From NCBI GenBank assembly GCA_030424845.1, contig JAUHWC010000003.1, forward strand, positions 1-64,000: a stretch of DNA of 64,000 nucleotides, in the 5' to 3' direction. The position numbers and the translations under genes are program-made. The stretch is from Alphaproteobacteria bacterium (lineage in GTDB: Bacteria; Pseudomonadota; Alphaproteobacteria; Sphingomonadales; Sphingomonadaceae). Positions 1-64,000 of the stretch are shown here, piece after piece; position 1 is the stretch's first letter; each line of letters begins with the position of its first letter. A model generated the notes under the pieces. That model saw only the letters and a list, made by a program, of their open reading frames with translations, was not told the origin of the DNA and made no database searches.

Positions 1-24
1 GTTCACATAAATCAGTATGTGAAC
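1..24. promoter_or_regulatory. Perfect inverted repeat, candidate operator of the beta-glucan locus
   Basis: GTTCACATA (1-9) is the exact reverse complement of TATGTGAAC (16-24), with a 6-nt spacer. It lies 44 nt before the TonB receptor start. The 9-bp arms suit a dimeric repressor or activator, for example LacI or GntR type, but no regulator gene is next to it inside the window. The window begins at base 1, so the site may extend further left. Confidence 0.55.
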
Positions 25-67
25 CCTCACAACGAGCAAAAAAACCCGAATCGGGGAGAGAAAACCA

Positions 68-2836
68 ATGCGCAAGATTTCATCAGCTCTCACGCTGGGC
101 GTGTCCGCTCTGGCCTTGAGTGTCCCGGCCTATGCCCAGGACAACGACGAACCGGCAACTGACGAAACGCAGCTCGGCGGCGATGCCATCATCATCACCG
201 CGGACCGCCGCGAACAGAACCTGCAGGATTATGCCGGTACCGCGGCGACCTTCTCCGGCGAGGACCTGCGTGCCCGCGGCATCCAGGACATCACCGACTT
301 CAACGACGAACTGCCGGGTCTGACGGTCGCCAACAATGGCGGTAACGTCGAAATCTGGATCCGCGGTGTCGGCTCCTCCAACAACACCGAGCTGGGCGAC
401 CCAGCTGCTGCCTTCCATTATGACGGCGTCTATGTGCCCCGTCCGTCGGGCATCGGTTCCGCCTTCTTCGACATCGAGCGCGTGGAAGTGAACGTCGGCC
501 CGCAGGGTACGCTGCGCGGCCGCAATGCCATGGCCGGTTCGGTCAACGCCATCGCCTGGAAGCCTGGCATCGGCGTTTGGGATGCCGAACTGGAAGTCGG
601 CTACGGAAATTACGACCACAAGGAATTCCGTGGAATGCTTAACGTTCCTGTCGGTGAGAACGCGGCATTTCGCGTGGCTGGCATGTATCTTGGGCATGAC
701 AGTTATTACAACAACGTTGGTCCGGTTCAGAACGTCGACGTGGCAGAGGCTGAGGACAACAAAGCTGTCCGCGCGCAGCTATTGTGGGAACCTACCAGCC
801 GCTTCAGTATTCTTCTTGCCGGTGACTACATCCACGAAGAAGGCACAGGCTACACTGGCACGAACTACGCCGGGCCGCTCGGTAATGGCCTTGTTCCAGA
901 AGACATTAAGGACCCGCGGGACGTAATCGCCAACGCCTTCACGCCGATTTCGGACACCAAGCATTACGGCCTGCGCGCGACCATCACCTATGAAGCGGAC
1001 CCGTTTACGGTGGAGTTCACGAGCAGCTATCGTGACCTGTTGTACAACTATGATGCGAACACCCCGCTCTCGCCTTTCTATCCCGGCGTGATCGAGGACC
1101 TGTCCAGCCGCGACAACATCTTCACCGCCGATCCCGATGACGTGATCATCGACGACATCATCCTCCAGGAAAATCTCGACAACTGGTCGCGCTTCCAGTT
1201 CATCACGGATTCGGAAAGCTATTTCAACGAGCTGCGCATCTTCAACTCTGACGGCCCCTTCATTTGGTCGCTCGGCGGGATGTATTTCAAAGAATCTCAG
1301 TACTCATTCCTTGGCTCGACGGGTGACCGCGGCCTGTTCTTCCAGGGCATCGAGTTCAACAACCCCGATGTCGATGCGGAAAGCTGGGCGCTCTATGGCG
1401 ATGCGACCTTCGAGGTCACCGACCGGTTCCGCGTAACCGCCGGCATCCGCTACACCGATGACAAGAAGAGCCGTCAAGGTGTTGCTGCTCGTTACGGCAT
1501 GGCACTTGGCGGCGGCGCCTTTGAGTGCTGCGGCGGCGCACGTTACGGCACAGAGGGTTTCCAGTTCGCCGGCAAAGACCGGACGATCTTTAATCCAGAT
1601 ACAGATGGTGACGGCGTCGTCAGCACGCAGGAAATCTTCGCTTTCCAGCTTGATGGTGTAAACCAATTTGGCTTGCGAGATAATCTTGATGACATTCTTC
1701 TGAACGGCCCTCAGGATTTCTATGCCACTCCGAACGAGGAGGGAGGCGCAATACTGACAACCGATTGTATCGATACGATTTCCTTCGATTTCTTCTTTTG
1801 TGATGGTTTCACAAACGATCCCGGGTGGGCTGGGGGCTTTTTCCCGGGGAACCCCGGTGTGTTCACCTATGCGTTGCCATTTGAGGATCAGATATGGATA
1901 CAAGATGGTCAAATCGCCGATAGCTTTGTCGACTGGCGCCTTCGCGTCGAATATGACATCTCGCCCGATAACCTCGTCTATGCGCTGGTGGCGAGCGGCC
2001 ACAAGTCCGGCACGTTCAACGACAACCTCGGCACCGGCGGCTTCCTGCCGACGACCGATACCGAGAATGTGATCCTTTACGAAATCGGCACCAAGAACGA
2101 GTTCTACCTCGGCGAAACGCGCGGTCGCCTGAATGCTTCGGCCTTCTACAACGACTACAAGGACCAGGCCTTCAGCTCGCTTGTTTCGGTGCAGACCATT
2201 GCCGATTTCGAAAGCTCGCTGGGTGAAACCGTCGATGTCGGCGACGACGTGTCGCTGGCCCTGGTGGTCGGTTACACATTCAACGCCGCAGACTCGGAAA
2301 TCTACGGCATCAACGTCGAAGGCGGTCTCGAGCTTCCGGCCAACATAAACTGGGATTTCAACGCCCTGTGGCTCGAAGCGAAGATCAACAACGCGCTGGC
2401 CATCCCGGATTCCCGCTTCCAGGCGGATGTCGAGGAAGTCGATTTCCGTGACATCTCCGGCAAGCGCCTGCCGCGCACGCCGCGCTGGCAGCTGAACACC
2501 TCGATCTCCCAGAACATCGACATCCCGTCGGGATCGCTGGACTGGGTCATCTCGGCCGGCTTCCGTTCGGACACGTTCCAGACGATCTACAACTCCGAGG
2601 ACTACGAGCAGCCGAACAACCCGCGCCTGCGCCTGAACGACGTGGTGGAAGGCTATTGGACCTTCGACCTGGGTGCCGGTTACTCGCATGACGATGGCCG
2701 CCTGCGCTTCGAAGTCTACGCCAACAACGTGACGAACAAGCAGAAGGAAGCGGCGATCATCATCACCCAGTTCGACAATACCCGCTTCTTCACCCGCCCG
2801 CGTACCTTCGGTGCCCGTCTGCGCGTGAGGCTGTAA
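68..2836 (+). CDS. TonB-dependent outer-membrane receptor (probable beta-glucan oligosaccharide importer)
   Basis: This 922-residue protein starts at ATG after a GGGGAGAG Shine-Dalgarno. It has a signal peptide ending near AYA-QD, a plug domain (about 50-165, with the IRGVG motif and the segment around FFDIERVEV) and a C-terminal beta-barrel ending in aromatic and basic residues. It should bind substrate at the surface and import it using TonB energy. The next genes encode GH16 and GH3 glycosidases, which points to beta-glucan (laminarin) oligosaccharides; that substrate is inferred from context only. Residues 511-522 match a complete EF-hand loop (D-x-D-x-D-G-x-V-x-x-x-E). The stretch at about 1480-1910 is visibly poorer in G+C than the rest of the gene. 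Other sphingomonad receptors of this size serve many ligands, so specificity is uncertain. Confidence 0.9.
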   Translation: MRKISSALTLGVSALALSVPAYAQDNDEPATDETQLGGDAIIITADRREQNLQDYAGTAATFSGEDLRARGIQDITDFNDELPGLTVANNGGNVEIWIRGVGSSNNTELGDPAAAFHYDGVYVPRPSGIGSAFFDIERVEVNVGPQGTLRGRNAMAGSVNAIAWKPGIGVWDAELEVGYGNYDHKEFRGMLNVPVGENAAFRVAGMYLGHDSYYNNVGPVQNVDVAEAEDNKAVRAQLLWEPTSRFSILLAGDYIHEEGTGYTGTNYAGPLGNGLVPEDIKDPRDVIANAFTPISDTKHYGLRATITYEADPFTVEFTSSYRDLLYNYDANTPLSPFYPGVIEDLSSRDNIFTADPDDVIIDDIILQENLDNWSRFQFITDSESYFNELRIFNSDGPFIWSLGGMYFKESQYSFLGSTGDRGLFFQGIEFNNPDVDAESWALYGDATFEVTDRFRVTAGIRYTDDKKSRQGVAARYGMALGGGAFECCGGARYGTEGFQFAGKDRTIFNPDTDGDGVVSTQEIFAFQLDGVNQFGLRDNLDDILLNGPQDFYATPNEEGGAILTTDCIDTISFDFFFCDGFTNDPGWAGGFFPGNPGVFTYALPFEDQIWIQDGQIADSFVDWRLRVEYDISPDNLVYALVASGHKSGTFNDNLGTGGFLPTTDTENVILYEIGTKNEFYLGETRGRLNASAFYNDYKDQAFSSLVSVQTIADFESSLGETVDVGDDVSLALVVGYTFNAADSEIYGINVEGGLELPANINWDFNALWLEAKINNALAIPDSRFQADVEEVDFRDISGKRLPRTPRWQLNTSISQNIDIPSGSLDWVISAGFRSDTFQTIYNSEDYEQPNNPRLRLNDVVEGYWTFDLGAGYSHDDGRLRFEVYANNVTNKQKEAAIIITQFDNTRFFTRPRTFGARLRVRL

Positions 2837-2850
2837 AACCAGGCATGGGT

Positions 2851-2875
2851 GGCGGCGGGGCCGGTCCCTGCCGCC
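2851..2875 (+). terminator. GC-rich hairpin between TonB receptor and GH16 genes
   Basis: GGCGGC (2851-2856) pairs with GCCGCC (2870-2875), and inner G and C runs extend the stem. It lies 15 nt after the receptor stop codon. No T-run follows, so it is more likely a weak attenuator or an mRNA-stability element than a full terminator. Confidence 0.3.
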
Positions 2876-2924
2876 AATTCCCACAGGCGGGCAGATCATG
2901 CCCTGAAGCGGGAGCGATGCTGAC

Positions 2925-3791
2925 GTGACCATCCATTTCCTCTCCCTTCTTGCGGCTGCCGCACAGGCAGGCTCCTCCGCAGGTGGCGATGCGGCGATCT
3001 CCCCATCAGAGCCGCATCGCCCTCCTGCCGGATACGAGCTGGTGTTCGCGGACGAGTTCAACGAAGGCGACATGCCCGATGACGCGCGCTGGGTTTACGA
3101 TACCCATCGCAACGCCGAAGGCTGGTACAACAACGAGCTGCAATATTACGCCGCCGGCCGCCCCGAAAATGCGCGGGTGGAAAATGGCCGCCTGATCATC
3201 GAGGCACGTTACGAGAACCTCTCCGGCGGAAATGAACCGGCAGATTTCGGCGGCCAGGAATATACCTCGGCGCGCCTGATTTCGGCCGGCGAGGGCTGGA
3301 CCTACGGCTTTTACGAAGTGCGGGCCAAATTGCCGTGCCAGCGTGGCACCTGGCCGGCGATCTGGATGCTGCCGTCGGACCCGGACGTGGAATGGCCGGA
3401 CGGTGGCGAGATCGATATCATGGAGCATGTCGGCTACGAACCGGGCATGATCCACAATTCGGTGCACACCCGCGCCTTCAATTTCCAGCGCGGGACCCAG
3501 CGAACCACTTCCTACACCATTGAAACGGCGTGTGAGGATTTCCATCGTTACCAGCTGCTCTGGACACCCGAGAGGCTTGTCTTTGCGGTGGATGACGCGC
3601 CCCGTTTCCTGTTTGAGAAGCGCCGGTCTGACCGCGGGCGGTGGCCTTTTTACGAACCGATGCAGCTGCTCCTGAACGTGGCGGTTGGCGGTGAGTGGGG
3701 CGGCCGTCGCGGAGTGGATTCACAGGCGCTGCCCGCGCGCATGGAGATCGACCACGTGCGCGTTTACCAGCTTGCGGAGAATGCAGAATGA
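2925..3791 (+). CDS. Glycoside hydrolase family 16 beta-glucanase (laminarinase type), secreted
   Basis: The protein has 288 residues. It hydrolyses internal beta-1,3 (or 1,3/1,4) glucan bonds by a retaining mechanism. The GH16 signature EIDIMEH is present, with nucleophile E162, helper D164 and acid/base E167. The upstream WPAIWMLP and downstream HNSVHT segments are also typical of the family. A short hydrophobic N-terminus (about residues 2-16) looks like a signal peptide for the periplasm or cell surface. The start is a GTG preceded by a GGGAG box. Its stop overlaps the start of the GH3 gene (ATGA), so the two are translationally coupled. The product should feed oligosaccharides to the GH3 enzyme. 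Confidence 0.92.
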   Translation: MTIHFLSLLAAAAQAGSSAGGDAAISPSEPHRPPAGYELVFADEFNEGDMPDDARWVYDTHRNAEGWYNNELQYYAAGRPENARVENGRLIIEARYENLSGGNEPADFGGQEYTSARLISAGEGWTYGFYEVRAKLPCQRGTWPAIWMLPSDPDVEWPDGGEIDIMEHVGYEPGMIHNSVHTRAFNFQRGTQRTTSYTIETACEDFHRYQLLWTPERLVFAVDDAPRFLFEKRRSDRGRWPFYEPMQLLLNVAVGGEWGGRRGVDSQALPARMEIDHVRVYQLAENAE

Positions 3792-6178
3792 TGCGCGCGA
3801 TGAAACTTGCCCTGGCGCTGGGTGTATCAACGGCCTTGGCGGCCTGCGCTGCCGATGGCGGCGAGGCTCCGGCCTACGACTGGTCCGATACCAGCCATGA
3901 TGCGCGCATTGCCGAACTGCTCTCGCAGATGACGGTGGAGCGCAAGGTCGCGCAGCTCATCATGCCGGATATCTCCACCATCACGCCGCAGGATGTGGCC
4001 ACCTACCGTTTCGGCTCGATCCTCAATGGCGGCAACAGCGGTCCGGGCGGGAACGACGAGGCGCCGGCCGAAGAATGGCTGGCACTGGCCGATACCTTCT
4101 GGGAAGCCTCCACCCAGCCGCAGGAGAACGGCGAGCCGGTGATCCCGGTGCTGTGGGCGACCGATGCCGTTCACGGCCATTCCAACATTCCGGGCGCGAC
4201 CATTTTCCCGCACAACATCGGCCTTGGCGCCACCCGCAACGCGGAACTGATGCAACGCATCGGCGAGGCAACGGCCGCCGAGATCGCCGTGACCGGTATC
4301 GACTGGACATTTGCCCCCACGCTGGCTGTCGCAACCGACGATCGCTGGGGCCGCACCTATGAAAGCTTCTCCGAAGATACCGATCTCGTCTCGCAACTGG
4401 GCGAGGCGACCATCATCGGCTTGCAGGGCGATCCTGCCAGCGAGGGCTTCCTCGACCAGACCCGCGTGCTCGCCACGGCCAAGCATTTCTTCGGCGATGG
4501 CGGCACCGGTGGGATGGATCGCGGCGACACGCGCGGCGACCTTGAAGAACTCAAGGCTGTCCACGCCGCCCCCTATCGCCCGGCCATCGACATGGGCGTG
4601 CAGACGGTCATGGCCAGCTTCTCGTCCGTAAATGGCGAAAAGCTGCATGGCAGCGAGGACCTGCTGACAGGCTACCTGCGCGGCGACCTCGGCTTTGGCG
4701 GGCTGGTCGTGGGTGACTGGAACGGCCACGGCGAGCTGGAGATGTGCAGCAATGCCGATTGCCCGGAATCGCTGCTGGCGGGCCTTGATATCTTCATGGT
4801 GCCCGAAGACTGGCGGGGCCTTTATGACAACCTGCTGGCGCAAGTGCAGGACGGCACGATCCCGATGGAACGGCTGGACGAGGCTGTTGCGCGTATCCTG
4901 CGCGTGAAGCTGGAATACGGCCTGTTCGACAAGCCGCGCCCGTCCGAACGCGAACTGGCGGGGCAATGGGACCTGCTGGGCGGGGCCGAACATCGCGCCA
5001 TCGCCCGCGAGGCCGTGCGCCAATCGCTGGTGCTGCTCAAGAATGACGGCGTCCTGCCGCTCGCTTCCTCTGCCAGGGTGCTGGTAACGGGGCCGGGGGC
5101 AGACGATATCGCCATGCAGTCCGGCGGGTGGTCGATCACCTGGCAAGGTGGCGGCGAACTGGAGAATGCCGATTTCCCCGGCGCAACCTCGATCTTCCGG
5201 GGTATCGCCGATGCGGTGGCCGAAGGCGGTGGCAGCGTGGAACTGTCAGACGATGGCAGCTTCGGCGTGCGGCCCGATGTGGCGGTGATCGTCTTCGGGG
5301 AAGAACCCTATGCCGAATTCGTGGGTGACCGCGAAGACCTGGCTTTCCGGGACGAGGAAGGGCTGGAACTGCTGCGCCGCTTCGATGAAGCGGATATCCC
5401 GACCGTGGCCGTATTCCTCTCCGGGCGTCCCATGTGGATGAACCGCGAGCTGGCGCTGGCCGACGCGTTCGTGGCCGCATGGCTGCCGGGCAGCGAAGGG
5501 CAGGGCATTGCCGATGTCCTTGTCGGCACTGCCGAGGGCGAACCGCGCCATGACTTCACCGGCAAGCTGTCCTTCACCTGGCCTCAAGCCTGTGCGCCGG
5601 ACAGCGCCGGCCTGTTCGCCTTCGGCGAAGGCTGGTCCTATGCAGAAGCACCGCCTGCCCGTGATTTTTCGACCGATTGCGCGCTGCTGGATGCTGACCG
5701 CGCGGGCCAGTTGCGGCTTTATGGCCGTGGCCTCAATGCGCAGGTTTCCGCCGAGGTTGGCGGCAGTGAGCTGCCCAACCTCGTGGGTGCCGGTAACGGC
5801 CTTGCCGTCACCGCCTTCGATTACCAGGCGCAGGAAGATGCCCGCAGGCTGGCGTGGACGGGACAGGCTGCGCTGACGTTCCGCCTGCCGGAAGGTTTCG
5901 CTGTCGATCCGAACGGTTCTCTGGTGCTGACCTACTCGCTCAACACCGTGCCATCGGGCCCGGTAACACTGACGGGCGGCGAGAGCCTGGACCTTACCTC
6001 CACCTTCACCCTTGGTGCAGGCAAGGGATGGCGCACTGCGCGCATCCCGCTGGCTTGCCTTGGCGCGGGCGGCTGGTCCGAACTGGCGCTGCGGGCCGGG
6101 GCAGGCTTCACCCTCGAGATTGCGCAGGTAGCGATGACTCCGGAGAGCTTCGCGGATAGTTGCGAGGGTCCGTTCTGA
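3788..6178 (+). CDS. Glycoside hydrolase family 3 exo-beta-glucosidase, lipoprotein (ExoP-like)
   Basis: This 796-residue enzyme releases glucose from beta-glucan oligosaccharides. The signal peptide ends in a lipobox (LAAC), so it is probably anchored to a membrane facing the periplasm. The GH3 N-terminal barrel includes KHF-GDG and the nucleophile D310 in the motif VVGDWNG. The second alpha/beta domain follows (about 390-600). A C-terminal beta-rich domain (about 625-790) resembles the extra domain of exo-1,3/1,4-beta-glucan glucohydrolases such as ExoP. The start ATG overlaps the GH16 stop and has a GGAG box inside the GH16 end. A longer upstream frame lacks a sensible signal peptide. It forms a two-gene unit with GH16 under the TonB receptor. 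Confidence 0.93.
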   Translation: MMRAMKLALALGVSTALAACAADGGEAPAYDWSDTSHDARIAELLSQMTVERKVAQLIMPDISTITPQDVATYRFGSILNGGNSGPGGNDEAPAEEWLALADTFWEASTQPQENGEPVIPVLWATDAVHGHSNIPGATIFPHNIGLGATRNAELMQRIGEATAAEIAVTGIDWTFAPTLAVATDDRWGRTYESFSEDTDLVSQLGEATIIGLQGDPASEGFLDQTRVLATAKHFFGDGGTGGMDRGDTRGDLEELKAVHAAPYRPAIDMGVQTVMASFSSVNGEKLHGSEDLLTGYLRGDLGFGGLVVGDWNGHGELEMCSNADCPESLLAGLDIFMVPEDWRGLYDNLLAQVQDGTIPMERLDEAVARILRVKLEYGLFDKPRPSERELAGQWDLLGGAEHRAIAREAVRQSLVLLKNDGVLPLASSARVLVTGPGADDIAMQSGGWSITWQGGGELENADFPGATSIFRGIADAVAEGGGSVELSDDGSFGVRPDVAVIVFGEEPYAEFVGDREDLAFRDEEGLELLRRFDEADIPTVAVFLSGRPMWMNRELALADAFVAAWLPGSEGQGIADVLVGTAEGEPRHDFTGKLSFTWPQACAPDSAGLFAFGEGWSYAEAPPARDFSTDCALLDADRAGQLRLYGRGLNAQVSAEVGGSELPNLVGAGNGLAVTAFDYQAQEDARRLAWTGQAALTFRLPEGFAVDPNGSLVLTYSLNTVPSGPVTLTGGESLDLTSTFTLGAGKGWRTARIPLACLGAGGWSELALRAGAGFTLEIAQVAMTPESFADSCEGPF

Positions 6179-6203
6179 GGATGGGTCAGGGCGTCTGGGC
6201 GGC

Positions 6204-6575
6204 CTAGAGCCGCTCCTTCGCCTCCGCCTCGATCTGCTTGAGTTCGCGGATCGTTTCTTCCAGCGCGGTCTTCTGGGCGCGCAGTTCGGCAAGCTTCTCG
6301 CGCACCCGGCCGATCAGGTGTTCCATCTGCTCGCGATGGCTGGGGTCGGTATCGTAGAGATCGAGGAATTCACCGATCTCGCGCAGGGAAAAGCCCAGGC
6401 GCTTGCCGCGCAGGATCAGTTGCATGCGCCCGATATCGCGCTTGGAATAGATGCGCGTGCTGCCCACCCGTTGCGGGCTGATCAGGCCGTTGTCCTCGTA
6501 AAAGCGCAAGGTGCGGTGGGTGACACCCAGCATCTTGGCCACGTCCTTGATCCCCTTGGGCGCATTGTCCGGCAT
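6204..6575 (-). CDS. MerR-family transcriptional regulator (LiuR-like, acyl-CoA catabolism)
   Basis: The protein has 123 residues. An N-terminal MerR winged helix-turn-helix (about 8-75, containing VTHRTLRFYEDNGLISP) is followed by a long coiled-coil dimerisation helix (about 80-123). There is no cysteine metal-binding tail, so a metal sensor is unlikely. The start chosen is the ATG with a GGGGGA box 28 nt after fadD; a GTG further upstream would overlap fadD. Being in the fadD transcript, it probably controls fatty-acid or branched-chain acyl-CoA genes, including its own divergent promoter at 8347-8527. The regulon is inferred from context and from family members such as LiuR. Confidence 0.8.
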   Translation of the reverse strand: MPDNAPKGIKDVAKMLGVTHRTLRFYEDNGLISPQRVGSTRIYSKRDIGRMQLILRGKRLGFSLREIGEFLDLYDTDPSHREQMEHLIGRVREKLAELRAQKTALEETIRELKQIEAEAKERL

Positions 6576-6603
6576 GGTTCCCCCATCCGCCTGGAAGTCG
6601 CGA

Positions 6604-8346
6604 TCAGCTTCCGCCACGGCGTTTCTGTTCTTCTTCTTCGATGAGTTCCTTCTTCGACAGCTTGCCGATCATGGTCTTGGGCAGGCTGTCGCGGAATTCG
6701 AATTCGTCCGGCATCTCGATCTTGTTGATGCGGGTGGCAAGGAACTCCTTCAGCTCCTGTTCCGTCAGGCCCGAACCTGGGCGGGCGGCAATGAACAGCT
6801 TCGGGGCCTGGCCGCGATACTTGTCCGGAATTCCGATGGCGATGGCCTCGATCACATCGAGATGCTGGTAGGCCGCATCCTCGATCACGCGGGGATAGAC
6901 ATTGTATCCGCCGCACAGGATCAGGTCCTTGATGCGATCGACGATGAAGAGATAGCCGTCCTCGTCGACATAGCCGATGTCGGCTGTGCGCAGGGCGCCA
7001 TCGTAGAAGGTCTTGGTGGTTGCCTCGGGATTGTTCCAGTAACCCTTCATGATCTGCGGGCCGCGTGCCCTCACTTCGCCGCGCTCGCCCACGCCGCACA
7101 GGTGCTCCGGATTTTCCGGATCGCGGATCTCCAGCGTGGTGCCGGGGAAACGCGGGCCGGCAGAATTGTCCTTCACACGACCGAACAGCGGGTTGCAGGT
7201 GATGATCGGGCTGGCTTCGGACAGGCCATAGCCTTCCACTACCCTTGTCTTGGCGCGCGCCTCGAATTCCTGGCGCACCTCCAGCGGCAAGGGCGCACCA
7301 CCGGAAATGCAGCATGCCACGCTCGAGAGGTCAGGCATCCTGTCATCGGGAAGCGAGTTGAAGGCCGCCCAGATGGTCGGCACGCCATAGACCTGCGTCG
7401 GCGGCTTGCGCTTGATGGTCGCCAGCACCTGTTTCATCTCGAAGCGCGGCAGCAGCACCAGTTCCCCGCCCATCTCGATGGCGTAGTTGAGCACCGATGT
7501 CAGCGCGAAGACATGGAACATCGGCAGCACGCCCAGCGTACGCTGCTGTTCCTCCACCATGCCGCCGAAATGCGCCATCATCTGCGCGCAGTTGGCCGCC
7601 AGGTTGGCGTGGGTGAGCATGGCGCCCTTGGGAATGCCCGTGGTGCCGCCCGTGTATTGCAGCACCGCCACGTCATGCGGGTCTATCGCGACCGGATCGG
7701 GCTTGCCGTCATTGCTCACCAGTTCGCGAACCGAAACATGCAGGTCGGGTTCGGTGATGCGGATGTGGTCCTTGCGGCGCAGCAGGCGGAAACCGATGTT
7801 GTGGGCAAAGGGCAGGATATCGCGCATGTGGCACAGCACGATCTTCTCCACGCCGGTCTTGCGGGCGATATGTTCGACCTTTGCGTGCACGAAGCGCACT
7901 TCGGGCACGGCGATCATGCGGATGCCGGCGTCCTTGATCAGGTGCTCCATTTCCACTTCGGTATAGAGCGGGTTGAGGTTGACCACAATTCCGCCGACTT
8001 TCAGCACGGCGAAATAGAGCACCACGTGATAGGGTGAATTGCCCATGCACAGGCCGAAACGATCACCCTGGCCAAACCCGGCATCCTGCAAACCGCGTGC
8101 GGCGCGATCCACCAGTTCGCCCAGTTCGCCATAGGTCCAGCAGCGGCCGAAGTAATCGATCGCGCTGCGTTCGGGCCAGCGGCTCACGGCATTGTCGATC
8201 AGCGCAGTCAGCAGGCGCGGCGGGAACACATATTCGCCCTGCTCGTCTACGTAATAAGGCAGGGGATAGTCCGGAACGGGCGTGCCGGTCCGAACATGGA
8301 TCATCTCGCCCGGGGGCTGCACTTTCCAGGCAGCGCCTTGGTCCAT
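6604..8346 (-). CDS. fadD: Long-chain fatty-acid--CoA ligase (AMP-forming, FadD-like)
   Basis: The 580-residue protein belongs to the adenylate-forming ANL superfamily and activates a carboxylic acid with ATP and CoA. The P-loop-like motif YTGGTTGIPKG, the motif GYGLSEASP and the C-terminal hinge and lysine region (SLPKTMIGKLSKKEL) are present. The start is the ATG with an AGGAGAGAGG box; an upstream in-frame extension runs through the promoter region and is rejected. It is transcribed divergently from the thiolase operon and is followed by the MerR gene. Length and motifs fit medium or long-chain acyl-CoA synthetases, although aromatic acids are used by some relatives. Confidence 0.88.
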   Translation of the reverse strand: MDQGAAWKVQPPGEMIHVRTGTPVPDYPLPYYVDEQGEYVFPPRLLTALIDNAVSRWPERSAIDYFGRCWTYGELGELVDRAARGLQDAGFGQGDRFGLCMGNSPYHVVLYFAVLKVGGIVVNLNPLYTEVEMEHLIKDAGIRMIAVPEVRFVHAKVEHIARKTGVEKIVLCHMRDILPFAHNIGFRLLRRKDHIRITEPDLHVSVRELVSNDGKPDPVAIDPHDVAVLQYTGGTTGIPKGAMLTHANLAANCAQMMAHFGGMVEEQQRTLGVLPMFHVFALTSVLNYAIEMGGELVLLPRFEMKQVLATIKRKPPTQVYGVPTIWAAFNSLPDDRMPDLSSVACCISGGAPLPLEVRQEFEARAKTRVVEGYGLSEASPIITCNPLFGRVKDNSAGPRFPGTTLEIRDPENPEHLCGVGERGEVRARGPQIMKGYWNNPEATTKTFYDGALRTADIGYVDEDGYLFIVDRIKDLILCGGYNVYPRVIEDAAYQHLDVIEAIAIGIPDKYRGQAPKLFIAARPGSGLTEQELKEFLATRINKIEMPDEFEFRDSLPKTMIGKLSKKELIEEEEQKRRGGS

Positions 8347-8442
8347 CGGTCCTCTCTCCTTCCCATGCGGGCAACCGCCCGCCAGCGGCAGAATCACTGC
8401 CGCTCGCTTGTTGTCAGATTCCCTGTTTTGCACAAAAATGAG

Positions 8443-8478
8443 TTGACGTATAGGGAAATTTATTGACGATAAGGGAAA
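8443..8478. promoter_or_regulatory. Tandem direct repeat in divergent fadD/thiolase promoter
   Basis: TTGACG-N4-GGGAAA occurs twice, at 8443-8458 and 8463-8478, exactly 20 bp apart (two helical turns). The intergenic region (8347-8527) must hold both divergent promoters. The repeat is a good candidate for the site of the MerR regulator encoded at 6204-6575; family sites for LiuR begin with TTGACGT, but they are palindromic while this is a direct repeat. Confidence 0.5.
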
Positions 8479-8527
8479 CAACAATCCGGGGAGTCGATTC
8501 CCCCGTCCTTATTGGAGAGGCAGTTTC

Positions 8528-9661
8528 ATGCGCGATGTCGTGATTGCCGGTTATGCCCGGTCCCCGTTCCACCTTGCCAACAAGGGCGCGCTGGCCCGTG
8601 TCCGCCCGGACGACATGGCCGAACAGGTCATTCGCGGCCTGGTGGCGCGCACCGGCGTGAAACCGGAAGATATCGAGGATCTGCTGATGGGCTGTGCCTT
8701 CCCGGAAGGGGAGCAGGGCTTCAACATCGCCCGTCTCGTGGGCCTGATGGCGGACTTGCCGCTGTCCGTTGGCGGGATGACGCTGAACCGCTTCTGCGGT
8801 TCTTCCATGAGCGGCATCCACTATGCCGCCGGCCAGATCCAGCTGGGCGCTGGCGAAGTATTCCTGTGCGCCGGTGTTGAATCGATGAGCCGCGTGCCGA
8901 TGATGGGTTTCAACCCCATGCCCAACCCGAAGCTCGCCGAAAAGAGCGCCGCCTACATCTCCATGGGCGACACTGCCGAGAACGTGGCGAACAAGTACGG
9001 CCTCTCGCGCAAGGAGCAGGAGGATTTCGCGCTGCTCAGCCAGCAGAAGACCGCCACTGCGGTCGCCGCCGGCAAGCTGAAGGACGAGATCGTGCCGATC
9101 GATACCGGCAGTGGCACGGTGGATGCGGACGGCACGCCGCGCCCCGACACCACGGCGGAAGCACTCGCTGGCCTGAAGCCTGCCTTCCAGGCTGATGGCA
9201 CGGTAACCGCTGGCACCTCCTCCCCGCTGACGGATGGCGCCACGGCGGTGCTCGTGTGCAGCGCGGACTATGCCGCTGCCAACAATCTCGACGTGCTGGC
9301 CAAGGTGAAGTCCGTCGCCATTTCCGGTTGTGCGCCGGAAATCATGGGCATCGGTCCCGTGGGTGCATCGCAGAAGGCGCTGGAACGCGCAGGCATCACC
9401 GCCGCAGACCTCGACATCGTCGAACTGAACGAGGCCTTTGCCAGCCAGTCCATCGCTACCATCCGTGACCTTGGCCTGGACATGGACAAGGTGAACGTCG
9501 ATGGCGGCGCGATTGCCATCGGCCACCCGCTGGGCGCCACCGGTGCCCGCATCACCGGCAAGGCCGCGCAGCTGTTGAAGCGCGAAGGCGGCAAATATGC
9601 GCTCGCCACCCAGTGCATCGGCGGCGGGCAGGGCATCGCTACGGTCCTGGAGGCGATGTGA
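8528..9661 (+). CDS. fadA: Acetyl-CoA C-acyltransferase (3-ketoacyl-CoA thiolase)
   Basis: The 377-residue thiolase cleaves 3-ketoacyl-CoA with CoA to give acetyl-CoA and a shortened acyl-CoA. The acylated cysteine is C90 in NRFCGSSM, the C-terminal motif AIGHPLGATGARI holds the catalytic histidine, and the second cysteine is in CIGGGQG. The start has a good GGAGAGG box. Its stop overlaps the next gene (TGATG), which encodes the dehydrogenase/hydratase partner. It heads a tightly packed rightward operon that ends with a thioesterase at 16907. Confidence 0.93.
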   Translation: MRDVVIAGYARSPFHLANKGALARVRPDDMAEQVIRGLVARTGVKPEDIEDLLMGCAFPEGEQGFNIARLVGLMADLPLSVGGMTLNRFCGSSMSGIHYAAGQIQLGAGEVFLCAGVESMSRVPMMGFNPMPNPKLAEKSAAYISMGDTAENVANKYGLSRKEQEDFALLSQQKTATAVAAGKLKDEIVPIDTGSGTVDADGTPRPDTTAEALAGLKPAFQADGTVTAGTSSPLTDGATAVLVCSADYAAANNLDVLAKVKSVAISGCAPEIMGIGPVGASQKALERAGITAADLDIVELNEAFASQSIATIRDLGLDMDKVNVDGGAIAIGHPLGATGARITGKAAQLLKREGGKYALATQCIGGGQGIATVLEAM

Positions 9662-11988
9662 TGAGCGGGGACGCGATCAAGAAGGTCTGCGTCATCGGCG
9701 CAGGCACCATGGGTGCAGGGATCGCCGCACAGGTCGCCAATGCCGGCGTTCCCGTGCTGCTGCTGGACATCGTGCGGGACGAGAACGACCGCAATGCGGT
9801 GGCCGCGGGCGCGGTCGCCAAGATGCTCAAGACCGAACCCGCCCCCTTCATGTCCAAGGCGGCGGCCAAGCTGGTCGAAGTCGGCAATATCGACGATGAT
9901 CTTGCCAAGGTTGCCGAGTGTGACTGGGTTGTGGAAGCCATCATCGAGCGGCTGGACATCAAGCAGGACCTCTACGCCAAGCTGGAAAAGGTGCGCAAGG
10001 AAGGCACGGCCGTGTCCTCCAACACCTCCACCATCCCGCTGGCGCAGCTGACCGATGGAAGGTCCGATGCCTTCAAGCGCGATTTCCTGATCACCCACTT
10101 CTTCAATCCGCCGCGCTACATGCGTCTGATCGAGCTGGTGGCCGGCCCGCACAGCGATGCCGGAACGGTTGAGAAGGTGCGCGAATTCGTCGACCGCAAG
10201 CTGGGCAAGACCCCGGTCGATGCAGAGGACAGCCCGGGCTTCATCGCCAACCGCATCGGCACCTTCTGGATCCAGGCTGCCGTCAACGCGGCTGTCGACA
10301 TGGGTGTTTCGGTGGAAGATGCCGATGCCATCGGCGGCAAGCCCATGGGCGTGCCCAAGACCGGCATCTTCGGCCTGATCGACCTCATCGGCCTCGACCT
10401 GATGCCCTACCTGCAGCAGAGCCTTACCGGCACCTTGCCCAAGGATGATCCCTACCAGAAGATCGCCCGCAGCGAGCCGCTGATCGAGAAGCTGATTTCC
10501 GAAGGCTACACCGGCCGCAAGGGCAAGGGCGGCTTCTACCGCATCAACCGTGAAGGCGGCGGCAAGGTGAAGGAGGCGATCAACCTCCAGACCGGTGACT
10601 ATGCCCCGGCGGCGAAGCCTGTCAGCATTCGCGGGCCTGCGGCCAAGGGCGATCTTGGCGCGCTGATCGATATCAAGGGCACCATCGGCGAATATGCCTG
10701 GGCCATCCTTGGACCCACGCTGTCCTATTCCGCCAGTATCGTGCCTGAGGCGACTGCCACCATCGTCGGCGTCGATGACGCGATGAAGCTGGGCTACAAC
10801 TGGAAGTCCGGCCCGTTCGAGATGATCGACAGGATCGGTGCGGCCAAGCTGCGCGAGTGGCTGGCGGCAGACGGTCTGCCGGTGCCCGAGATCCTGGAAA
10901 AGGTGGGTGATGGCAGCTTCTACCGCATCGAAGGCGGCAGGAAGCAGTATTTCGGCCTCGATGGCGAGTATCACGATATCGAGCGTGCCCAAGGCGTGCT
11001 GCTGCTCGAGGATATCAAGCTCGGGTCCGAGCCTCTGCTGAAGAATGCTTCGGCAGCGCTGTGGGACGTTGGCGATGGCGTAGTCGCGCTGGAATTCACC
11101 GGCAAGATGAACGCGCTCGACAACGAGGTGATGAAGCTGATCGGCCAGGCCATCGAACTCGTCACCGAGAAGTACAAGGCGCTGGTGGTCTACAACGAAG
11201 GCAGCCATTTCTCTGCCGGTGCCAACCTCGGCCTCGCGCTGTTCGCGGTGAACATTGCTGCGTGGAGCGAGATCGAGAAGCTCGTGAAGGGCGGTCAGGA
11301 TGCCTACAAGGCGCTGAAATACGCCCCGTTCCCGGTGGTCAGCGCGCCGTCCGGCATGGCTCTTGGCGGTGGCTGCGAGATCCTGCTCAATTCCGATGCC
11401 GTGCAGGCCCATGCCGAAAGCTATATCGGCCTTGTCGAATGCGGCGTGGGGATCATTCCCGGCTGGGGCGGCTGCGGCGAGTTGATGCTGCGCTGGATGG
11501 AAAATCCGAAGATGCCCAAGGGCCCGATGCCGGCGGTGGCAAAGGCGTTCGAGATCATCTCGACCGCCACTGTCTCCAAGTCCGCGGCAGATGCCAGGCA
11601 GCACGGTTTCCTGCGACCGACCGACGGCGTGACCATGAACCGCGACCGCTTGCTGGCCGATGCGAAGGCCAGGGCGCTGGAGCTGGCAGAGGGCTACACT
11701 CCGCCCGAGCCGCCCGAATTCCGCTTGCCCGGCCCCAGCGGCCTGGCAGCGCTCAGGCTGGCGGTTGAAGGCTTCCAGGCACGGGGCCTCGCCACCGATT
11801 ACGATGGCGTTGTCTCAAGCCACCTGGCGCGGGTGCTGACCGGCGGCGATACCGACCCGACCGAGACCATCACCGAAGAGCAGCTGCTGGAGCTGGAACG
11901 GACAGAATTCATGAAGCTGACGCGTGAACCGCGCACGCAGGCCCGGATTGAGCACATGCTCGAAACCGGAAAACCGCTGCGCAACTGA
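9661..11988 (+). CDS. Bifunctional 3-hydroxyacyl-CoA dehydrogenase / enoyl-CoA hydratase (FadB-like)
   Basis: The 775-residue protein catalyses hydration of enoyl-CoA and NAD-dependent oxidation of 3-hydroxyacyl-CoA. The NAD-binding Rossmann motif GAGTMGAGIA is at the very N-terminus, followed by 3HCDH domains with the ITHFFNPP motif (to about 430). A crotonase domain lies at about 470-690, with the oxyanion segment around ALGGGCE. The order dehydrogenase-then-hydratase is the reverse of E. coli FadB, and is a known arrangement for this family. The start is the ATG in the TGATG overlap with the thiolase gene. Confidence 0.9.
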   Translation: MSGDAIKKVCVIGAGTMGAGIAAQVANAGVPVLLLDIVRDENDRNAVAAGAVAKMLKTEPAPFMSKAAAKLVEVGNIDDDLAKVAECDWVVEAIIERLDIKQDLYAKLEKVRKEGTAVSSNTSTIPLAQLTDGRSDAFKRDFLITHFFNPPRYMRLIELVAGPHSDAGTVEKVREFVDRKLGKTPVDAEDSPGFIANRIGTFWIQAAVNAAVDMGVSVEDADAIGGKPMGVPKTGIFGLIDLIGLDLMPYLQQSLTGTLPKDDPYQKIARSEPLIEKLISEGYTGRKGKGGFYRINREGGGKVKEAINLQTGDYAPAAKPVSIRGPAAKGDLGALIDIKGTIGEYAWAILGPTLSYSASIVPEATATIVGVDDAMKLGYNWKSGPFEMIDRIGAAKLREWLAADGLPVPEILEKVGDGSFYRIEGGRKQYFGLDGEYHDIERAQGVLLLEDIKLGSEPLLKNASAALWDVGDGVVALEFTGKMNALDNEVMKLIGQAIELVTEKYKALVVYNEGSHFSAGANLGLALFAVNIAAWSEIEKLVKGGQDAYKALKYAPFPVVSAPSGMALGGGCEILLNSDAVQAHAESYIGLVECGVGIIPGWGGCGELMLRWMENPKMPKGPMPAVAKAFEIISTATVSKSAADARQHGFLRPTDGVTMNRDRLLADAKARALELAEGYTPPEPPEFRLPGPSGLAALRLAVEGFQARGLATDYDGVVSSHLARVLTGGDTDPTETITEEQLLELERTEFMKLTREPRTQARIEHMLETGKPLRN

Positions 11989-12013
11989 CACGCCAGGCAA
12001 ACGATACAGAACA

Positions 12014-12059
12014 GCGGCCGACCACATCCATCCTACCTCCCACACCCGTGGTCGGTCGC
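12014..12059 (+). promoter_or_regulatory. Intra-operon stem-loop before acyl-CoA dehydrogenase gene
   Basis: GCGGCCGACCAC (12014-12025) pairs with GTGGTCGGTCGC (12048-12059) over 12 bp with one G-U pair, and the loop is 22 nt. It fills the only sizeable gap (93 nt) in an otherwise overlapping operon and ends 22 nt before the next start codon. It lacks a T-run, so RNA processing, stability or attenuation is more likely than simple termination. Confidence 0.5.
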
Positions 12060-12081
12060 ACCCTTGAGGAGAGCATGAACC

Positions 12082-13872
12082 ATGCAAGTCTATGAGGCCC
12101 CCATTCGCGACATGCGCTTCGTCCTGGACGAGCTCTGGGTCGATGACGGCTTTGGCGACATCCCTGCGCTGGAGGAATTCGATTCCGACCTAACCAGCGC
12201 CATCCTGGAAGAAGCTGCAAAGTTCAGCCGCGAAGTGCTGCTGCCGCTCAATCGCTCGGGTGACGAGGAAGGTTGCGTGCTCGAAAACGGCGTGGTGCGC
12301 ACGCCCGAAGGCTTCAAGGATGCCTACAAGCAGTTCACCGAAAGCGGTTGGGCATCGCTCGCTGCTGACCCGGAATGGGGCGGGCAGGGCCTGCCCGAAC
12401 GGGTGAACAAGCTGGTGGAGGAGATGACCTGTTCCACCAACCTGTCCTTCGGCCTCTATCCGGGCCTGACCCATGGCGGCGCGATTGCACTGGAAGCGCA
12501 CGGCAGCGAGGATTTGAAGAACCTCTACCTGCCCAAGATGACCAGCGGCGAATGGTCGGGGACCATGTGCCTGACGGAATCGCATTGCGGCACCGACCTG
12601 GGGATGCTGCGCACCAAGGCCGAACCACAGGAAGATGGCAGCTACAAGGTTTCCGGTTCCAAGATCTTCATCTCGGCCGGCGATCATGACCTGTCGGACA
12701 ACATCATCCACCTGGTGCTCGCGCGCCTGCCCGATGCGCCTGCTGGCGTGAAGGGCATCTCGCTGTTCCTGGTGCCCAAGTACCTGCCGAATGACGACGG
12801 CACGCCGGGACCGTCCAACGGTGTTTCCTGCTCCGCGCTGGAACACAAGATGGGCCTGAAGGCTTCCGCCACCTGCCAGATGCAGTTCGAGGAATCGACC
12901 GGCTGGCTGGTGGGCGAACCGCACCAGGGCCTGGCCGCCATGTTCACCATGATGAATGCCGAGCGCCTGTCTGTCGGCATCCAGGGCGTTGGCATTGGCG
13001 AGGCGGCTTACCAGTCCGCCGTGTGGTATGCCAAGGATCGCCTGCAGGGCCGCTCGCTCTCCGGTGCCAAGTATCCGGACAAGCCGGCTGACCCGATCAT
13101 CGTCCACCCCGATGTGCGCCGCATGCTGATGACCATGCGTTGCTACAACGAAGGCTGCCGGATGCTCGGTGGCTGGGTGGCGCGTGCGCTGGATGCGGAA
13201 AAGCACTCCCAGGATCCGGAAGTGAAGGCCCGTGCAACCGATTTCGTCGCGCTGATGACGCCGATCGTGAAGGCGCTGTTCACCGACCTTGGCCACGAGA
13301 GCGCGAACCTCGCCGTGCAGGTTTACGGCGGCCACGGCTACATCCGCGAAAGCGGCGTGGAACAATATGCTCGCGATGCCCGCATCGCCATGATCTACGA
13401 AGGCACCAACGGGATCCAGGCGCTCGACCTTGTCGGCCGCAAGATGGGCCAGAACACCGGCCGCCTGCTGCGCAGTTTCTTCCACCCGGTTTCCGATTTC
13501 ATCGAGGCAAGCAAGGGTGACGGGCCCATGAAGCCGATGATCGATGGGCTGGAAAAGGCGCTGGGTGCATTGCAGCTGTCCACCGCCACCATTGCCCAGA
13601 AGGGACTGAAGGACCCGGAAGAGGCGGGTGCCGCCGCGACCGAATACCTGCGCCTGTTCGGCCTCGTGGCGATGGGATACTGCTTCGCCCGCGCCACCAT
13701 GATTTCCGACATGAAGCTGGCTTTCGGCACCGAAGAGAAGGAATTCTATGACGCCAAGATCAAGACGGCGACCTTCTTCTTCGAGCGCATCCTGCCGCAG
13801 GTTTCGGCCAACTTCCTGGCCATCAAGGCTGGCAAGAAGAGCATGATGGCCCTGAGCGAGGAGCAGTTTTGA
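12082..13872 (+). CDS. Acyl-CoA dehydrogenase (FadE-like, with extra C-terminal domain)
   Basis: The 596-residue flavoprotein introduces the 2,3 double bond into acyl-CoA and passes electrons to ETF. The signature segments MCLTESHCGTDL (about residue 160) and YGGHGYIRE with the downstream catalytic Glu region IYEGTNGIQALDL are present. It is longer than the usual 380-residue enzyme because of N- and C-terminal extensions typical of the large family in proteobacteria. The start has a GGAGAG box. EtfBA are encoded downstream in the same operon, giving the electron acceptor. Confidence 0.93.
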   Translation: MQVYEAPIRDMRFVLDELWVDDGFGDIPALEEFDSDLTSAILEEAAKFSREVLLPLNRSGDEEGCVLENGVVRTPEGFKDAYKQFTESGWASLAADPEWGGQGLPERVNKLVEEMTCSTNLSFGLYPGLTHGGAIALEAHGSEDLKNLYLPKMTSGEWSGTMCLTESHCGTDLGMLRTKAEPQEDGSYKVSGSKIFISAGDHDLSDNIIHLVLARLPDAPAGVKGISLFLVPKYLPNDDGTPGPSNGVSCSALEHKMGLKASATCQMQFEESTGWLVGEPHQGLAAMFTMMNAERLSVGIQGVGIGEAAYQSAVWYAKDRLQGRSLSGAKYPDKPADPIIVHPDVRRMLMTMRCYNEGCRMLGGWVARALDAEKHSQDPEVKARATDFVALMTPIVKALFTDLGHESANLAVQVYGGHGYIRESGVEQYARDARIAMIYEGTNGIQALDLVGRKMGQNTGRLLRSFFHPVSDFIEASKGDGPMKPMIDGLEKALGALQLSTATIAQKGLKDPEEAGAAATEYLRLFGLVAMGYCFARATMISDMKLAFGTEEKEFYDAKIKTATFFFERILPQVSANFLAIKAGKKSMMALSEEQF

Positions 13873-14774
13873 GCAAGGCAGACAACCTCAACGCCCAGCT
13901 GGCGATCCCGGCGATCGTGGCGCCGATGTTCCTCGTCTCCGGCGTGGAACTCGTCACCGCCTGTTCGCAGAACGGCCTGCTCGGAACCTTCCCCACGCTC
14001 AACGCCCGCACCGCCGATGCGCTGGATGCCTGGCTGGGCGAGATCGGCGAGCGGCTGGACGGCAAGCCCTATGGCGCGAACCTGATCGTCCACAAGTCCA
14101 ACCCGCGCCTGCAGGAAGACCTGGCACTGGTGGTGAAGCACAAGGTGCCGCTGGTCATCACCTCGCTCGGAGCGGTGCCGGACCTGATCGATGCCGTGCA
14201 TTCCTATGGCGGCATGGTGCTGCATGACGTGATCGGCATCCGCCACGCGCAGAAGGCGATCGAGGCGGGCGCGGACGGATTGATCGCCGTCGCGGCAGGG
14301 GCGGGCGGCCATGCCGGCACCTTCAGCCCCTTCGCGCTGACATCGGAAATCCGCGAGTTCTTCGCCGGGCCGATGGCGCTGTCAGGCTGCATCAGCCACG
14401 GGCGGCACGTGCTTGCGGCAAGGGCTATGGGGGCCGATTTCGGTTATATCGGATCGCATTTCATCGCTGCCGAGGAAAGCATGGCCCCGGCCGAACAGAA
14501 GCAGATGATGATCGAATCCACCGCCAAGGACATCGTCTATACCGACAAGGTGACGGGCGTTGCTGCCAACTTCATGCGCGCGAGCCTGGAAGCCTCCTCC
14601 CTGCCGGACGGCGCGCACGGTGAAATGGCGCTGTCCGATGAAGCGAAGGCGTGGAAGACAATCTGGTCCGCAGGGCATGGCGTTGGTGCAACCCATGCTG
14701 TACGGCCCGCCGCTGCAATCTGTCGTGAACTGATAGAGCAATATGAGAAAGCCCTGGAGGAATTGACCTCATGA
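13869..14774 (+). CDS. Nitronate monooxygenase / 2-nitropropane dioxygenase-family FMN protein
   Basis: The protein has 301 residues and a TIM-barrel FMN fold. It begins with the family pattern [13 protein letters not shown] and has the glycine-rich phosphate-binding stretch [11 protein letters not shown] near residue 140. The family oxidises alkyl nitronates, but members inside beta-oxidation operons may instead be enoyl-reductase-like or serve an unknown acyl-CoA step. The start is a TTG overlapping the previous stop (TTGA), with GAGGAG eight bases upstream. The placement between FadE and EtfBA suggests a role in acyl-CoA catabolism; the true substrate is unknown. Confidence 0.85.
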
Positions 14775-15517
14775 AGATCCTTGTTCCCGTGAAGCGGGTG
14801 ATTGATTACAATTTGAAGCCGCGGGTCAGGTCGGATGGTACGGGTGTGGACCTGTCCAACATCAAGATGAGCATGAACCCGTTTGACGAGATCGCGGTAG
14901 AAGAGGCGATCCGTCTGGCTGAAGCGGGCAAGGCTGATGAAGTGGTGGTCGTTTCCATCGGCCCGGCCAAGGCGCAGGAGACGCTGCGCACGGGCATGGC
15001 GATGGGCGCGGACCGTGCGATACTGGTCGAGACCGATGACGAGGTCGAGCCGCTGGCGGTTGCCAAGATCCTGAAGGCCGTGGTCGCGGAAGAAAATCCC
15101 GGCATGGTCATCATGGGCAAGCAGGCGATCGACGATGACAGCAACCAGACCGGCCAGATGCTTGCGGCACTGCTGGGCTGGGCGCAGGGCACCTTTGCCT
15201 CCAAGGTGGAACTGGACAGCGATGCCGTGACCGTGACCCGCGAAGTGGATGGCGGCCTGGAGACGGTGAAGCTGGGCTTGCCTGCCATCGTGACGACGGA
15301 CCTGCGCTTGAACGAGCCGCGCTTTGCCAAGCTGCCCAACATCATGAAGGCGAAGAAGAAGCCGCTCGATGTGAAGAGCCCGTCCGATTACAGGGTCGAC
15401 ATTACCCCGCGCCTGAAGACCCTCAAGGTGGTCGAGCCGCCGGTGCGCGAAGCAGGGGAAATCGTGCCTGATGTCGATACGCTTGTTGCCAAACTCAAAG
15501 CCATGGGAGCCGTCTGA
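14771..15517 (+). CDS. etfB: Electron transfer flavoprotein beta subunit
   Basis: The 248-residue protein is the AMP-binding subunit of the soluble ETF heterodimer, which accepts electrons from acyl-CoA dehydrogenases and passes them to ETF:quinone oxidoreductase. The N-terminus [18 protein letters not shown] and the motif [17 protein letters not shown] are typical. Length matches the family. ATG overlaps the previous stop (ATGA) and its own stop overlaps etfA (TGATG). Confidence 0.96.
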
Positions 15518-16452
15518 TGAGCGCGCTGGTCCTTGCAGAACATGATGGCGGCAAGCTGAACCCCGCCACCCTTGCCACCGTCACCGCTGCTGCGGCAGTG
15601 GGCGGCCCTGTCCATATCCTTGTCGCCGGTGGTGACGATGCCTCTGCCGCGGCTGATGAAGCCGCAAAGGTTGCAGGGGTGGAAAAGGTGCTGCTGGCAT
15701 CGGATGCCGCCTATGCCAGGCAACTGGCCGAGAACGTCGCGCCGCTGGTTGCCGGCCTGATGGATGGCTATGAAGCCTTCTTCGCGCCAGCCACTACTAC
15801 GGGCAAGAACATCGCCCCGCGCGTTGCTGCCATGCTCGACGTGATGCAGCTGTCCGACATTATCGGCGTTGAAGGCCCCAAGACCTTCACCCGGCCGATC
15901 TATGCCGGCAATGCCATCGCCACGGTTGAATCGAGCGATGCCAAGCTGGTGATCACCGTGCGCGCCACCGCGTTCGACAAGGCTGCCGCCGAAGGCGGAA
16001 GCGCGAGTGTTGAGGCTGTTTCCGGCCCCGGCGATGCGGGCCTGTCCACCTTTGTTGGCCTTGATGCCACCGAAAGCGAGCGGCCGGAACTGACGAGTGC
16101 CGGCATCATCGTATCGGGTGGCCGCGCGCTGAAGGACAGTGCCACCTTTGAGGCCACGATCACCCCGCTGGCAGACAAGCTGGGCGCTGCCATCGGCGCT
16201 TCACGCGCTGCGGTGGATGCCGGCTACGTGCCCAATGACTACCAGGTTGGCCAGACCGGCAAGATCGTCGCGCCGGAGCTTTATATCGCCATCGGTATCT
16301 CCGGCGCGATCCAGCACCTTGCCGGCATGAAGGACTCCAAGGTGATCGTCGCCATCAACAAGGACCCCGACGCACCCATCTTCCAGGTCGCAGACCTCGG
16401 CCTCGTCGCAGACCTCTTCGATGCCGTGCCCGAACTGACAGGGAAACTGTGA
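15517..16452 (+). CDS. etfA: Electron transfer flavoprotein alpha subunit
   Basis: The 311-residue protein is the FAD-binding partner of EtfB. Its C-terminal FAD domain contains [17 protein letters not shown] and the segment [14 protein letters not shown], which contact FAD. It is in the electron pathway for the FadE-like enzyme encoded in the same operon. Its stop is shared with the GTG start of the thioesterase gene. Confidence 0.96.
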
Positions 16453-16907
16453 GTGAAGTCATAGTCTCGGGCCTCGATGCGCTGCGTGCCGGAATGGTGG
16501 GCCAGGTGCGTTTCGGCATGGCCAAGCTGATCGGCATGGATCTGGTGGAGGCGGAACACGGCCACGTCGTGCTCACAGCCACGCCGACGCCGGAGATCTA
16601 CAACATGCTGGGCATCGCCCATGGGGGCTTTGCGGCGACGATGCTCGACAGCGCGTGCGGGCTTGCCGCGACTTCGGCGATGCCTGACCTGCGCAACGTG
16701 GTGACGCTGGAGGTGAAGGTCGCCTATCACGGCGCGATCCGCGAGGATGCGGGTGAGCTGCGTGCCGTGGGCAAGCTGCTCTCTCTCACCAATCGCACCG
16801 CCTATACCGAGGCGCAATTGCTGGACGCTGGCGGCAAGATCTATGCTTCTGCCACCAGCACCCTGTACATCAGCGAAAAGCATAAGCCCCTGGCCGAGGC
16901 AGGCTGA
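16449..16907 (+). CDS. PaaI-type hotdog-fold acyl-CoA thioesterase
   Basis: The 152-residue protein has the hotdog thioesterase pattern: [17 protein letters not shown] at about 58-74 followed by the beta strands [14 protein letters not shown]. It should release CoA from small or aromatic acyl-CoA esters, relieving CoA trapping. The start is a GTG overlapping the etfA stop (GTGA). It is the last gene of the operon and converges with the leftward gene ending at 16912. Confidence 0.87.
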
Positions 16908-16911
16908 ACGA

Positions 16912-18672
16912 TCAGCGCGGACGCATCCCGTAGGGCAGTTCGCTGGTGAAGGCTTCCACGCGGGTGATCTTGCCGGCCTCGAAGCGGTACAGTTCCACCA
17001 CCTGGTAGGTGAGAGGATATCCCGTGCCATCCGTAGCGGGCAGGTCTTCGAAGAATTTCACCACGGCGAGGCCGCGTTCCTCGTCGATCGCCAGCAATTC
17101 GCGGTCGCGCGTGCGCTCCACGCGAGACAGCACAGGCCCGCCGAAGGGCGAGGTGCAATCGCCCACCGCCATGCCGTTGACGAGCCATTCGCAATCCGCT
17201 GCCACCGCGCGCGGGGCTGGGCCGTTATCGCTGATCGCGGCCATGAAGTCGCTGGCGCTTGCTGCCATGTCTTCGCGCGAGGTGCGGCGATTGGCGGGGA
17301 GCACGGCAAAGTCGGTGGCGGATACCGGTTCGACATAGGGCGGGCCGTAATTGCTGCGGGGGATGGTGGCATCCACGCTGCCCACCGCATTGCCGTCAGC
17401 AGCAATGGTGAAGGCCGCCCATGCGGGCTGGCCGTGCTCCTCGATCCGGCCGATCCACACCGCCTTGCCGGTCTCCTGGTCTGCCACCACCAGCGGGCTT
17501 TCGTCGATCGCGTTGATCGTGCGCCAGATGCTCTCGCCCACGCGGATGCCGACGCTGTTTTCCGAATAGCCGACCTTCTCGCCCCAGTTCACGTCCTGCC
17601 ACCGGTTGCCGACCATCGCGGTGGCGACGGAGCCGGCAAGACCTGACAGGCAGGCATCGTTGCAGGCCTGCGGATCAGCGGCAAAGCGCGGCATGGGCGC
17701 CGCCTCGCCCCAGAAGGGGTTGTGCATGAAATAGGGGACGTAGGTGAAGGTCGCCTCGATCCGCTGGATTTCGGCATCGCGGATGCGGAAGGCTTCGATG
17801 AGGGTGATCGAGTTGGGCCATTTGAGCGCCGTGCGCATCTCGTTGCCATTGGTCAGCAGGTAGCGGTCAAACTCGTTGGCATGGTCGAAGAATCCGCTCG
17901 CCACCACCACGCCGCGCTGTTCGTCGACCAGCGGCAGGTCGCGCCGGATGCGCTTGTTGATCTTGTAGAGGCCGAGGCGGAACTGCGCTTCGCAACCGGC
18001 GGCAATGGCGGCCGCGCTTTGCTGCTCGCCTTCGCGCACGGCGGTGGTGAGGATGCCGTTCTCCAGCCGGCTGCAATCCTCGGAAAATGGCGCGAAGACC
18101 TGCCCGTCATTCAGCTCCACCGTGTCGAAATAGCTGTCCGCAATGGCCAGCATGCGTTCGCGCGGGCGGCGCTCCTCTTCCGGCAGCACTTCGGCGAACT
18201 CCGCGAAATGGGGCATGTTCACCGGATTGCCGAATGGTGCGGGCAGGCTGGTCTGGCGGTGGACCACGGTCTCGATCTCGTCGATCAGCCCGTCCTCGAC
18301 ATGGATGCGCACGGCATAGAACGCCGAATGCTGGTTTTCCCGCACCGCGCCGAACCATGCGGCGTGGCCAGTGGTCTCGTCTGCCACCACAAGGCCGTTG
18401 TCATCCACGCCCGCCACGGTGCGCCACAGGCCCTGGCCCAGAGGCAGGACAACGTTGTTCTCGGTAAACACCACGTCAGCCGCCAGCGGAAGGCGTGCAA
18501 AGTTGCGTTCGGACAGCGCCTGCATGTGATCCTGCATGATGGCAATCAGGCAGTCATACTGGCAGCTGGTATCGGGAACGGCGCTCTCTTCGCCGGGCGC
18601 CTGGGCCTGCGCGGTCAGGGGCAGGGCAATCGCCAGAACCGTGGCGCTGGCTGCGGTGATCAGCTTCTTCAT
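16912..18672 (-). CDS. Secreted tandem-repeat NTF2-like protein of unknown function
   Basis: The 586-residue protein has a clear signal peptide (cleavage near AQA-QA) and a GGGGAGAG ribosome site. It contains two similar halves: each has a domain with a W-R-T-(V/I)-x-(G/A)-(V/I)-D-(D/E) core followed by VVADxxTG and an HxG/WxG segment (about 75-140 and 370-445), then a second domain with a conserved Cys-Ser or Cys-Glu motif (about 180-300 and 460-580). This suggests internal duplication of an NTF2/SnoaL-like pair. It follows the PQQ dehydrogenase by 27 nt and is probably co-transcribed, so it may help in periplasmic substrate handling. No function can be assigned. Confidence 0.7.
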
Positions 18673-18699
18673 CGTGTCTCTCTCCCCGGCGGATGGCGC

Positions 18700-20892
18700 T
18701 TATGGATGGGCCGCGTCCGCATAATCCTCATTGGCGCGGGCGATCAGGAAGGCATGGATGGCGGCCGCCTCTTCCTCATCCAGCACGTTGGCAAAGCCGA
18801 TCATGCCCCTGTCCGCAAACAGTCCTTCCAGGACGATTGCGTTGAATTGCGCCCGGGTTTCGGCGGTCATCCAGCGCAGGTCCTTCATGCCGCCAACGGC
18901 GTTGGGGCCGTGGCATCGCGCGCAGTTCTCGCCGTAGAGCTCGCGTCCGCGCTCGACCTGGTCCTCGCTGGCCGTAAGCCAGGGCGGGCGGGGCAAGTCG
19001 CTTGGCGGCGGCTGGGGCGGAAGTTCCACCCCGCTTGCACCAAGGCGGAAGACCAGCAGCTTGGCCGTCGATGTGCTGAACGGGCCAAGGTTGTAGACCG
19101 GTGATCCGCCCCATCCGGCGTTGACCGCGATATACTGCACGCCATCGACCATATAGGTGATCGGCCCTGCCACCGGTGCCTGGTCGATATCCATCTCCCA
19201 CAGCTTGGCTCCTGTGTCCGCGGCATAGATCGCCAGCGTCTTGTCGATGGTTCCCTGCACCACGAGGTTGCCGGCGGTAGCGAGCACGCCCCCGCTGCCG
19301 GGTACGCGATAGGTCACGCGCCAGGCCTCGCTCTGCGTCACCGGGTTCCAGGCAAGCAGGTATCCTTTTTCCTCCGCGCGGGCCTGCTCCATCAGCTGCG
19401 CACGCAGTTCGGGCTGGCTGCGGCGATCCTGCCCGGAATTGGAGCGATGGCGCACGAAGGCGAACTCCTCCGGGTCCATCGCGGCATAGACATCGCCTTG
19501 CTCCTGCGCGGAGAGGTATACGAGGCCGGTGTCGGGGCTGTAGGCCATCGGGTGCCAGGTGTGCGCGGCAAGCCAGCTGGGGTTCATCAGGTGCGGCGTG
19601 CCGGTGTTGTGCGCGCCGGGCTGCAGCACCGGGCGGCCTGTTTCCAGGTCGATCCGGCTCGCCCAGGTGTTCTGGCTGACATAGGTTTCGGCAGAGATCA
19701 GCTCGCCGGTCGCGCGGTCGATGACATAGAAAAAGCCGTTCTTGGGCGCCTGCATGATCACCTGCCGCATGCGCCCGCCGATCTCCAGGTCAGCGGTCAT
19801 CATCGGCTGGGTGCAGGTGTAGTCCCAGTCCTCCTCGGGCACCATCTGGTAGTGCCACTTGTATTCCCCGCTGGTGGCATCGACTGCGACGATCGAGCAG
19901 AGGAAGAGGTTGTCACCCTTGCCCTCGCTGCGGATGGACCACATGTGCGGGCTGCCGTTGCCGGTGCCGATATAGACGAGGTTGAGGTCCGGATCGTAGG
20001 CGAAGGCGTCCCACGCCGTGCCGCCGCCGCCATATTTCCACCAGTCGCCGTGCCAGGTGGGCAGGGCAATCTCCATCGCGCTGTCGGATGCTTCGCCGTC
20101 CGGCCCGTCTGCCGGGTTGCCGGGCACGGTATAGAACTTCCACAACTGCGCGCCGGTCTCTGCATCGAAGGCCGCGACAAAGCCGCGCACGCCATAGTCG
20201 GCACCGCCATTGCCGATTACCACCTTGCCATCATAGACGCGCGGTGCGCCGGTGATGGAATAGGCTCCCAACAGGCCATCGGTGCTGAAGGTCTGCGTGG
20301 TCCAGACCTCCTCGCCGGTCCTGGCATCGACCGCGATCAGCCGCCCGTCGAGAGCGCCGATGATGATCTTGCCGTTCCACGCCGCGATCCCGCGACTGGA
20401 GGGTCCGCAACAGGCAAGGCGCGACCATTCGGGCGCAACCTCGGGATCATAGGTCCACAGCTTCTCGCCAGTGCGTGCGTCATAGGCGGTGACGATATTG
20501 TAGATGCTCTCGTTATAAAGCACCCCGTCGATCACCAGCGGAGTGGCCTGCACGCCGCGCATTGTTTGCAGGTCATCGAACCACGCGAGGCCGAGATCGC
20601 CGACATTGCCATCGTTTATCTGGTCAAGCGGGCTGAAGCGGTCCTCGCCCCAGTTGCGCCCGTGGCCCATCCAGTTGCCGATATTGGCCCGCGCCTCGAT
20701 CCGCGTCATGCGGTTGGTGGTGACATAGGCTGGATAGGGAGCGACCGATACCACATGCCCCTGGCTGCTCGCTGCGACCGCATTGGCTGGCGGTGCGCCG
20801 GTGACTTGCGGCTGCGAGTTATGCGCGCTGCATGAGACCAGCATGGCACAGCCAAAGGCTGCGCCGGTCAACACCGTGGCAAACTTGCGCAT
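18700..20892 (-). CDS. PQQ-dependent alcohol dehydrogenase with C-terminal cytochrome c domain (quinohemoprotein), lipoprotein
   Basis: The 730-residue protein has an eight-bladed PQQ propeller with a vicinal disulfide (ACCGPSSRG), repeated W-docking motifs such as DARTGEKLW, and a C-terminal heme c site (CARCH) with a likely Met ligand in GMIGFANVL. It should oxidise an alcohol or aldehyde in the periplasm and pass electrons internally to heme c and then to the respiratory chain. The start chosen is ATG at 20892, preceded by GGGGGAG. It gives a lipoprotein signal ending in LVSC, so membrane anchoring is likely. A longer upstream frame adds a basic non-signal stretch and is rejected. It is divergent from the TetR gene. 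The substrate is not evident. Confidence 0.88.
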   Translation of the reverse strand: MRKFATVLTGAAFGCAMLVSCSAHNSQPQVTGAPPANAVAASSQGHVVSVAPYPAYVTTNRMTRIEARANIGNWMGHGRNWGEDRFSPLDQINDGNVGDLGLAWFDDLQTMRGVQATPLVIDGVLYNESIYNIVTAYDARTGEKLWTYDPEVAPEWSRLACCGPSSRGIAAWNGKIIIGALDGRLIAVDARTGEEVWTTQTFSTDGLLGAYSITGAPRVYDGKVVIGNGGADYGVRGFVAAFDAETGAQLWKFYTVPGNPADGPDGEASDSAMEIALPTWHGDWWKYGGGGTAWDAFAYDPDLNLVYIGTGNGSPHMWSIRSEGKGDNLFLCSIVAVDATSGEYKWHYQMVPEEDWDYTCTQPMMTADLEIGGRMRQVIMQAPKNGFFYVIDRATGELISAETYVSQNTWASRIDLETGRPVLQPGAHNTGTPHLMNPSWLAAHTWHPMAYSPDTGLVYLSAQEQGDVYAAMDPEEFAFVRHRSNSGQDRRSQPELRAQLMEQARAEEKGYLLAWNPVTQSEAWRVTYRVPGSGGVLATAGNLVVQGTIDKTLAIYAADTGAKLWEMDIDQAPVAGPITYMVDGVQYIAVNAGWGGSPVYNLGPFSTSTAKLLVFRLGASGVELPPQPPPSDLPRPPWLTASEDQVERGRELYGENCARCHGPNAVGGMKDLRWMTAETRAQFNAIVLEGLFADRGMIGFANVLDEEEAAAIHAFLIARANEDYADAAHP

Positions 20893-21060
20893 GTGGTTGG
20901 AACTCCCCCTCTCCGAACCCCGGGCCCTCTCCATTGCCCTGCAGGCTGCGTAACGTGAAAACGCTGCGCGCCACAAGGCCTATCCTACTGCCGGGAAACG
21001 CGAAGCAGTCAGCAAAATTGTGACAAAGTGTAGCACGGCCATTGGTCCCGGTTGCTTTTG

Positions 21061-21074
21061 TTCGGTCGAACGAA
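21061..21074. promoter_or_regulatory. Near-palindromic operator candidate upstream of TetR gene
   Basis: TTCGGTCGAACGAA is a 14-bp palindrome with a single mismatched pair. It lies 14 nt before the ATG of the TetR regulator, between it and the divergent PQQ dehydrogenase gene. Position and symmetry fit autorepression of the efflux operon by its first gene product. Confidence 0.55.
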
Positions 21075-21088
21075 TATTGCCGCGCGCC

Positions 21089-21703
21089 ATGAGGGAAAGA
21101 CTCATCCACGTGGCAATCGAGAAGTTCGGCAAGCGCGGATTCGACGCTGTCGGGACGCGCGAGATTGCAGCTGCCGTGGATACGCCGATGTCCTCCATCA
21201 CCTATCACTTCGGCGGCAAGGAAGGGCTCTACCACGCCGCAGCCGAACATATTTTCGAGCATTTGCAGATGCATGTCGCCACCTGGCTCGAGGATATGCC
21301 CGGGCCGGAGGCGGATCGGGAGGAGCGCATCGCCACCATCTGCCGGGCGCTGCGCCGGATCGGCATCTTCATGCTCAGCGATGAGAGCGCCCCCTTCGCG
21401 CTGTTCATCGGCCGTGAACAGCAGGATCCGACCGAGGGTGTGCTGCAACTCATGCGGGATCGGATCGTCCCCATGATGCAGGGGCTGGTGCAGCAGGTGC
21501 TGATCCTGCGCCCGGAACTGTCGGACCAGGAAGCGAAGGCCGTGGCGGTCTACATCTTCGGCATGGCGATCACCTTGCGCCATGCGCGCGCTTCGCTGGG
21601 CCTGCTGCTGGAAAAGGAAACGCTGGACGATGCCACCAAGGACATGCTGCTGACCCAATTGGAACAATCGGCGCGTGCCGTCTTGAGCGGAGGCGCGGCA
21701 TGA
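21089..21703 (+). CDS. TetR-family repressor of the RND pump operon (CecR-like C-terminal domain)
   Basis: The 204-residue protein has an N-terminal TetR helix-turn-helix (GTREIAAAVDTPMSSITYHFGGKEGLYHA, broken here as about residues 20-50) and an all-helical ligand-binding part of the CecR/YbiH type (about 80-190). It starts at ATG directly after the palindromic site at 21061; a longer frame from 21020 would swallow that operator. Its stop overlaps the OMF start (ATGATG), so it is the first gene of a four-gene efflux operon and probably represses it until a toxic compound binds. Confidence 0.88.
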   Translation: MRERLIHVAIEKFGKRGFDAVGTREIAAAVDTPMSSITYHFGGKEGLYHAAAEHIFEHLQMHVATWLEDMPGPEADREERIATICRALRRIGIFMLSDESAPFALFIGREQQDPTEGVLQLMRDRIVPMMQGLVQQVLILRPELSDQEAKAVAVYIFGMAITLRHARASLGLLLEKETLDDATKDMLLTQLEQSARAVLSGGAA

Positions 21704-23154
21704 TGCGCAAGGCGCAGTTCGCAATCCTGCCCGCTACGGCCTTGCTGGCCGGCTGCGTTTCCATGGCTCCCGAGGCGGAATTGCCGCCTGTCCTGCAGGC
21801 GATGCCCGACAATTTCCCGATGGCCGAAGTCGAGGGCGATTATCGCCCCGCAGCCTGGTGGAGCGCCTTCAACGATCCCGTGCTGGATGCGCTGGTGGCC
21901 GATGCGCTCGATGCCAATCTCGACATCGCCCAGGCGGCGGCGCGGGCAGAGCGGGCGGCGGCGCAGGCCAGGGCCAGCAGGGCGGGCCTGCTGCCTGCGC
22001 TGGAAGGCTCGGCAGGAGGCAGCTATTCCGACACCCCCTTGTCCGGCGGGGCGTTCTCCAATTTCCCCGGCGCACCCACGCGGCTGTCCAACGAAACCTA
22101 TTCGCTGGGCCTTGCAGCATCCTATGAGGTCGACCTGTTCGGCCGCGTGCGCAACGATTTTGCCGCTGCCCGTGCTGACGCGCTGGCGGCAGAACAGGAT
22201 TATCGCGCGGCGCGGCTGGCAACGGCTGCGGAGACCATTTCCGCCTATTTCGACGTAGTCGATGCGCGCTACCAGATCGCCAATACCACCGCTGCGCTGG
22301 ATGTGCTGGCAGACCGGGCAGCGCGAACCGAAGAACGCTATCGCCGCGGCCTGGCCGAGAGTTTCGAGCTTTACCAGATCCGCCAGGAACTGCGCGGGCT
22401 CGAAGCCAGCCTGCCCGGGCGCCAGAGCGTGCTTGCCGCTGCCGAGGGACGGCTGGCGCTGTTGCTGGCCGAGTATCCGCAAGCGCTGGACCAGCGCCTC
22501 GACACCTCGCTGATGCCGCGCCTCGTGTTCGAGCCTGTACCGATGGGCTTGCCCGCCGAACTGCTGGCCCAGCGCCCCGATGTTGCCGCCGCGTGGGAAA
22601 GGCTGGAAGCGGCCCGCCTGCGGATCGGCGCGCGCAAGGCCGAACGCTTTCCTGCCTTGCGCCTGACGGCCGGCACCGGCACGCAAGGCGGCGCGATCGG
22701 CAATGTCGTCGATTTCAACCAGAACTGGCTGCTGCAACTGGCAGCGAATGTCACGGCTCCGATTTTCGATGGTGGCCGGATCAACGCCAATATCGCCGCA
22801 GCGCGCGCAACCTATGACGAGGCCGCCGCCGCCTATGGAAAGAGCGTGCTCAATGCCTGGCGCGAAGTGGATCTGGCTGTCACCGATTACGAGGAACAGC
22901 GCGCCCGCTATCGCCTGATCGCGGCGCAGCTGACTGAAGCGCAGGCCTCGGCAGACTTGCAGGCCGAACGCTATCGCTCGGGCGTGGCCGACTACACCGC
23001 CTATCTCGATGCCTTGCGCGCCCTGCGGCAGGTGGAGAGCAGCCTGTCTTCCGCTGGGCGCGATGTGGCGCTCGCCCGCCTCGGGGTCCACCGCGCGCTG
23101 GGCGGAGATTGGGAACTGGCCGCAAATACGCAAATTGAAAGGGATCTGCCATGA
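21700..23154 (+). CDS. Outer-membrane efflux lipoprotein (NodT/OprM family)
   Basis: The 484-residue protein has a lipoprotein signal (LLAGC) and two repeats of the outer-membrane efflux protein (TolC-type) fold at about 50-250 and 265-470. The SYEVDLFGRV and VTAPIFDGGRINANI segments are typical. It should form the outer-membrane channel of the tripartite RND pump encoded with the following two genes. It overlaps both neighbours by 4 nt (ATGA), showing translational coupling. Confidence 0.92.
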   Translation: MMRKAQFAILPATALLAGCVSMAPEAELPPVLQAMPDNFPMAEVEGDYRPAAWWSAFNDPVLDALVADALDANLDIAQAAARAERAAAQARASRAGLLPALEGSAGGSYSDTPLSGGAFSNFPGAPTRLSNETYSLGLAASYEVDLFGRVRNDFAAARADALAAEQDYRAARLATAAETISAYFDVVDARYQIANTTAALDVLADRAARTEERYRRGLAESFELYQIRQELRGLEASLPGRQSVLAAAEGRLALLLAEYPQALDQRLDTSLMPRLVFEPVPMGLPAELLAQRPDVAAAWERLEAARLRIGARKAERFPALRLTAGTGTQGGAIGNVVDFNQNWLLQLAANVTAPIFDGGRINANIAAARATYDEAAAAYGKSVLNAWREVDLAVTDYEEQRARYRLIAAQLTEAQASADLQAERYRSGVADYTAYLDALRALRQVESSLSSAGRDVALARLGVHRALGGDWELAANTQIERDLP

Positions 23155-24455
23155 GCCGTCAGGCCATTTATGCCATTGCGGTGCTGCTGGCCGCCGTGGG
23201 CATCACCTTCGGGATGATCGCCTTGCGGCCGGAGCCGGAAGAGCAGGAACCCGTGGCCACGGTGCCGCTGGTGGAAGTGCAGCCCTACACGGTCAATTCC
23301 GGCGCGCTGGAGATCCTCGGCACCGGCACGGTGCAGCCGCGCGAGGAAGTGTCGCTGGGTGCGGAAATCGCCGGAAGGCTTGTGTGGGTGAACCCCGATT
23401 TCCGCGAAGGTGGTTCGGTGGGTGCGGGCGAGGTGCTGTTCCGCATCGATGCCAGCGACTACCAGAACCGCGTGCGCAGCGCGCAGGCCGATGTGGCGGC
23501 ACAGGACGTGGCCGTGCTCCAGGCGCAGGAGGAAGTCGCCATCGCCCAGGCCGAATTGCAACGCTTCGCCAATCGCGAAAGTACACGCGCGGCCGTGGGC
23601 GGCAATGCCCGCATCCTGCCGCCCGAGCAGCTGGCGGGCAGGGCTGCGGGCGCTTCCCTTGCAGGTGATGCGCCGGACCCCAACATCCTCGCCACGCGTG
23701 AGCCGCAACTGCGATCTGCCCAGGCAGCGCAGGAACGCGCGCAGGCCAACCTGGCCGATGCGCGACTGGCGCTGTCACGCACTGCGGTGCGTGCCCCCTT
23801 TGCCGGGCTTGTCCGCAGCGAGAATGCCTCCGTCGGCACGCTGGTGCAGCCGGGCCAGGCGCTCGGTTCGGTCGTCGCGACCGATGCCTACGAAGTGCGC
23901 GTTTCCCTGTCGGAACAGGAGGCGGCGCTGATCCCCGGCCTGTTCAATGCGCGCGGCGCGAACATCCCGGCCAGTGTCGAGATGGAATATGGTGGCCGGT
24001 TGTGGCGCTGGACCGGCGTTGTCGACCGGGCCGATCCGATCCTCGATGCCGAAACCCGGACCATCGACGTGTTCCTGCGCATTCCCAATCCCCAGCGCGG
24101 CGGTGTTGCCATTGGTGGTGACGATACCGATCCCGGCGCGGCTCCGCCGCTGCTTCTGGGCAGTTTCGTGTCGGCCAGCATCACCGCCGGCGCGGCACAG
24201 CCCTATGCCACCATCCCGCTCGAAGCGCTGCGTGAAGGCGATACGGTGTGGCTGCTGGTGCAGGGCAAGCTGCGCATCGTACCTGTCGATGTGATCCAGC
24301 GCACTGACCGGCTGGCTTTCGTGTCCGGCGAAGGGCTTGGCCAGGGTGGAAGCGTGATCACCAGCGCGCTGCGCACGCCTGTTGATGGCATGAGCCTGCG
24401 TGCGGAAGGCGATGCGGGCACGGCTTCCGCAAGCGGAGACGCAAACGGTGAGTGA
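23151..24455 (+). CDS. RND efflux periplasmic adaptor (membrane fusion protein)
   Basis: The 434-residue adaptor has an N-terminal membrane anchor (about 5-26), a barrel-sandwich/lipoyl half motif (GTVQPREEVSLGAEIAGRLVWVN region, about 55-75), a coiled-coil hairpin (about 105-200) and a beta-barrel domain (about 215-320). Several A/E/Q-rich heptads are visible in the coiled coil. It would link the inner-membrane pump to the OMF. Its end overlaps the start of the RND transporter by 8 nt. Confidence 0.9.
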   Translation: MSRQAIYAIAVLLAAVGITFGMIALRPEPEEQEPVATVPLVEVQPYTVNSGALEILGTGTVQPREEVSLGAEIAGRLVWVNPDFREGGSVGAGEVLFRIDASDYQNRVRSAQADVAAQDVAVLQAQEEVAIAQAELQRFANRESTRAAVGGNARILPPEQLAGRAAGASLAGDAPDPNILATREPQLRSAQAAQERAQANLADARLALSRTAVRAPFAGLVRSENASVGTLVQPGQALGSVVATDAYEVRVSLSEQEAALIPGLFNARGANIPASVEMEYGGRLWRWTGVVDRADPILDAETRTIDVFLRIPNPQRGGVAIGGDDTDPGAAPPLLLGSFVSASITAGAAQPYATIPLEALREGDTVWLLVQGKLRIVPVDVIQRTDRLAFVSGEGLGQGGSVITSALRTPVDGMSLRAEGDAGTASASGDANGE

Positions 24456-27400
24456 GGAAACGCTTCCGGACAGCGGCGAAGGCGCACTCGACCGGTTCGG
24501 CAAACCCACCGAACAGGCGCGCAATCGCAAGGGCGTGATCGCCTTCATGGCGCGCAATGGCGTTGCCGCCAACCTGATGTTCCTGCTGCTGATCTTTGCC
24601 GGCCTCGCCTCCTATGGCCGGATCGTGCAGGAAGTGTTTCCGGAAACCAGCCTCGATTCCATCTCGGTCAGCGTGGCCTACCCGGGCGCGACACCGGAAG
24701 AGATGGAAGAATCCGTTGTCCAGAAGATCGAGGAGGCGGTGCAGTCGATCGAAGGCGTCAAGCGGATCATGGGCACGGCATCCGAAGGCATCGGCACCGT
24801 GCTCGTCGAGCTGGAAACGGGCGTGGATATCGATGGTGCGCTGGATGACGTGAAGTCCGAGGTGGACCAGATCCAGACCTTCCCGGTGGATGCGGAGGAG
24901 CCGGATATCCGGGAAAGCACCACGCGCCAGAGCGTGATGCGCATCGCGCTCTACGGCGATGTCCCCGAACGCACACTGAAGGAAAGCGCCTATGCGCTGG
25001 AGGACGCGCTGAGCGCGCTGCCCGAGATCAGCTATGTCGATAGCAGTGCCGTGCGCGAGTACCAGATCTTCATCGACGTGCCGCAGGAACGGCTTGAGGC
25101 CCTCGGCCTCTCGCTGACCGATATCTCCCGCATCGTCGCCCAGAGCAGCCTCGACAGCCCGGCCGGTTCGATCGAGACGGATCGCGAACAGGTGCGCGTG
25201 CGAACCGTGGGCCAGAACTACTCCCAGCACGATTTCGAGAACATCATCCTGCGCACGCGGCCCGATGGCACGATCCTGCGGCTGGGCGATGTCGCCACGA
25301 TCACCGACGGGTTCGAGGATTCGGACCTGATAACGCGCTTCAACGGCGAGCCCGTCGCCTTCGTCGATGTCTATCGCACCAGCGACGAGCGGGTGCTGGA
25401 CGTGGCCGAAGCGGCGCAGGTCTTCCTTGAAGAGCAAGCGGGCCGGGTGCTTCCTCAGGGTATCGAATATGCCATCTGGGATGACAGTTCCGAACTGTTC
25501 AACGACCGCTTGTCGATGCTGTTGAAGAATGCCGCGATCGGCCTCCTGCTGGTGCTGGCGGCGCTGACACTGTTCCTTGACGTGCGGCTGGCCTTCTGGA
25601 CCGCGGCGGGCATCGGCGCGACATTTGTCGGCGCGATGTTCGTAGTCGAACAGTTGGGTTCCTCGATCAACATGATGAGCCTGTTCGGCTTCATTGTCGC
25701 GCTGGGCCTGGTGGTGGACGACGCCGTTGTGGTGGGTGAGAATATCTACGCCGAGCGCGAACGCGGGCGCAGCGGTATCGGCGCTTCCATTGCCGGAACG
25801 CAGCGCGTGGTGGTGCCGGTGATCTTCGCCGTGGCGACGACCGTGGTGGCCTTCTCGCCCCTGCTGGCAGTGGGTGGCACGATCGGCAAGGCGCTGGCCG
25901 ATATTCCCATCGTGGTGATCGCGGTGCTGGGCCTGTCGCTTCTCGAAGCGCTGCTGATCCTGCCGTATCACCTCAGCCACCTGCCCGCCGCGGGTACGCA
26001 CACCAAGAACCGCATCCTTGCTGGCTTCGAGACTGTCCAGCGCGGTTTCGACCGTCGCTTGCAGGCGTTCATCGACGGGCCGCTGGATCGCGGGCTGAAC
26101 TTCTCCGTTCGCATGCCCTATCTGGTGGTCGCCGGCAGCATGGCCCTGCTCATCGTGCTGGGCGGCATGGTCCCGGCGGGCCTGATCAAGACCGAATTCT
26201 TCCCCGAGATCGAGGCGGATGTGGTCTCCGCGTCGCTGGAAATGCCGGCAGGCACCACGGTTGATCGAACCGCCAGCCTTGTCGAGCGGATCGAGGCGGC
26301 CGGACACCGGGCCGTTGCCCGCTTCGATGCTGAAGCCGAGGAGGGCGAGAGCTATCTCGAAGCGACCTACACCACCATCGGGCTGCAGGAGGCGGGACAA
26401 AGCCCGCTTGGCGGGGATGACGTGCTGCAACCCAATATCGCCAATGTGCAGTTTGCATTCGTCAGTGCAGGCGAGCGTGACTTCTCCGCCACCGATTTCG
26501 AGATGGCGTGGCGCGAGGAACTGGGAGAACTGCACGAGGCGCGTTCGCTCTCCATCTCCTCCAGCCTGATTTCCGCCGGCGACCCGGTGAACGTGCGCCT
26601 GTCCCATCCGGACGAGGACGTGCTGGAGGCCAGCGCACAGCGGTTGATGGAATCCCTGCGCCGCGTCACCGGCGTGTTCGATGTGGAAAGCGACCAGGAT
26701 GAAGGCGTGCGCCAGGTGGACCTGTCGCTCAAGCCCTCCGCACGCACGCTGGGCATTACCTTGCAGGACCTGGCCGGTCAGGTGCGTGCTGCCTTCTTCG
26801 GGGCGGAAGCCGTGCGCGTGCAGCGCGGCCGGGAGGATGTGCGTGTCTACGTCCGCCTGCCGGAAGGCCAGCGCGACAGCGTGACCGATATCGGTAACTA
26901 CCGCGTACGCGTGCCTGGCGGACAGGTGCCGCTGTCGAGCCTGGCCGACATCACGATCAGCAATGCGCCGACGGCAATCAATCGCGAGGATGGTTTCCGC
27001 ATCCAGACGGTGAGCGCGGACCTTGATACCGATGTCATCACCAGCCAGGAAGCGGCCACCCTGATCGAAACCGACATCATGCCGGCGATCCAGGCCGATT
27101 ATCCCGGTCTCATCTATGAATTCGGCGGCGAGCAGGAACAGCAGCAGGAAAGCTTCGGCGATATCGGCGGCGCCTTCCTGCTGGCGCTGGCGGCAATCTA
27201 TGCGCTGCTGGCCATCCCGTTCCGGTCATACATCCAGCCGATGATCATCATGGCCGCGATCCCCTTCGGCATGATCGGGGCGCTGATCGGTCACCTCTTG
27301 TTGGGGATTTCGCTCGGCATCGTGTCCATGTTCGGCATCATCGCCCTGTCAGGCGTGGTCATCAACGGGGCGCTGGTGCTGATCGACTTCATGAACGAGA

Positions 27401-27714
27401 ACCTGGAGAACGGCATGAAGCGTGAAGATGCCATCATCGATGCGGCAAAATCGCGCTTCCGCCCGATCCTGTTGACGGCGATCACCACTTTCCTGGGCGT
27501 GGCACCGATCACCTTCGAGACCAACCTGCAGGCACAGTTCCTGATCCCGATGTCGGCCAGCCTCGGCTTCGGCATCCTGTTCGGCACGGCGATGCAGCAG
27601 CTGCTGATCCCGGCGCTGGCCATCATCCAGATGCGCGCGACAGACCGGATCAAGGGCTGGCTGGGGCGTGATGAAGGTGGTGAACCGGGCGAGGGTGAGA
27701 CGGCTACTGCCTGA
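24448..27714 (+). CDS. RND-family inner-membrane efflux transporter
   Basis: The 1088-residue protein has the RND architecture: TM1 near 35-55, a large periplasmic loop, TM2-6 near 360-520, TM7 near 560, a second loop, and TM8-12 at the C-terminus. The proton-relay aspartates are in the TM4 motif GLVVDDAVVVGENIYAE. It should expel hydrophobic toxins by proton antiport. The start is a GTG inside the end of the adaptor gene with GGAG 10 nt upstream; an earlier in-frame ATG at 24400 lies deep in the adaptor gene. The substrate range cannot be read from the sequence. It converges with the MarR gene 19 nt downstream. Confidence 0.93.
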   Translation: MSEETLPDSGEGALDRFGKPTEQARNRKGVIAFMARNGVAANLMFLLLIFAGLASYGRIVQEVFPETSLDSISVSVAYPGATPEEMEESVVQKIEEAVQSIEGVKRIMGTASEGIGTVLVELETGVDIDGALDDVKSEVDQIQTFPVDAEEPDIRESTTRQSVMRIALYGDVPERTLKESAYALEDALSALPEISYVDSSAVREYQIFIDVPQERLEALGLSLTDISRIVAQSSLDSPAGSIETDREQVRVRTVGQNYSQHDFENIILRTRPDGTILRLGDVATITDGFEDSDLITRFNGEPVAFVDVYRTSDERVLDVAEAAQVFLEEQAGRVLPQGIEYAIWDDSSELFNDRLSMLLKNAAIGLLLVLAALTLFLDVRLAFWTAAGIGATFVGAMFVVEQLGSSINMMSLFGFIVALGLVVDDAVVVGENIYAERERGRSGIGASIAGTQRVVVPVIFAVATTVVAFSPLLAVGGTIGKALADIPIVVIAVLGLSLLEALLILPYHLSHLPAAGTHTKNRILAGFETVQRGFDRRLQAFIDGPLDRGLNFSVRMPYLVVAGSMALLIVLGGMVPAGLIKTEFFPEIEADVVSASLEMPAGTTVDRTASLVERIEAAGHRAVARFDAEAEEGESYLEATYTTIGLQEAGQSPLGGDDVLQPNIANVQFAFVSAGERDFSATDFEMAWREELGELHEARSLSISSSLISAGDPVNVRLSHPDEDVLEASAQRLMESLRRVTGVFDVESDQDEGVRQVDLSLKPSARTLGITLQDLAGQVRAAFFGAEAVRVQRGREDVRVYVRLPEGQRDSVTDIGNYRVRVPGGQVPLSSLADITISNAPTAINREDGFRIQTVSADLDTDVITSQEAATLIETDIMPAIQADYPGLIYEFGGEQEQQQESFGDIGGAFLLALAAIYALLAIPFRSYIQPMIIMAAIPFGMIGALIGHLLLGISLGIVSMFGIIALSGVVINGALVLIDFMNENLENGMKREDAIIDAAKSRFRPILLTAITTFLGVAPITFETNLQAQFLIPMSASLGFGILFGTAMQQLLIPALAIIQMRATDRIKGWLGRDEGGEPGEGETATA

Positions 27715-27733
27715 TCCGGAACCGTTCCCGGTT

Positions 27734-28174
27734 TCAGCGCTTGGTGTTTGCCACTGCGTTTACTGCCTTGTCGAGCAGCTGGGTGAGGCGCGCCATGTCC
27801 TTTTCGCCCAATTCATCGCGGATGGGCTTCTCGATATCGGTGACCTCGGCGAACAGCGCGTCCATCGTTTCCTGCCCCTTTGCTGACAGCACCAGCATGT
27901 TGCGGCGCCGGTCCTCTGCCGATCTCTCGCGGGCGACGAGGCCGCGCTTCTCCAGCTCGTCGATAATGCCCACAAGGCTCGGGCCGGTGATGCCGGCCTG
28001 TTCGGCAAGGGCTGCCTGCGACGAGCCCGGATTGGCCGCCACCAGCGCCATGACCGTCAGGGAACCGGTCGGCAGGCCGAAAGGTTCGGAAACCGTGATC
28101 GATGCGGCGTTCAGGCTGTTGCGCAACAGGCGGATGCGCGGGCCAATCGAATTGTCCAGAATTCCCCAGTCCAG
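27734..28174 (-). CDS. MarR-family transcriptional regulator, probable CTG start
   Basis: The 146-residue winged-helix protein contains the MarR DNA-binding region (SQAALAEQAGITGPSLVGIIDELEKRGLV) and the basic wing ERSAEDRRRN. The first standard start codon (TTG at 28126) would remove part of helix 1. Reading upstream gives DWGILDNSIGPRIRLLRN, which fits the family N-terminus, and the only suitable start is a CTG at 28174 with GGAG eight bases before it. The frame is closed by a stop just upstream. It may control the neighbouring RND pump or the divergent esterase/monooxygenase operon. Confidence 0.75.
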   Translation of the reverse strand: MDWGILDNSIGPRIRLLRNSLNAASITVSEPFGLPTGSLTVMALVAANPGSSQAALAEQAGITGPSLVGIIDELEKRGLVARERSAEDRRRNMLVLSAKGQETMDALFAEVTDIEKPIRDELGEKDMARLTQLLDKAVNAVANTKR

Positions 28175-28369
28175 CGTTCCTACTCCACCAGCACTTGCCC
28201 GCTACGGCCTATCCCATCTGCCCTAGCGCCGCCATCGCCCTATGGCCAGACGAACGGTTTTTGACAAAGTGGAAAAAAGGGAGCGGGAACGGGCTTTCCC
28301 CTGCGGCTGCGATGGGTATGATCGCGGTTGCAACGGGCGGCCAGTGACCGCTCTTCACGGGGAGAGGAT

Positions 28370-29269
28370 ATGGCAAGCGAAGCCTTGCAGGAACTGATCG
28401 CGGGCATGCGTGCCGGCGGTCCGGATTTTTCGGCGGACCCGGTGCAGGCGCGCGCCGATTTCGAGGCCTTGCTGGCAACCATGCCGGCGGATCCGCAAGT
28501 GACCTTTACCGCAGCGCAGCTTGCCGGCGTGCCGACGCTGGAAGCCGATACGGGCAAGGCCGATGCCGGTGCGCTGCTGTACCTGCACGGCGGGGCCTAT
28601 ATTGCGGGCAGCGCGGCGGGATACCGGGGCCTTGCGGCAGAGATCGGCAAGGTGCTGGGGCTGCCGACCCATGCGATCGACTATCGCCTTGCCCCCGAGG
28701 CGCCTTTTCCCGCAGCGGTGTACGATGCCGTTGCCGCCTATCGCGAACTGCTGGCCCGCGGCGTGCCGGCTAGTCGCATCGTGATCGCTGGGGATTCGGC
28801 CGGCGGTGGCCTGGCGCTGGCAACGCTTGTCTACCTGAAGCAGGAGGGAATCGACCTTCCGGCCGCAGGGTACTTGCTCAGCCCCTGGGCAGACCTGTCC
28901 TGCTCGCACCCGCTGATCGATGCCAAGTCCAATGCCGATCCGGCGCTGGACAAGGCGGGGCTGATCGCCTCGGCGGCGCATTACCTTGGCGATCAGGATG
29001 CCGACCATCCGCTCGCATCGCCCGTCAATGCCGACCTTTCGGGCTTGCCGCCGCTGCTGGTGCAGGTCGGCTCATCCGAAATACTGCTGGGTGATGCGGT
29101 CATGGTGGCAGAACGCGCCGGGGCTGCCGAAACGCATGTCCGGCTCGAGATCTATCCCGAAATGCTTCACGTGTTCCAGAGCTTCCACTTCCTGCTGCCG
29201 GAAGGCCGTGCTGCGCTGGACGGGGCGGGCGCGTTCCTGAAGGCCTGCATGGAAGGCCCGAATGGCTGA
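28370..29269 (+). CDS. Alpha/beta-hydrolase esterase, HSL (hormone-sensitive lipase) family
   Basis: The 299-residue enzyme has the HSL oxyanion motif LHGGAYIAG and the nucleophile motif GDSAGGG, with a C-terminal histidine in MLHVFQ. The start ATG follows GGGGAGAGGAT closely. It overlaps the Baeyer-Villiger monooxygenase gene by 8 nt. Esterase next to such a monooxygenase is the classic arrangement for ketone breakdown: the monooxygenase makes an ester or lactone and the esterase hydrolyses it. The actual ketone is unknown. The 195-bp gap upstream (28175-28369) holds the divergent promoters but no clear site that I can identify. Confidence 0.9.
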   Translation: MASEALQELIAGMRAGGPDFSADPVQARADFEALLATMPADPQVTFTAAQLAGVPTLEADTGKADAGALLYLHGGAYIAGSAAGYRGLAAEIGKVLGLPTHAIDYRLAPEAPFPAAVYDAVAAYRELLARGVPASRIVIAGDSAGGGLALATLVYLKQEGIDLPAAGYLLSPWADLSCSHPLIDAKSNADPALDKAGLIASAAHYLGDQDADHPLASPVNADLSGLPPLLVQVGSSEILLGDAVMVAERAGAAETHVRLEIYPEMLHVFQSFHFLLPEGRAALDGAGAFLKACMEGPNG

Positions 29270-30875
29270 GCAACGCGAACTCGACGCGCTGATCGTCGGC
29301 GCGGGCTTTTCCGGCCTCTACATGCTGCACAAGTTGCGGCAGGACGGCTTTGTTGCCCACGTCGTCGAGAAGGGCAGCGGTGTCGGCGGAACATGGTTCT
29401 GGAACCGCTACCCCGGCGCGCGCTGTGACGTGCCGAGCATCGAATATTCCTACAGCTTCGATCCGGAGCTTGAGAAGGAATGGCGCTGGACAGAGCGTTA
29501 CGCCGCGCAGCCGGAGATCCTGCGCTATCTCGAACATGTCGCCCGGCGCTATGACCTGATGCGCGATATCACCCTTGAAACCTGCGTGACCGCGGCCCGC
29601 TGGGACGGGAAGAGCAATCGCTGGAAGGTCGAAACCGACAAGGGGGATACCTTTGACGCGCAGTTCCTGATCCTTGGGACGGGGGCGCTTTCGGTACCCA
29701 GGATGCCGGACATTCCGGGCCTTGCGAGTTTCGAGGGCACGGTGCTCCATTCCGCGCAATGGGACGACAGCGTCGACCTTGCCGGCAAGGCCATCTGCCA
29801 CTTCGGCACCGGCTCCACCGGAATCCAGCTGGTGGGTGAGGTGGCAAAGGTCGCCGGGCAGCTTACCGTGTTCCAGCGCACACCCAATTTCGCGGTGCCG
29901 GCAGGAAACCATCCGCTGCCACGGGACTATCTCGACAAGCTCTTGCCGCATTACCGCCAGCTTCGGGAAACGGCGCGCACTTCGCCGCTCGGCTGGTCGC
30001 ACCCGACTTCTCCCGGGAGTGCCAAGGAGGATGATCCCGAAGCGCGCGAACAGCGGCTGGAGCAGGCATGGCAGGCAGGTACCACCGGGCTGCTGCAGGC
30101 CTATGAGGACCTGCTGGTCGACGAGCAATCCAATGCCTATGCGGCCGATTTCGCCCGCCGCAAGATCGCGGCATTGGTCAAGGATCCGGAAAAGGCGCGC
30201 AAGCTCACCCCCCAAGGCTATCCCCTCGGCTCGCGGCGGATGTGCAGCGAGACCAACTTCTTCGACGCGATGAACCGTGACAATGTGGCGCTGGTCGATG
30301 TGCGCGAAGAGCCGGTGGAGACCGTCACCGCCGATGCCGTGGTTACGGCCAAGGCTTCCTATCCGGCCGATGTGATCATCCTTGCCACCGGTTTCGATGC
30401 CTGTGTCGGCGCGATCCGGGCGATCGACATTCGCGGGCGCGATGATCGCGCGATCCGCGACGAATGGGACATGGGGCCGCGGGCCTATCTCGGCCTGGCG
30501 GTGGAGGGCTTTCCCAACATGTTCACTATCACCGGGCCGGGCAGCCCATCCGTGCTTTCCAACGTGGTGGTGTCGATCGAACAGCATGTGGAATGGATTT
30601 CCCGCTGCATGGTGGACATGCGCGAACAGGGTGCCAGCGGGATCGAGGCGGATGCCGCGGCCGAGCGGGCGTGGATGGAGCACGCGCATGAAGTGGCGCA
30701 TTCCACCCTCTTTCCCAAGGCCGACAGCTGGTACCAAGGTGTGACCCGGGACGGGCGGCAGGTGTTCATGCCCTATGTCGGCGGCGTGGGTGCCTATCGC
30801 CGGAAGTGCGACGAGATTGCGGCTGCCGGATACCAGGGCTTCCGGCTCGAACACGAACAGGAGGAAGTGGCATGA
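29262..30875 (+). CDS. Baeyer-Villiger monooxygenase (class B flavoprotein)
   Basis: The 537-residue FAD/NADPH enzyme inserts oxygen next to a ketone. It has the FAD dinucleotide motif GAGFSG at the N-terminus, the NADPH motif GTGSTG in the middle, and the complete fingerprint F-x-G-x-x-x-H-x-x-x-W-D at residues 157-168. The length equals cyclohexanone-monooxygenase relatives. It is coupled to the upstream esterase and to the downstream secreted protein (ATGA). Substrate class (cyclic, linear, aryl or terpenoid ketone) cannot be decided. Confidence 0.93.
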   Translation: MAEQRELDALIVGAGFSGLYMLHKLRQDGFVAHVVEKGSGVGGTWFWNRYPGARCDVPSIEYSYSFDPELEKEWRWTERYAAQPEILRYLEHVARRYDLMRDITLETCVTAARWDGKSNRWKVETDKGDTFDAQFLILGTGALSVPRMPDIPGLASFEGTVLHSAQWDDSVDLAGKAICHFGTGSTGIQLVGEVAKVAGQLTVFQRTPNFAVPAGNHPLPRDYLDKLLPHYRQLRETARTSPLGWSHPTSPGSAKEDDPEAREQRLEQAWQAGTTGLLQAYEDLLVDEQSNAYAADFARRKIAALVKDPEKARKLTPQGYPLGSRRMCSETNFFDAMNRDNVALVDVREEPVETVTADAVVTAKASYPADVIILATGFDACVGAIRAIDIRGRDDRAIRDEWDMGPRAYLGLAVEGFPNMFTITGPGSPSVLSNVVVSIEQHVEWISRCMVDMREQGASGIEADAAAERAWMEHAHEVAHSTLFPKADSWYQGVTRDGRQVFMPYVGGVGAYRRKCDEIAAAGYQGFRLEHEQEEVA

Positions 30876-31933
30876 TTTGCCGTATCACATTGGCTTCGGC
30901 CCTTGCGCTGGCGCTGGCTGCTCCGGCAGCAGCGCAGCAAACCCCGCGTGAACTTGCAGTGATGGCGGGCGCTTCCGTCGGTAATGCCGAATGGCAGGTT
31001 CCGCGCACGCCCTGGGGCGATCCGGACCTGCGCGGCATCTGGCCGCTCGATCGGGTGGGCCGCACACCCGTCGAACGTCCAGCGGATCTTGGCACCAAGG
31101 CCTACCTGACTGACGAGGAATATGCGGCGGCCCTGGCGCAAGCCGATGCGGTGGCGGCGAATTACGAGCAGGAGGACCAGAACGACGAGATCGGTTCGGG
31201 GCACTGGTTCGAATGGGGCACCCCGCTCAGGCAGACCAGCCTGATCATGGCGCCCGCGAACGGTCGCATCCCTCCTCTGACGGAGCAGGGCGAGGCGATG
31301 TCCGCCGCCATGCGATCAAGCTGGAACGTGACGCAGTTCGAGGAGATCGCGGATTTCAACTCGCTCGACCGCTGCCTGTCGCGCGGCTTGCCATCCTCGA
31401 TGACGCCGTTTCCCTACAACAACGGGATCCGCGTGTTCCAGGCACCGGGCTATGTGGTCCTCAGCCTCGAGATCGTGCATGAAACGCGCATCATCCCGAT
31501 TGGCGACACACCGCACCTGCCTGACGAGATCCGCCCTTGGCTCGGCTCCTCGCGCGGGCACTGGGATGGTGATACGCTGGTGATCGAAACCACCAACCTG
31601 ACCGGTGAAACGCCGATGAACATCGTCGGTCCCGGCAACAAGCCGATCCCCACCAGTGACAGGCAGACCGTGGTGGAACGGCTGACCCCGGTGGGACCGG
31701 ACACGATTCTGTATGAAGCCACCGTCAACGACCCGGTGGTTCTGACCGCGCCGTTCACCTTGCGCTTCCCGTGGACGCGGGACGACAGCTACGAGGTGTT
31801 CGAATATGCCTGCCATGAAGGCAACACGGTGGTGCGCAACTATATCACCGCCACCTCTCCCCGCTTCGTGGGCGAGGATGCCGGTCCGGTGGATGATCCG
31901 GCGGAATGGGTGGCCGATACGGTGGAGCGTTAA
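30872..31933 (+). CDS. Secreted protein of unknown function linked to the BVMO
   Basis: The 353-residue protein has a signal peptide (cleavage after AAA-QQ). It contains the conserved-looking segments PWGDPDLRGIWP near residue 50 and SRGHWDGDTLVIETTNL near residue 225, a pattern I recognise from uncharacterised proteins in sphingomonads and acidobacteria, without an assigned activity. The start ATG overlaps the BVMO stop. Being the third gene in the ketone operon suggests a periplasmic role with the same substrate. Confidence 0.7.
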   Translation: MICRITLASALALALAAPAAAQQTPRELAVMAGASVGNAEWQVPRTPWGDPDLRGIWPLDRVGRTPVERPADLGTKAYLTDEEYAAALAQADAVAANYEQEDQNDEIGSGHWFEWGTPLRQTSLIMAPANGRIPPLTEQGEAMSAAMRSSWNVTQFEEIADFNSLDRCLSRGLPSSMTPFPYNNGIRVFQAPGYVVLSLEIVHETRIIPIGDTPHLPDEIRPWLGSSRGHWDGDTLVIETTNLTGETPMNIVGPGNKPIPTSDRQTVVERLTPVGPDTILYEATVNDPVVLTAPFTLRFPWTRDDSYEVFEYACHEGNTVVRNYITATSPRFVGEDAGPVDDPAEWVADTVER

Positions 31934-31952
31934 GTCCGGCCCCGGCGGGCCT

Positions 31953-32093
31953 TCACATCTGGATGTTCAGCGCCAGCACGCCCAGCGCGCCGGCGAGCCC
32001 GATCAGGGCAAGGGCAATGCGTGCGCGGTCCGTGCGTTGCGGTGTATCCAGCTGGTCTTGCGGCACTTCGCGATAATCGCGGCGATCCCTCAT
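31953..32093 (-). CDS. Small single-span membrane protein (46 residues)
   Basis: A short leftward frame starts at ATG 32093 with GGAGGGGA nine bases upstream and ends at TGA. The first half is charged (MRDRRDYREVPQDQ) and residues 26-43 form one hydrophobic helix (ALALIGLAGALGVLALN). It sits alone between the rightward BVMO operon and pirin gene, with 19 nt to the end of the operon gene. The strong ribosome site and clean membrane helix support a real gene. The function is unknown. Confidence 0.65.
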   Translation of the reverse strand: MRDRRDYREVPQDQLDTPQRTDRARIALALIGLAGALGVLALNIQM

Positions 32094-32247
32094 CGTGCTC
32101 AATCCCCTCCCAAACAGGCGGAGAAAGTGCCAGCACCAGCGCGATAGTCAAGTTTGGGCGGGCAAAAGCAATGCTGGTCTTCCCAAAGCGGGGCAGGATT
32201 CCCATCTTGTGTGAACAAGCCGGGATGGGGCTGGCAGGAGACGCAAG

Positions 32248-32949
32248 ATGATTGAAGTCCGCCCGTTCGACAGCCTCGGCAAGGCCGATCACGGCTGGCT
32301 GAAGGCCAATTTCCACTTCTCCTTCGCTGACTATTTCGACCAGCGCCGCATGCATTGGGGCAAGCTGCGGGTGTGGAATGACGACGTGATTGCGCCGCGT
32401 TCAGGTTTCCCCCCGCATCCCCATGCCGAAATGGAGATCATTACCTATGTCCGCGAAGGGGCGATCTCCCACCGCGATTCGCTTGGCAATGAAGGGCGCA
32501 CGGTGGCTGGCGATGTGCAGGTCATGACCGCCGGCACGGGTATCACCCATGCCGAATACAACATGGAGGATGAGGAACTGCGCAGCTTCCAGCTGTGGAT
32601 CCTGTCCGATCGCAAGGGCCATGCGCCCAGCTGGGGGACAAAGCCCTTCCCCAAGGAAGCGCGTGACGGACGCTTTGTCGTGCTCGCAAGCGGGCGAGAC
32701 GAGGACATGGATGCCGACGCCTTGCCGATCCACGCCGATGCCCGCGTACTGGGCGCAACCCTCAAGGCGGGCGAGACGCTTTCCTACCGCCTGGATGGCC
32801 GCAAGGGCTATCTGGTCCCGGCAGCCGGCAGCCTGGATATCGCAGGCCAGCGGGCCAACGCGCGCGATGGTGTGGCCATTGCCGACATCGATATCCTCGA
32901 AATCACGGCAATCACCGATTGCGAGGTGGTGCTGGTCGATTCCGCCTGA
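32248..32949 (+). CDS. Pirin family protein (possible quercetinase-like cupin)
   Basis: The 233-residue protein has the bicupin pirin fold. The metal-binding residues are in GFPPHPHAEMEIITY and GTGITHAEYN. Pirins are non-heme iron proteins, some of which open flavonol rings and others act as redox sensors. It has its own GGAGA box and stands alone, with a strong hairpin terminator downstream. The physiological role here is unknown. Confidence 0.88.
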   Translation: MIEVRPFDSLGKADHGWLKANFHFSFADYFDQRRMHWGKLRVWNDDVIAPRSGFPPHPHAEMEIITYVREGAISHRDSLGNEGRTVAGDVQVMTAGTGITHAEYNMEDEELRSFQLWILSDRKGHAPSWGTKPFPKEARDGRFVVLASGRDEDMDADALPIHADARVLGATLKAGETLSYRLDGRKGYLVPAAGSLDIAGQRANARDGVAIADIDILEITAITDCEVVLVDSA

Positions 32950-32973
32950 GTGCCAGCCGCAGTCAGGCAAAGC

Positions 32974-33013
32974 AGGGCCGCGTCCCGTGGCGGGATGCGG
33001 CCCTTTGTCGTTT
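32974..33013. terminator. Bidirectional rho-independent-type terminator between pirin and MacB genes
   Basis: AGGGCCGC (32974-32981) pairs with GCGGCCCT (32997-33004), and the stem continues inward to about 14 bp with a three-base loop. TTGTCGTTT follows on the plus strand. It separates converging genes, so it can end both transcripts, better for the pirin side. Confidence 0.7.
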
Positions 33014-33023
33014 CGGGACCGGA

Positions 33024-34220
33024 TTATTCGTGGCGCAGCGCTTCGATCGGGTCGAGCTGGCTGGCCCGGCGCGCCGGGAAATAGCCGAAGATGATCCCGA
33101 TCAGCGCAGAGACCACGAAGCTGAGGATATTGATCGCCGGGTCGAACACAAAGGGGAAACCCAGCATGCTCGACAAGCCGTAGCTGAGGGCAAATCCCAG
33201 AACGATGCCGACCAGCCCGCCGAAACAGCACAGCACCACGGCTTCCGTCAGGAATTGCATGCGCACTTCGCGCGCCAGCGCCCCGATGGCCAAGCGTATG
33301 CCGATCTCGCGCGTTCGCTCGGTTACGGAAACCAGCATGATGTTCATGATGCCAACGCCGCCCACCACGAGGCTGATCGCGGCAATGGCAGCGACCATCA
33401 GCGTCAGCGTGCCAACGGTTCCCTGCACCGTTTCGTTGATCTGCGCCGTGTCGACGATATCGAAATCATTGGCCTGGCCTTCCAGCAGGACGCGGCGTTC
33501 GCGCATCAGGTCCACCAGCGCGCTGGTCATGGCAGTGCTGTCATAGGCGCTGTCATAGGACACCGCCATGTAGCCGATATTGTCATTGCCGGTGAAACGG
33601 CGCTGGACATTGGTGAGCGGCATGAACACCGAGTTGTCCTCGTCACCGCCCCCGCCGACACTGCCGCGGGTCGCGAAGACGCCGATCACCTGGCAGCTGA
33701 CATTGTTGAGCCGCATGCGCGCACCCAGCGGGCTTTCTCCCGGCGGGAAGATTTCCTCCATCACGGTCGGGCCGATGATGCAGACGTTGGCACCGGCCTG
33801 TTCTTCCGCTTCGGTGAAGCGCCGTCCCTGGTCCATCTCGATCCCGCGGGCATCCATGAAGGCGTTGGAGACACCCTCGACTTTCGAATCCCAGTCCTGC
33901 CCGTTGTAGATCGCGCTTACATTCGCCTCGACCTGTCCCGCAGCGGACTTGATGCCGGCAATCTGCTCGCGCACGGCGGTGACATCGTCTTCATCGAAGG
34001 GGCGGAACTGTCCGCGCTCGCCCTGGATCGGGAAGATGAAGAACACGTTCGAGCCGAGCGAACTGATCTGCTCTTCGATGTCCACGGTGACACTGCGGCC
34101 CAGCGATACCATGGTGATCACGGCCGCCACGCCGATGATGATCCCCACCGTCGTCAGGAAGCTGCGCATCAGGTGACGGCGGATTTCGCGCATGGCGAGC
34201 ATCAGTGTGGTGCCGAACAT
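33024..34220 (-). CDS. MacB-type ABC transporter permease
   Basis: The 398-residue protein has an N-terminal membrane helix (about 15-40, after REIRRHLMRS), a large periplasmic domain (about 45-270) and three C-terminal helices with the FtsX motif GGVGIMNIMLVSVTERTREIG. Unlike E. coli MacB it is not fused to its ATPase, which is encoded by the next gene upstream. It should act as a mechanotransmitter that pushes substrates from the periplasm out through the OMF. Last gene of a four-gene leftward operon. Confidence 0.92.
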   Translation of the reverse strand: MFGTTLMLAMREIRRHLMRSFLTTVGIIIGVAAVITMVSLGRSVTVDIEEQISSLGSNVFFIFPIQGERGQFRPFDEDDVTAVREQIAGIKSAAGQVEANVSAIYNGQDWDSKVEGVSNAFMDARGIEMDQGRRFTEAEEQAGANVCIIGPTVMEEIFPPGESPLGARMRLNNVSCQVIGVFATRGSVGGGGDEDNSVFMPLTNVQRRFTGNDNIGYMAVSYDSAYDSTAMTSALVDLMRERRVLLEGQANDFDIVDTAQINETVQGTVGTLTLMVAAIAAISLVVGGVGIMNIMLVSVTERTREIGIRLAIGALAREVRMQFLTEAVVLCCFGGLVGIVLGFALSYGLSSMLGFPFVFDPAINILSFVVSALIGIIFGYFPARRASQLDPIEALRHE

Positions 34221-34951
34221 CAGGTACCTGCCCCCACGCCGTTGCGGGCGCCATTTTCTATCCGTTCAACCAGGCCATCCTTGAAGTGCACGATGGTCTT
34301 GGCGAACTCGGCCATCTCGGGCTCGTGCGTCACCATCAGGATGGTGATGCCCGTCTTGTTCAGCTCGGCGAGGAACTCCATGATCTCGATCGATCGTTCG
34401 GAATCGAGGTTGCCGGTCGGTTCGTCTGCCAGCAGCACTTCGGGGTCGGTCACCAGCGCCCGGGCGATGGCCACACGCTGCTGCTGCCCGCCGGACAATT
34501 CGGCCGGCGTATGGTCTGCCCAGGGGGCAAGGCCCACGCGGTCAAGGGCGCGCATGGCAGCTTCCTTGCGTTCGGCCTTGTTCTGGCCGCGATAAAGCAG
34601 CGGCAGTTCAACATTCTCCAGCGCGCTGGTGCGGGCCAGCAGGTTGAAGCCCTGGAACACGAAGCCGAGGTACCGCCGGCGCAGCAGCGAGCGCTGGTCC
34701 TTGCTCAGCGATTGCACTTCCTGGCCCAGGAAGCGGAACACGCCCGAAGTCGGCTGGTCGAGGCAGCCGAGGATGTTCATCGTGGTCGACTTGCCCGAAC
34801 CAGAAGGGCCCATCACGGCAACGAAATCCCGGCGGTTGATGGACAGGTTCACGCCCTTCAGGGCCTGGAACGCGGCTGCGCCCTCGCCGAAGGTCTTGGT
34901 GATGCCTTCCAGTTCGATGATCGGCTCTTCGCTCACGGGCGCTTTGCTCAT
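34220..34951 (-). CDS. MacB-type ABC transporter ATP-binding protein
   Basis: The 243-residue ATPase has Walker A GPSGSGKST, the signature LSGGQQQRVAIARAL, Walker B VLLADEP and the LolD/MacB-type segment NLDSERS. It energises the permease encoded directly downstream, with overlapping stop and start. The first residues (about 1-10) precede the domain start. The upstream adaptor gene overlaps by 4 nt. Confidence 0.95.
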   Translation of the reverse strand: MSKAPVSEEPIIELEGITKTFGEGAAAFQALKGVNLSINRRDFVAVMGPSGSGKSTTMNILGCLDQPTSGVFRFLGQEVQSLSKDQRSLLRRRYLGFVFQGFNLLARTSALENVELPLLYRGQNKAERKEAAMRALDRVGLAPWADHTPAELSGGQQQRVAIARALVTDPEVLLADEPTGNLDSERSIEIMEFLAELNKTGITILMVTHEPEMAEFAKTIVHFKDGLVERIENGARNGVGAGT

Positions 34952-36255
34952 TCGCCTCCCGCACTGATCGCGGTCACGACCTGCATGCCCGCTTCCAGTT
35001 CGTCCGAAGTGACAACGGTATGGCGGCCATCGGAAAGGCCGGTGGTGACCATGAACGGGCGCAGTTCGTTGTTTTCGCCCAGCACATAGATCGTCTGCCG
35101 GCTGCCGACACCGATGCTGGCGCGTTCTTCCTCGCGTTCCAGGCCGCCGATCTGGCCGCCGGGCCCACCGATCTGCAGCCCGCCGCTGTCATCGTCTTCC
35201 GGAGGTTCGAAGCGCAAGGCGCCGTTGGGGACAACCAGTTGCTCTTCGGTGCTGTCGGTATTGATATTGGCCGTGGCGGTCATGCCCGGGCGCAGCAGGC
35301 CCCCGGCATTGTCCACCGTCAGGCGCGCTTCATATTCCACCACCGCGTTGGAGCTCTGCTGCTGGTCGGTGGTGGCGATGTTGCCTGAAGCCAGGTCAAC
35401 GCGCTCGACCGAGGCGGGGAACTCCCGGCCCGGATAGGCATCCACCGTGAAGGTTGCGGGCTGGCCGGATTCCACCCGTCCGACGTCGGCCTCGTCCACC
35501 TTCACGCGCAGTTGCATCACGGCGAGGTCCTCGGCCAGGATGAACAGGGTGGGCGTGTTGAAGCTGGCGGCCACGGTCTGGCCCGGCTCCACCTGACGCA
35601 CCAGCACAACGCCGGATACAGGCGAGCGGATCACGGCTCGGTCGCGATTGGTCATGGCGGTGGAGAGCGATGCCTCGGCTGACGCGACATTGGCCAGCGC
35701 GGAGGCCAGTGCCGCCTCGTCACGCCTGACGGCTCCGCGAGCGGCCTGCAATTCCTGCGCGGACGGCACCCGGCCATCCGACAGGCGATAGACTTCCTCC
35801 AGTCGCTCAAGCTGTGCCTGGTCCACCTCCAGCGTGGCGCGCGCCTGCTCCACGGCGGCGCGGGCGGCGTTGAGGTTGGCGCGGCCCTGGGTGATCTGGT
35901 CATCGATGACGTCGGTGTTGATCAGTGCCAGGACCTGGCCGCGCGTCACCACGTCGTTCACGTCCACCAGCACCTCATCAATCCGGCCCGACACTTCGGA
36001 GCCGACCTCGACCTGGTTGGTGGGGCGCAGGTTACCCGTTGCCGTGACCACGAGATCGAGCGAGCGGGCTTCGACCTCCTCTGTGATGTAGTTGGTTTCC
36101 CGCTCCCCGCGACCGAACACGGCATAGAGCAGCAGCACTAGCAGCAGGACGAGCGCGGGGATCCAGACGATCTTGCGCTTCCAGAAGGGCCTTTTCGATT
36201 CACCCAGGAAATCGTCGATATCCTGCGATGCGCTGGTGGTGCTCGTGCTCATCAT
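34948..36255 (-). CDS. MacA-type periplasmic adaptor (membrane fusion protein)
   Basis: The 435-residue adaptor has a cytoplasmic N-tail, one membrane helix (about 30-47), a lipoyl half-motif around NQVEVGSEVSGRIDEV, a long coiled coil (about 110-195) and a beta-barrel with membrane-proximal domain. A glycine-rich insert (GGLQIGGPGGQIGG, about 365-380) is unusual. It connects the MacB-type permease to the TolC-like channel encoded upstream. Starts ATG-ATG; the first overlaps the OMF stop region. Confidence 0.92.
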   Translation of the reverse strand: MMSTSTTSASQDIDDFLGESKRPFWKRKIVWIPALVLLLVLLLYAVFGRGERETNYITEEVEARSLDLVVTATGNLRPTNQVEVGSEVSGRIDEVLVDVNDVVTRGQVLALINTDVIDDQITQGRANLNAARAAVEQARATLEVDQAQLERLEEVYRLSDGRVPSAQELQAARGAVRRDEAALASALANVASAEASLSTAMTNRDRAVIRSPVSGVVLVRQVEPGQTVAASFNTPTLFILAEDLAVMQLRVKVDEADVGRVESGQPATFTVDAYPGREFPASVERVDLASGNIATTDQQQSSNAVVEYEARLTVDNAGGLLRPGMTATANINTDSTEEQLVVPNGALRFEPPEDDDSGGLQIGGPGGQIGGLEREEERASIGVGSRQTIYVLGENNELRPFMVTTGLSDGRHTVVTSDELEAGMQVVTAISAGGE

Positions 36256-37661
36256 TGCGTCCTGTCATTGGCGGGCAGGGGGAAATCCTGCGCGCTCCAG
36301 CCACCGCCCAGTGCCTGTGTCAGGCGAACGAAGGCGCTGGCCCGGTCTGCCTGCGAAGCAACCAGCTGATTGCGAGCGGCAAGAAGGCTGTTTTCGGCAG
36401 TCAGCAGCGTGCGGAAATCGGCAAGTCCGGCCTGGTACTGGCTGCGGGCGAGGATGGCGGAATTGTTGGCCGCATCCAGCGCCTCTTTATTGATTGCCAC
36501 GCGGCGGGTGGCGCTTCGCTGGTCCACCGCGGCGCTCTCGACATCCTCCAGCGCGGCGAGAACGGACTGTTCCCAAGCCGCCAGGGCCCCGCGTGCTGCG
36601 GCTTCGGCGCTGTCCACCTGCGCCGCGGTGCGCCCGCCGTCGAAGATCAGCTGGCTGACGCTGGCGAATACGCCGGAGGTGATCACGTCGAACAGGTTGT
36701 CGATCCCCAGCGAACTGGTGCCGACATTGCCGGACAATCGCACCAGCGGCAGCAATTGCGCGCGGGCCACGCCGATGCGTGCCGTGGCGGACATCAGGCT
36801 GGCTTCCGCGCTGCGCACGTCAGGGCGGCGGCGAAGGACTTCAGCCGGTGCCTCGAACCCGGCGAGCTGCACGGGAACAGGCACGTCCACCACCGTCTGG
36901 AAGGCATCGTGGACCCTGCCCGGCGGTTCGCCGATCAGCGTGGAAATGGAATTGGCGGTTGCCGAAAGGCTGGCTTCCAGCGCCGGGATCGTGGCGGCCG
37001 TCTGCGCGCGCTGGGTGCGGGCCTGCTCCACATCCAGGCTCGACACGAGGCCTGCCTGGTTGCGCCAGCGGGCGATCTGCAGGTTGTCTTCCTGATAGGC
37101 CAGGGTGGAGCGGGCGATCTCGAGTTGCTGTGACAGCGAGCGGGCATTGATCGCGGCGATGGCCACCTGTCCTACGATCAGGCGCTGCAGGTCTGCCAGC
37201 GAATAGCCCGCAGCGGCATAGTCGGCCTGTGCAGCAGAGACGCTGCCGCTGATCTGGCCGAACAGGTCCATTTCCCAGCTGGCATCGGCGCCGAGGCTGA
37301 AAGCCGTCTGGTCCGGTGCGAAATCTCCCAGGTCGCGGCTGACACCGCCACTTGCCGAAAGCGTCGGCAGGTAGGCGGCGCGTGCCTGCGCCAGCTGCGC
37401 GCGGGACTGGTCAAGCCGGGCGGCGCTTTGGGCAAGATCGCGGTTGTTGGCGATGGCGGCTTCGACCAGTTCGGTCAGCAGCGGATCGTCCAGCAGCAAC
37501 CAGTATTCGGTGATGTCCACGCTGATCGGGGCGGGGTCGCTCTGGCTCCATTCCCCGGGTATGGCGAAGCTGGTCTCGGGAGGCGCGATATCGGGACGCG
37601 CGCAAGAGGTTGCCGCCAGAACCAATGGCAAGACCCCAAACTTCAGGTGCTTGACCGTCAT
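36252..37661 (-). CDS. Outer-membrane efflux lipoprotein (NodT family) of the MacAB-type pump
   Basis: The 469-residue protein has a lipoprotein-like signal ending ATSC and two OEP repeats (about 45-240 and 250-455), with the family segments ASWEMDLFGQI and VSQLIFDGGRTAAQV. It forms the exit channel. I chose the ATG at 37661 with GGGGA 11 nt upstream; a nearer ATG at 37670 has too short spacing. It is first in the operon and divergent from the HupE-like gene. Confidence 0.9.
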   Translation of the reverse strand: MTVKHLKFGVLPLVLAATSCARPDIAPPETSFAIPGEWSQSDPAPISVDITEYWLLLDDPLLTELVEAAIANNRDLAQSAARLDQSRAQLAQARAAYLPTLSASGGVSRDLGDFAPDQTAFSLGADASWEMDLFGQISGSVSAAQADYAAAGYSLADLQRLIVGQVAIAAINARSLSQQLEIARSTLAYQEDNLQIARWRNQAGLVSSLDVEQARTQRAQTAATIPALEASLSATANSISTLIGEPPGRVHDAFQTVVDVPVPVQLAGFEAPAEVLRRRPDVRSAEASLMSATARIGVARAQLLPLVRLSGNVGTSSLGIDNLFDVITSGVFASVSQLIFDGGRTAAQVDSAEAAARGALAAWEQSVLAALEDVESAAVDQRSATRRVAINKEALDAANNSAILARSQYQAGLADFRTLLTAENSLLAARNQLVASQADRASAFVRLTQALGGGWSAQDFPLPANDRTQ

Positions 37662-37809
37662 GCCGGACATGATCCCCAAATCATCCCTCTCTCGACCCCT
37701 CTTTCAATCAAGGGAGTGCCTAACGCGTGCAAAGGCTTGTTCCAATTGCAACCTTGTCGCAAAGGGTAATAGGCGTGACGGCACGCTTATCCACTGTACA
37801 TTGTTGATC

Positions 37810-38919
37810 ATGAAACTTTTTCCCGCACCTGTTCTTTCCGTGCAACGCCGCATTGCAGCATACCTGCTTGCCGCGCTTTCGCTTTTTCTTTGCGCCACCG
37901 TTGCACAGGCCCATCCTGCACCGTTCAGCTATCTCGACCTGCGCCTTCAGGAAGGAGGGATCGAGGGGACGCTGACGGTGCATGTCATCGACCTTGCGCA
38001 TGAACTGGAAATGGACGAACCGGCAATTCTGCTCGACCAGCGCGTGTTGGGCGAGCAATACAGCGAAATCGCATCCCTGCTGGAACAACGCTTCGTGATC
38101 GGCGGCGGCCAACTTCCTGATCCGCAATGGAAATCGGTGGACGTGGTGGCCGATGACGATGCCTTGCGCCTGGCTTTCACGATCGATGGGGAGCCCCCGG
38201 CCGCGCTGGACGTTGCCGCGCAGATGTTTCCCTATGACGCAACCCACCAGACCTTCGTCAACGTCTGGGAAGACGGCGAAATCCGCCAGCAGTGGATATT
38301 CGGCGGGGAGCCGCAAACGCGCACCTATTTTGCCGGAACGACTGCCGGGACGATAGCGGTGCTCGGCACCTTCATCCCCTCCGGCATCCACCACATCATG
38401 ATCGGGCCGGACCATATCCTGTTCATCATCGGCCTGATCATGCTTGGCGGCAGCCTCAAGCGCCTGGCGATCATCGTCACCAGTTTCACCATTGGCCATT
38501 CTGTTACCCTGTCGCTGGCTGCGCTGGACATTGTGATGATCCCCGCCCAGGTGATCGAGCCACTGATCGCACTGAGCATCGTGGTAGTGGCGGCGGACAA
38601 CCTGCTGCGCGGCGAGGGCAGGGATTTCCGCAGCCTGATCGCCTTCGTCTTCGGGCTGGTCCACGGTTTCGGCTTTGCGTACGTGTTGCAGGCCTTCGGG
38701 CTGCCGGACGGGCAATTGGCGCTGTCCCTTTTCGCCTTCAACATCGGCGTCGAGATCGGCCAGTTGGCCATCGTGGTGCTGGTGGCATTCCTGCTGCACC
38801 AGCTTCGCCGCCGCAGCGAGGCCCGGGCGCGACAGATCGCGACAATTGGTTCGCTTGCGGTGATGGCGGCGGGTGCCTATTGGTTCGTTGACAGAGTCTT
38901 TTTGACGGGAGCGGGATGA
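37810..38919 (+). CDS. HupE/UreJ-family membrane protein with extracytoplasmic N-domain
   Basis: The 369-residue protein has a signal peptide (ending AQA-HP), a soluble beta-rich domain (about 35-170) and a C-terminal HupE/UreJ_2 membrane domain with six or so helices beginning at the GIHHIMIGPDHILFIIGL motif. The two His-rich motifs (HHIMIGPDH and LVHGFGFA) resemble nickel/metal permease signatures. No urease or hydrogenase genes are nearby, so transport of a metal is only a suggestion. Overlaps the MBL gene (ATGA). The 148-bp divergent gap upstream (37662-37809) shows only short imperfect repeats. Confidence 0.8.
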   Translation: MKLFPAPVLSVQRRIAAYLLAALSLFLCATVAQAHPAPFSYLDLRLQEGGIEGTLTVHVIDLAHELEMDEPAILLDQRVLGEQYSEIASLLEQRFVIGGGQLPDPQWKSVDVVADDDALRLAFTIDGEPPAALDVAAQMFPYDATHQTFVNVWEDGEIRQQWIFGGEPQTRTYFAGTTAGTIAVLGTFIPSGIHHIMIGPDHILFIIGLIMLGGSLKRLAIIVTSFTIGHSVTLSLAALDIVMIPAQVIEPLIALSIVVVAADNLLRGEGRDFRSLIAFVFGLVHGFGFAYVLQAFGLPDGQLALSLFAFNIGVEIGQLAIVVLVAFLLHQLRRRSEARARQIATIGSLAVMAAGAYWFVDRVFLTGAG

Positions 38920-39866
38920 TGAAACGGTTGGCGGTGCTTGGCGCCATTGTGGTGAGCGGCCTTGCCGCAGTCGGGGTGACGGCGCAGGGCCTGCCCGGCA
39001 TTACCGAGATCGAACAGGTCAACGGCAACGTGTACCGGATCTGGGGCGCGGGCGGGAATACCACGGTCTTCATTCGCGAGGATGACGTGGTGCTGGTGGA
39101 TACCAAGCTGCCCAACAGCGGTGAACAGATCCTGGCCGAAGTCCGCAAGGTGACGGACAAGCCGATTGGCATGATCATCAACACCCACTCCCACCCTGAC
39201 CACATGGGCTCCAACAACGAGCTGGACGGGGACGGCATCGAAGTGGTTGCCCACGTGAACTCCGAAAGGCGCATGGAAGCCGTGGGCGGCCCCTTCGGCA
39301 CGTCCGAAGTCGACCGCAGCTTCTCAAGCTACATGGAAATCGGTGACGGCGCTGACCGGATCGAGCTCTACCACTTCGGCGCGGGCCATACCGATGGCGA
39401 TGCATTCGTGGTGTTCCCCGAAGATCGCACGATGGCAGCGGGCGACATCTATGCCTGGCACATGTCCCCGCTGATCGATCCGGGCTCGGGCGGTTCCATG
39501 CTGGCGCTGCCGACCACGCTGACCGCGGCGGTCTATGGCATCGACGGCGTGGATCACGTGATCCAGGGGCACGGCGATGTATCGACCTGGGCGGAGTTCC
39601 ACAGCTTCATGAACTTCAACCGCGCGCTGGTGCAGATTGCCGAACAGACGCTGCAGGCCGGCGGTGACGAGCGGCAGGCTCTCGCCGCGCTCGATCGCAA
39701 TCCGGGCTTCGCCATCTTCCTGGGTACTGAAGTCAAGCCCGGGCTCGAATATGGCGGCAGCCCCAAGTCGCGTGCACTGATCAACCTGATGGTTGCCTTT
39801 GCTGAGTTGCGCGGCGAGGAAGCCCCGCTGATCATGGGCCTGCCACGGGAACAATGGCCTGAGTAA
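38916..39866 (+). CDS. Secreted metallo-beta-lactamase-fold hydrolase
   Basis: The 316-residue protein has a signal peptide (cleavage near VTA-QG) and the MBL zinc motif THSHPDHMG, plus further ligands in GAGHTDGD and IQGHGD. It belongs to the periplasmic MBL hydrolases whose substrates vary (lactones, quinoprotein-associated substrates, sulfates). Being co-translated with the HupE-like protein suggests a joint periplasmic or metal-linked role. It is not a recognised antibiotic-resistance enzyme from what can be seen. Confidence 0.85.
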   Translation: MMKRLAVLGAIVVSGLAAVGVTAQGLPGITEIEQVNGNVYRIWGAGGNTTVFIREDDVVLVDTKLPNSGEQILAEVRKVTDKPIGMIINTHSHPDHMGSNNELDGDGIEVVAHVNSERRMEAVGGPFGTSEVDRSFSSYMEIGDGADRIELYHFGAGHTDGDAFVVFPEDRTMAAGDIYAWHMSPLIDPGSGGSMLALPTTLTAAVYGIDGVDHVIQGHGDVSTWAEFHSFMNFNRALVQIAEQTLQAGGDERQALAALDRNPGFAIFLGTEVKPGLEYGGSPKSRALINLMVAFAELRGEEAPLIMGLPREQWPE

Positions 39867-40743
39867 GCCTTCTCCAGCCACTTCGCTTGCAAGCGATCAT
39901 GACGCCCTGCGCGCTGCCTGCACGCAGGGCGTTGGCTTGTGCACCATCGCCGACATCGAAGGCAGCTTCTCGCGAAGGCTTGGCGCGCAGCTTGCCGTTG
40001 CGCCTGACGGGGAGGTGACGGGCAGCCTTGCCGACGGGTGCCTGGAAAAGCAGCTGGCAACGGAAGTGCTGTCTGGCGGCGAGCGGCGGGTGATGCGTTT
40101 CGGTGCAGGTTCGCCGATCATCGACTTCCGCCTGCCTTGCGGAAGCGGGCTTGATATCCTTGTCGATCCCGCGCCTGACCATGCGGCCTGTGCCGAAGTG
40201 CTGGCAGCCCTGGATGGGCGACGCGAGGCAAGCCTTGCCTTGCCACTGGGGCCGCTCCCTGCGCGGCATTATGTTCCCTCCCTGCGGCTGGTTCTTTTCG
40301 GCGAAGGGCCGGAGCTGGACGCGCTGGCCATGCTCGGGCGCGCTTCCGGCCTGAGTGTAGAGACCTTCAGCAAGGATGCCTCCGACGGCCTGTCACTCGG
40401 CCGCGCTCCGGCTGGCATCGCGGTGGATCGCTGGACCGCGGTGATCCTGCTGTTCCATGATCACGAATGGGAACAGGCGATTCTGGAATGGGCGCTGGAC
40501 ACGCCGGCCTTCTTCATTGGCGCGCAGGGTGGCCGTGCGGCGCGCGATGAGCGGAGCGAACGGCTGCTCGCTGCCGGTGTCGGTGAAACGCAAATGGCCC
40601 GCATTGCCAGCCCGATTGGCGTGGTGCAGCACAGCCGCGAGCCCGTGGCGCTGGCGCTGTCGATCCTTGCCTCCGTCGTTGGCGAGTACGAGGCGATCCA
40701 TCCCCATGCCACGAGCCGCCATGCCGTGCTGCGTTCCGCCTGA
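39859..40743 (+). CDS. XdhC/CoxI-family molybdoenzyme maturation factor, probable CTG start
   Basis: The 294-residue protein has the XdhC N-domain pattern GSFSRRLGAQLAV and SLADGCLEKQL, and a C-terminal Rossmann-like domain with the final segment around ARIASPIG. XdhC proteins bind molybdenum cofactor, help to sulfurate it and insert it into xanthine-dehydrogenase-family enzymes. The first ordinary start (TTG at 39937) cuts into the conserved N-domain. Upstream in this frame the only candidate before a stop is CTG at 39859, overlapping the MBL stop by eight bases. No molybdenum hydroxylase structural gene is in the window. Confidence 0.78.
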   Translation: MSKPSPATSLASDHDALRAACTQGVGLCTIADIEGSFSRRLGAQLAVAPDGEVTGSLADGCLEKQLATEVLSGGERRVMRFGAGSPIIDFRLPCGSGLDILVDPAPDHAACAEVLAALDGRREASLALPLGPLPARHYVPSLRLVLFGEGPELDALAMLGRASGLSVETFSKDASDGLSLGRAPAGIAVDRWTAVILLFHDHEWEQAILEWALDTPAFFIGAQGGRAARDERSERLLAAGVGETQMARIASPIGVVQHSREPVALALSILASVVGEYEAIHPHATSRHAVLRSA

Positions 40744-41317
40744 CGGCGCGCCGCTGGTCGCGGTCCTGGCTGCGGGCAGCGCCAGGCGCTTCGGTGGCGG
40801 CAAGCTGGATGCCATGCTGGCGGGCAAGCGCGTGGGCCAATGGGTGCTCGATGCGGTGGGAAGCGCCGGACTTGCTCCCGGCATCATCGTGGTCGGTCAG
40901 GACATGCCGCAATTCGCGTGTGACAGCGGTTGGCGCCTCGTCACCAATCCCAAGGCGCTGGACGGGCTGGGTACTTCAATCGCCGCTGCTGCAAGCCAGG
41001 CGCTGGCCCAAGGCAAGCCCTTGCTGGTGCTGCTGGCGGACATGCCTCTTGTCACGCCGGATCACATCGGTGGGCTGGTTCGTGCAGGCAAGAGCGCTGC
41101 GACCGCCTGGCCGCAAGGCAGGGCAGGGGTGCCGGCGCTGATCGGGATGTCCCTGCTGCCGCAGGCTGCCGCGCTGGCCGGCGATGCGGGTGCAGGTATT
41201 CTGCTTTCCGGCGATACCAGCGTGGCGCGTGTCGATGCCGATCCTGCGCTGCTGATCGACGTGGACGAGGCGGCGGACCTCGCGCGGGCCGAAGACTTGC
41301 TCAGCCAGCGCGGGTGA
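40721..41317 (+). CDS. MobA-like nucleotidyltransferase (MocA-type, molybdenum cofactor)
   Basis: The 198-residue protein has the nucleotide-binding motif LAAGSARRFGGGKL and the metal motif LLADMPLVTPDH. It should transfer CMP to molybdopterin for the xanthine-dehydrogenase family, in line with the upstream xdhC gene. The start ATG lies 23 nt inside the end of xdhC; an ATG five codons earlier is an alternative. Its 3' end overlaps the converging SnoaL gene by 17 nt. Confidence 0.85.
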   Translation: MPCCVPPDGAPLVAVLAAGSARRFGGGKLDAMLAGKRVGQWVLDAVGSAGLAPGIIVVGQDMPQFACDSGWRLVTNPKALDGLGTSIAAAASQALAQGKPLLVLLADMPLVTPDHIGGLVRAGKSAATAWPQGRAGVPALIGMSLLPQAAALAGDAGAGILLSGDTSVARVDADPALLIDVDEAADLARAEDLLSQRG

Positions 41318-42116
41318 ACACCGGCTCCCCGCCGCGCCTTGTGTGGATCTTGCAGATATACCCGTCGCGCAGGGTGTAGCTGGCGAGGATGGGGACATCG
41401 ACGCAGTCCCCCTTTGCAAGCGCGCCGACCACGAAATCGGGAGCGTCCTCGATCGCGGTGAAGCGGCTTGTGCAATCGACTTCGATTCGCTCGTCGCTCG
41501 CATCTATCGAATGCACGGTCAGCGTTTCGCGCACCGACCTGAACATGACGTTGTAGAAATCGGCAATGCCCTTTGCCGTCTCGATGGGCGGCAGGCTGGA
41601 TAGGTCGAGCACCACGTCATCGGTGTAGAAGCGGGTGTAGCGCGGCGCATCGCCATTGGAAAAAGCCGCGGCATAGGCGTGATAGGCAGCGATCTGGCTG
41701 GGATGCCCGCCCAGCGGCGGCAGCTTCGTCACCCCCTGCTCCGGCGGCCAGGCTGAAGTGACGAGATAGGTGATCTTTCCTTCACCATTAAGGTCATATC
41801 GTGCAAGGAATTTAACCGTTATGGTGTCTCCGGGATGCATTTCGCCGAAGGGGAATTCCGGGCGGTGCTTTGTCGCATGGAAATCCATGTCGATATCGGC
41901 GAAAACCTGGTCCTCGGTCTGCACGAAGCTCTGGATGCGCGGGCATTCACGCACGCCATCATGCGCCCAGTTGAGGAATTCCAGCATCCCGTCCTTGCCG
42001 CGCCTGACGCCCGAGCCGGAATGCATCTCGCATCCTTCGGCAAAGAACCGCTCCACCAGCGCCTCGTCATCGCCGGTGAGGAAGCAATCGATATAGGCAT
42101 GGTAGTCGAAGGTCAT
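41301..42116 (-). CDS. Two-domain SnoaL/NTF2-like protein
   Basis: The 271-residue cytoplasmic protein has two NTF2-like units, about 5-130 and 140-265, each beginning with a helix carrying Y-x-A-x-x-x-G-D (YIDCFLTGDDEALVERFF and YAAAFSNGDAPRYTRFY). Such domains catalyse isomerisation, hydrolysis or dehydration of small ketones and polyketides. It is the last gene of the long leftward operon from 49904 and overlaps its upstream neighbour (ATGA). The function is unknown. Confidence 0.75.
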   Translation of the reverse strand: MTFDYHAYIDCFLTGDDEALVERFFAEGCEMHSGSGVRRGKDGMLEFLNWAHDGVRECPRIQSFVQTEDQVFADIDMDFHATKHRPEFPFGEMHPGDTITVKFLARYDLNGEGKITYLVTSAWPPEQGVTKLPPLGGHPSQIAAYHAYAAAFSNGDAPRYTRFYTDDVVLDLSSLPPIETAKGIADFYNVMFRSVRETLTVHSIDASDERIEVDCTSRFTAIEDAPDFVVGALAKGDCVDVPILASYTLRDGYICKIHTRRGGEPVFTRAG

Positions 42117-43402
42117 ATTGCCGCCAGCGCCTGCTCCATATCCGCGATGATATCGTCGATATGCTCGATGCCCACGGATACGCGAACCACATCCGGCCCC
42201 GCGCCCGCAGCCACAAGTTCCGCCTCGCCAAGCTGGCTGTGGGTGGTGCTGGCCGGGTGGATGATCAGGCTGCGGGTGTCGCCGATATTCGCAAGGTGGC
42301 TGAACAGTTTCACGCCCGAGACCAGCTTCACGCCTGCCTCATATCCGCCTTTCACACCGAAGGTGAAGACCGCGCCGCCCTTGCCGCCGAGATATGTCTG
42401 GCACAGCGCGTTATAGGGATCGTCTGCAAGGCCCGCATAGGAGACCCACTCCACCTTGGGATGGGCCTTCAGCCATTCGGCCAGTTTATGCGCATTCTCG
42501 CAATGCCGCTCCATGCGCAGCGCCAGTGTCTCCATGCCGGTGAGCGTGTAGAAGGCGTTCTGCGGCGCCATGGCCGGGCCAAGATCGCGCAGGCCCAGCA
42601 CGCGGCAACCGATGATGAAGGCGATGGGGCCAACCGGCTCCAGCGCATCCACCAGCACCGCGCCGTGGTAGGATCCGTTGGGCCGGGTGAGGCTGGGGAA
42701 CTTGTCCCCCTGCGCGCGCCAGTCAAACTTGCCGCTGTCCACGATCAGGCCGCCAATGGAATTGCCGTGGCCGTTGAGGAACTTGGTGGTCGAATGCAGC
42801 ACGATATCCGCGCCGTGTTCGATCGGGCGGCACAGGGCGGGGCTGGCCATGGTGTTGTCCACCACCAGCGGTACGCCGGCATCATGGGCCACCTTGGCGA
42901 TGGCCGCGATGTCCTGAACCACGCCGCCGGGGTTGGCGAGGCTCTCGATAAACACCGCGCGGGTCTTGTCATCGCAGGCAGCGGCAACATTCGCGGGATC
43001 GTCTGCATCGACGAACTTCACGTCCCAGGCGAATTTGCGGAACGCTTCGCCCAGCTGGTTCAAGGACCCGCCATAAAGCTTCTTCGCCGCCACGATATTG
43101 CAGCCCGGCTCCATCAGTGTGTGGAAGGTGATCAGCTGCGCGGCATGGCCGGATGCCACGCCCAGCGCCGCCACGCCGCCTTCGAGCACGGTGATCTTCT
43201 TTTCCAGCGCATCCACCGTGGGGTTCATGATGCGGCTGTAGATGTTGCCGAATTCCTTGAGCGCGAAGAGGTTCGCCGCGTGTTCAGCATCGTTGAAGAC
43301 GTAGCTCGCCGTCTGGTAGATCGGCGTGATGCGCGCATTGGTGGCGGGGTCAGGCTGCTGCCCGCCGTGGATGGTGAGCGTTTCGAGCTTTTGCTGGGTC
43401 AT
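42113..43402 (-). CDS. O-acetylhomoserine aminocarboxypropyltransferase / Cys-Met metabolism PLP enzyme (MetY-like)
   Basis: The 429-residue PLP enzyme has the N-terminal pattern [27 protein letters not shown], the PLP region [16 protein letters not shown] and the lysine motif [12 protein letters not shown]. MetY uses sulfide and O-acetylhomoserine to make homocysteine. It has its own gap of 44 nt from the upstream gene, and overlaps the SnoaL gene. A link to the aromatic-ketone genes is not obvious, and it may simply be a housekeeping neighbour. Confidence 0.92.
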
Positions 43403-43446
43403 GTCGCGTCCTCTTCCCTGAAGCTGTTTGCAGCCTGTCTAGCCGC

Positions 43447-44232
43447 TCACCGGCGTGCGGCAAAGGCCTGCAAGGCATTGGCATAATGCGGCGATCCGCG
43501 CCGGTCGCCTTCGCCGCTGCCGATCTCGGCAACCGCGCCCGCAATCTTGCCGAGGTTGTCGGGCGTCAGGTCCTTCAGTGGCGATACATAGATGCCGATG
43601 GTGAACAGGATCGCACCGGTCTGCGCCAAGCGGCGCAGCGTCTGCCTCTCGGAACGGACGAACAGCGTTTCGCCCGCGCTTTCCGCCGTGACATGGGCGA
43701 AGGCCTGTTCGGGCGGGCCTTCTGCAATCCAGCGCGGGTTACCGGTGGGCGCGATGAACCAGTTGCAGCGGCCATAGATCGCGCCGGGTTTCAGCTTCAG
43801 CATGAAGCGGTCCACGGGAGCAGAGAGTTGCTCCTCGTAGCCGTCGATGGGAGCGTGCAGCGCAGTCATGGGCAGGCCCATCTTCTGCGCCGGATGCCAG
43901 TCCGTGGGGAAAGCCACCGCCGCCCCGATCAGGCGATAGATATCCTCGTCACCGCGCCTGGTGAGCAGGCACATGTCTTCCCATGCGGACTGTGCTGCTT
44001 CGGGTAGCGCGCCATCCACGCCCAGCATTTCGGCAAGTTCACGACCCGGCGCTTCGGCTTCGGGCGTGAGCTGCACGGCATCGGGATGCGCGGCGAAAGC
44101 CTTCCTGCGTGCCGCAAGGTCGGGATCGGGCTGGAGCCACTCGTGCTCTTCCAGCTTGGCGAGGCCGATCTTCAATGCCCCGCCGCCGCGCGCGCGAGGG
44201 AGCAATTCGTTGACGGAAAAGCCCAGGGTCAT
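43447..44232 (-). CDS. Heme-dependent oxidative N-demethylase-family protein (DUF3445)
   Basis: The 261-residue protein has the family pattern with YRLIGAAVAFPTDWHPAQKMG, IHAPIDGYE-like segment LHAPIDGYEEQL, and FVRSERQTLRRL. Characterised relatives bind heme and NAD(P)H or FMN-linked partners and demethylate amines such as dimethylamine; many members have not been tested. It lies 10 nt after the HAD phosphatase gene, so it is likely in the same transcript. Whether it demethylates an aromatic or an amine here is unknown. Confidence 0.82.
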   Translation of the reverse strand: MTLGFSVNELLPRARGGGALKIGLAKLEEHEWLQPDPDLAARRKAFAAHPDAVQLTPEAEAPGRELAEMLGVDGALPEAAQSAWEDMCLLTRRGDEDIYRLIGAAVAFPTDWHPAQKMGLPMTALHAPIDGYEEQLSAPVDRFMLKLKPGAIYGRCNWFIAPTGNPRWIAEGPPEQAFAHVTAESAGETLFVRSERQTLRRLAQTGAILFTIGIYVSPLKDLTPDNLGKIAGAVAEIGSGEGDRRGSPHYANALQAFAARR

Positions 44233-44242
44233 GCCGCAAGGC

Positions 44243-45070
44243 CTAACCCAATCCGCAAGCCTCCACCAGTTCGCCGATATTGGCGATCACCACGTCCGGT
44301 GTCTTTTCCGGCGGCTGCGCGGCCCATTCTTGGGCGCTGGTCGAGCCGGAAGTGACGGCAATCCCGATCGCTCCGTTGGCAACCGCCATCTGCATTTCGG
44401 CAACGGCATCATCGCCCACGACGCCCACGTCCTGCTTCGCGATGCCAAGCGTTTCGGCGATCACGTTCATCGCGTGGGTGGAGGGCTTGCCGGTGGGTTC
44501 GGGTTCCACGCCGGTCACGCGGTTGATTGCACCGTTGATGGCGCAGCTGTAGCCGAAGCTGCGGCCTTCCTTGGTGGCGAAGAATGGCACGTCGGAGGCA
44601 GAGAGGAAGGCTGCACCGTCCATCACCCGCTCACAGCCCAGATGGATATGGTCCATCACGCAATCGGGGTGCCAGGCGACATAGACGGCATCGGCGTGCT
44701 TCGCGTCATCATCGCCGAGCATGGAACACGAAACGCCCATTTCGGAGAGCGCTTCGGCCACGCTTTCAAGGCCGAGCACGAGGACGTTGGAGTAGCCGCG
44801 ATCAGCGATCACCTTGGCGGCCACGCTGTTTGGCGTGAACAGCTTTTCGTCCGGCACCGGCACGCCCGCATCGCGCAGGCGCGGGCCTTGCACGCGGGAA
44901 GCATAGGCGCTGCCATTGGTCAGTGCGATCCACGGGATGCCGAGCCGGTCCAACTCGCCCAGCGCTTCTGCCGCGCCGGGGATCGCGTCATAGCTGCCCA
45001 GCTTGCGGTTGGAGAGGATCAGCGTGCCATCAAGGTCGAACATGAAGCCTTTCGGCTTGCGAAGGCTCAT
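44243..45070 (-). CDS. HAD-superfamily (type IIA) phosphatase, AcvF-like
   Basis: The 275-residue protein has the HAD nucleophile motif FDLDGTLIL at about 11-19, motif II ALTNGSAY near 50, and a C-terminal motif VGVVGDDAVAEMQMA with the acidic pair. A type IIA cap lies between. Its ATG overlaps the carboxyltransferase stop (ATGA). In the acetovanillone pathway a HAD enzyme (AcvF) removes the phosphate from the phosphorylated ketone to drive carboxylation, and the same role is inferred here from position. NagD-like sugar phosphatases share this fold, so biochemical proof would be needed. Confidence 0.8.
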   Translation of the reverse strand: MSLRKPKGFMFDLDGTLILSNRKLGSYDAIPGAAEALGELDRLGIPWIALTNGSAYASRVQGPRLRDAGVPVPDEKLFTPNSVAAKVIADRGYSNVLVLGLESVAEALSEMGVSCSMLGDDDAKHADAVYVAWHPDCVMDHIHLGCERVMDGAAFLSASDVPFFATKEGRSFGYSCAINGAINRVTGVEPEPTGKPSTHAMNVIAETLGIAKQDVGVVGDDAVAEMQMAVANGAIGIAVTSGSTSAQEWAAQPPEKTPDVVIANIGELVEACGLG

Positions 45071-46527
45071 ACATTCACTTCCAGTTTGAAATCTTCCTTC
45101 TCCAGCCCGAAGCTGTCGACATCGCGGCGGGAGAGGACTTCGCGCAGCAGGTTCATCACTGCCACTGTATCGAGATCGTATTCGCGCGGTGCGGGGCCGG
45201 CGTCCTGCATGGCATTGACCAGTTTCGCGGGCATGGTGGCGCGCAGCAGGAATTCCTCGTCGGACAGGTTTTCGCCGATCTTCTTCCGCAGCGTCTTGAG
45301 GTCCGCCATGCCGGTTTCGGCCTGCAGTTCCTTGGTGCGCGGATTGGCCATGATGCGGTCCATCACGTTCGGGTCCACTGGCGCATTGGGGCGGCCGAAC
45401 TTGCCGATGGCGAAGCGGATGATCTCGTCCGGGATGATCTCCCAGCGGCCCTTGCCGGTCACGTTCATCATCGCCTGTGTCTGGAGCATCTGGGCAAAGG
45501 GCGTCATCACGATCGGCCAGCCCAGTTCCTGCCGCACGCGGCCCATCTCCTCGATCACCGCGCCTTCCAGCTCGGGCACGCCCTGGTCCTTCAGGTGGCG
45601 GCGCATGGTGCCGACCATGCCGCCAGGCAAATTGTGCTGGTAATAGGCCGCATCGAAAGCCATCGGCCGGCCGGTGGGCAGGTCCTCGGCCTCGGCCACG
45701 GCTGTCCAGAAATCGGCGACTTCCTGCGCCGCCTCGTCATCGATATCGACGGTATGGCCCTGCGCGCGAAGGTTGGCGATCATGCGCATGATCGGCGGGT
45801 TGCTGGTGCCGTCTGCAGCGCCGCCGCTGGCGCATTGCACGGCGGCGATGCCAAGGTCCGCGGCCTCGAGGCAGGCAGGTTCTGCCTGGCCGATGGTGCA
45901 GTGGTTGTGCAGTTCCAGCGGCTTGTCGCCGATCTCGGCAAGAATCGCGGGGATCAGCGTCTGCGCGCGCTTTGGGGTCAGCAGCCCGCCCGGGTCCTTG
46001 ATGTAGAGCGCATCGATGTCGGGACATGCCGCCATGGTGCGGGCAGCTTCGGCATAATGCGCATCGTCATGGATCGGGCTGATCGAATAGACCAATGCGC
46101 CCACCACCTGTTCGCCGCCATTGCGCTTTACCAGCCTGGCGACTTCGGTGTTGGCCTTGGCATCGTTCATCGGATCGGCCAGCGCGAAGCGGCGGATGCC
46201 GTTGGTCGCCAGCGTACGGAAGGCCAGTTCCATGAATTCAGGCGTGGCGGTTTCCCAGGCGATGAAGCGGAACCCGGTGGAAAGGAATTGCAGCGGGGTG
46301 TTCTTGCAGATTTCCGCCATGCCGCGGATGCGTTCCCACGGGTCTTCCTGCTTGTAGCGCACCGCCACGCCCATGTGGGTGGAGGTGGTGAAATCGATCG
46401 CGCGGTATCCGGCGCGCTCCATCGCCGGGGCAATGGTCAGCGTCTTGGCGGTATCCACGCCCAGCGCCCCCCACAGGCACTGGTTGCCATCGCGCAGGCT
46501 CGTTTCGACGATATCGACCTTGGCCAT
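45067..46527 (-). CDS. Biotin-dependent carboxyltransferase subunit (pyruvate-carboxylase B / oxaloacetate-decarboxylase alpha type)
   Basis: The 486-residue protein has the HMGL-like TIM barrel with TSLRDGNQ at about 9-16, the metal-lysine motif YIKDPGGLL at about 177 and the metal ligands in LELHNHCTIG at about 206. The conserved carboxylase (PYC_OADA) domain follows to about 465. It should transfer carboxyl from biotin to a ketone-type carbon. There is no fused biotinyl domain; the carrier is the adjacent gene (TGATG overlap). Its place between a two-part phosphotransferase and a HAD phosphatase matches the acetovanillone/hydroxyphenylethanone carboxylase rather than pyruvate carboxylase. 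Confidence 0.85.
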   Translation of the reverse strand: MAKVDIVETSLRDGNQCLWGALGVDTAKTLTIAPAMERAGYRAIDFTTSTHMGVAVRYKQEDPWERIRGMAEICKNTPLQFLSTGFRFIAWETATPEFMELAFRTLATNGIRRFALADPMNDAKANTEVARLVKRNGGEQVVGALVYSISPIHDDAHYAEAARTMAACPDIDALYIKDPGGLLTPKRAQTLIPAILAEIGDKPLELHNHCTIGQAEPACLEAADLGIAAVQCASGGAADGTSNPPIMRMIANLRAQGHTVDIDDEAAQEVADFWTAVAEAEDLPTGRPMAFDAAYYQHNLPGGMVGTMRRHLKDQGVPELEGAVIEEMGRVRQELGWPIVMTPFAQMLQTQAMMNVTGKGRWEIIPDEIIRFAIGKFGRPNAPVDPNVMDRIMANPRTKELQAETGMADLKTLRKKIGENLSDEEFLLRATMPAKLVNAMQDAGPAPREYDLDTVAVMNLLREVLSRRDVDSFGLEKEDFKLEVNV

Positions 46528-47012
46528 CAGCCGCCCACCTTCACGCGGATCAGCGCCTGGCCTTCCTCGACCGCGGAACCGTTCTGGGCGAGGATGGCCG
46601 TGACCGTGCCGGCCACGCCAGCGCGGATCGGGTTCATCAGCTTCATCACCTCGATAATGCCGATGGTGGTGTCTTCGGTAACGGTGTCACCCACCTGCAC
46701 GAAGGGGTCTTCTCCGGGACGGGGTGCCGCGTAGAAATTGCCCAGCAGCGGCGCAGGTACGTCCTGCTCGCCTGCACCTGCCGCAGCCGCGGGCGCGGGG
46801 GCCGGAGCAGCAGCGGGAGCAGGCCTGGCCGCTGGCGCTGGAGCTTCGCCCGCGTCATCATCGCCGGCATCGTCAAGATAGCGGCCACCGCCTCCGCCAT
46901 CGCGGCGGATGCGCAGTTTGAAATCGCCCATCTGCAGGTTGAGAGAAGTGAACTGGCTCTCGTCCAGCAGCTTGGCAATCTCGGCAATGTCCTTGCCAGT
47001 GAGGCGGCTCAC
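46527..47012 (-). CDS. Biotin carboxyl carrier protein
   Basis: The 161-residue protein has an AccB-like N-terminal helix region (about 5-45), an Ala/Pro-rich linker (about 57-85) and a biotinyl domain with biotinylation motif EVMKLM, K124 being the target. The start is GTG at 47012, overlapping the stop of the upstream gene as GTGA; a longer frame further upstream is inside that gene. It should shuttle carboxybiotin to the adjacent carboxyltransferase. The matching biotin carboxylase is not encoded in this window. Confidence 0.9.
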   Translation of the reverse strand: MSRLTGKDIAEIAKLLDESQFTSLNLQMGDFKLRIRRDGGGGGRYLDDAGDDDAGEAPAPAARPAPAAAPAPAPAAAAGAGEQDVPAPLLGNFYAAPRPGEDPFVQVGDTVTEDTTIGIIEVMKLMNPIRAGVAGTVTAILAQNGSAVEEGQALIRVKVGG

Positions 47013-48052
47013 TTCCTGCCTCCGAAGATGTTCATCACATGCGCCATCGGGTTGTCGACCGGCTTGGAAACGGGCTTGGCTTCGGCATCCTTGGCGGCCC
47101 ACACGGTTTCCGGGCGGGACTGGAGCAGCAGGATGTTGCCCTGCTTGTCCAGGGCCCATTCGATGTCCTGCGGCTTGCCGTAGTGCTTCTCGATCCTGCG
47201 GCCGACCTGGCGCAGGCCCTCCAGCTCCTCGTCGGTCAGGCAAGGTGCGGAGCGGATGTCGTCCTCGTTCTCCACCTCCACGATGCCGCCTCCTTCAGCA
47301 GGGATCTGGCGAGCGTGCTTGTCCGAAATGTCGCGCTGCGAGATTTCGCCGGTGATCTTGCCCATCACCCACTTGTCGGGCGTGACCTCCCCCGAAACCA
47401 CGGCGCTGCCGAGCCCCCAGGCCCCTTCGATGGCGATCACGGACTTGTCCCCTGTCAACGGCGAGCGGGTGAACATCACCCCGGCGCATTTCGCATCGAC
47501 CATCTGCTGCACGACGACCGCCATCGCAACCTGGCCTTCAGGGAAGCCCTGCTTGCGGCGGTAGGTCATGCTTTCGAGAGAATAGAGGCTGCCCCAGCAT
47601 TCGCGCACGCGATGCGCCATGTCCTCGGGCGTCAGCACCCACAGGAAGGTGTCCTGCAAGCCGGCAAAGCTGGCATCCTCGGCATCTTCGGTGGTGGCGG
47701 AGGAACGCACCGCGACAGGTTCGCCATCGGGGCAGAGCTCGCGCATGGCGGCCATGATCGCCTGTTCGACCTCTGCCGGCATCGGCTCTTCCATCACCCG
47801 CTCACGCAGTTGCTCGGAAAGCCTGGTTGCCGCGCCGTGATCGGAGGGATCAAGGGCTTCGACCATTGGCCGGATCGGTTCGCGGGCCTCGAGTGCCTCG
47901 AGGAAGGTCTCGAACGCGGCAACGGTAACCACGAAGCCGGGCGGCACGGCGATGCCGGCTTGCGTCAACTCGCCGAGCGAGCCGCCCTTGCCGCCCACGG
48001 TGGGGCGATCCTTGATCCCGACATCGGCAAACCAGGCAACTGCATCGGACAT
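47009..48052 (-). CDS. PEP-synthase-like ATP-grasp subunit of an aryl-ketone phosphotransferase (AcvA/B- or phenylphosphate-synthase type)
   Basis: The 347-residue protein matches the N-terminal pyruvate-phosphate-dikinase domain: GGKGGSLGELTQAGIAVPPGFVVT at the start (broken as residues 21-44), AVRSSATTEDAEDASFAGLQDT, and the mid region around QQMVDAKCAGVMFTRSP. It binds ATP and transfers phosphate to the histidine of the partner subunit. Start ATG at 48052 lies 4 nt after the partner stop; an upstream frame into that gene is rejected. Together they resemble phenylphosphate synthase and the acetovanillone kinase AcvAB/HpeHI. No UbiD-type carboxylase follows, so phenol carboxylation is unlikely. 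Confidence 0.85.
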   Translation of the reverse strand: MSDAVAWFADVGIKDRPTVGGKGGSLGELTQAGIAVPPGFVVTVAAFETFLEALEAREPIRPMVEALDPSDHGAATRLSEQLRERVMEEPMPAEVEQAIMAAMRELCPDGEPVAVRSSATTEDAEDASFAGLQDTFLWVLTPEDMAHRVRECWGSLYSLESMTYRRKQGFPEGQVAMAVVVQQMVDAKCAGVMFTRSPLTGDKSVIAIEGAWGLGSAVVSGEVTPDKWVMGKITGEISQRDISDKHARQIPAEGGGIVEVENEDDIRSAPCLTDEELEGLRQVGRRIEKHYGKPQDIEWALDKQGNILLLQSRPETVWAAKDAEAKPVSKPVDNPMAHVMNIFGGRK

Positions 48053-48056
48053 GATC

Positions 48057-49904
48057 TCAAGCGTCCTCCAGCACGGGTTCGTCATCCAGAATCGTCACCG
48101 TGCCCTTGCCACCGTCCACGCGGATGCGCTGGCCGTCCTTGATGCGGGTGGTGGCCTTGCCGGTGCCGACCACGGCAGGCAGGCCGTATTCGCGGGCGAC
48201 AATGGCCATGTGGCTCATCGAACCACCGATATCGGATACCGCCGCACCGATCTTCTGGAAGATGGGCGACCAGGTGGGGTTGGTGACCTGGCAGACGAGG
48301 ATATCGCCTTGCTGGATGCGGCCGATCTCGCTGACCGACTTGACCACGCGGGCGGTGCCTTCGACCACGCCCGAACAAGCGGCAAAGCCCTTCAGTTCCT
48401 TGAGGTTTTCCGTCCCGTCATCGAGCCAGCTGTCGAGGTTCTCGCGGGTAATGCCCCACAGCATGTTGATGGCCGGATCATCGATCGCATCAGGCACATT
48501 GCCAAGCGCGGGCGGGGTGGAGTGCTTGCCCCATTCCTCGATCGTGGCCTTGCGCTGGGCGATGATGGCGGGCCAGTGCTTCACACCGCGCGGGGTGGTG
48601 CCCACGCCCCAGCTCAGCATCAGGTCCACGATGGCGCTTTCCAGTTCGTACTGGGTGAGGTGGAAGACGTCCTCCTCAACACCGTCGGGGCCGAAGAAGC
48701 CGTGTGCCAGCAGCAGCCGGCCGAACTCGCGGATCTTGTTGAAGAACAGGTTGGTGTACCAGTGCTCGCAATAGAACTTGTGCCCCTCGACATAGGGGAA
48801 CACGCGGTGCGCGAGGTTGATCAGCTGGTCGTAGGTCGCCTTGTCTTCCTCGGTGTCCAGCAGGTCGCGATAATCGGCCACCAGCTGCTCGCGTTCCTCG
48901 ATCAGCTGTTCGGTGGGGCGTTCCACGTTCTCGCCAGCCTTGATCTTCTCGATATAGCCGGGAAGTGCGGCGAACGGCAGTGACAGGTCATCGTTCCAGG
49001 AGCGGTGATAGTGGTAGAACCCGTCCCCGCTGGAAACGTTGAACCACGGGTTGCGGCTGGTTTCCAGTTCGCCGAGCCATTTCTTGCCATGCTCGCCCAG
49101 CTTGTCGAGATCGGCCAGCACGTCGTCGATGTTCATGTCATCGGTGAAGTGATGGTCCACGCCCAGTTCCACCGCACGGCGGGCAAGGCGCTTCACCTCT
49201 TCATCGGGACGGAAGATCTCGGCTTCCATCCCTGCAACCATGCGGCTGATCGCCTGGTCGGAAATCTCCGGGAAGGCGTTCTTGCAGAATTCGAAGAACG
49301 TCATGTAGGCGCCATAGCCGAGCAGCAGGAACTCGAAGTGGTGGTGCCACATGCGGTGGTAGCCTTCGACCTGCTGCTGGTAGATCTTCAGCAGATCGTG
49401 GCTGGCCGGAACGGCATCGCCTTCGGTGATGGTTTCCAGCGGCTCGTAGGCAGGAAGCGAAGGGCTGGGCAGCGCTTGTGCATCCGCGATCAGCGTCTTC
49501 ATCTTGTCCTTCCACTGGTCGTAGAGACGCTCCCAGTGTTCATAGTAATAGAAGGCGCGCTGCTGGAATTCCGCGGTGCGTTCGGCGATTTCGTCAGGAT
49601 CGGTCACCACCACGCCGCCGATGTAGACGCGGCCGTTGATGATGCGGTGATCGACACCCTTTGCCGTGGGCAGGACGTGCACGCGGGTATTGAATGCACC
49701 CATCGCGACATAGGCCGCTTCGGCCGTGATCATGTCGAAATGATGCATCGGCTCGGGGAAGTGCATGGAGTTGTAGAACCAGAACTTCTCGTCATCCTCC
49801 GGTTCGAACTGGGTGTAGTAGGGGTAGGCGGCCTGCGCCTCTTCGGTTCCCGGAACCACCTTGATGGAACTGGGCAGCGGAAAGCCTTTTTTGGTATCGC
49901 TCAT
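48057..49904 (-). CDS. PEP-utilising phosphohistidine subunit of an aryl-ketone phosphotransferase (AcvA/B type)
   Basis: The 615-residue protein has a C-terminal swivelling phosphohistidine domain: DIGGSMSHMAIVAREYGLPAVVG with H565 as the phosphate carrier, and the closing strand GQRIRVDGGKGTVTIL. The large N-terminal part (about 20-500) is rich in Tyr, Trp, His and acidic residues and presumably binds the phenolic ketone. With the ATP-grasp partner it should convert a hydroxyaryl ketone into its aryl phosphate. Start ATG at 49904 gives MSDTKKGF; a 34-residue upstream extension crosses the leader hairpin and is rejected. First gene of the operon. Confidence 0.84.
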   Translation of the reverse strand: MSDTKKGFPLPSSIKVVPGTEEAQAAYPYYTQFEPEDDEKFWFYNSMHFPEPMHHFDMITAEAAYVAMGAFNTRVHVLPTAKGVDHRIINGRVYIGGVVVTDPDEIAERTAEFQQRAFYYYEHWERLYDQWKDKMKTLIADAQALPSPSLPAYEPLETITEGDAVPASHDLLKIYQQQVEGYHRMWHHHFEFLLLGYGAYMTFFEFCKNAFPEISDQAISRMVAGMEAEIFRPDEEVKRLARRAVELGVDHHFTDDMNIDDVLADLDKLGEHGKKWLGELETSRNPWFNVSSGDGFYHYHRSWNDDLSLPFAALPGYIEKIKAGENVERPTEQLIEEREQLVADYRDLLDTEEDKATYDQLINLAHRVFPYVEGHKFYCEHWYTNLFFNKIREFGRLLLAHGFFGPDGVEEDVFHLTQYELESAIVDLMLSWGVGTTPRGVKHWPAIIAQRKATIEEWGKHSTPPALGNVPDAIDDPAINMLWGITRENLDSWLDDGTENLKELKGFAACSGVVEGTARVVKSVSEIGRIQQGDILVCQVTNPTWSPIFQKIGAAVSDIGGSMSHMAIVAREYGLPAVVGTGKATTRIKDGQRIRVDGGKGTVTILDDEPVLEDA

Positions 49905-49927
49905 GGAAGTACCTTTCAGGGTTGTTC

Positions 49928-49969
49928 GGTGCGCTGCCCTGCCTCTTTGACGGGCAGTGGCAGCGCACC
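49928..49969 (-). promoter_or_regulatory. Strong stem-loop in leader of the phosphotransferase operon
   Basis: GGTGCGCTGCC (49928-49938) pairs exactly with GGCAGCGCACC (49959-49969), and CTGCC (49939-49943) pairs with GGCAG (49953-49957) past a single bulged base. The loop is 9 nt. In the leftward transcript it ends 24 nt before the start codon. No T-run follows, so attenuation, RNA stability or a protein site is more likely than termination. Confidence 0.6.
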
Positions 49970-50089
49970 CAGGCTCCTCTCCAAGCCTAATCCTGTTTCG
50001 CTTCACGACCCGAAGCGCCCAGGGGTAATTCTTTGCGAAGGAGGATTACCGCAGCAGGGCATGGATCAGGAAGGATTCATGCGCAAGCA

Positions 50090-50125
50090 AAACAGGACAA
50101 AAGCGCATGATGTTTTGTCTTGTTT
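50090..50125. promoter_or_regulatory. Inverted repeat, candidate operator
   Basis: AAACAGGACAAAA (50090-50102) and TTTTGTCTTGTTT (50113-50125) are inverted copies with one mismatch and a 10-bp spacer. The A/T-rich symmetry, placed between divergent genes, suits a dimeric regulator or overlaps the promoter of the phosphotransferase operon. Confidence 0.5.
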
Positions 50126-50186
50126 GTATTGGTCCGGCTGAAGAATGTTGCTTGCCAGCCTGGCGAGCGCATTGCAGTCTGGCAAT

Positions 50187-50197
50187 TGCAACTAACA
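50187..50197. promoter_or_regulatory. 11-bp motif shared with AraC promoter region (copy 1)
   Basis: TGCAACTAACA here is the reverse complement of TGTTAGTTGCA at 51655-51665. It sits 19 nt before the GFA start, and is about 280 nt from the phosphotransferase start. It may be a site for the AraC-family protein encoded at 50628-51614. Confidence 0.4.
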
Positions 50198-50216
50198 CAT
50201 TCGGGGAGGACTGGCG

Positions 50217-50627
50217 ATGCGGATGGAAGGCGGGTGCCTGTGCGGCAAGACGCGCTATGTGATCGATGGCGAGCCGCTGTGGGCGGGAGATTGCTATTGC
50301 CGCGATTGCCAGAAGGAATCGGGCGGGGGCCATCTGACGGGCCTTGCCGTCCCGGCCGAAGCCATCAGCCTTTCCGGGCCGGTCAGGACCTATACGGCGC
50401 CCGGCGGCAGCGGCACGATGATCGACCGCTCCTTCTGCGGCGAATGCGGCAGCACGCTGATGAGCCACCCCCATGTGATGGGCGATGCCCGTATCGTGCG
50501 CGCCGGAACGCTGGATGATCCTTCGACGATTGAAGTGGGCATGGCGGTGTTCTGTACCCGTGCCCAGCACTGGGACCAACCGGTCGGCACACGCACGCAA
50601 TTCGACGAAATGCCGCCCCTTGGGTGA
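50217..50627 (+). CDS. GFA/CENP-V-family zinc protein
   Basis: The 136-residue protein has the GFA fold zinc ligands GGCLCGKTRY, CYCRDCQ and CGECG. The family name comes from a claimed glutathione-dependent formaldehyde-activating enzyme, but most members have no proven reaction. If methoxylated aromatics are broken down here, formaldehyde handling would fit, but that is only a suggestion. Good GGGGAGGA box. Its stop abuts the stop of the converging AraC gene (TGATCA). Confidence 0.85.
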   Translation: MRMEGGCLCGKTRYVIDGEPLWAGDCYCRDCQKESGGGHLTGLAVPAEAISLSGPVRTYTAPGGSGTMIDRSFCGECGSTLMSHPHVMGDARIVRAGTLDDPSTIEVGMAVFCTRAQHWDQPVGTRTQFDEMPPLG

Positions 50628-51614
50628 TCAGCTCTGCGGTGCGTTGCCGGCGCGCCATTCCCGCGGTGTGATGCCGAAGCGCTTGCGGAACAGGCGGGTG
50701 AAGTAGCCCGGGTCGAGAAAGCCGATGCGATAGGCGATGTCTGCGATCGACAGGCCCGACGCGCGTTCATCGGCCAGCATGTCGCTTGCCCGCTCAAGCC
50801 GGGTGGCGTTCAGTTCCTGGACAAAGCTGGTGCCGCTGGCGGCCAGCAGCGTCTGCAGGTATCGCTTGGAAATGCCGACCTGCTTCGCCACCGTTTCGGG
50901 CGACAGGTCGGGATCGGCATAATCGCTTTCGATCCGGCGCAGGATGCGTGCGGCCAGCTGGTTGCGATGGCGGCCCTGCCGGCCCGCCGTCTCGCTGGTT
51001 TCCTCCATGCCCGTAGCCAGTGCCAGAAGGCTGCCGAACTGTTCGGCGATCAACGGGCGGGGAAGCGGGGCAACGTCCAGCCCACCGTCAAGGATCGTCT
51101 CCAGCAGCGCGCCCAGCGGCGCCCCCCAGCCATTGCTTGCGGAGATCGGCCGACCCAGCAGCGCGCCCGGATCGGGCATGTAGCGATCCAGCCACCCCTG
51201 CGGCATCATCAGGTCGATGCATTCGTGGGGCGTTGCCATTTCCATCTGGTAGAAGCGGGTATTGTCCAGCAGCACGAATTGCCCCGGCGCGACATTGAAT
51301 GTTCGCCCGGCCATGGTCGTCTTGAGCGTGCCGACGCGGGCATAGACCAGCTGGATGGAGGGGGCCGCCCGCATCGCCACGCCATCGAGGCCGATATGGG
51401 TCACCCGCTGTGCCGGCGCATGGATATGCAACAGTCGCAGCTGGCCGATGCCGTGGCTGACCCAGCGTGCGGCAAAGGCATTGGGATCGAACACCTCCAC
51501 CTCGATCGGGGCGATGGTGCTGGCCGCCCAGTCGCGCCAGGCGGTGATCGCCTCGTTCTGGCCCAGGCCGAGCGAGCTCCAGCTTTCGTCCTGTATCGTT
51601 GCCGTCTTCGCCAT
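50628..51614 (-). CDS. AraC-family transcriptional regulator
   Basis: The 328-residue regulator has an N-terminal cupin-like AraC-binding domain (about 45-190) and a C-terminal double helix-turn-helix (about 225-325: LSPETVAKQVGISKRYLQTLL and SGLSIADIAYRIGFLDPGYFTRLFRKRFGITP in parts). It likely senses an aromatic or its metabolite and activates nearby genes. Start ATG at 51614; a 12-residue upstream extension is possible. It lies between two operons and divergent from the 51.7-58.8 kb cluster, so it may control both. Confidence 0.88.
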   Translation of the reverse strand: MAKTATIQDESWSSLGLGQNEAITAWRDWAASTIAPIEVEVFDPNAFAARWVSHGIGQLRLLHIHAPAQRVTHIGLDGVAMRAAPSIQLVYARVGTLKTTMAGRTFNVAPGQFVLLDNTRFYQMEMATPHECIDLMMPQGWLDRYMPDPGALLGRPISASNGWGAPLGALLETILDGGLDVAPLPRPLIAEQFGSLLALATGMEETSETAGRQGRHRNQLAARILRRIESDYADPDLSPETVAKQVGISKRYLQTLLAASGTSFVQELNATRLERASDMLADERASGLSIADIAYRIGFLDPGYFTRLFRKRFGITPREWRAGNAPQS

Positions 51615-51654
51615 GCCAAGCTTGCTAGAATGACCTGCGCCAGGCTTCAAGGTT

Positions 51655-51669
51655 TGTTAGTTGCACTAA
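51655..51669. promoter_or_regulatory. Palindrome and shared motif in the AraC divergent promoter (copy 2)
   Basis: TTAGT-TGC-ACTAA (51657-51669) is a palindrome with a 3-bp centre. It overlaps TGTTAGTTGCA (51655-51665), which reappears inverted at 50187-50197. Position between the AraC gene and the binding-protein operon fits a regulator site. Confidence 0.5.
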
Positions 51670-51738
51670 TGAAATCAGTCCCTAGGATCATGCGCAGGGG
51701 TGGCCGTCGGGGTGGCTGCCGGGGGAGAGATATCCGTG

Positions 51739-52728
51739 ATGAAACGTTTTCTGGCGCTGGTGGGCGCCGTGTCGCTTGTCGCCTGTGCCGGCGAACAGCA
51801 AGCCCAGCCCTTGCCTGCCCCGGGGCCGATTGCGGTCTATGGCAACAAGCAGACCTTCGAGATCGCGCCGGTGCTGCTGGCGGCCGAGCATTACTATCCG
51901 GGCCAAGCCACGGTGCGCATGGGCTCCATCGCCAACCTTGTCGGAGCACCGCCGGTTCCCGGTTTCGGCGAAGAGGGCGAGGCCGATGTCGCCACCAATG
52001 CCGAAACGCAGGCGCTGCGCTATTCGGTCGAGAACCCGAACCTGCGCATCGTGATGACCGTGACAGAAGGGCTCTACCGGGTGGTCGCGCGGCGCTCCGC
52101 CGGGATCGCAAGCATGGCGGACATGAAGGGCAAGCGCGTTGCCACCATCCCGCAGACCAGCTCGGGCTATTTCTTCAAGCTGATGCTGGAGCGCGAGGGG
52201 CTGTCCTATGACGATATCGAGGCGGTGCCGATCGTGCCGCTTTCCGGGATGACCGAGGCGCTCGCCAATCGCGAGGTGGATGCGGTGGTGATCTGGGAAC
52301 CGGAAAGCGGGAACGCCGCACAGGTGCTGGGCGACGACCTCATCGAGTTCGGCGGCGAGGGCGTCTATCGCGAGTTGTTCAACCTCAACACCACGACCGA
52401 GAAGCTGGCAGACCCGCAAGCGCGCAACCGGATCGTGCAATTCATCCGCGCCATCCTCGATGCCAGCGAGGAAATCCGGAAAGACCCGGGCCGGGCGCAG
52501 GACCTTGTCTGCGTGTCCGGCGAGTTCGATCCGCAGGACGTGGTCGATAGCTGGGAACACCACCGCTGGCTCGCCGCCGTGCCGGACGACCTGCTGGACG
52601 TGCTGGAAGTGCAGGAACAGTGGCTGGCGGAGCGTGACGGGCGCGTGCCGCGCAGCCGGGATGAACTGGCGACATTGATCGATACCAGCGTATATGAAGA
52701 GGCCGTGGCCCTTGGAGAACGCGATTGA
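51739..52728 (+). CDS. ABC-type substrate-binding lipoprotein (SsuA/NMT1-like), orphan
   Basis: The 329-residue protein has a lipoprotein signal (SLVAC) and the periplasmic type-II binding fold seen in SsuA/TauA/ThiY-like proteins: MADMKGKRVATIPQTSSGYF and EALANREVDAVVIWEP. It should capture a small, probably organic acid or sulfonated/aromatic ligand. No permease or ATPase gene is beside it, so it may use a remote ABC transporter or act as a sensor. ATG start with GGGGGAGAG; it overlaps the next gene (TTGA). Confidence 0.85.
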   Translation: MKRFLALVGAVSLVACAGEQQAQPLPAPGPIAVYGNKQTFEIAPVLLAAEHYYPGQATVRMGSIANLVGAPPVPGFGEEGEADVATNAETQALRYSVENPNLRIVMTVTEGLYRVVARRSAGIASMADMKGKRVATIPQTSSGYFFKLMLEREGLSYDDIEAVPIVPLSGMTEALANREVDAVVIWEPESGNAAQVLGDDLIEFGGEGVYRELFNLNTTTEKLADPQARNRIVQFIRAILDASEEIRKDPGRAQDLVCVSGEFDPQDVVDSWEHHRWLAAVPDDLLDVLEVQEQWLAERDGRVPRSRDELATLIDTSVYEEAVALGERD

Positions 52729-54620
52729 TTCACCGCCTGTTGCTCGCCCTGTCGGCCTTGCTGCTGGCACCTGCCGCCGCATCGGCGCAGGCTGACCTGC
52801 AAACCTATGCTGCACAGGTGGAGGACCTTACCTCCATTCGCGAAATCAAGCACTTGCAGGCGCATTGGGGCCATCTTGCACTTCGCGGGCAATGGCAGGA
52901 CATGGCCGAGCTTCTGACCGAGGACGTGGTGGTTGAATATCGCGACGGCGAATTCCGCGGGCTGGCAGAGGTGCTGGATGATCTCGTCCAGTCCTTCGGT
53001 TTCGGCAATGCGGACGGCCTCGATGCCGACAGGCTGAACATCGGGCTGTGGATTTCCCCCGTCATCACGCTGGACACCGACGGGCAGGGCGCGACCGGGC
53101 GCTGGCACGAGCTGTTGCTGAGCGCGCAGGCAGGACAATCGGCAGACTGGTCCGGCGGGACCTGGGTCGTCCGATACGAAATGCGCGGCGGGGACTGGAA
53201 AATCGCCCGCATGCGCTATTACCACCAGTTCCACGGACCCTATTCGCCGGGCTGGAGCCACGATCCCGCCGATCTCGAGCGGGCGCCCTATCACTACACG
53301 CCGGACGATGTCGGCAGGCTGCTGCCGCAGCGCGAAATCGTCACCCTGTCGACCCGCGATGATCTCGACCGGCAGGCCAGCCTCCTGCTCGAACACGGGC
53401 GCGTGCAGAACATCGCCAATGCCTTCGGCTATTACCTGGATCGGCGCATGTATGACGATGTGGTGGACCTGTTCTATCGCGATGCGCGCGTGGTGGTGCA
53501 GGGGCAGGGCAGTTGGGAAGGGCAGGACGGCGTGCGCCGCTTCCTTGCCCGTTTCGGGCCAGCCGGCCTCGATTTTGGCGAGTTGAACGACCGGCCGCAG
53601 CTGATGCCCAAGGTCATCATCAGCCGCGACGGAACGGTGGCGAGTGTCTCCGCCGTCGAACTGGGGATGAGCGGGCAGCATGGCGGCCAGGGCTTCTGGT
53701 CCGCCACGCTCAACCATTTCGTGCTGATGCGCGGTGATGATGGCAAATGGCGCATCGCCAGCCTGCTGCGCATCCCCTTCATGCGCGCCGACCATGCCGA
53801 TGGCTGGGCGAGCCCGGTCAGCCCGCTGCTCGACTATCCGGAAGGTTCCGGGCCTGACCGGGCCTTGCCGCGCGGGGCGATGGCCTACCCGCAGGCGAGC
53901 ATTACCCAGCCGATCTCGGAGCTCGGCATCTTCGCTCCGCCGGTGGTGACGGGAGCAGAGGCGAGCATCACGCCGGGCGCACTGGCCATGGCCGAGGCTT
54001 TCGACGCGGCAGAGAATGTTTCCAACGCCTATGGCTATTACATCGACCAGTTCGCCTGGGCCGACACAGCTGCTTTGTTTGCGCGCGACGGATGGAAGGA
54101 GCTGTCCTACATCGGCACCTTCATCGGCCGCGAGCGCGTTCTGGGAAGCCTGGTCCAGCGCTATGGCGAAGGCGGGCCGCGCGATGAGTTCCAGGCCATC
54201 CACCAGAAAACGCAACCGGTGGTGAGCGTCGGGGATGATGGCCAGCGGGCCTTCGTGCGCACGCGGCTGTTGCAGATGAATTCGGGCGTCGATCCGGCCA
54301 GCGCATCGTGGATCGGCGGGATCTACGAAAACCAGGTGGTCAAGGAAGACGGCATCTGGCGCATCCACGGGATGGACCTCGATTATGTCTGGTTGGCGGA
54401 CAACGCCAGCGGCTGGATGGCGGCTGATCCCGAAAGCAGCGCCCGCTTCGGTGTCAGCGACGAGGTGGTCGCGCAGTTTGCCCCCGATGCACCCTTGCGC
54501 GGGGAGACATTCGCGCCTTATCCTCGCATCGCGCCGATGGGGTTCCACTTCGCCAATCCGGTAAGCGGCAGGGAACCGGCAACACGGCTGCACTGGTCTG
54601 ACGGTCATCGCCAGCCGTGA
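52725..54620 (+). CDS. Secreted protein with three NTF2/SnoaL-like repeats
   Basis: The 631-residue protein has a signal peptide (cleavage near ASA-QA) and three related units: about 36-170 (IREIKHLQAHWGHLALRGQW), 220-365 (VQNIANAFGYYLDRRMYDDV) and 425-560 (AENVSNAYGYYIDQFAWADT). Each starts with helix Y/H-x-x-x-x-x-x-W/Y-x-D as in SnoaL_4 proteins. Such domains bind or isomerise small organic molecules. It starts at TTG overlapping the previous stop, with GGAG upstream. It probably works in the periplasm with the binding lipoprotein. No known function. Confidence 0.72.
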   Translation: MIHRLLLALSALLLAPAAASAQADLQTYAAQVEDLTSIREIKHLQAHWGHLALRGQWQDMAELLTEDVVVEYRDGEFRGLAEVLDDLVQSFGFGNADGLDADRLNIGLWISPVITLDTDGQGATGRWHELLLSAQAGQSADWSGGTWVVRYEMRGGDWKIARMRYYHQFHGPYSPGWSHDPADLERAPYHYTPDDVGRLLPQREIVTLSTRDDLDRQASLLLEHGRVQNIANAFGYYLDRRMYDDVVDLFYRDARVVVQGQGSWEGQDGVRRFLARFGPAGLDFGELNDRPQLMPKVIISRDGTVASVSAVELGMSGQHGGQGFWSATLNHFVLMRGDDGKWRIASLLRIPFMRADHADGWASPVSPLLDYPEGSGPDRALPRGAMAYPQASITQPISELGIFAPPVVTGAEASITPGALAMAEAFDAAENVSNAYGYYIDQFAWADTAALFARDGWKELSYIGTFIGRERVLGSLVQRYGEGGPRDEFQAIHQKTQPVVSVGDDGQRAFVRTRLLQMNSGVDPASASWIGGIYENQVVKEDGIWRIHGMDLDYVWLADNASGWMAADPESSARFGVSDEVVAQFAPDAPLRGETFAPYPRIAPMGFHFANPVSGREPATRLHWSDGHRQP

Positions 54621-54655
54621 CAAGCGGGTGAGGGGTCAGTCGGGGAGGGGACAGG

Positions 54656-55423
54656 ATGGCAACGGCAGCAAGCGGGAAATCGCCTGCGCAATCGGGACGG
54701 GCGGGCAGGAAGCCCAGCTTCCATCTCTGGATGGTGCTGGTGATGTGCGCCTATGTCTTTGTCGGTTTCGGGATGAGCTATCTCTATCCCACCGCCACGG
54801 GTACCCGCAGCGGCGATCCGCCCATCGTCCACCTCCACGGCCTTGCCTATTTCGCATGGATGCTGCTGCTGCTGGTGCAGGCGCTGCTGGTCAATGGCCA
54901 GCAAGTGAAGCTCCATCGCTCGCTCGGCACTTTCGGGATCGTGGTGGCAACGCTTGTCGTCGTGATGGGGGCGGTGATCACGATCATCGCAGCCTCGGGC
55001 GATCTTGGAAGCATGGCCCTTGTCGATCACGACACGGCCGGGGTTTTCTACCTTTCGCTGGTTGCCCCGCCCAGTTTCGCGCTGCTGTTCGCCATGGCTA
55101 TCCGCGCGGTGCGCAAGCCGGCTGATCACCGCAACCTGATCCTCCTGGCCACGATCAGCGTCCTCATGCCCGGGATCAACCGCACCTATTCCTACGGGCT
55201 GGGTGTCGAAGGAACGCCCTTCCTGGCAACCTACACGACGATGAACGCGATGCTGGCCGCGATCCTGTGGCATCAGCGGCGAACGACCGGTTCGATCAGC
55301 CGGAACATGTGGATCGGTGCCGCGATCATCGTCCTGCCGCAGCCTCTCAATCCGCTGGTGTCTTCAAGCGATGCCTTCGCCGATGTCATCCAATACCTCG
55401 GGTCTCTGGTTATCTATCGCTAG
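54656..55423 (+). CDS. Integral membrane protein, about six helices, unknown function
   Basis: The 255-residue protein has hydrophobic segments at about 23-42, 61-82, 93-117, 130-152, 163-180 and 218-236 and His/charged residues in loops (HLHGLAYFAWM, HRSLGTFG). That pattern resembles uncharacterised proteins of the DUF2306-like group, but I do not recognise a family with confidence. It has a GGGGAGGGGA box and lies 35 nt after the NTF2 repeat gene and 26 nt before the decarboxylase gene. A transport or redox-membrane role for the cluster is possible. Confidence 0.6.
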   Translation: MATAASGKSPAQSGRAGRKPSFHLWMVLVMCAYVFVGFGMSYLYPTATGTRSGDPPIVHLHGLAYFAWMLLLLVQALLVNGQQVKLHRSLGTFGIVVATLVVVMGAVITIIAASGDLGSMALVDHDTAGVFYLSLVAPPSFALLFAMAIRAVRKPADHRNLILLATISVLMPGINRTYSYGLGVEGTPFLATYTTMNAMLAAILWHQRRTTGSISRNMWIGAAIIVLPQPLNPLVSSSDAFADVIQYLGSLVIYR

Positions 55424-55449
55424 ACCCCCATCCCTGAACGGAGAATACA

Positions 55450-56487
55450 ATGGGAAGCAAATGCCGCCTGATCGCCTGTGAGGAAGCCTGGTCGATCCCC
55501 GAAGTTGCCGAGGAATTGCGCAAGGTAGCGCGCGGCCCCTCGCAAAGTTCGGACAAGCTTCTGGTGGGCGGCATCTACGATGCGGACCATGACACCACCG
55601 GCTATGGCAAGATGAACTTCCTCGAAGGGCTGAAGGACATCGAGCAGCAACGCCTGCCGCAGATGGACGAGTACGGCGTTGACATGCACCTGCTGACGCT
55701 GACCGCGCCCGGCGTGCAGATGTTCGATGCCGACACGGCAACGGAACTGGCCGCGCTTTCCAATGACCGGATGGCGGAGATCTGCCGCAAGTATCCCAAG
55801 CGCTTTGCCGGGCTGGCCAGCTTCGCCCCGCACAGCCCCAAGCGCGCGGCCAAGGAAATCGACCGCGTGATGAACGATCTCAAGCTGAACGGGCTTGTGG
55901 TCAACGGGCACACCAACGGCGAGTATTTCGACGATCCCAAGTTCTGGCCGATCTTCGAGGCGGCGGAAGCGCTGGATGCCACCATCTACATCCATCCGCG
56001 CGGCCCGTCGGACACGCTCAAAGGTCCGCTGATGGACTATGCGATGGACAGCGCGATGTGGGCTTACGGGGTCGAAGTGGGCACGAACATGCTGCGCATG
56101 ATGGCCGGCGGCGTGTTCGACCATTTCCCGAAGCTGCGCATCTGCGTGGGCCACATGGGCGAAATGGTGCCCTTTTTCATCTGGCGCATCAACTTCATGA
56201 ACAGCCGTGCGCAAAAGGTGGGCCGTGCACCCAAGACCCAGCGCAGCATGGAGGAATACTTCAAGGACAATTTCGTCTTTACCACCAGCGGCGTGGAAGA
56301 CCCGCTGGCGCTGCGCTATGCTATTGACCGCATGGGCATCGACAATGTCATCTGGGCGATCGACTACCCCTACCAGCCGATGAAGCCGGCGGTGGACTTC
56401 ATCAACAATTTCGAATGCACCGATGAAGAACGGCACGCCCTGTGCCACGGCAACGCCGAACGGGTGTTCAAGATCGCCCCGGAGTGA
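55450..56487 (+). CDS. Amidohydrolase-family nonoxidative decarboxylase (LigW / gamma-resorcylate decarboxylase-like)
   Basis: The 345-residue protein is of the ACMSD-type amidohydrolase family. The ligand set of LigW is present: CEEAW at the N-terminus (E11/E12), H182 in IYIHPRG, H235 in VGHMGE and D305 in AIDYPYQ. Relatives remove a ring carboxyl group, for example from 5-carboxyvanillate or 2,6-dihydroxybenzoate. The N-terminal insert (about 15-55) and lack of the exact LigW surroundings leave the substrate open; a related hydrolase or lactone-opening role is possible. It precedes a CoA-transferase gene by 13 nt. Confidence 0.85.
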   Translation: MGSKCRLIACEEAWSIPEVAEELRKVARGPSQSSDKLLVGGIYDADHDTTGYGKMNFLEGLKDIEQQRLPQMDEYGVDMHLLTLTAPGVQMFDADTATELAALSNDRMAEICRKYPKRFAGLASFAPHSPKRAAKEIDRVMNDLKLNGLVVNGHTNGEYFDDPKFWPIFEAAEALDATIYIHPRGPSDTLKGPLMDYAMDSAMWAYGVEVGTNMLRMMAGGVFDHFPKLRICVGHMGEMVPFFIWRINFMNSRAQKVGRAPKTQRSMEEYFKDNFVFTTSGVEDPLALRYAIDRMGIDNVIWAIDYPYQPMKPAVDFINNFECTDEERHALCHGNAERVFKIAPE

Positions 56488-56500
56488 GTATGACGCTCCC

Positions 56501-57640
56501 ATGAGCGAAACCAAGCGCGAAGCCCCGCTGAAGGGCCTCAAGGTCGTCGAACTGGCGCGGATCCTGGCCGGTCCTTGGGCGGGCCAGATCTTCGCTGACC
56601 TGGGGGCAGAGGTGATCAAGGTGGAAAGCCCCGATGGCGATGACACCCGCCATTGGGGGCCGCCCTTTGTCGAGAATGCCGATGGTTCGAGAGAGGCGGC
56701 CTATTTCCACGCCGCCAATCGCGGCAAGACCAGCGTGCTGGCGAACTTCCGTGATCCGGATGACCTTGCCAGGGTGGTGGACCTGATCCGCGATGCGGAC
56801 GTTGTGATCGAGAATTTCAAGACCGGTGGCCTTGCCAAGTTCGGCCTCGATTACCAAAGCCTGGCAAGGATCAACCCGCGCCTTGTCTATTGTTCGATCA
56901 CCGGTTTCGGCCATACCGGCCCCTATGCCCCGTTCGCCGGCTATGACTTCATCGTGCAGGGCATGAGCGGGATCATGGACCTGACCGGGTTCCCGGACGG
57001 CCCGCCCACGAAGATCGGCATGGCCTATGCCGACATCATGACCGGGCTCTACGGGGTGATCGGCGTGCAGGCGGCGCTGCACCAGCGCGAACGGACAGGG
57101 CGCGGCCAGCAGATCGACATGGCCTTGCTGGACGTGATGGTGGGCACACTGGCCAACCAGGCGATGAATTACCTTGTCTCGGGCAAGGTGCCGCACCGCA
57201 TCGGCAACGCCCATCCCAACATCGTTCCCTACGAGGCATTCGCCACTGCCGATGGCTGGCTGATCATCGCCGCGGGCAATGACGGCCAGTTCAATCGCCT
57301 CGCCGCATTACTCGGGATGGATGTGAAGGAAGGCTGGGCCACCAATCCGGGCCGGGTGGCGGACAGGGAGAATGTCTCCGCCGCGATATCTTCCAGGACG
57401 CGCGAATGGGAGCGGGACAAGCTCCTGGTGCTGCTGGAAGAACACGGCGTGCCGGCAGGCCCGATCAACACCGTGGCCGAAGCGCTGGCCGATCCGCAGG
57501 TGCAGTCGCGCGGGATGGTGCTCGAGATGGAGCGGCGCGACGGGACGAAGGTCTCGGGCATCCGCACACCCATCACATTCTCCGACGCAGACCTTGCCGT
57601 GGGCAAGCCGTCCCCGCGTATGCCGAGGAAGGACGATTGA
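56501..57640 (+). CDS. Class III CoA-transferase (CaiB/BaiF family)
   Basis: The 379-residue protein has the N-terminal family pattern LKVVELARILAGPWAGQIFADLGAEVIKVE and the catalytic aspartate in MAYADIMTGLYG. It moves CoA between two carboxylates, giving CoA activation without ATP. The ATG at 56501 gives the normal N-terminus. It overlaps the double-OsmC gene by one base (TGATG). Next to a decarboxylase and binding protein it may activate the imported acid or its product; substrate unknown. Confidence 0.92.
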   Translation: MSETKREAPLKGLKVVELARILAGPWAGQIFADLGAEVIKVESPDGDDTRHWGPPFVENADGSREAAYFHAANRGKTSVLANFRDPDDLARVVDLIRDADVVIENFKTGGLAKFGLDYQSLARINPRLVYCSITGFGHTGPYAPFAGYDFIVQGMSGIMDLTGFPDGPPTKIGMAYADIMTGLYGVIGVQAALHQRERTGRGQQIDMALLDVMVGTLANQAMNYLVSGKVPHRIGNAHPNIVPYEAFATADGWLIIAAGNDGQFNRLAALLGMDVKEGWATNPGRVADRENVSAAISSRTREWERDKLLVLLEEHGVPAGPINTVAEALADPQVQSRGMVLEMERRDGTKVSGIRTPITFSDADLAVGKPSPRMPRKDD

Positions 57641-58812
57641 TGGCCAAGCACGAAAACATCCTGGGGGGCGACCCGCGGCCTTCCTTCTTTCCCGTCGATC
57701 AGGGAGCCGCGCGTGTGCAGCCGCCTGAAGACCGTCTGGGCACATCCGTGCGGATGGCGGCAAGGTCGCTCTCGGTCATGCAGAAGGAAGCGCTGCTCGC
57801 CTCCAGCAAGTCACCGCATGTCTGGCGGCTGGTGTCCGACGAGGGTGCCTACCTTGACGGCTACAACGAGGCGCCGTGCCCCTTGAGCTTCCTGACGGTG
57901 GGAATGGTCTCAAGCTATATGACGGAGTTGCTGGCGCTCGCCGAACAGCGCGGCATCGCGATCCGCCACGTGTGCCTTGTGCAGGACAACTACTACACCA
58001 TGAAGGGCAGCGCGCTCAAAGGCACGATGACCGGTGGTGCGAGGGACATCGAGCTGGAAGCGCGGATCGACAGCGATGCTGATGCAGAGGCGCTGCGGGC
58101 GCTGGTGCTGGATGCCGTTGCCGCTTCGCCGTTGAACGGCCTGATGCGCGGCGAGAAGGAGAGCCTCTTCACCCTGACACATCACGGCCGGCGCGTGGTG
58201 CCGGACAAGGCAAGGCCGGTGATCGGCGATGTGCCGGATGATCCTTCCGAAACGATTGCCGAGGCACAGCCGCTTCCGGGCGACTGGCCATCGATCCCGG
58301 TGAAGGGCGGGATGAGCCCGCTGACTGACGAGGCGACAAGTTCGCAAGGCTCCTCCCTTGCCGAGGAACAGGATCGCATCCTGCATATCCGGGGCATCTG
58401 TACCTTGCGCGAGGACGGGGTGAAGCAGGTAGAGCAGCAGTTGTTCAATCCGCATGGCTCGATCTTCCTGTTCCTGTGTGACGAGGAAGGCCGCGCGCCC
58501 GATGCGATCAGCTACATGGCGGCAGGGATCGGCTTCTGCTTCATGACCCAGCTGGGCCGTTATGCAAAGATCGCGAAGAAGGACCTTTCGGCCTACAACA
58601 TCGTGCAGGACATCCACTTCTCCAAGGGTGGGGCCAGCGGTGGCACGGGCCGGGCCGGCAGCGCCGATCCGGTCGAAACGCATGTCTACCTGCACAGCAC
58701 CGAGGACGATGAATTTGCCCGCGCCGCCCTCGACATGGGGGAGCAGACCTGCTTCCTTCATGCCTTCTGCCGCACCGACCTGAAGGCCAAGGTGCGGGTA
58801 GTGAAGACGTGA
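57640..58812 (+). CDS. Double OsmC-domain protein
   Basis: The 390-residue protein has two OsmC-like regions. The first has its cysteine in EAPCPLSFLTVG at about residue 71; the second has a Cys in GIGFCFMTQL near 304 and another in EQTCFLHAFC near 375. The loop GGASGGTGRAGSADP is typical of the fold. OsmC/Ohr proteins reduce organic hydroperoxides, but duplicated members in catabolic clusters are not characterised. It is co-translated with the CoA-transferase. A role as a thiol-based binding or redox protein in the cluster is an inference. Confidence 0.78.
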   Translation: MAKHENILGGDPRPSFFPVDQGAARVQPPEDRLGTSVRMAARSLSVMQKEALLASSKSPHVWRLVSDEGAYLDGYNEAPCPLSFLTVGMVSSYMTELLALAEQRGIAIRHVCLVQDNYYTMKGSALKGTMTGGARDIELEARIDSDADAEALRALVLDAVAASPLNGLMRGEKESLFTLTHHGRRVVPDKARPVIGDVPDDPSETIAEAQPLPGDWPSIPVKGGMSPLTDEATSSQGSSLAEEQDRILHIRGICTLREDGVKQVEQQLFNPHGSIFLFLCDEEGRAPDAISYMAAGIGFCFMTQLGRYAKIAKKDLSAYNIVQDIHFSKGGASGGTGRAGSADPVETHVYLHSTEDDEFARAALDMGEQTCFLHAFCRTDLKAKVRVVKT

Positions 58813-58832
58813 ATGTAACGAGAGAGAAGGCC

Positions 58833-59525
58833 ATGTTCCGTATCGCTACCGCGACGATTGCCGCTGCATTTCTGCTGGCAAGTCCGGGCCGGTCAGAGGC
58901 ACAGGAGCCGGTCGACCAGTCAGCGTGTGGCGAGACACATGTTGCCGGTGACTGGCGGTTGGCGCTGCGGTTCACCGAAGATTCCTTCGAGGGAAACACG
59001 CTGCAATACCACTTCACTCATCAGCCGAGCGGTTTCAGGCTGATCATGCGCGTGATCCGCGGGTAGGGCGTGCGCTTCGGGTTTGATGTCGCAAGGCTGC
59101 TCGAGACGGATGGAATCAAGGCGTACTTCGAGGATATGCCGACCGAGCCTTATGATCCGGACGATCCGTTTCCTCCGGATTATCTCGGGGAGTTCGGCTT
59201 CAACGTGGTGGATGCGGAGCAGGGTTGGATATGGCGCTCGACCGGGGAGCTTGCCTATGGTTTCGATCCGTTCGTCGGAGACGCCAACTGGATATTCTCG
59301 ACCGGCGTGGAACAGGAGCAGATCCGTTCGCTGGTCCGCAACCTCACGACGCGCAATTCCGATGGGATGGAGTTGCAGCTGGAATTCACTCCCGATGGCG
59401 GCAATGTTCAGGTGCTGAGGCGCCTGACCGTCTCTACCGCAGACCTCGTTGATCTTTCGGACAGATCCGCCGGTTTTGTCCAGGCCATCATGCAGCGCTG
59501 CCCGTTGGTAGGCGGCGGGAACTAG
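58833..59525 (+). pseudogene. Secreted-protein gene interrupted by an amber codon
   Basis: From ATG 58833 (GAGAGAAGG box) the frame encodes a signal peptide (cleavage near SEA-QE), Cys-containing mature part and reading to codon TAG at 59064-59066. The same frame then continues without any stop for 152 more residues to a TAG at 59523. The join reads RVIRG-stop-GVRFGFDVARLL, so a single-base change would restore a 230-residue protein. I do not recognise the family. It could be a recent pseudogene, a sequencing error, or a case of stop readthrough. The final TAG overlaps the stop of the converging DUF2189 gene (CTAG). Confidence 0.7.
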
Positions 59526-60292
59526 CTGATCGCCCTTCGGTAGAGGTGCCAGCTGGCGTGGCCCAGCAACGGCAGCACGAGCAACAGGCCGAGGAAGGCC
59601 GGCAGGCTCGCCAGGAACAGCGCCAGCGCGATCAGCACTGCCCAACCCAGCATCACCGGGAAATTGCGGCTCACCGTCTTCCAGCTGGCGATCATGGCGG
59701 TGATCAGGTCCACGTCGCGGTGGATCAGCGTGGGCAGGCTCATCACCGTCAGGCAATAGGTGAACAGGGCAATCGCCCCGCCAACCGCGCCGCCCACAAG
59801 CAGCATCATCCAGCCCGAGAGGGTCTCGAACATGGCGAGCGATTCCGTGGTCAGGCCGGATTGGGCGAGGAAGATGTAGAAGATGCCGTGCGCCAGCATC
59901 ACCCAGAAGGCCACGATCACGAAGATGATCACGCCAAGTCCCATGATCTGGTCATCGCCGCGCCCGCGCAGCGCGCCCAGCACATCGCGCCAGGCAATCG
60001 GCTGTCCCGTTTCGCGCCGGCGGCTGACCTCGTAGATGCCCACGGCGGTGAAGGGGGCGATCAACGGGAAGCAGGCAATGGCCGGCACCAGCCATATGAC
60101 CTGTCCGAAGGTGACAAGGGCATAGGTAATGGCAATCCCCGCCACCACATAGACACCGGCAATCACCAGCCCATATTGCGGACAGGCGATGAAATCGGCC
60201 CAGCCGGCCGCGAGCGCGGCCTTCAGGTCAGCCGCCGTCAGGTCTTCTGCCACCTCAAGGCGCTCTGCCGGCGCCTTCTCGATCGTATCCAC
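59522..60292 (-). CDS. DUF2189-family membrane protein
   Basis: The 256-residue protein has about six membrane segments (for example around 40-65, 65-85, 120-150, 165-195, 215-245) and the family start ADLKAALAAGWADFIACPQYGL. DUF2189 proteins are predicted inner-membrane proteins of unknown role, sometimes near cytochrome oxidase genes. I take GTG at 60292 as start because GGGGGAGAGG lies six bases upstream; an ATG at 60343 lacks a ribosome site. The ribosome site is partly inside a hairpin (60302-60332). Confidence 0.8.
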   Translation of the reverse strand: MDTIEKAPAERLEVAEDLTAADLKAALAAGWADFIACPQYGLVIAGVYVVAGIAITYALVTFGQVIWLVPAIACFPLIAPFTAVGIYEVSRRRETGQPIAWRDVLGALRGRGDDQIMGLGVIIFVIVAFWVMLAHGIFYIFLAQSGLTTESLAMFETLSGWMMLLVGGAVGGAIALFTYCLTVMSLPTLIHRDVDLITAMIASWKTVSRNFPVMLGWAVLIALALFLASLPAFLGLLLVLPLLGHASWHLYRRAIS

Positions 60293-60301
60293 GACACCTC
60301 T

Positions 60302-60332
60302 CCCCCAGACGCGAAGTGCTGCAGTCTGGGGG
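60302..60332 (-). promoter_or_regulatory. Hairpin covering the ribosome-binding site of the DUF2189 gene
   Basis: CCCCCAGAC (60302-60310) and GTCTGGGGG (60324-60332) form a perfect 9-bp stem with a 13-nt loop. In the leftward transcript the 3' arm ends in the GGGGG of the GGGGGAGAGG ribosome site of the GTG start at 60292, so it could block translation. It could also be a leftover terminator for the S9 peptidase gene upstream, but no U-run follows. Confidence 0.5.
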
Positions 60333-60396
60333 ATTAGTGGCATTTGCGACAGGCTGGAATGATCTGGCGCAAATTTCCAAAGAGGGACGGACGCCT

Positions 60397-62394
60397 CTAG
60401 TCCTTGAGGTATCTGTCCAGCCAGGCGTTCCAGCGCTGCATCCGGTCGAGCTGGAAGCTGGGGCGGCTGATGCCGTGATATTCGCCCGGATAGATCACCA
60501 GCTGCGTGTCGATTCCGCGATGGCGCAGCGCCTGGTACATCTGTTCGCTGGCGATGGTGGGAACGTTGACGTCCTCCTCGCCAACGATGAACAGGGTCGG
60601 CGTCACGATCCGCTGGTTCTGGAAGAAGGGATAGCTGATCGCCATCCAGCCTTCGAAATTCTCCCACGGCGTGCCGAGCTCTGCGATGTATTCACGAATG
60701 TACTCGTCATGGCCGAAGCCGGTGAAGATGTTGGAGATCGACGAACCGCTGACGGCCGCCTTGAAGCGCGTGTCGCTCGCAATGACGTAATTGGTCAACA
60801 TCCCGCCATAGGACCATCCGCCCACGCCCAGCCGCTCCGGATCGGCAATGCCCTTGGCAACGGCATCGTCCACCGCGGCCAGCACGTCCTGAACGTCGAG
60901 ATCACCCCAGCGGCCGTGGCCACCCATGGCAAAGGCTTCGCCGCGTCCGGTGCTTCCGCGCGGATTGGGGGCAAGCACAACATATCCGGCGGCGATCTGC
61001 CACAAGGGCTCGGTGTCCCAGCTGTAATCGAATTGCGCGGCCGGACCGCCGTGCAACATCAGGGTCGTCGGCTGCGGCCTGCGGGCATCGTGGCCCGGCG
61101 GCAGGTAGATGAAGCCGTGAATCTCGGTTCCGTCTTCGCTGGCATAGCTGGCCATGCTGACAGAGCCGAATTCGATGCCCTCCAGCCATTCATCGTTCTG
61201 TGCCGTCACCTTGACGAGGTCCCCGCCACGGAAGGCGTAGACTTCGTTCGGGGTGTAGTTGGTGCTCCTGAGAAGGGCCATGGTCCCGCCGCGCATTGCG
61301 GTGGGGTCCCTGAGGACGAAATTGCCCACGGCAAGCTGTTCCACCGTGCCGCCGTTGGCGGAAACCTGGGCAAGATACTGGCGCCCGTCATCCTCCACGA
61401 TCATGCGGACCGCGCTGCCATCCTCGGTCCACAGAGGGTCGGAGACATTGCGATCCAGGGTCGGGGTCAGGATTACCGGTTCCCCGCCCGAAGCGGGAAC
61501 CACTGCCAGCGGGGTGACACCGTACCAGATCTTGTAAGGATCGGCGCCGTGAACATAAGCGATCCGGCGTCCATCGGGGCTCCACGCCGGAGAAGTGTCC
61601 GAACCCGGATGCACGGTGAGCTGGCGCGGTGCGGCGCCCGGCGAGGAAAGGCTCGCCACCCACACATCGGTGTTGCTGTTGCGGTCCGGGTCTTCGGTGC
61701 GGTTGGAAACGAAGGCCACTTCGCTGCCATCGGGCGAGAAGACGGGATCGGATTCGTCAAAGTCGCCATCGGCCAGCCGCTCCAGCGCGCCGGTGGCGGG
61801 ATCGAACAGCCACAACCGCTCGCGGCGGTTGTCGAGGTAGCCGATGTAATCCTCCTTGAAGCGATAGCGGTCGATCACGATCGGCTTGGGCCGCTCCTCG
61901 TCCTCCCCTTGCGCCTCTTCATCCTCCGGCTCGGGATCCTTGATGACCAGCACCATCCTGCTGCCATCGGGCGACCACACGAAATCACTGACCGACCCCT
62001 CGATGCTGTCGATCGGGCGTGCTTCGCCACCGTCAAGCGGCAGCAGCCAGAGGCGCGTCGGGGCATCCTCGTCCTCGTCACCGCGAGAGGAGAGAAAACC
62101 GATATGCGAACCATCGGGGCTGAACTTGGGCGAGCTTTCATTCTCGCCCTCGCGCAGCGTCAGCTGCCGCTCGCCGCTGCCATCGACATTGGCGATCCAG
62201 AGGTGGCTGAAGTTCTCGTCTTCCTCGAGGTCGGCATGGCTCACCACATAGACGACCTTTGTCCCGTCCGGCGAAATGCTGGGGGAGGAGACCGTCCGGG
62301 TCTTGAGCAGGTCCTCGATCTCTACCGGGCGGGCATATGCGGAAACGCTGATGGCGGCGGCAGCAATTGCCGTGATCACAAATCGAAAGGTCAA
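60397..62394 (-). CDS. S9-family prolyl oligopeptidase (acylaminoacyl/dipeptidyl peptidase type), secreted
   Basis: The 665-residue protein has a signal peptide (cleavage near AYA-RP), an N-terminal WD40-like beta-propeller (repeats SISPDGTKV, KFSPDGSHIG, WSPDGSRMV, FSPDGSEVAF, WSPDGRRIAY) and a C-terminal alpha/beta hydrolase with Ser in GGWSYGGML, Asp in GEEDVNVP and His in GEYHGI. It should trim oligopeptides in the periplasm. I take TTG at 62394 as start because it gives a standard signal peptide with AGGA upstream; ATG at 62451 would add an acidic N-terminus. Confidence 0.9.
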   Translation of the reverse strand: MTFRFVITAIAAAAISVSAYARPVEIEDLLKTRTVSSPSISPDGTKVVYVVSHADLEEDENFSHLWIANVDGSGERQLTLREGENESSPKFSPDGSHIGFLSSRGDEDEDAPTRLWLLPLDGGEARPIDSIEGSVSDFVWSPDGSRMVLVIKDPEPEDEEAQGEDEERPKPIVIDRYRFKEDYIGYLDNRRERLWLFDPATGALERLADGDFDESDPVFSPDGSEVAFVSNRTEDPDRNSNTDVWVASLSSPGAAPRQLTVHPGSDTSPAWSPDGRRIAYVHGADPYKIWYGVTPLAVVPASGGEPVILTPTLDRNVSDPLWTEDGSAVRMIVEDDGRQYLAQVSANGGTVEQLAVGNFVLRDPTAMRGGTMALLRSTNYTPNEVYAFRGGDLVKVTAQNDEWLEGIEFGSVSMASYASEDGTEIHGFIYLPPGHDARRPQPTTLMLHGGPAAQFDYSWDTEPLWQIAAGYVVLAPNPRGSTGRGEAFAMGGHGRWGDLDVQDVLAAVDDAVAKGIADPERLGVGGWSYGGMLTNYVIASDTRFKAAVSGSSISNIFTGFGHDEYIREYIAELGTPWENFEGWMAISYPFFQNQRIVTPTLFIVGEEDVNVPTIASEQMYQALRHRGIDTQLVIYPGEYHGISRPSFQLDRMQRWNAWLDRYLKD

Positions 62395-62488
62395 GTTGGG
62401 AATTCCTGTTCGCTCGGGGCCGCCGGATGGCGGCGAATCCAGATGCGGCAAAGTGGTTTCAACTGTGATAAATTGTCAAGCGTGATGA

Positions 62489-63754
<1,266 letters not shown>

Positions 63755-63803
63755 TCAGGCTGTCAGTAGCAGCCGGCCGACAAGGCAACCATACACCATA
63801 GCT

Positions 63804-63830
63804 TGCAATTAATGCACCTTCGCTTGCGAA
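63804..63830. promoter_or_regulatory. Palindromic sequences upstream of ligA
   Basis: TGCAATTAATGCA (63804-63816) is a 13-bp palindrome with one mismatched pair, and TTCGCTTGCGAA (63819-63830) follows. They lie 69-95 nt upstream of ligA in the 126-nt gap. LysR-type regulators control many lig genes and bind A/T-centred palindromes, so this could be such a site. No regulator gene is visible near it. Confidence 0.35.
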
Positions 63831-63861
63831 AAGCGGCAGCATGGCACGATCGGCGCGATGC

Positions 63862-64000
63862 CTATTGGCGCAGGTTCATGTACCAGTCGCGCGCTGCCTG
63901 GTAATTCGCCTGGCTGGTGCTCAAGGCTTGTCCGGCATCGATGATGGCCCGCGTCCTGAGGACGATATCATCGGCCAGCGGTTCGTCGAAGGCCATCCCG
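63862..64000 (-). CDS. C-terminal fragment of a leftward gene (edge-truncated)
   Basis: A leftward frame enters at the right edge and ends at TAG 63862-63864, giving 46 C-terminal residues that include the segments DIVLRTRAIIDAG and YQAARDWYMNLRQ. It is open across the edge, and an internal ATG at 63996 could even be the start. It is upstream of ligAB in the same direction with 126 nt between. I cannot identify the family from this fragment; a protocatechuate-pathway gene would fit the position. Confidence 0.6.
   Translation of the reverse strand, partial: GMAFDEPLADDIVLRTRAIIDAGQALSTSQANYQAARDWYMNLRQ

Follow-up and report, generated by a model that had tools for sequence, protein, structure and literature searches.

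The window analysed here, a stretch of 64,000 nucleotides, comes from a bacterium of the Erythrobacter group whose genome is 99.9% complete. Eight genes of an operon lie on its minus strand at 41301-49904, each at the coordinates given in a first-pass annotation. The first (48057..49904) encodes K1, an AcvA/HpeH-like swivel/substrate subunit of a dikinase, with PF00391 matching at residues 530-601 and a predicted catalytic histidine, H565, within SDIGGSMSH. K2 (47009..48085; PF01326, E 1e-103; best PDB match 9goj) is the AcvB/HpeI-like ATP-grasp subunit. A biotin carboxyl carrier protein of 161 amino acids follows (46527..47012; GTG start at 47012; PF00364), with biotinyl K124 within EVMKLMN; it combines an AccB-like N-terminal part with a biotinyl domain, and its best PDB match is the Escherichia coli carrier (4hr7_B). 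Next come an HpeB-like carboxyltransferase (CT; 45067..46527; PF00682 and PF02436) and an AcvF/HpeD-like HAD-IIA phosphatase (44243..45070; PF13344/PF13242). Frames and profile matches thus bear out the earlier description of a two-part phosphotransferase with H565 and an ATP-grasp partner, a carrier with K124, a CT and a HAD phosphatase. That all of these genes overlap holds for K2 and the carrier (4 bases), the carrier and CT (1 base), and CT and the phosphatase (4 bases); K1 and K2 overlap, by 29 bases, only if K2 starts at 48085, the overlap being zero if it begins at 48052. The one-base junction between carrier and CT, at 46527 (minus strand), is the site at which operons of the type found in Sphingobium sp. 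SYK-6 hold a biotin carboxylase (BC) gene. The window operon has none there, and the absence of a BC gene noted in the first pass stands for the operon.

Downstream of the phosphatase gene, after a gap of 10 bases, lies a gene for a DUF3445/HODM alpha-subunit-like protein (43447..44232; PF11927), followed after 44 bases by one for an O-acetylhomoserine sulfhydrylase (MetY) family protein (42113..43402; PF01053; NF004650, 728.9 bits against a cut-off of 667) and, overlapping it by 4 bases, one for a SnoaL-like protein (41301..42116; PF12680), all on the minus strand. Among the 26 BC-less loci of the Erythrobacteraceae clade with at least 5 kb of downstream sequence, the DUF3445/HODM gene occurs in 8 (against 0 of 23 BC-bearing loci), MetY in 10 and SnoaL in 17. 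We considered these genes as parts of the pathway and rejected the idea; since all three occur together in only 4/26 BC-less loci and in none of the 23 BC-bearing loci, we treat them as variable cargo. Locus counts thus place the three genes, which had already looked unrelated in the first pass, outside the conserved unit. By synteny, the SnoaL-like gene borders a MobA-XdhC neighbourhood. Upstream of the operon, a gene for an AraC-type protein (50628..51650, minus strand; PF12833/PF14525), a candidate regulator, is present in 27 of 28 BC-less loci of the clade with at least 8.4 kb upstream of CT. Lignin-related genes near the operon are LigW-like, LigB-like and FerB/FerA-like. The first encodes an amidohydrolase of the 5-carboxyvanillate decarboxylase type (55450..56487, plus strand; best PDB match 4icm, E 4e-108) and occurs in at least 16 of 28 loci, as the sequence of some stops short of the gene's position; the second encodes the beta subunit of a LigB-family class III extradiol dioxygenase (62489..63331, minus strand; PF02900; NF009903, 463 bits against a cut-off of 317).

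Assignment of the operon to the acetovanillone (Acv/Hpe) type, as proposed in the first pass, is supported by orthology and synteny with the acv operon of SYK-6. The acvABCDEF genes are linked to acetovanillone and acetosyringone in the second-hand account of PMC9618137. Apart from BC, gene order is common to both operons, kinase and CT motifs are shared, and the five proteins are 57-78% identical (K1 78%, K2 70%, carrier 57%, CT 72%, phosphatase 61%); judged by sequence, the set from K1 to the phosphatase is therefore far beyond chance. CT is of the pyruvate-carboxylase/OadA type, distinct from AccA/AccD, and the first-pass annotation had named a grouping with pyruvate carboxylases as a result that would speak against its reading. 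Instead, CT joins the SYK-6 CT on one branch of 46 rows with 100/100 support. Long frames of the pyruvate carboxylase type (985-1232 amino acids) match it at 24-28% identity only, and it falls below the cut-offs for pyruvate carboxylase subunit B/OadA (NF006761, 276.7 of 402; TIGR01108, 236 of 756.5).

The motif around H565 fits T/SxxGGxxxH, described for two-component dikinases with a catalytic histidine (PMC12167813). Serine precedes this histidine in 67 of 68 K1 rows; as the phenol and cresol kinases PpsA and CreH share the serine and HpeH has a cysteine (PMC12167813), this residue has no diagnostic value for the substrate. Compared with plasmid sequences, K1 has best matches below 60% identity, and no named HpeH, CreH or PpsA is among the references. 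Two candidates for further steps of the pathway were set aside, the second only provisionally. For cleavage of the aroylacetate by an enzyme of the type of VceA, a BKACE family member, a search of the organism's own genome gave no BKACE-family match. HpeF-type enzymes are amidohydrolases, and the linked amidohydrolase was considered for such a hydrolase role; its likeness is to LigW, and it is only 19% identical (E 0.05) to the amidohydrolase following a related operon on plasmid L183. The absence of a BKACE enzyme, together with the linked LigW-like decarboxylase and further uncharacterized genes, leaves some room for the same chemistry, again with AccC, acting on a phenolic ketone or related phenol other than acetovanillone or 4-hydroxyacetophenone. 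Given the high identity to the SYK-6 Acv proteins, above all K1 and CT, we consider such a substrate rather unlikely; the operon presumably serves a hydroxyaryl methyl ketone.

A search of the genome for a free-standing BC paralogue, as suggested in the first pass, returned AccC only. PF02785 matches once, at AccC (C7:453158), which adjoins AccB. PF02786 matches four times: at AccC, twice in a frame of 1109 amino acids that is carbamoyl-phosphate-synthase-like by length and pattern, and partially in a CoA-ligase frame. Neither the operon nor the 99.9%-complete genome thus holds a dedicated HpeA-type BC subunit, which makes the operon a variant of the Acv/Hpe pathway. The same picture emerged from a sample that partly overlaps with our wider set of loci. 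All eight of its BC-less genomes have exactly one BC frame short enough to be free-standing (450-582 amino acids from stop to stop), any others being at least 646 amino acids long, and its five acv BC-bearing genomes each have AccC and the operon BC. Four more BC-less genomes, namely the metagenome-assembled genomes (MAGs) G429, G433 and G434 and that of Alteraurantiacibacter buctensis (G432), gave one BC match each at E <= 1e-30. A. aquimixticola is another isolate with the BC-less form. No short BC was seen in G431, the genome of BC-less locus L107, a 2.2-Mb assembly that is probably incomplete.

In the first-pass annotation, the missing BC counted as peculiar to this window; the absence recurs in several lineages. 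BC is absent from 41 of 77 scorable related operons, four of the 81 loci (L133, L135, L177 and L181) being left unscored because of contig ends. On the CT tree, six changes between presence and absence of BC are needed, at least five of them forced by well-supported branches, and a single clade of all BC-less rows is rejected (p-AU 1.9e-67), which suggests that the subunit was lost more than once across lineages. Relocation of the gene was considered and rejected: among 42 of the 77 scorable loci, an acv-type BC (at least 65% identical to that of SYK-6) was found in 15/15 BC-bearing and 0/27 BC-less genomes. The pathway itself is already known; repeated loss of its BC is unreported in the open-access papers searched, although supplementary Fig. 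S5 of PMC9618137 may show such clusters. Loss of an otherwise constant subunit could also mean that these operons have been decaying, or non-functional, ever since. We find this hardly credible: the window frames are open and overlapping, EVMKLM is present in 75/75 carriers, and the catalytic CT residues are kept (K177, H207 and H209 in 81/81 rows, D13 in all 80 rows with a letter there). The BC-less form also persists through a large clade of the CT tree, and in 13 chosen pairs the dN/dS of CT was 0.02-0.09 for 10 BC-less pairs and 0.05-0.12 for 3 BC-bearing pairs, which places the BC-less enzyme under purifying selection.

The carriers of BC-less operons differ from those of BC-bearing operons at two positions. 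The window carrier has R34 and A147, both AccB-like, at the positions of E and L in the carrier of SYK-6. Residue 147 is L/M in 34/34 BC-bearing operons and A/P/S/T in 40/41 BC-less ones; residue 34 is R/K/H in 39/40 BC-less operons and in 1/32 BC-bearing ones. At positions 34 and 147, Sphingomonadales AccB proteins have R/K and P in 25/25 cases, and the four acidobacterial AccB-like carriers with sequence at both positions agree. These came from 15 stretches retrieved for AccB, among which 6 yielded a carrier, 5 of them including residue 34 (4 from Acidobacteria, 1 from Gammaproteobacteria). In BC-less operons, both residues are thus shifted towards AccB. Position 34 lies in the N-terminal part of the carrier and position 147 in its core. 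Column scans, which skipped columns with too few letters, compared 31 BC-less with 12 BC-bearing rows from Erythrobacteraceae/Sphingobium and 8 with 7 from Acidobacteria. Of 1,838 columns in the five proteins, only carrier positions 34 and 147 fully separate the two forms in both groups, against 0.4 shared columns expected within the carrier alone (P 0.05); over the five proteins, P is 0.01. Independent-pair tests gave four pairs for, none against and one tie for residue 147 (p 0.125), and about three for, none against and one tie for residue 34, neither test being able to reach 0.05. A looser three-way scan that included locus L149 returned four carrier columns and one CT column of 1,823. In a poorly resolved tree, the L149 carrier groups loosely with Erythrobacteraceae BC-less carriers; transfer may therefore account for its change, which we do not count as independent. 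The exception at residue 147 is L172, a gammaproteobacterial MAG, which is without BC yet keeps L147; the N-terminal part of its carrier is altered, and its genome holds another full cluster with a BC of 54% identity.

These data favor the idea, raised in the first pass, that the enzyme borrows AccC, the genome's only BC. It is quite improbable that another BC encoded elsewhere serves the operon, be it a relocated acv-type BC, one from a different carboxylase cluster, or a BC domain within the alpha subunit of an acyl-CoA carboxylase. In L107, L110, L111, L128 and L134, the operon does have frames containing BC 5 kb downstream, and full clusters with their own BC occur in G422 and G428 (56-60%) and in G403 (54%); L134, however, has a BC of its own in addition to the downstream one, and none of the 27 BC-less genomes has a BC reaching the 65% threshold. 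In the window's own genome, a hidden BC would have to lie in the small missing part. Acidobacteria leave more room for this explanation: a second short BC is present in their BC-less genomes, with its own biotin-motif protein behind it in three of the loci read (L204, L205 and L210), and the BC-bearing genome G406 has a similar BC-carrier pair. The second BC is 48-51% identical to that of SYK-6 and in those three loci has this biotin-motif protein next to it, so we rejected it as a relocated acv BC. It is one candidate partner of the acidobacterial carriers and AccC is another, so the use of AccC is less certain there.

We give still less credence to a CT that works independently of BC, as a transcarboxylase or decarboxylase loading biotin from another carboxylated compound. 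CT is homologous to the 5S subunit of transcarboxylase and to the alpha subunit of oxaloacetate decarboxylase. A transcarboxylase, however, requires a second CT for the donor; the window CT as query found one match in its own genome, a search blind to AccA/AccD-type CTs, and the shift of the carrier towards AccB would be left unexplained.

We therefore consider it likely that the window carries an acv/hpe-type operon acting on hydroxyaryl methyl ketones from lignin, that this operon has lost its dedicated BC, and that the housekeeping AccC charges its carrier. K1 and K2 would use ATP to phosphorylate the phenolic ketone by way of H565; AccC would carboxylate the biotin attached to K124 of the carrier encoded in the operon; CT would then carboxylate the phospho-ketone at its methyl carbon from this carrier; and the HAD phosphatase would release the aroylacetate. 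The first, third and fourth steps are predicted because homologous enzymes have been assayed in Rhodococcus rhodochrous GD02 (PMC9618137). For the second, we infer the use of AccC from its being the only BC found in the genome and from carriers that are AccB-shifted wherever BC is missing, with one exception.

Known systems differ from this arrangement in several respects. The hpeHICBADEF products of GD02, active on acetovanillone and 4-hydroxyacetophenone (PMC9618137, PMC12167813), share the logic of kinase, carboxylase and phosphatase with the window operon; GD02 has the BC HpeA, listed after CT, and HpeE/HpeF, whereas the window operon lacks a BC and such a pair. The likeness to the AccB-AccC pair of heteromeric acetyl-CoA carboxylase lies in the architecture of the carrier and, probably, in the use of AccC. 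The carrier, however, scored below the cut-off of the AccB family TIGR00531 (105.8 against 115.2 bits, for a version shortened to 140 amino acids), and acetyl-CoA carboxylase has AccA/AccD in place of a pyruvate-carboxylase/OadA-type CT. A promiscuous BC serving unrelated carboxyltransferases has been proposed for the archaeal ancestor and for Archaeoglobus (PMC3199775). One BC would serve unrelated carboxyltransferases in both settings; sharing appears ancestral in Archaea in that account and would be secondary here, following loss of the dedicated BC in bacteria that kept a separate carrier.

More broadly, a catabolic carboxylase may have repeatedly dropped its own BC and become a client of AccC, with a code at residues 34 and 147 setting which BC charges the carrier and reset alike in Alphaproteobacteria and Acidobacteria; we regard the odds of this as even. 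If so, the modularity of heteromeric biotin-dependent carboxylases would extend to the sharing of the essential AccC by a catabolic enzyme, and two residues of the carrier would stand out as testable candidates for determining which BC it pairs with. Genomes with AccC as the sole BC found provide ready-made natural tests. Smaller, five-gene acv modules would become available for engineering the use of lignin-derived ketones in hosts that supply AccC. For annotators, the absence of a BC gene is not to be equated with a broken carboxylase operon. In the organisms themselves, lignin-ketone catabolism and membrane lipid synthesis would compete for one enzyme, AccC.

The acv-type operon comprises eight minus-strand genes between 49904 and 41301, no junction having an overlap or gap larger than 44 bases. 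The first two encode the kinase, with the PEP-utiliser mobile domain and H565 in subunit 1 and ATP-grasp in subunit 2. They are followed by genes for a 161-aa biotin carrier (start GTG at 47012, K124), a carboxyltransferase (CT; HMGL-like and PYC_OADA), a phosphatase of the HAD type, a DUF3445/HODM-like protein (43447-44232), a MetY-family PLP enzyme and, ending the run at 41301, a SnoaL-like protein. The positions assigned in the first-pass annotation to kinase H565 and carrier K124 were exact. The first five genes occur in the same order in Sphingobium SYK-6, with 78, 70, 57, 72 and 61% identity, respectively. In SYK-6 and its relatives, a biotin carboxylase (BC) of about 440 aa is encoded between carrier and CT, whereas in the window the two reading frames share a single base. 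A PF02785 search of the window's genome (2.83 Mb, completeness 99.86%, contamination 0.05%) identified a single BC, the AccC of acetyl-CoA carboxylase, encoded behind AccB, and a PF02786 search gave no BC candidate beyond AccC. We infer that the operon shares AccC, as in the common BC proposed for Archaea in PMC3199775, which is the nearest precedent found.

Absence of the BC gene is not confined to the window. In a scan of named species genomes, comprising the best 80 of 236 loci plus the window, BC was absent from 41 operons, present in 36 and unscorable in 4. The BC-less operons of this set belong to Erythrobacteraceae and near relatives (31, window included), Novosphingobium sp. B 225, eight Acidobacteria and one gammaproteobacterial MAG. 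Among the scanned CTs, those closest to the window's belong to MAGs of the Altererythrobacter/Erythrobacter group and to Alteraurantiacibacter aquimixticola. On a CT tree of 85 rows, the BC trait requires six changes, at least five of these forced by starred branches, and constraining all BC-less rows to one group was rejected (p-AU 1.9e-67). Because BC-bearing rows are placed both deeper than and among the BC-less rows, repeated loss is the natural reading, although the change count alone cannot tell gain from loss. The dN/dS of CT was 0.02-0.09 in 10 BC-less pairs, compared to 0.05-0.12 in 3 BC-bearing pairs, indicating that the enzyme is maintained in BC-less operons. In Croceibacterium xixiisoli (L137; G415:C2:79043-80503), the match to the operon BC is split in two by a short in-frame interruption.

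All eight BC-less genomes of one comparison (G000, G019, G025, G100, G257, G158, G030 and G341) have one BC frame of free-standing size (450-582 aa stop to stop), their remaining BC frames being at least 646 aa long, and the five acv BC-bearing genomes of that comparison (G123, G365, G171, G273 and G375) have AccC and the operon BC. Among 42 genomes of the scanned loci, an SYK-6-type BC at 65% identity or more was present in 15/15 BC-bearing and 0/27 BC-less genomes. Four further BC-less genomes (G429, G432, G433 and G434; three are MAGs) yield only one BC match at E <= 1e-30, as does the window's genome. Extra BCs of 56-60% identity in G428 and G422 are placed in other clusters, that of G428 combining carrier, BC, CT and phosphatase in the stretches read. 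A 54% BC in G403, the genome of gammaproteobacterial locus L172, stands alongside a carrier, a 36% CT and ATP-grasp-like kinase frames. Acidobacteria encode another short BC, with 73-84% identity among L204, L205, L206 and L210, and in L204, L205 and L210 a 164-aa biotin-motif protein comes after it; a comparable pair is also present in BC-bearing G406. AccC is thus not the sole possible partner in that phylum; it is the likelier one for the acidobacterial operons, with the other BC possible. The window's genome contains no alternative BC resembling those of G428, G422, G403 or the Acidobacteria.

The carrier itself differs with BC content. Aligning 75 operon carriers with 25 AccB proteins shows residue 147 (window carrier numbering) to be L or M in 34/34 BC-bearing operons, A, P, S or T in 40/41 BC-less operons and P in 25/25 AccB proteins; at residue 34, R, K or H occurs in 39/40 BC-less versus 1/32 BC-bearing operons, and R or K in 25/25 AccB proteins. 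Four AccB-like carriers of Acidobacteria and one of a gammaproteobacterium likewise have K/R at 34 and P at 147. We scanned the alignable columns of carrier, CT, both kinase subunits and phosphatase for full separation of BC-less from BC-bearing operons. For Erythrobacteraceae/Sphingobium, 17 of the 1,838 columns do so, and the carrier accounts for 16; for Acidobacteria the number is again 17, of which the carrier accounts for 4. Only two columns, residues 34 and 147, separate in both lineages, compared to 0.16 expected across all five proteins (P 0.01) and 0.4 within the carrier alone (P 0.05). Independent pairs gave 4 for, 0 against and 1 tie at residue 147, and about 3 for, 0 against and 1 tie at residue 34, numbers that in both cases are too small for P 0.05. 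The N-terminal part of the carrier contains residue 34, and its core contains residue 147. According to PMC11077971, an N-terminal beta-hairpin of BCCP touches BC in Chloroflexus and BCCP cores hold the tetramer in the E. coli complex, making residues 34 and 147 plausible candidate BC contact sites. L172 is a true exception to the carrier pattern, and its operon possibly uses a different BC partner. In the BC-less gammaproteobacterial operon L172/L212, the N-terminal part of the carrier is apparently altered. Contrary to the CT tree, the carrier tree sets Erythrobacteraceae BC-less carriers apart from their BC-bearing cousins; the carrier was therefore either remodelled fast or replaced, both compatible with a change of partner. 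The L149 carrier may originate from Erythrobacteraceae.

The operon neighbourhood is lignin-aromatic. An upstream AraC-type regulator is present in 27 of the 28 BC-less loci of the Erythrobacteraceae clade that extend far enough, and a LigW-like amidohydrolase in at least 16/28 of them. A LigB-family dioxygenase is encoded at 62489-63331, and just outside the window (C2:69542-72627) are a p-hydroxycinnamoyl-CoA hydratase/lyase (scoring above the cut-off of its family) along with a two-domain CoA ligase, which we take to be of the FerB/FerA type. No BKACE protein, a candidate for aroylacetate cleavage, was found in the window's genome. Downstream of the phosphatase, of 26 BC-less loci that are long enough on that side, 8 have HODM, 10 MetY and 17 SnoaL, compared to 0/23 BC-bearing loci; the SnoaL gene adjoins a MobA-XdhC segment. 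The HODM-like protein of this lignin-ketone operon may be an O-demethylase; a haem N-demethylase is its one relevant PDB match. Elsewhere in the window, a protein of 631 aa containing three SnoaL_4 stretches is encoded at 52725-54620, beside an NMT1-like binding protein.

Related carboxylase clusters (L048-L064 and plasmid loci L182 and L183; CT 45-51% identical) mostly comprise carrier, BC, CT and HAD phosphatase, and five examined loci gave no match to either kinase subunit at E <= 1. Both annotated plasmids, of Sphingomonas bisphenolicum AO1 and Pseudomonas putida YC-AE1 (a bisphenol A degrader according to the title of PMC6958771), encode a Tm-1-like ATP-binding protein at the kinase's place, possibly an unrelated enzyme that phosphorylates hydroxyacetophenone. 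On Rhizobium plasmid NZ_CP125638, by contrast, a 50% CT is located near a 54% kinase subunit 1. In seven BC-less acidobacterial loci (L159, L160, L161, L165, L170, L171 and L174), a gap of about 0.7 kb separates the two kinase genes; L159 may have a 215-aa frame there. In L107, L110, L111, L128 and L134, the phosphatase is followed by methylmalonyl-CoA mutase-like genes, in some loci also by a biotin synthase-like gene (both identified by visual reading), and by one more BC-containing frame, so that the operon seems to occupy a propionate-pathway site.

The pathway itself is already known. As described in PMC9618137, acetovanillone and 4-hydroxyacetophenone are both phosphorylated by HpeHI of Rhodococcus GD02, HpeCBA accepts ketones for carboxylation only in their phosphorylated form, and HpeD catalyzes the dephosphorylating step; these enzymes have homologues and synteny in SYK-6 acvABCDEF, and clusters with various combinations of hpe homologues occur in diverse bacteria. 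The dikinase motif and mechanism are covered in PMC12167813, and three six-gene pathways are compared in PMC13101465. In the accessible parts of all three papers BC is a carboxylase subunit and a BC-less operon is not mentioned, although the varied hpe clusters of PMC9618137 may include some. Our search of open-access papers gave no account of acv operons that lack BC, or of AccC acting for them. In conclusion, the BC-less acv operon is a variant on a known pathway, with a proposed mechanism that is testable and fairly surprising.
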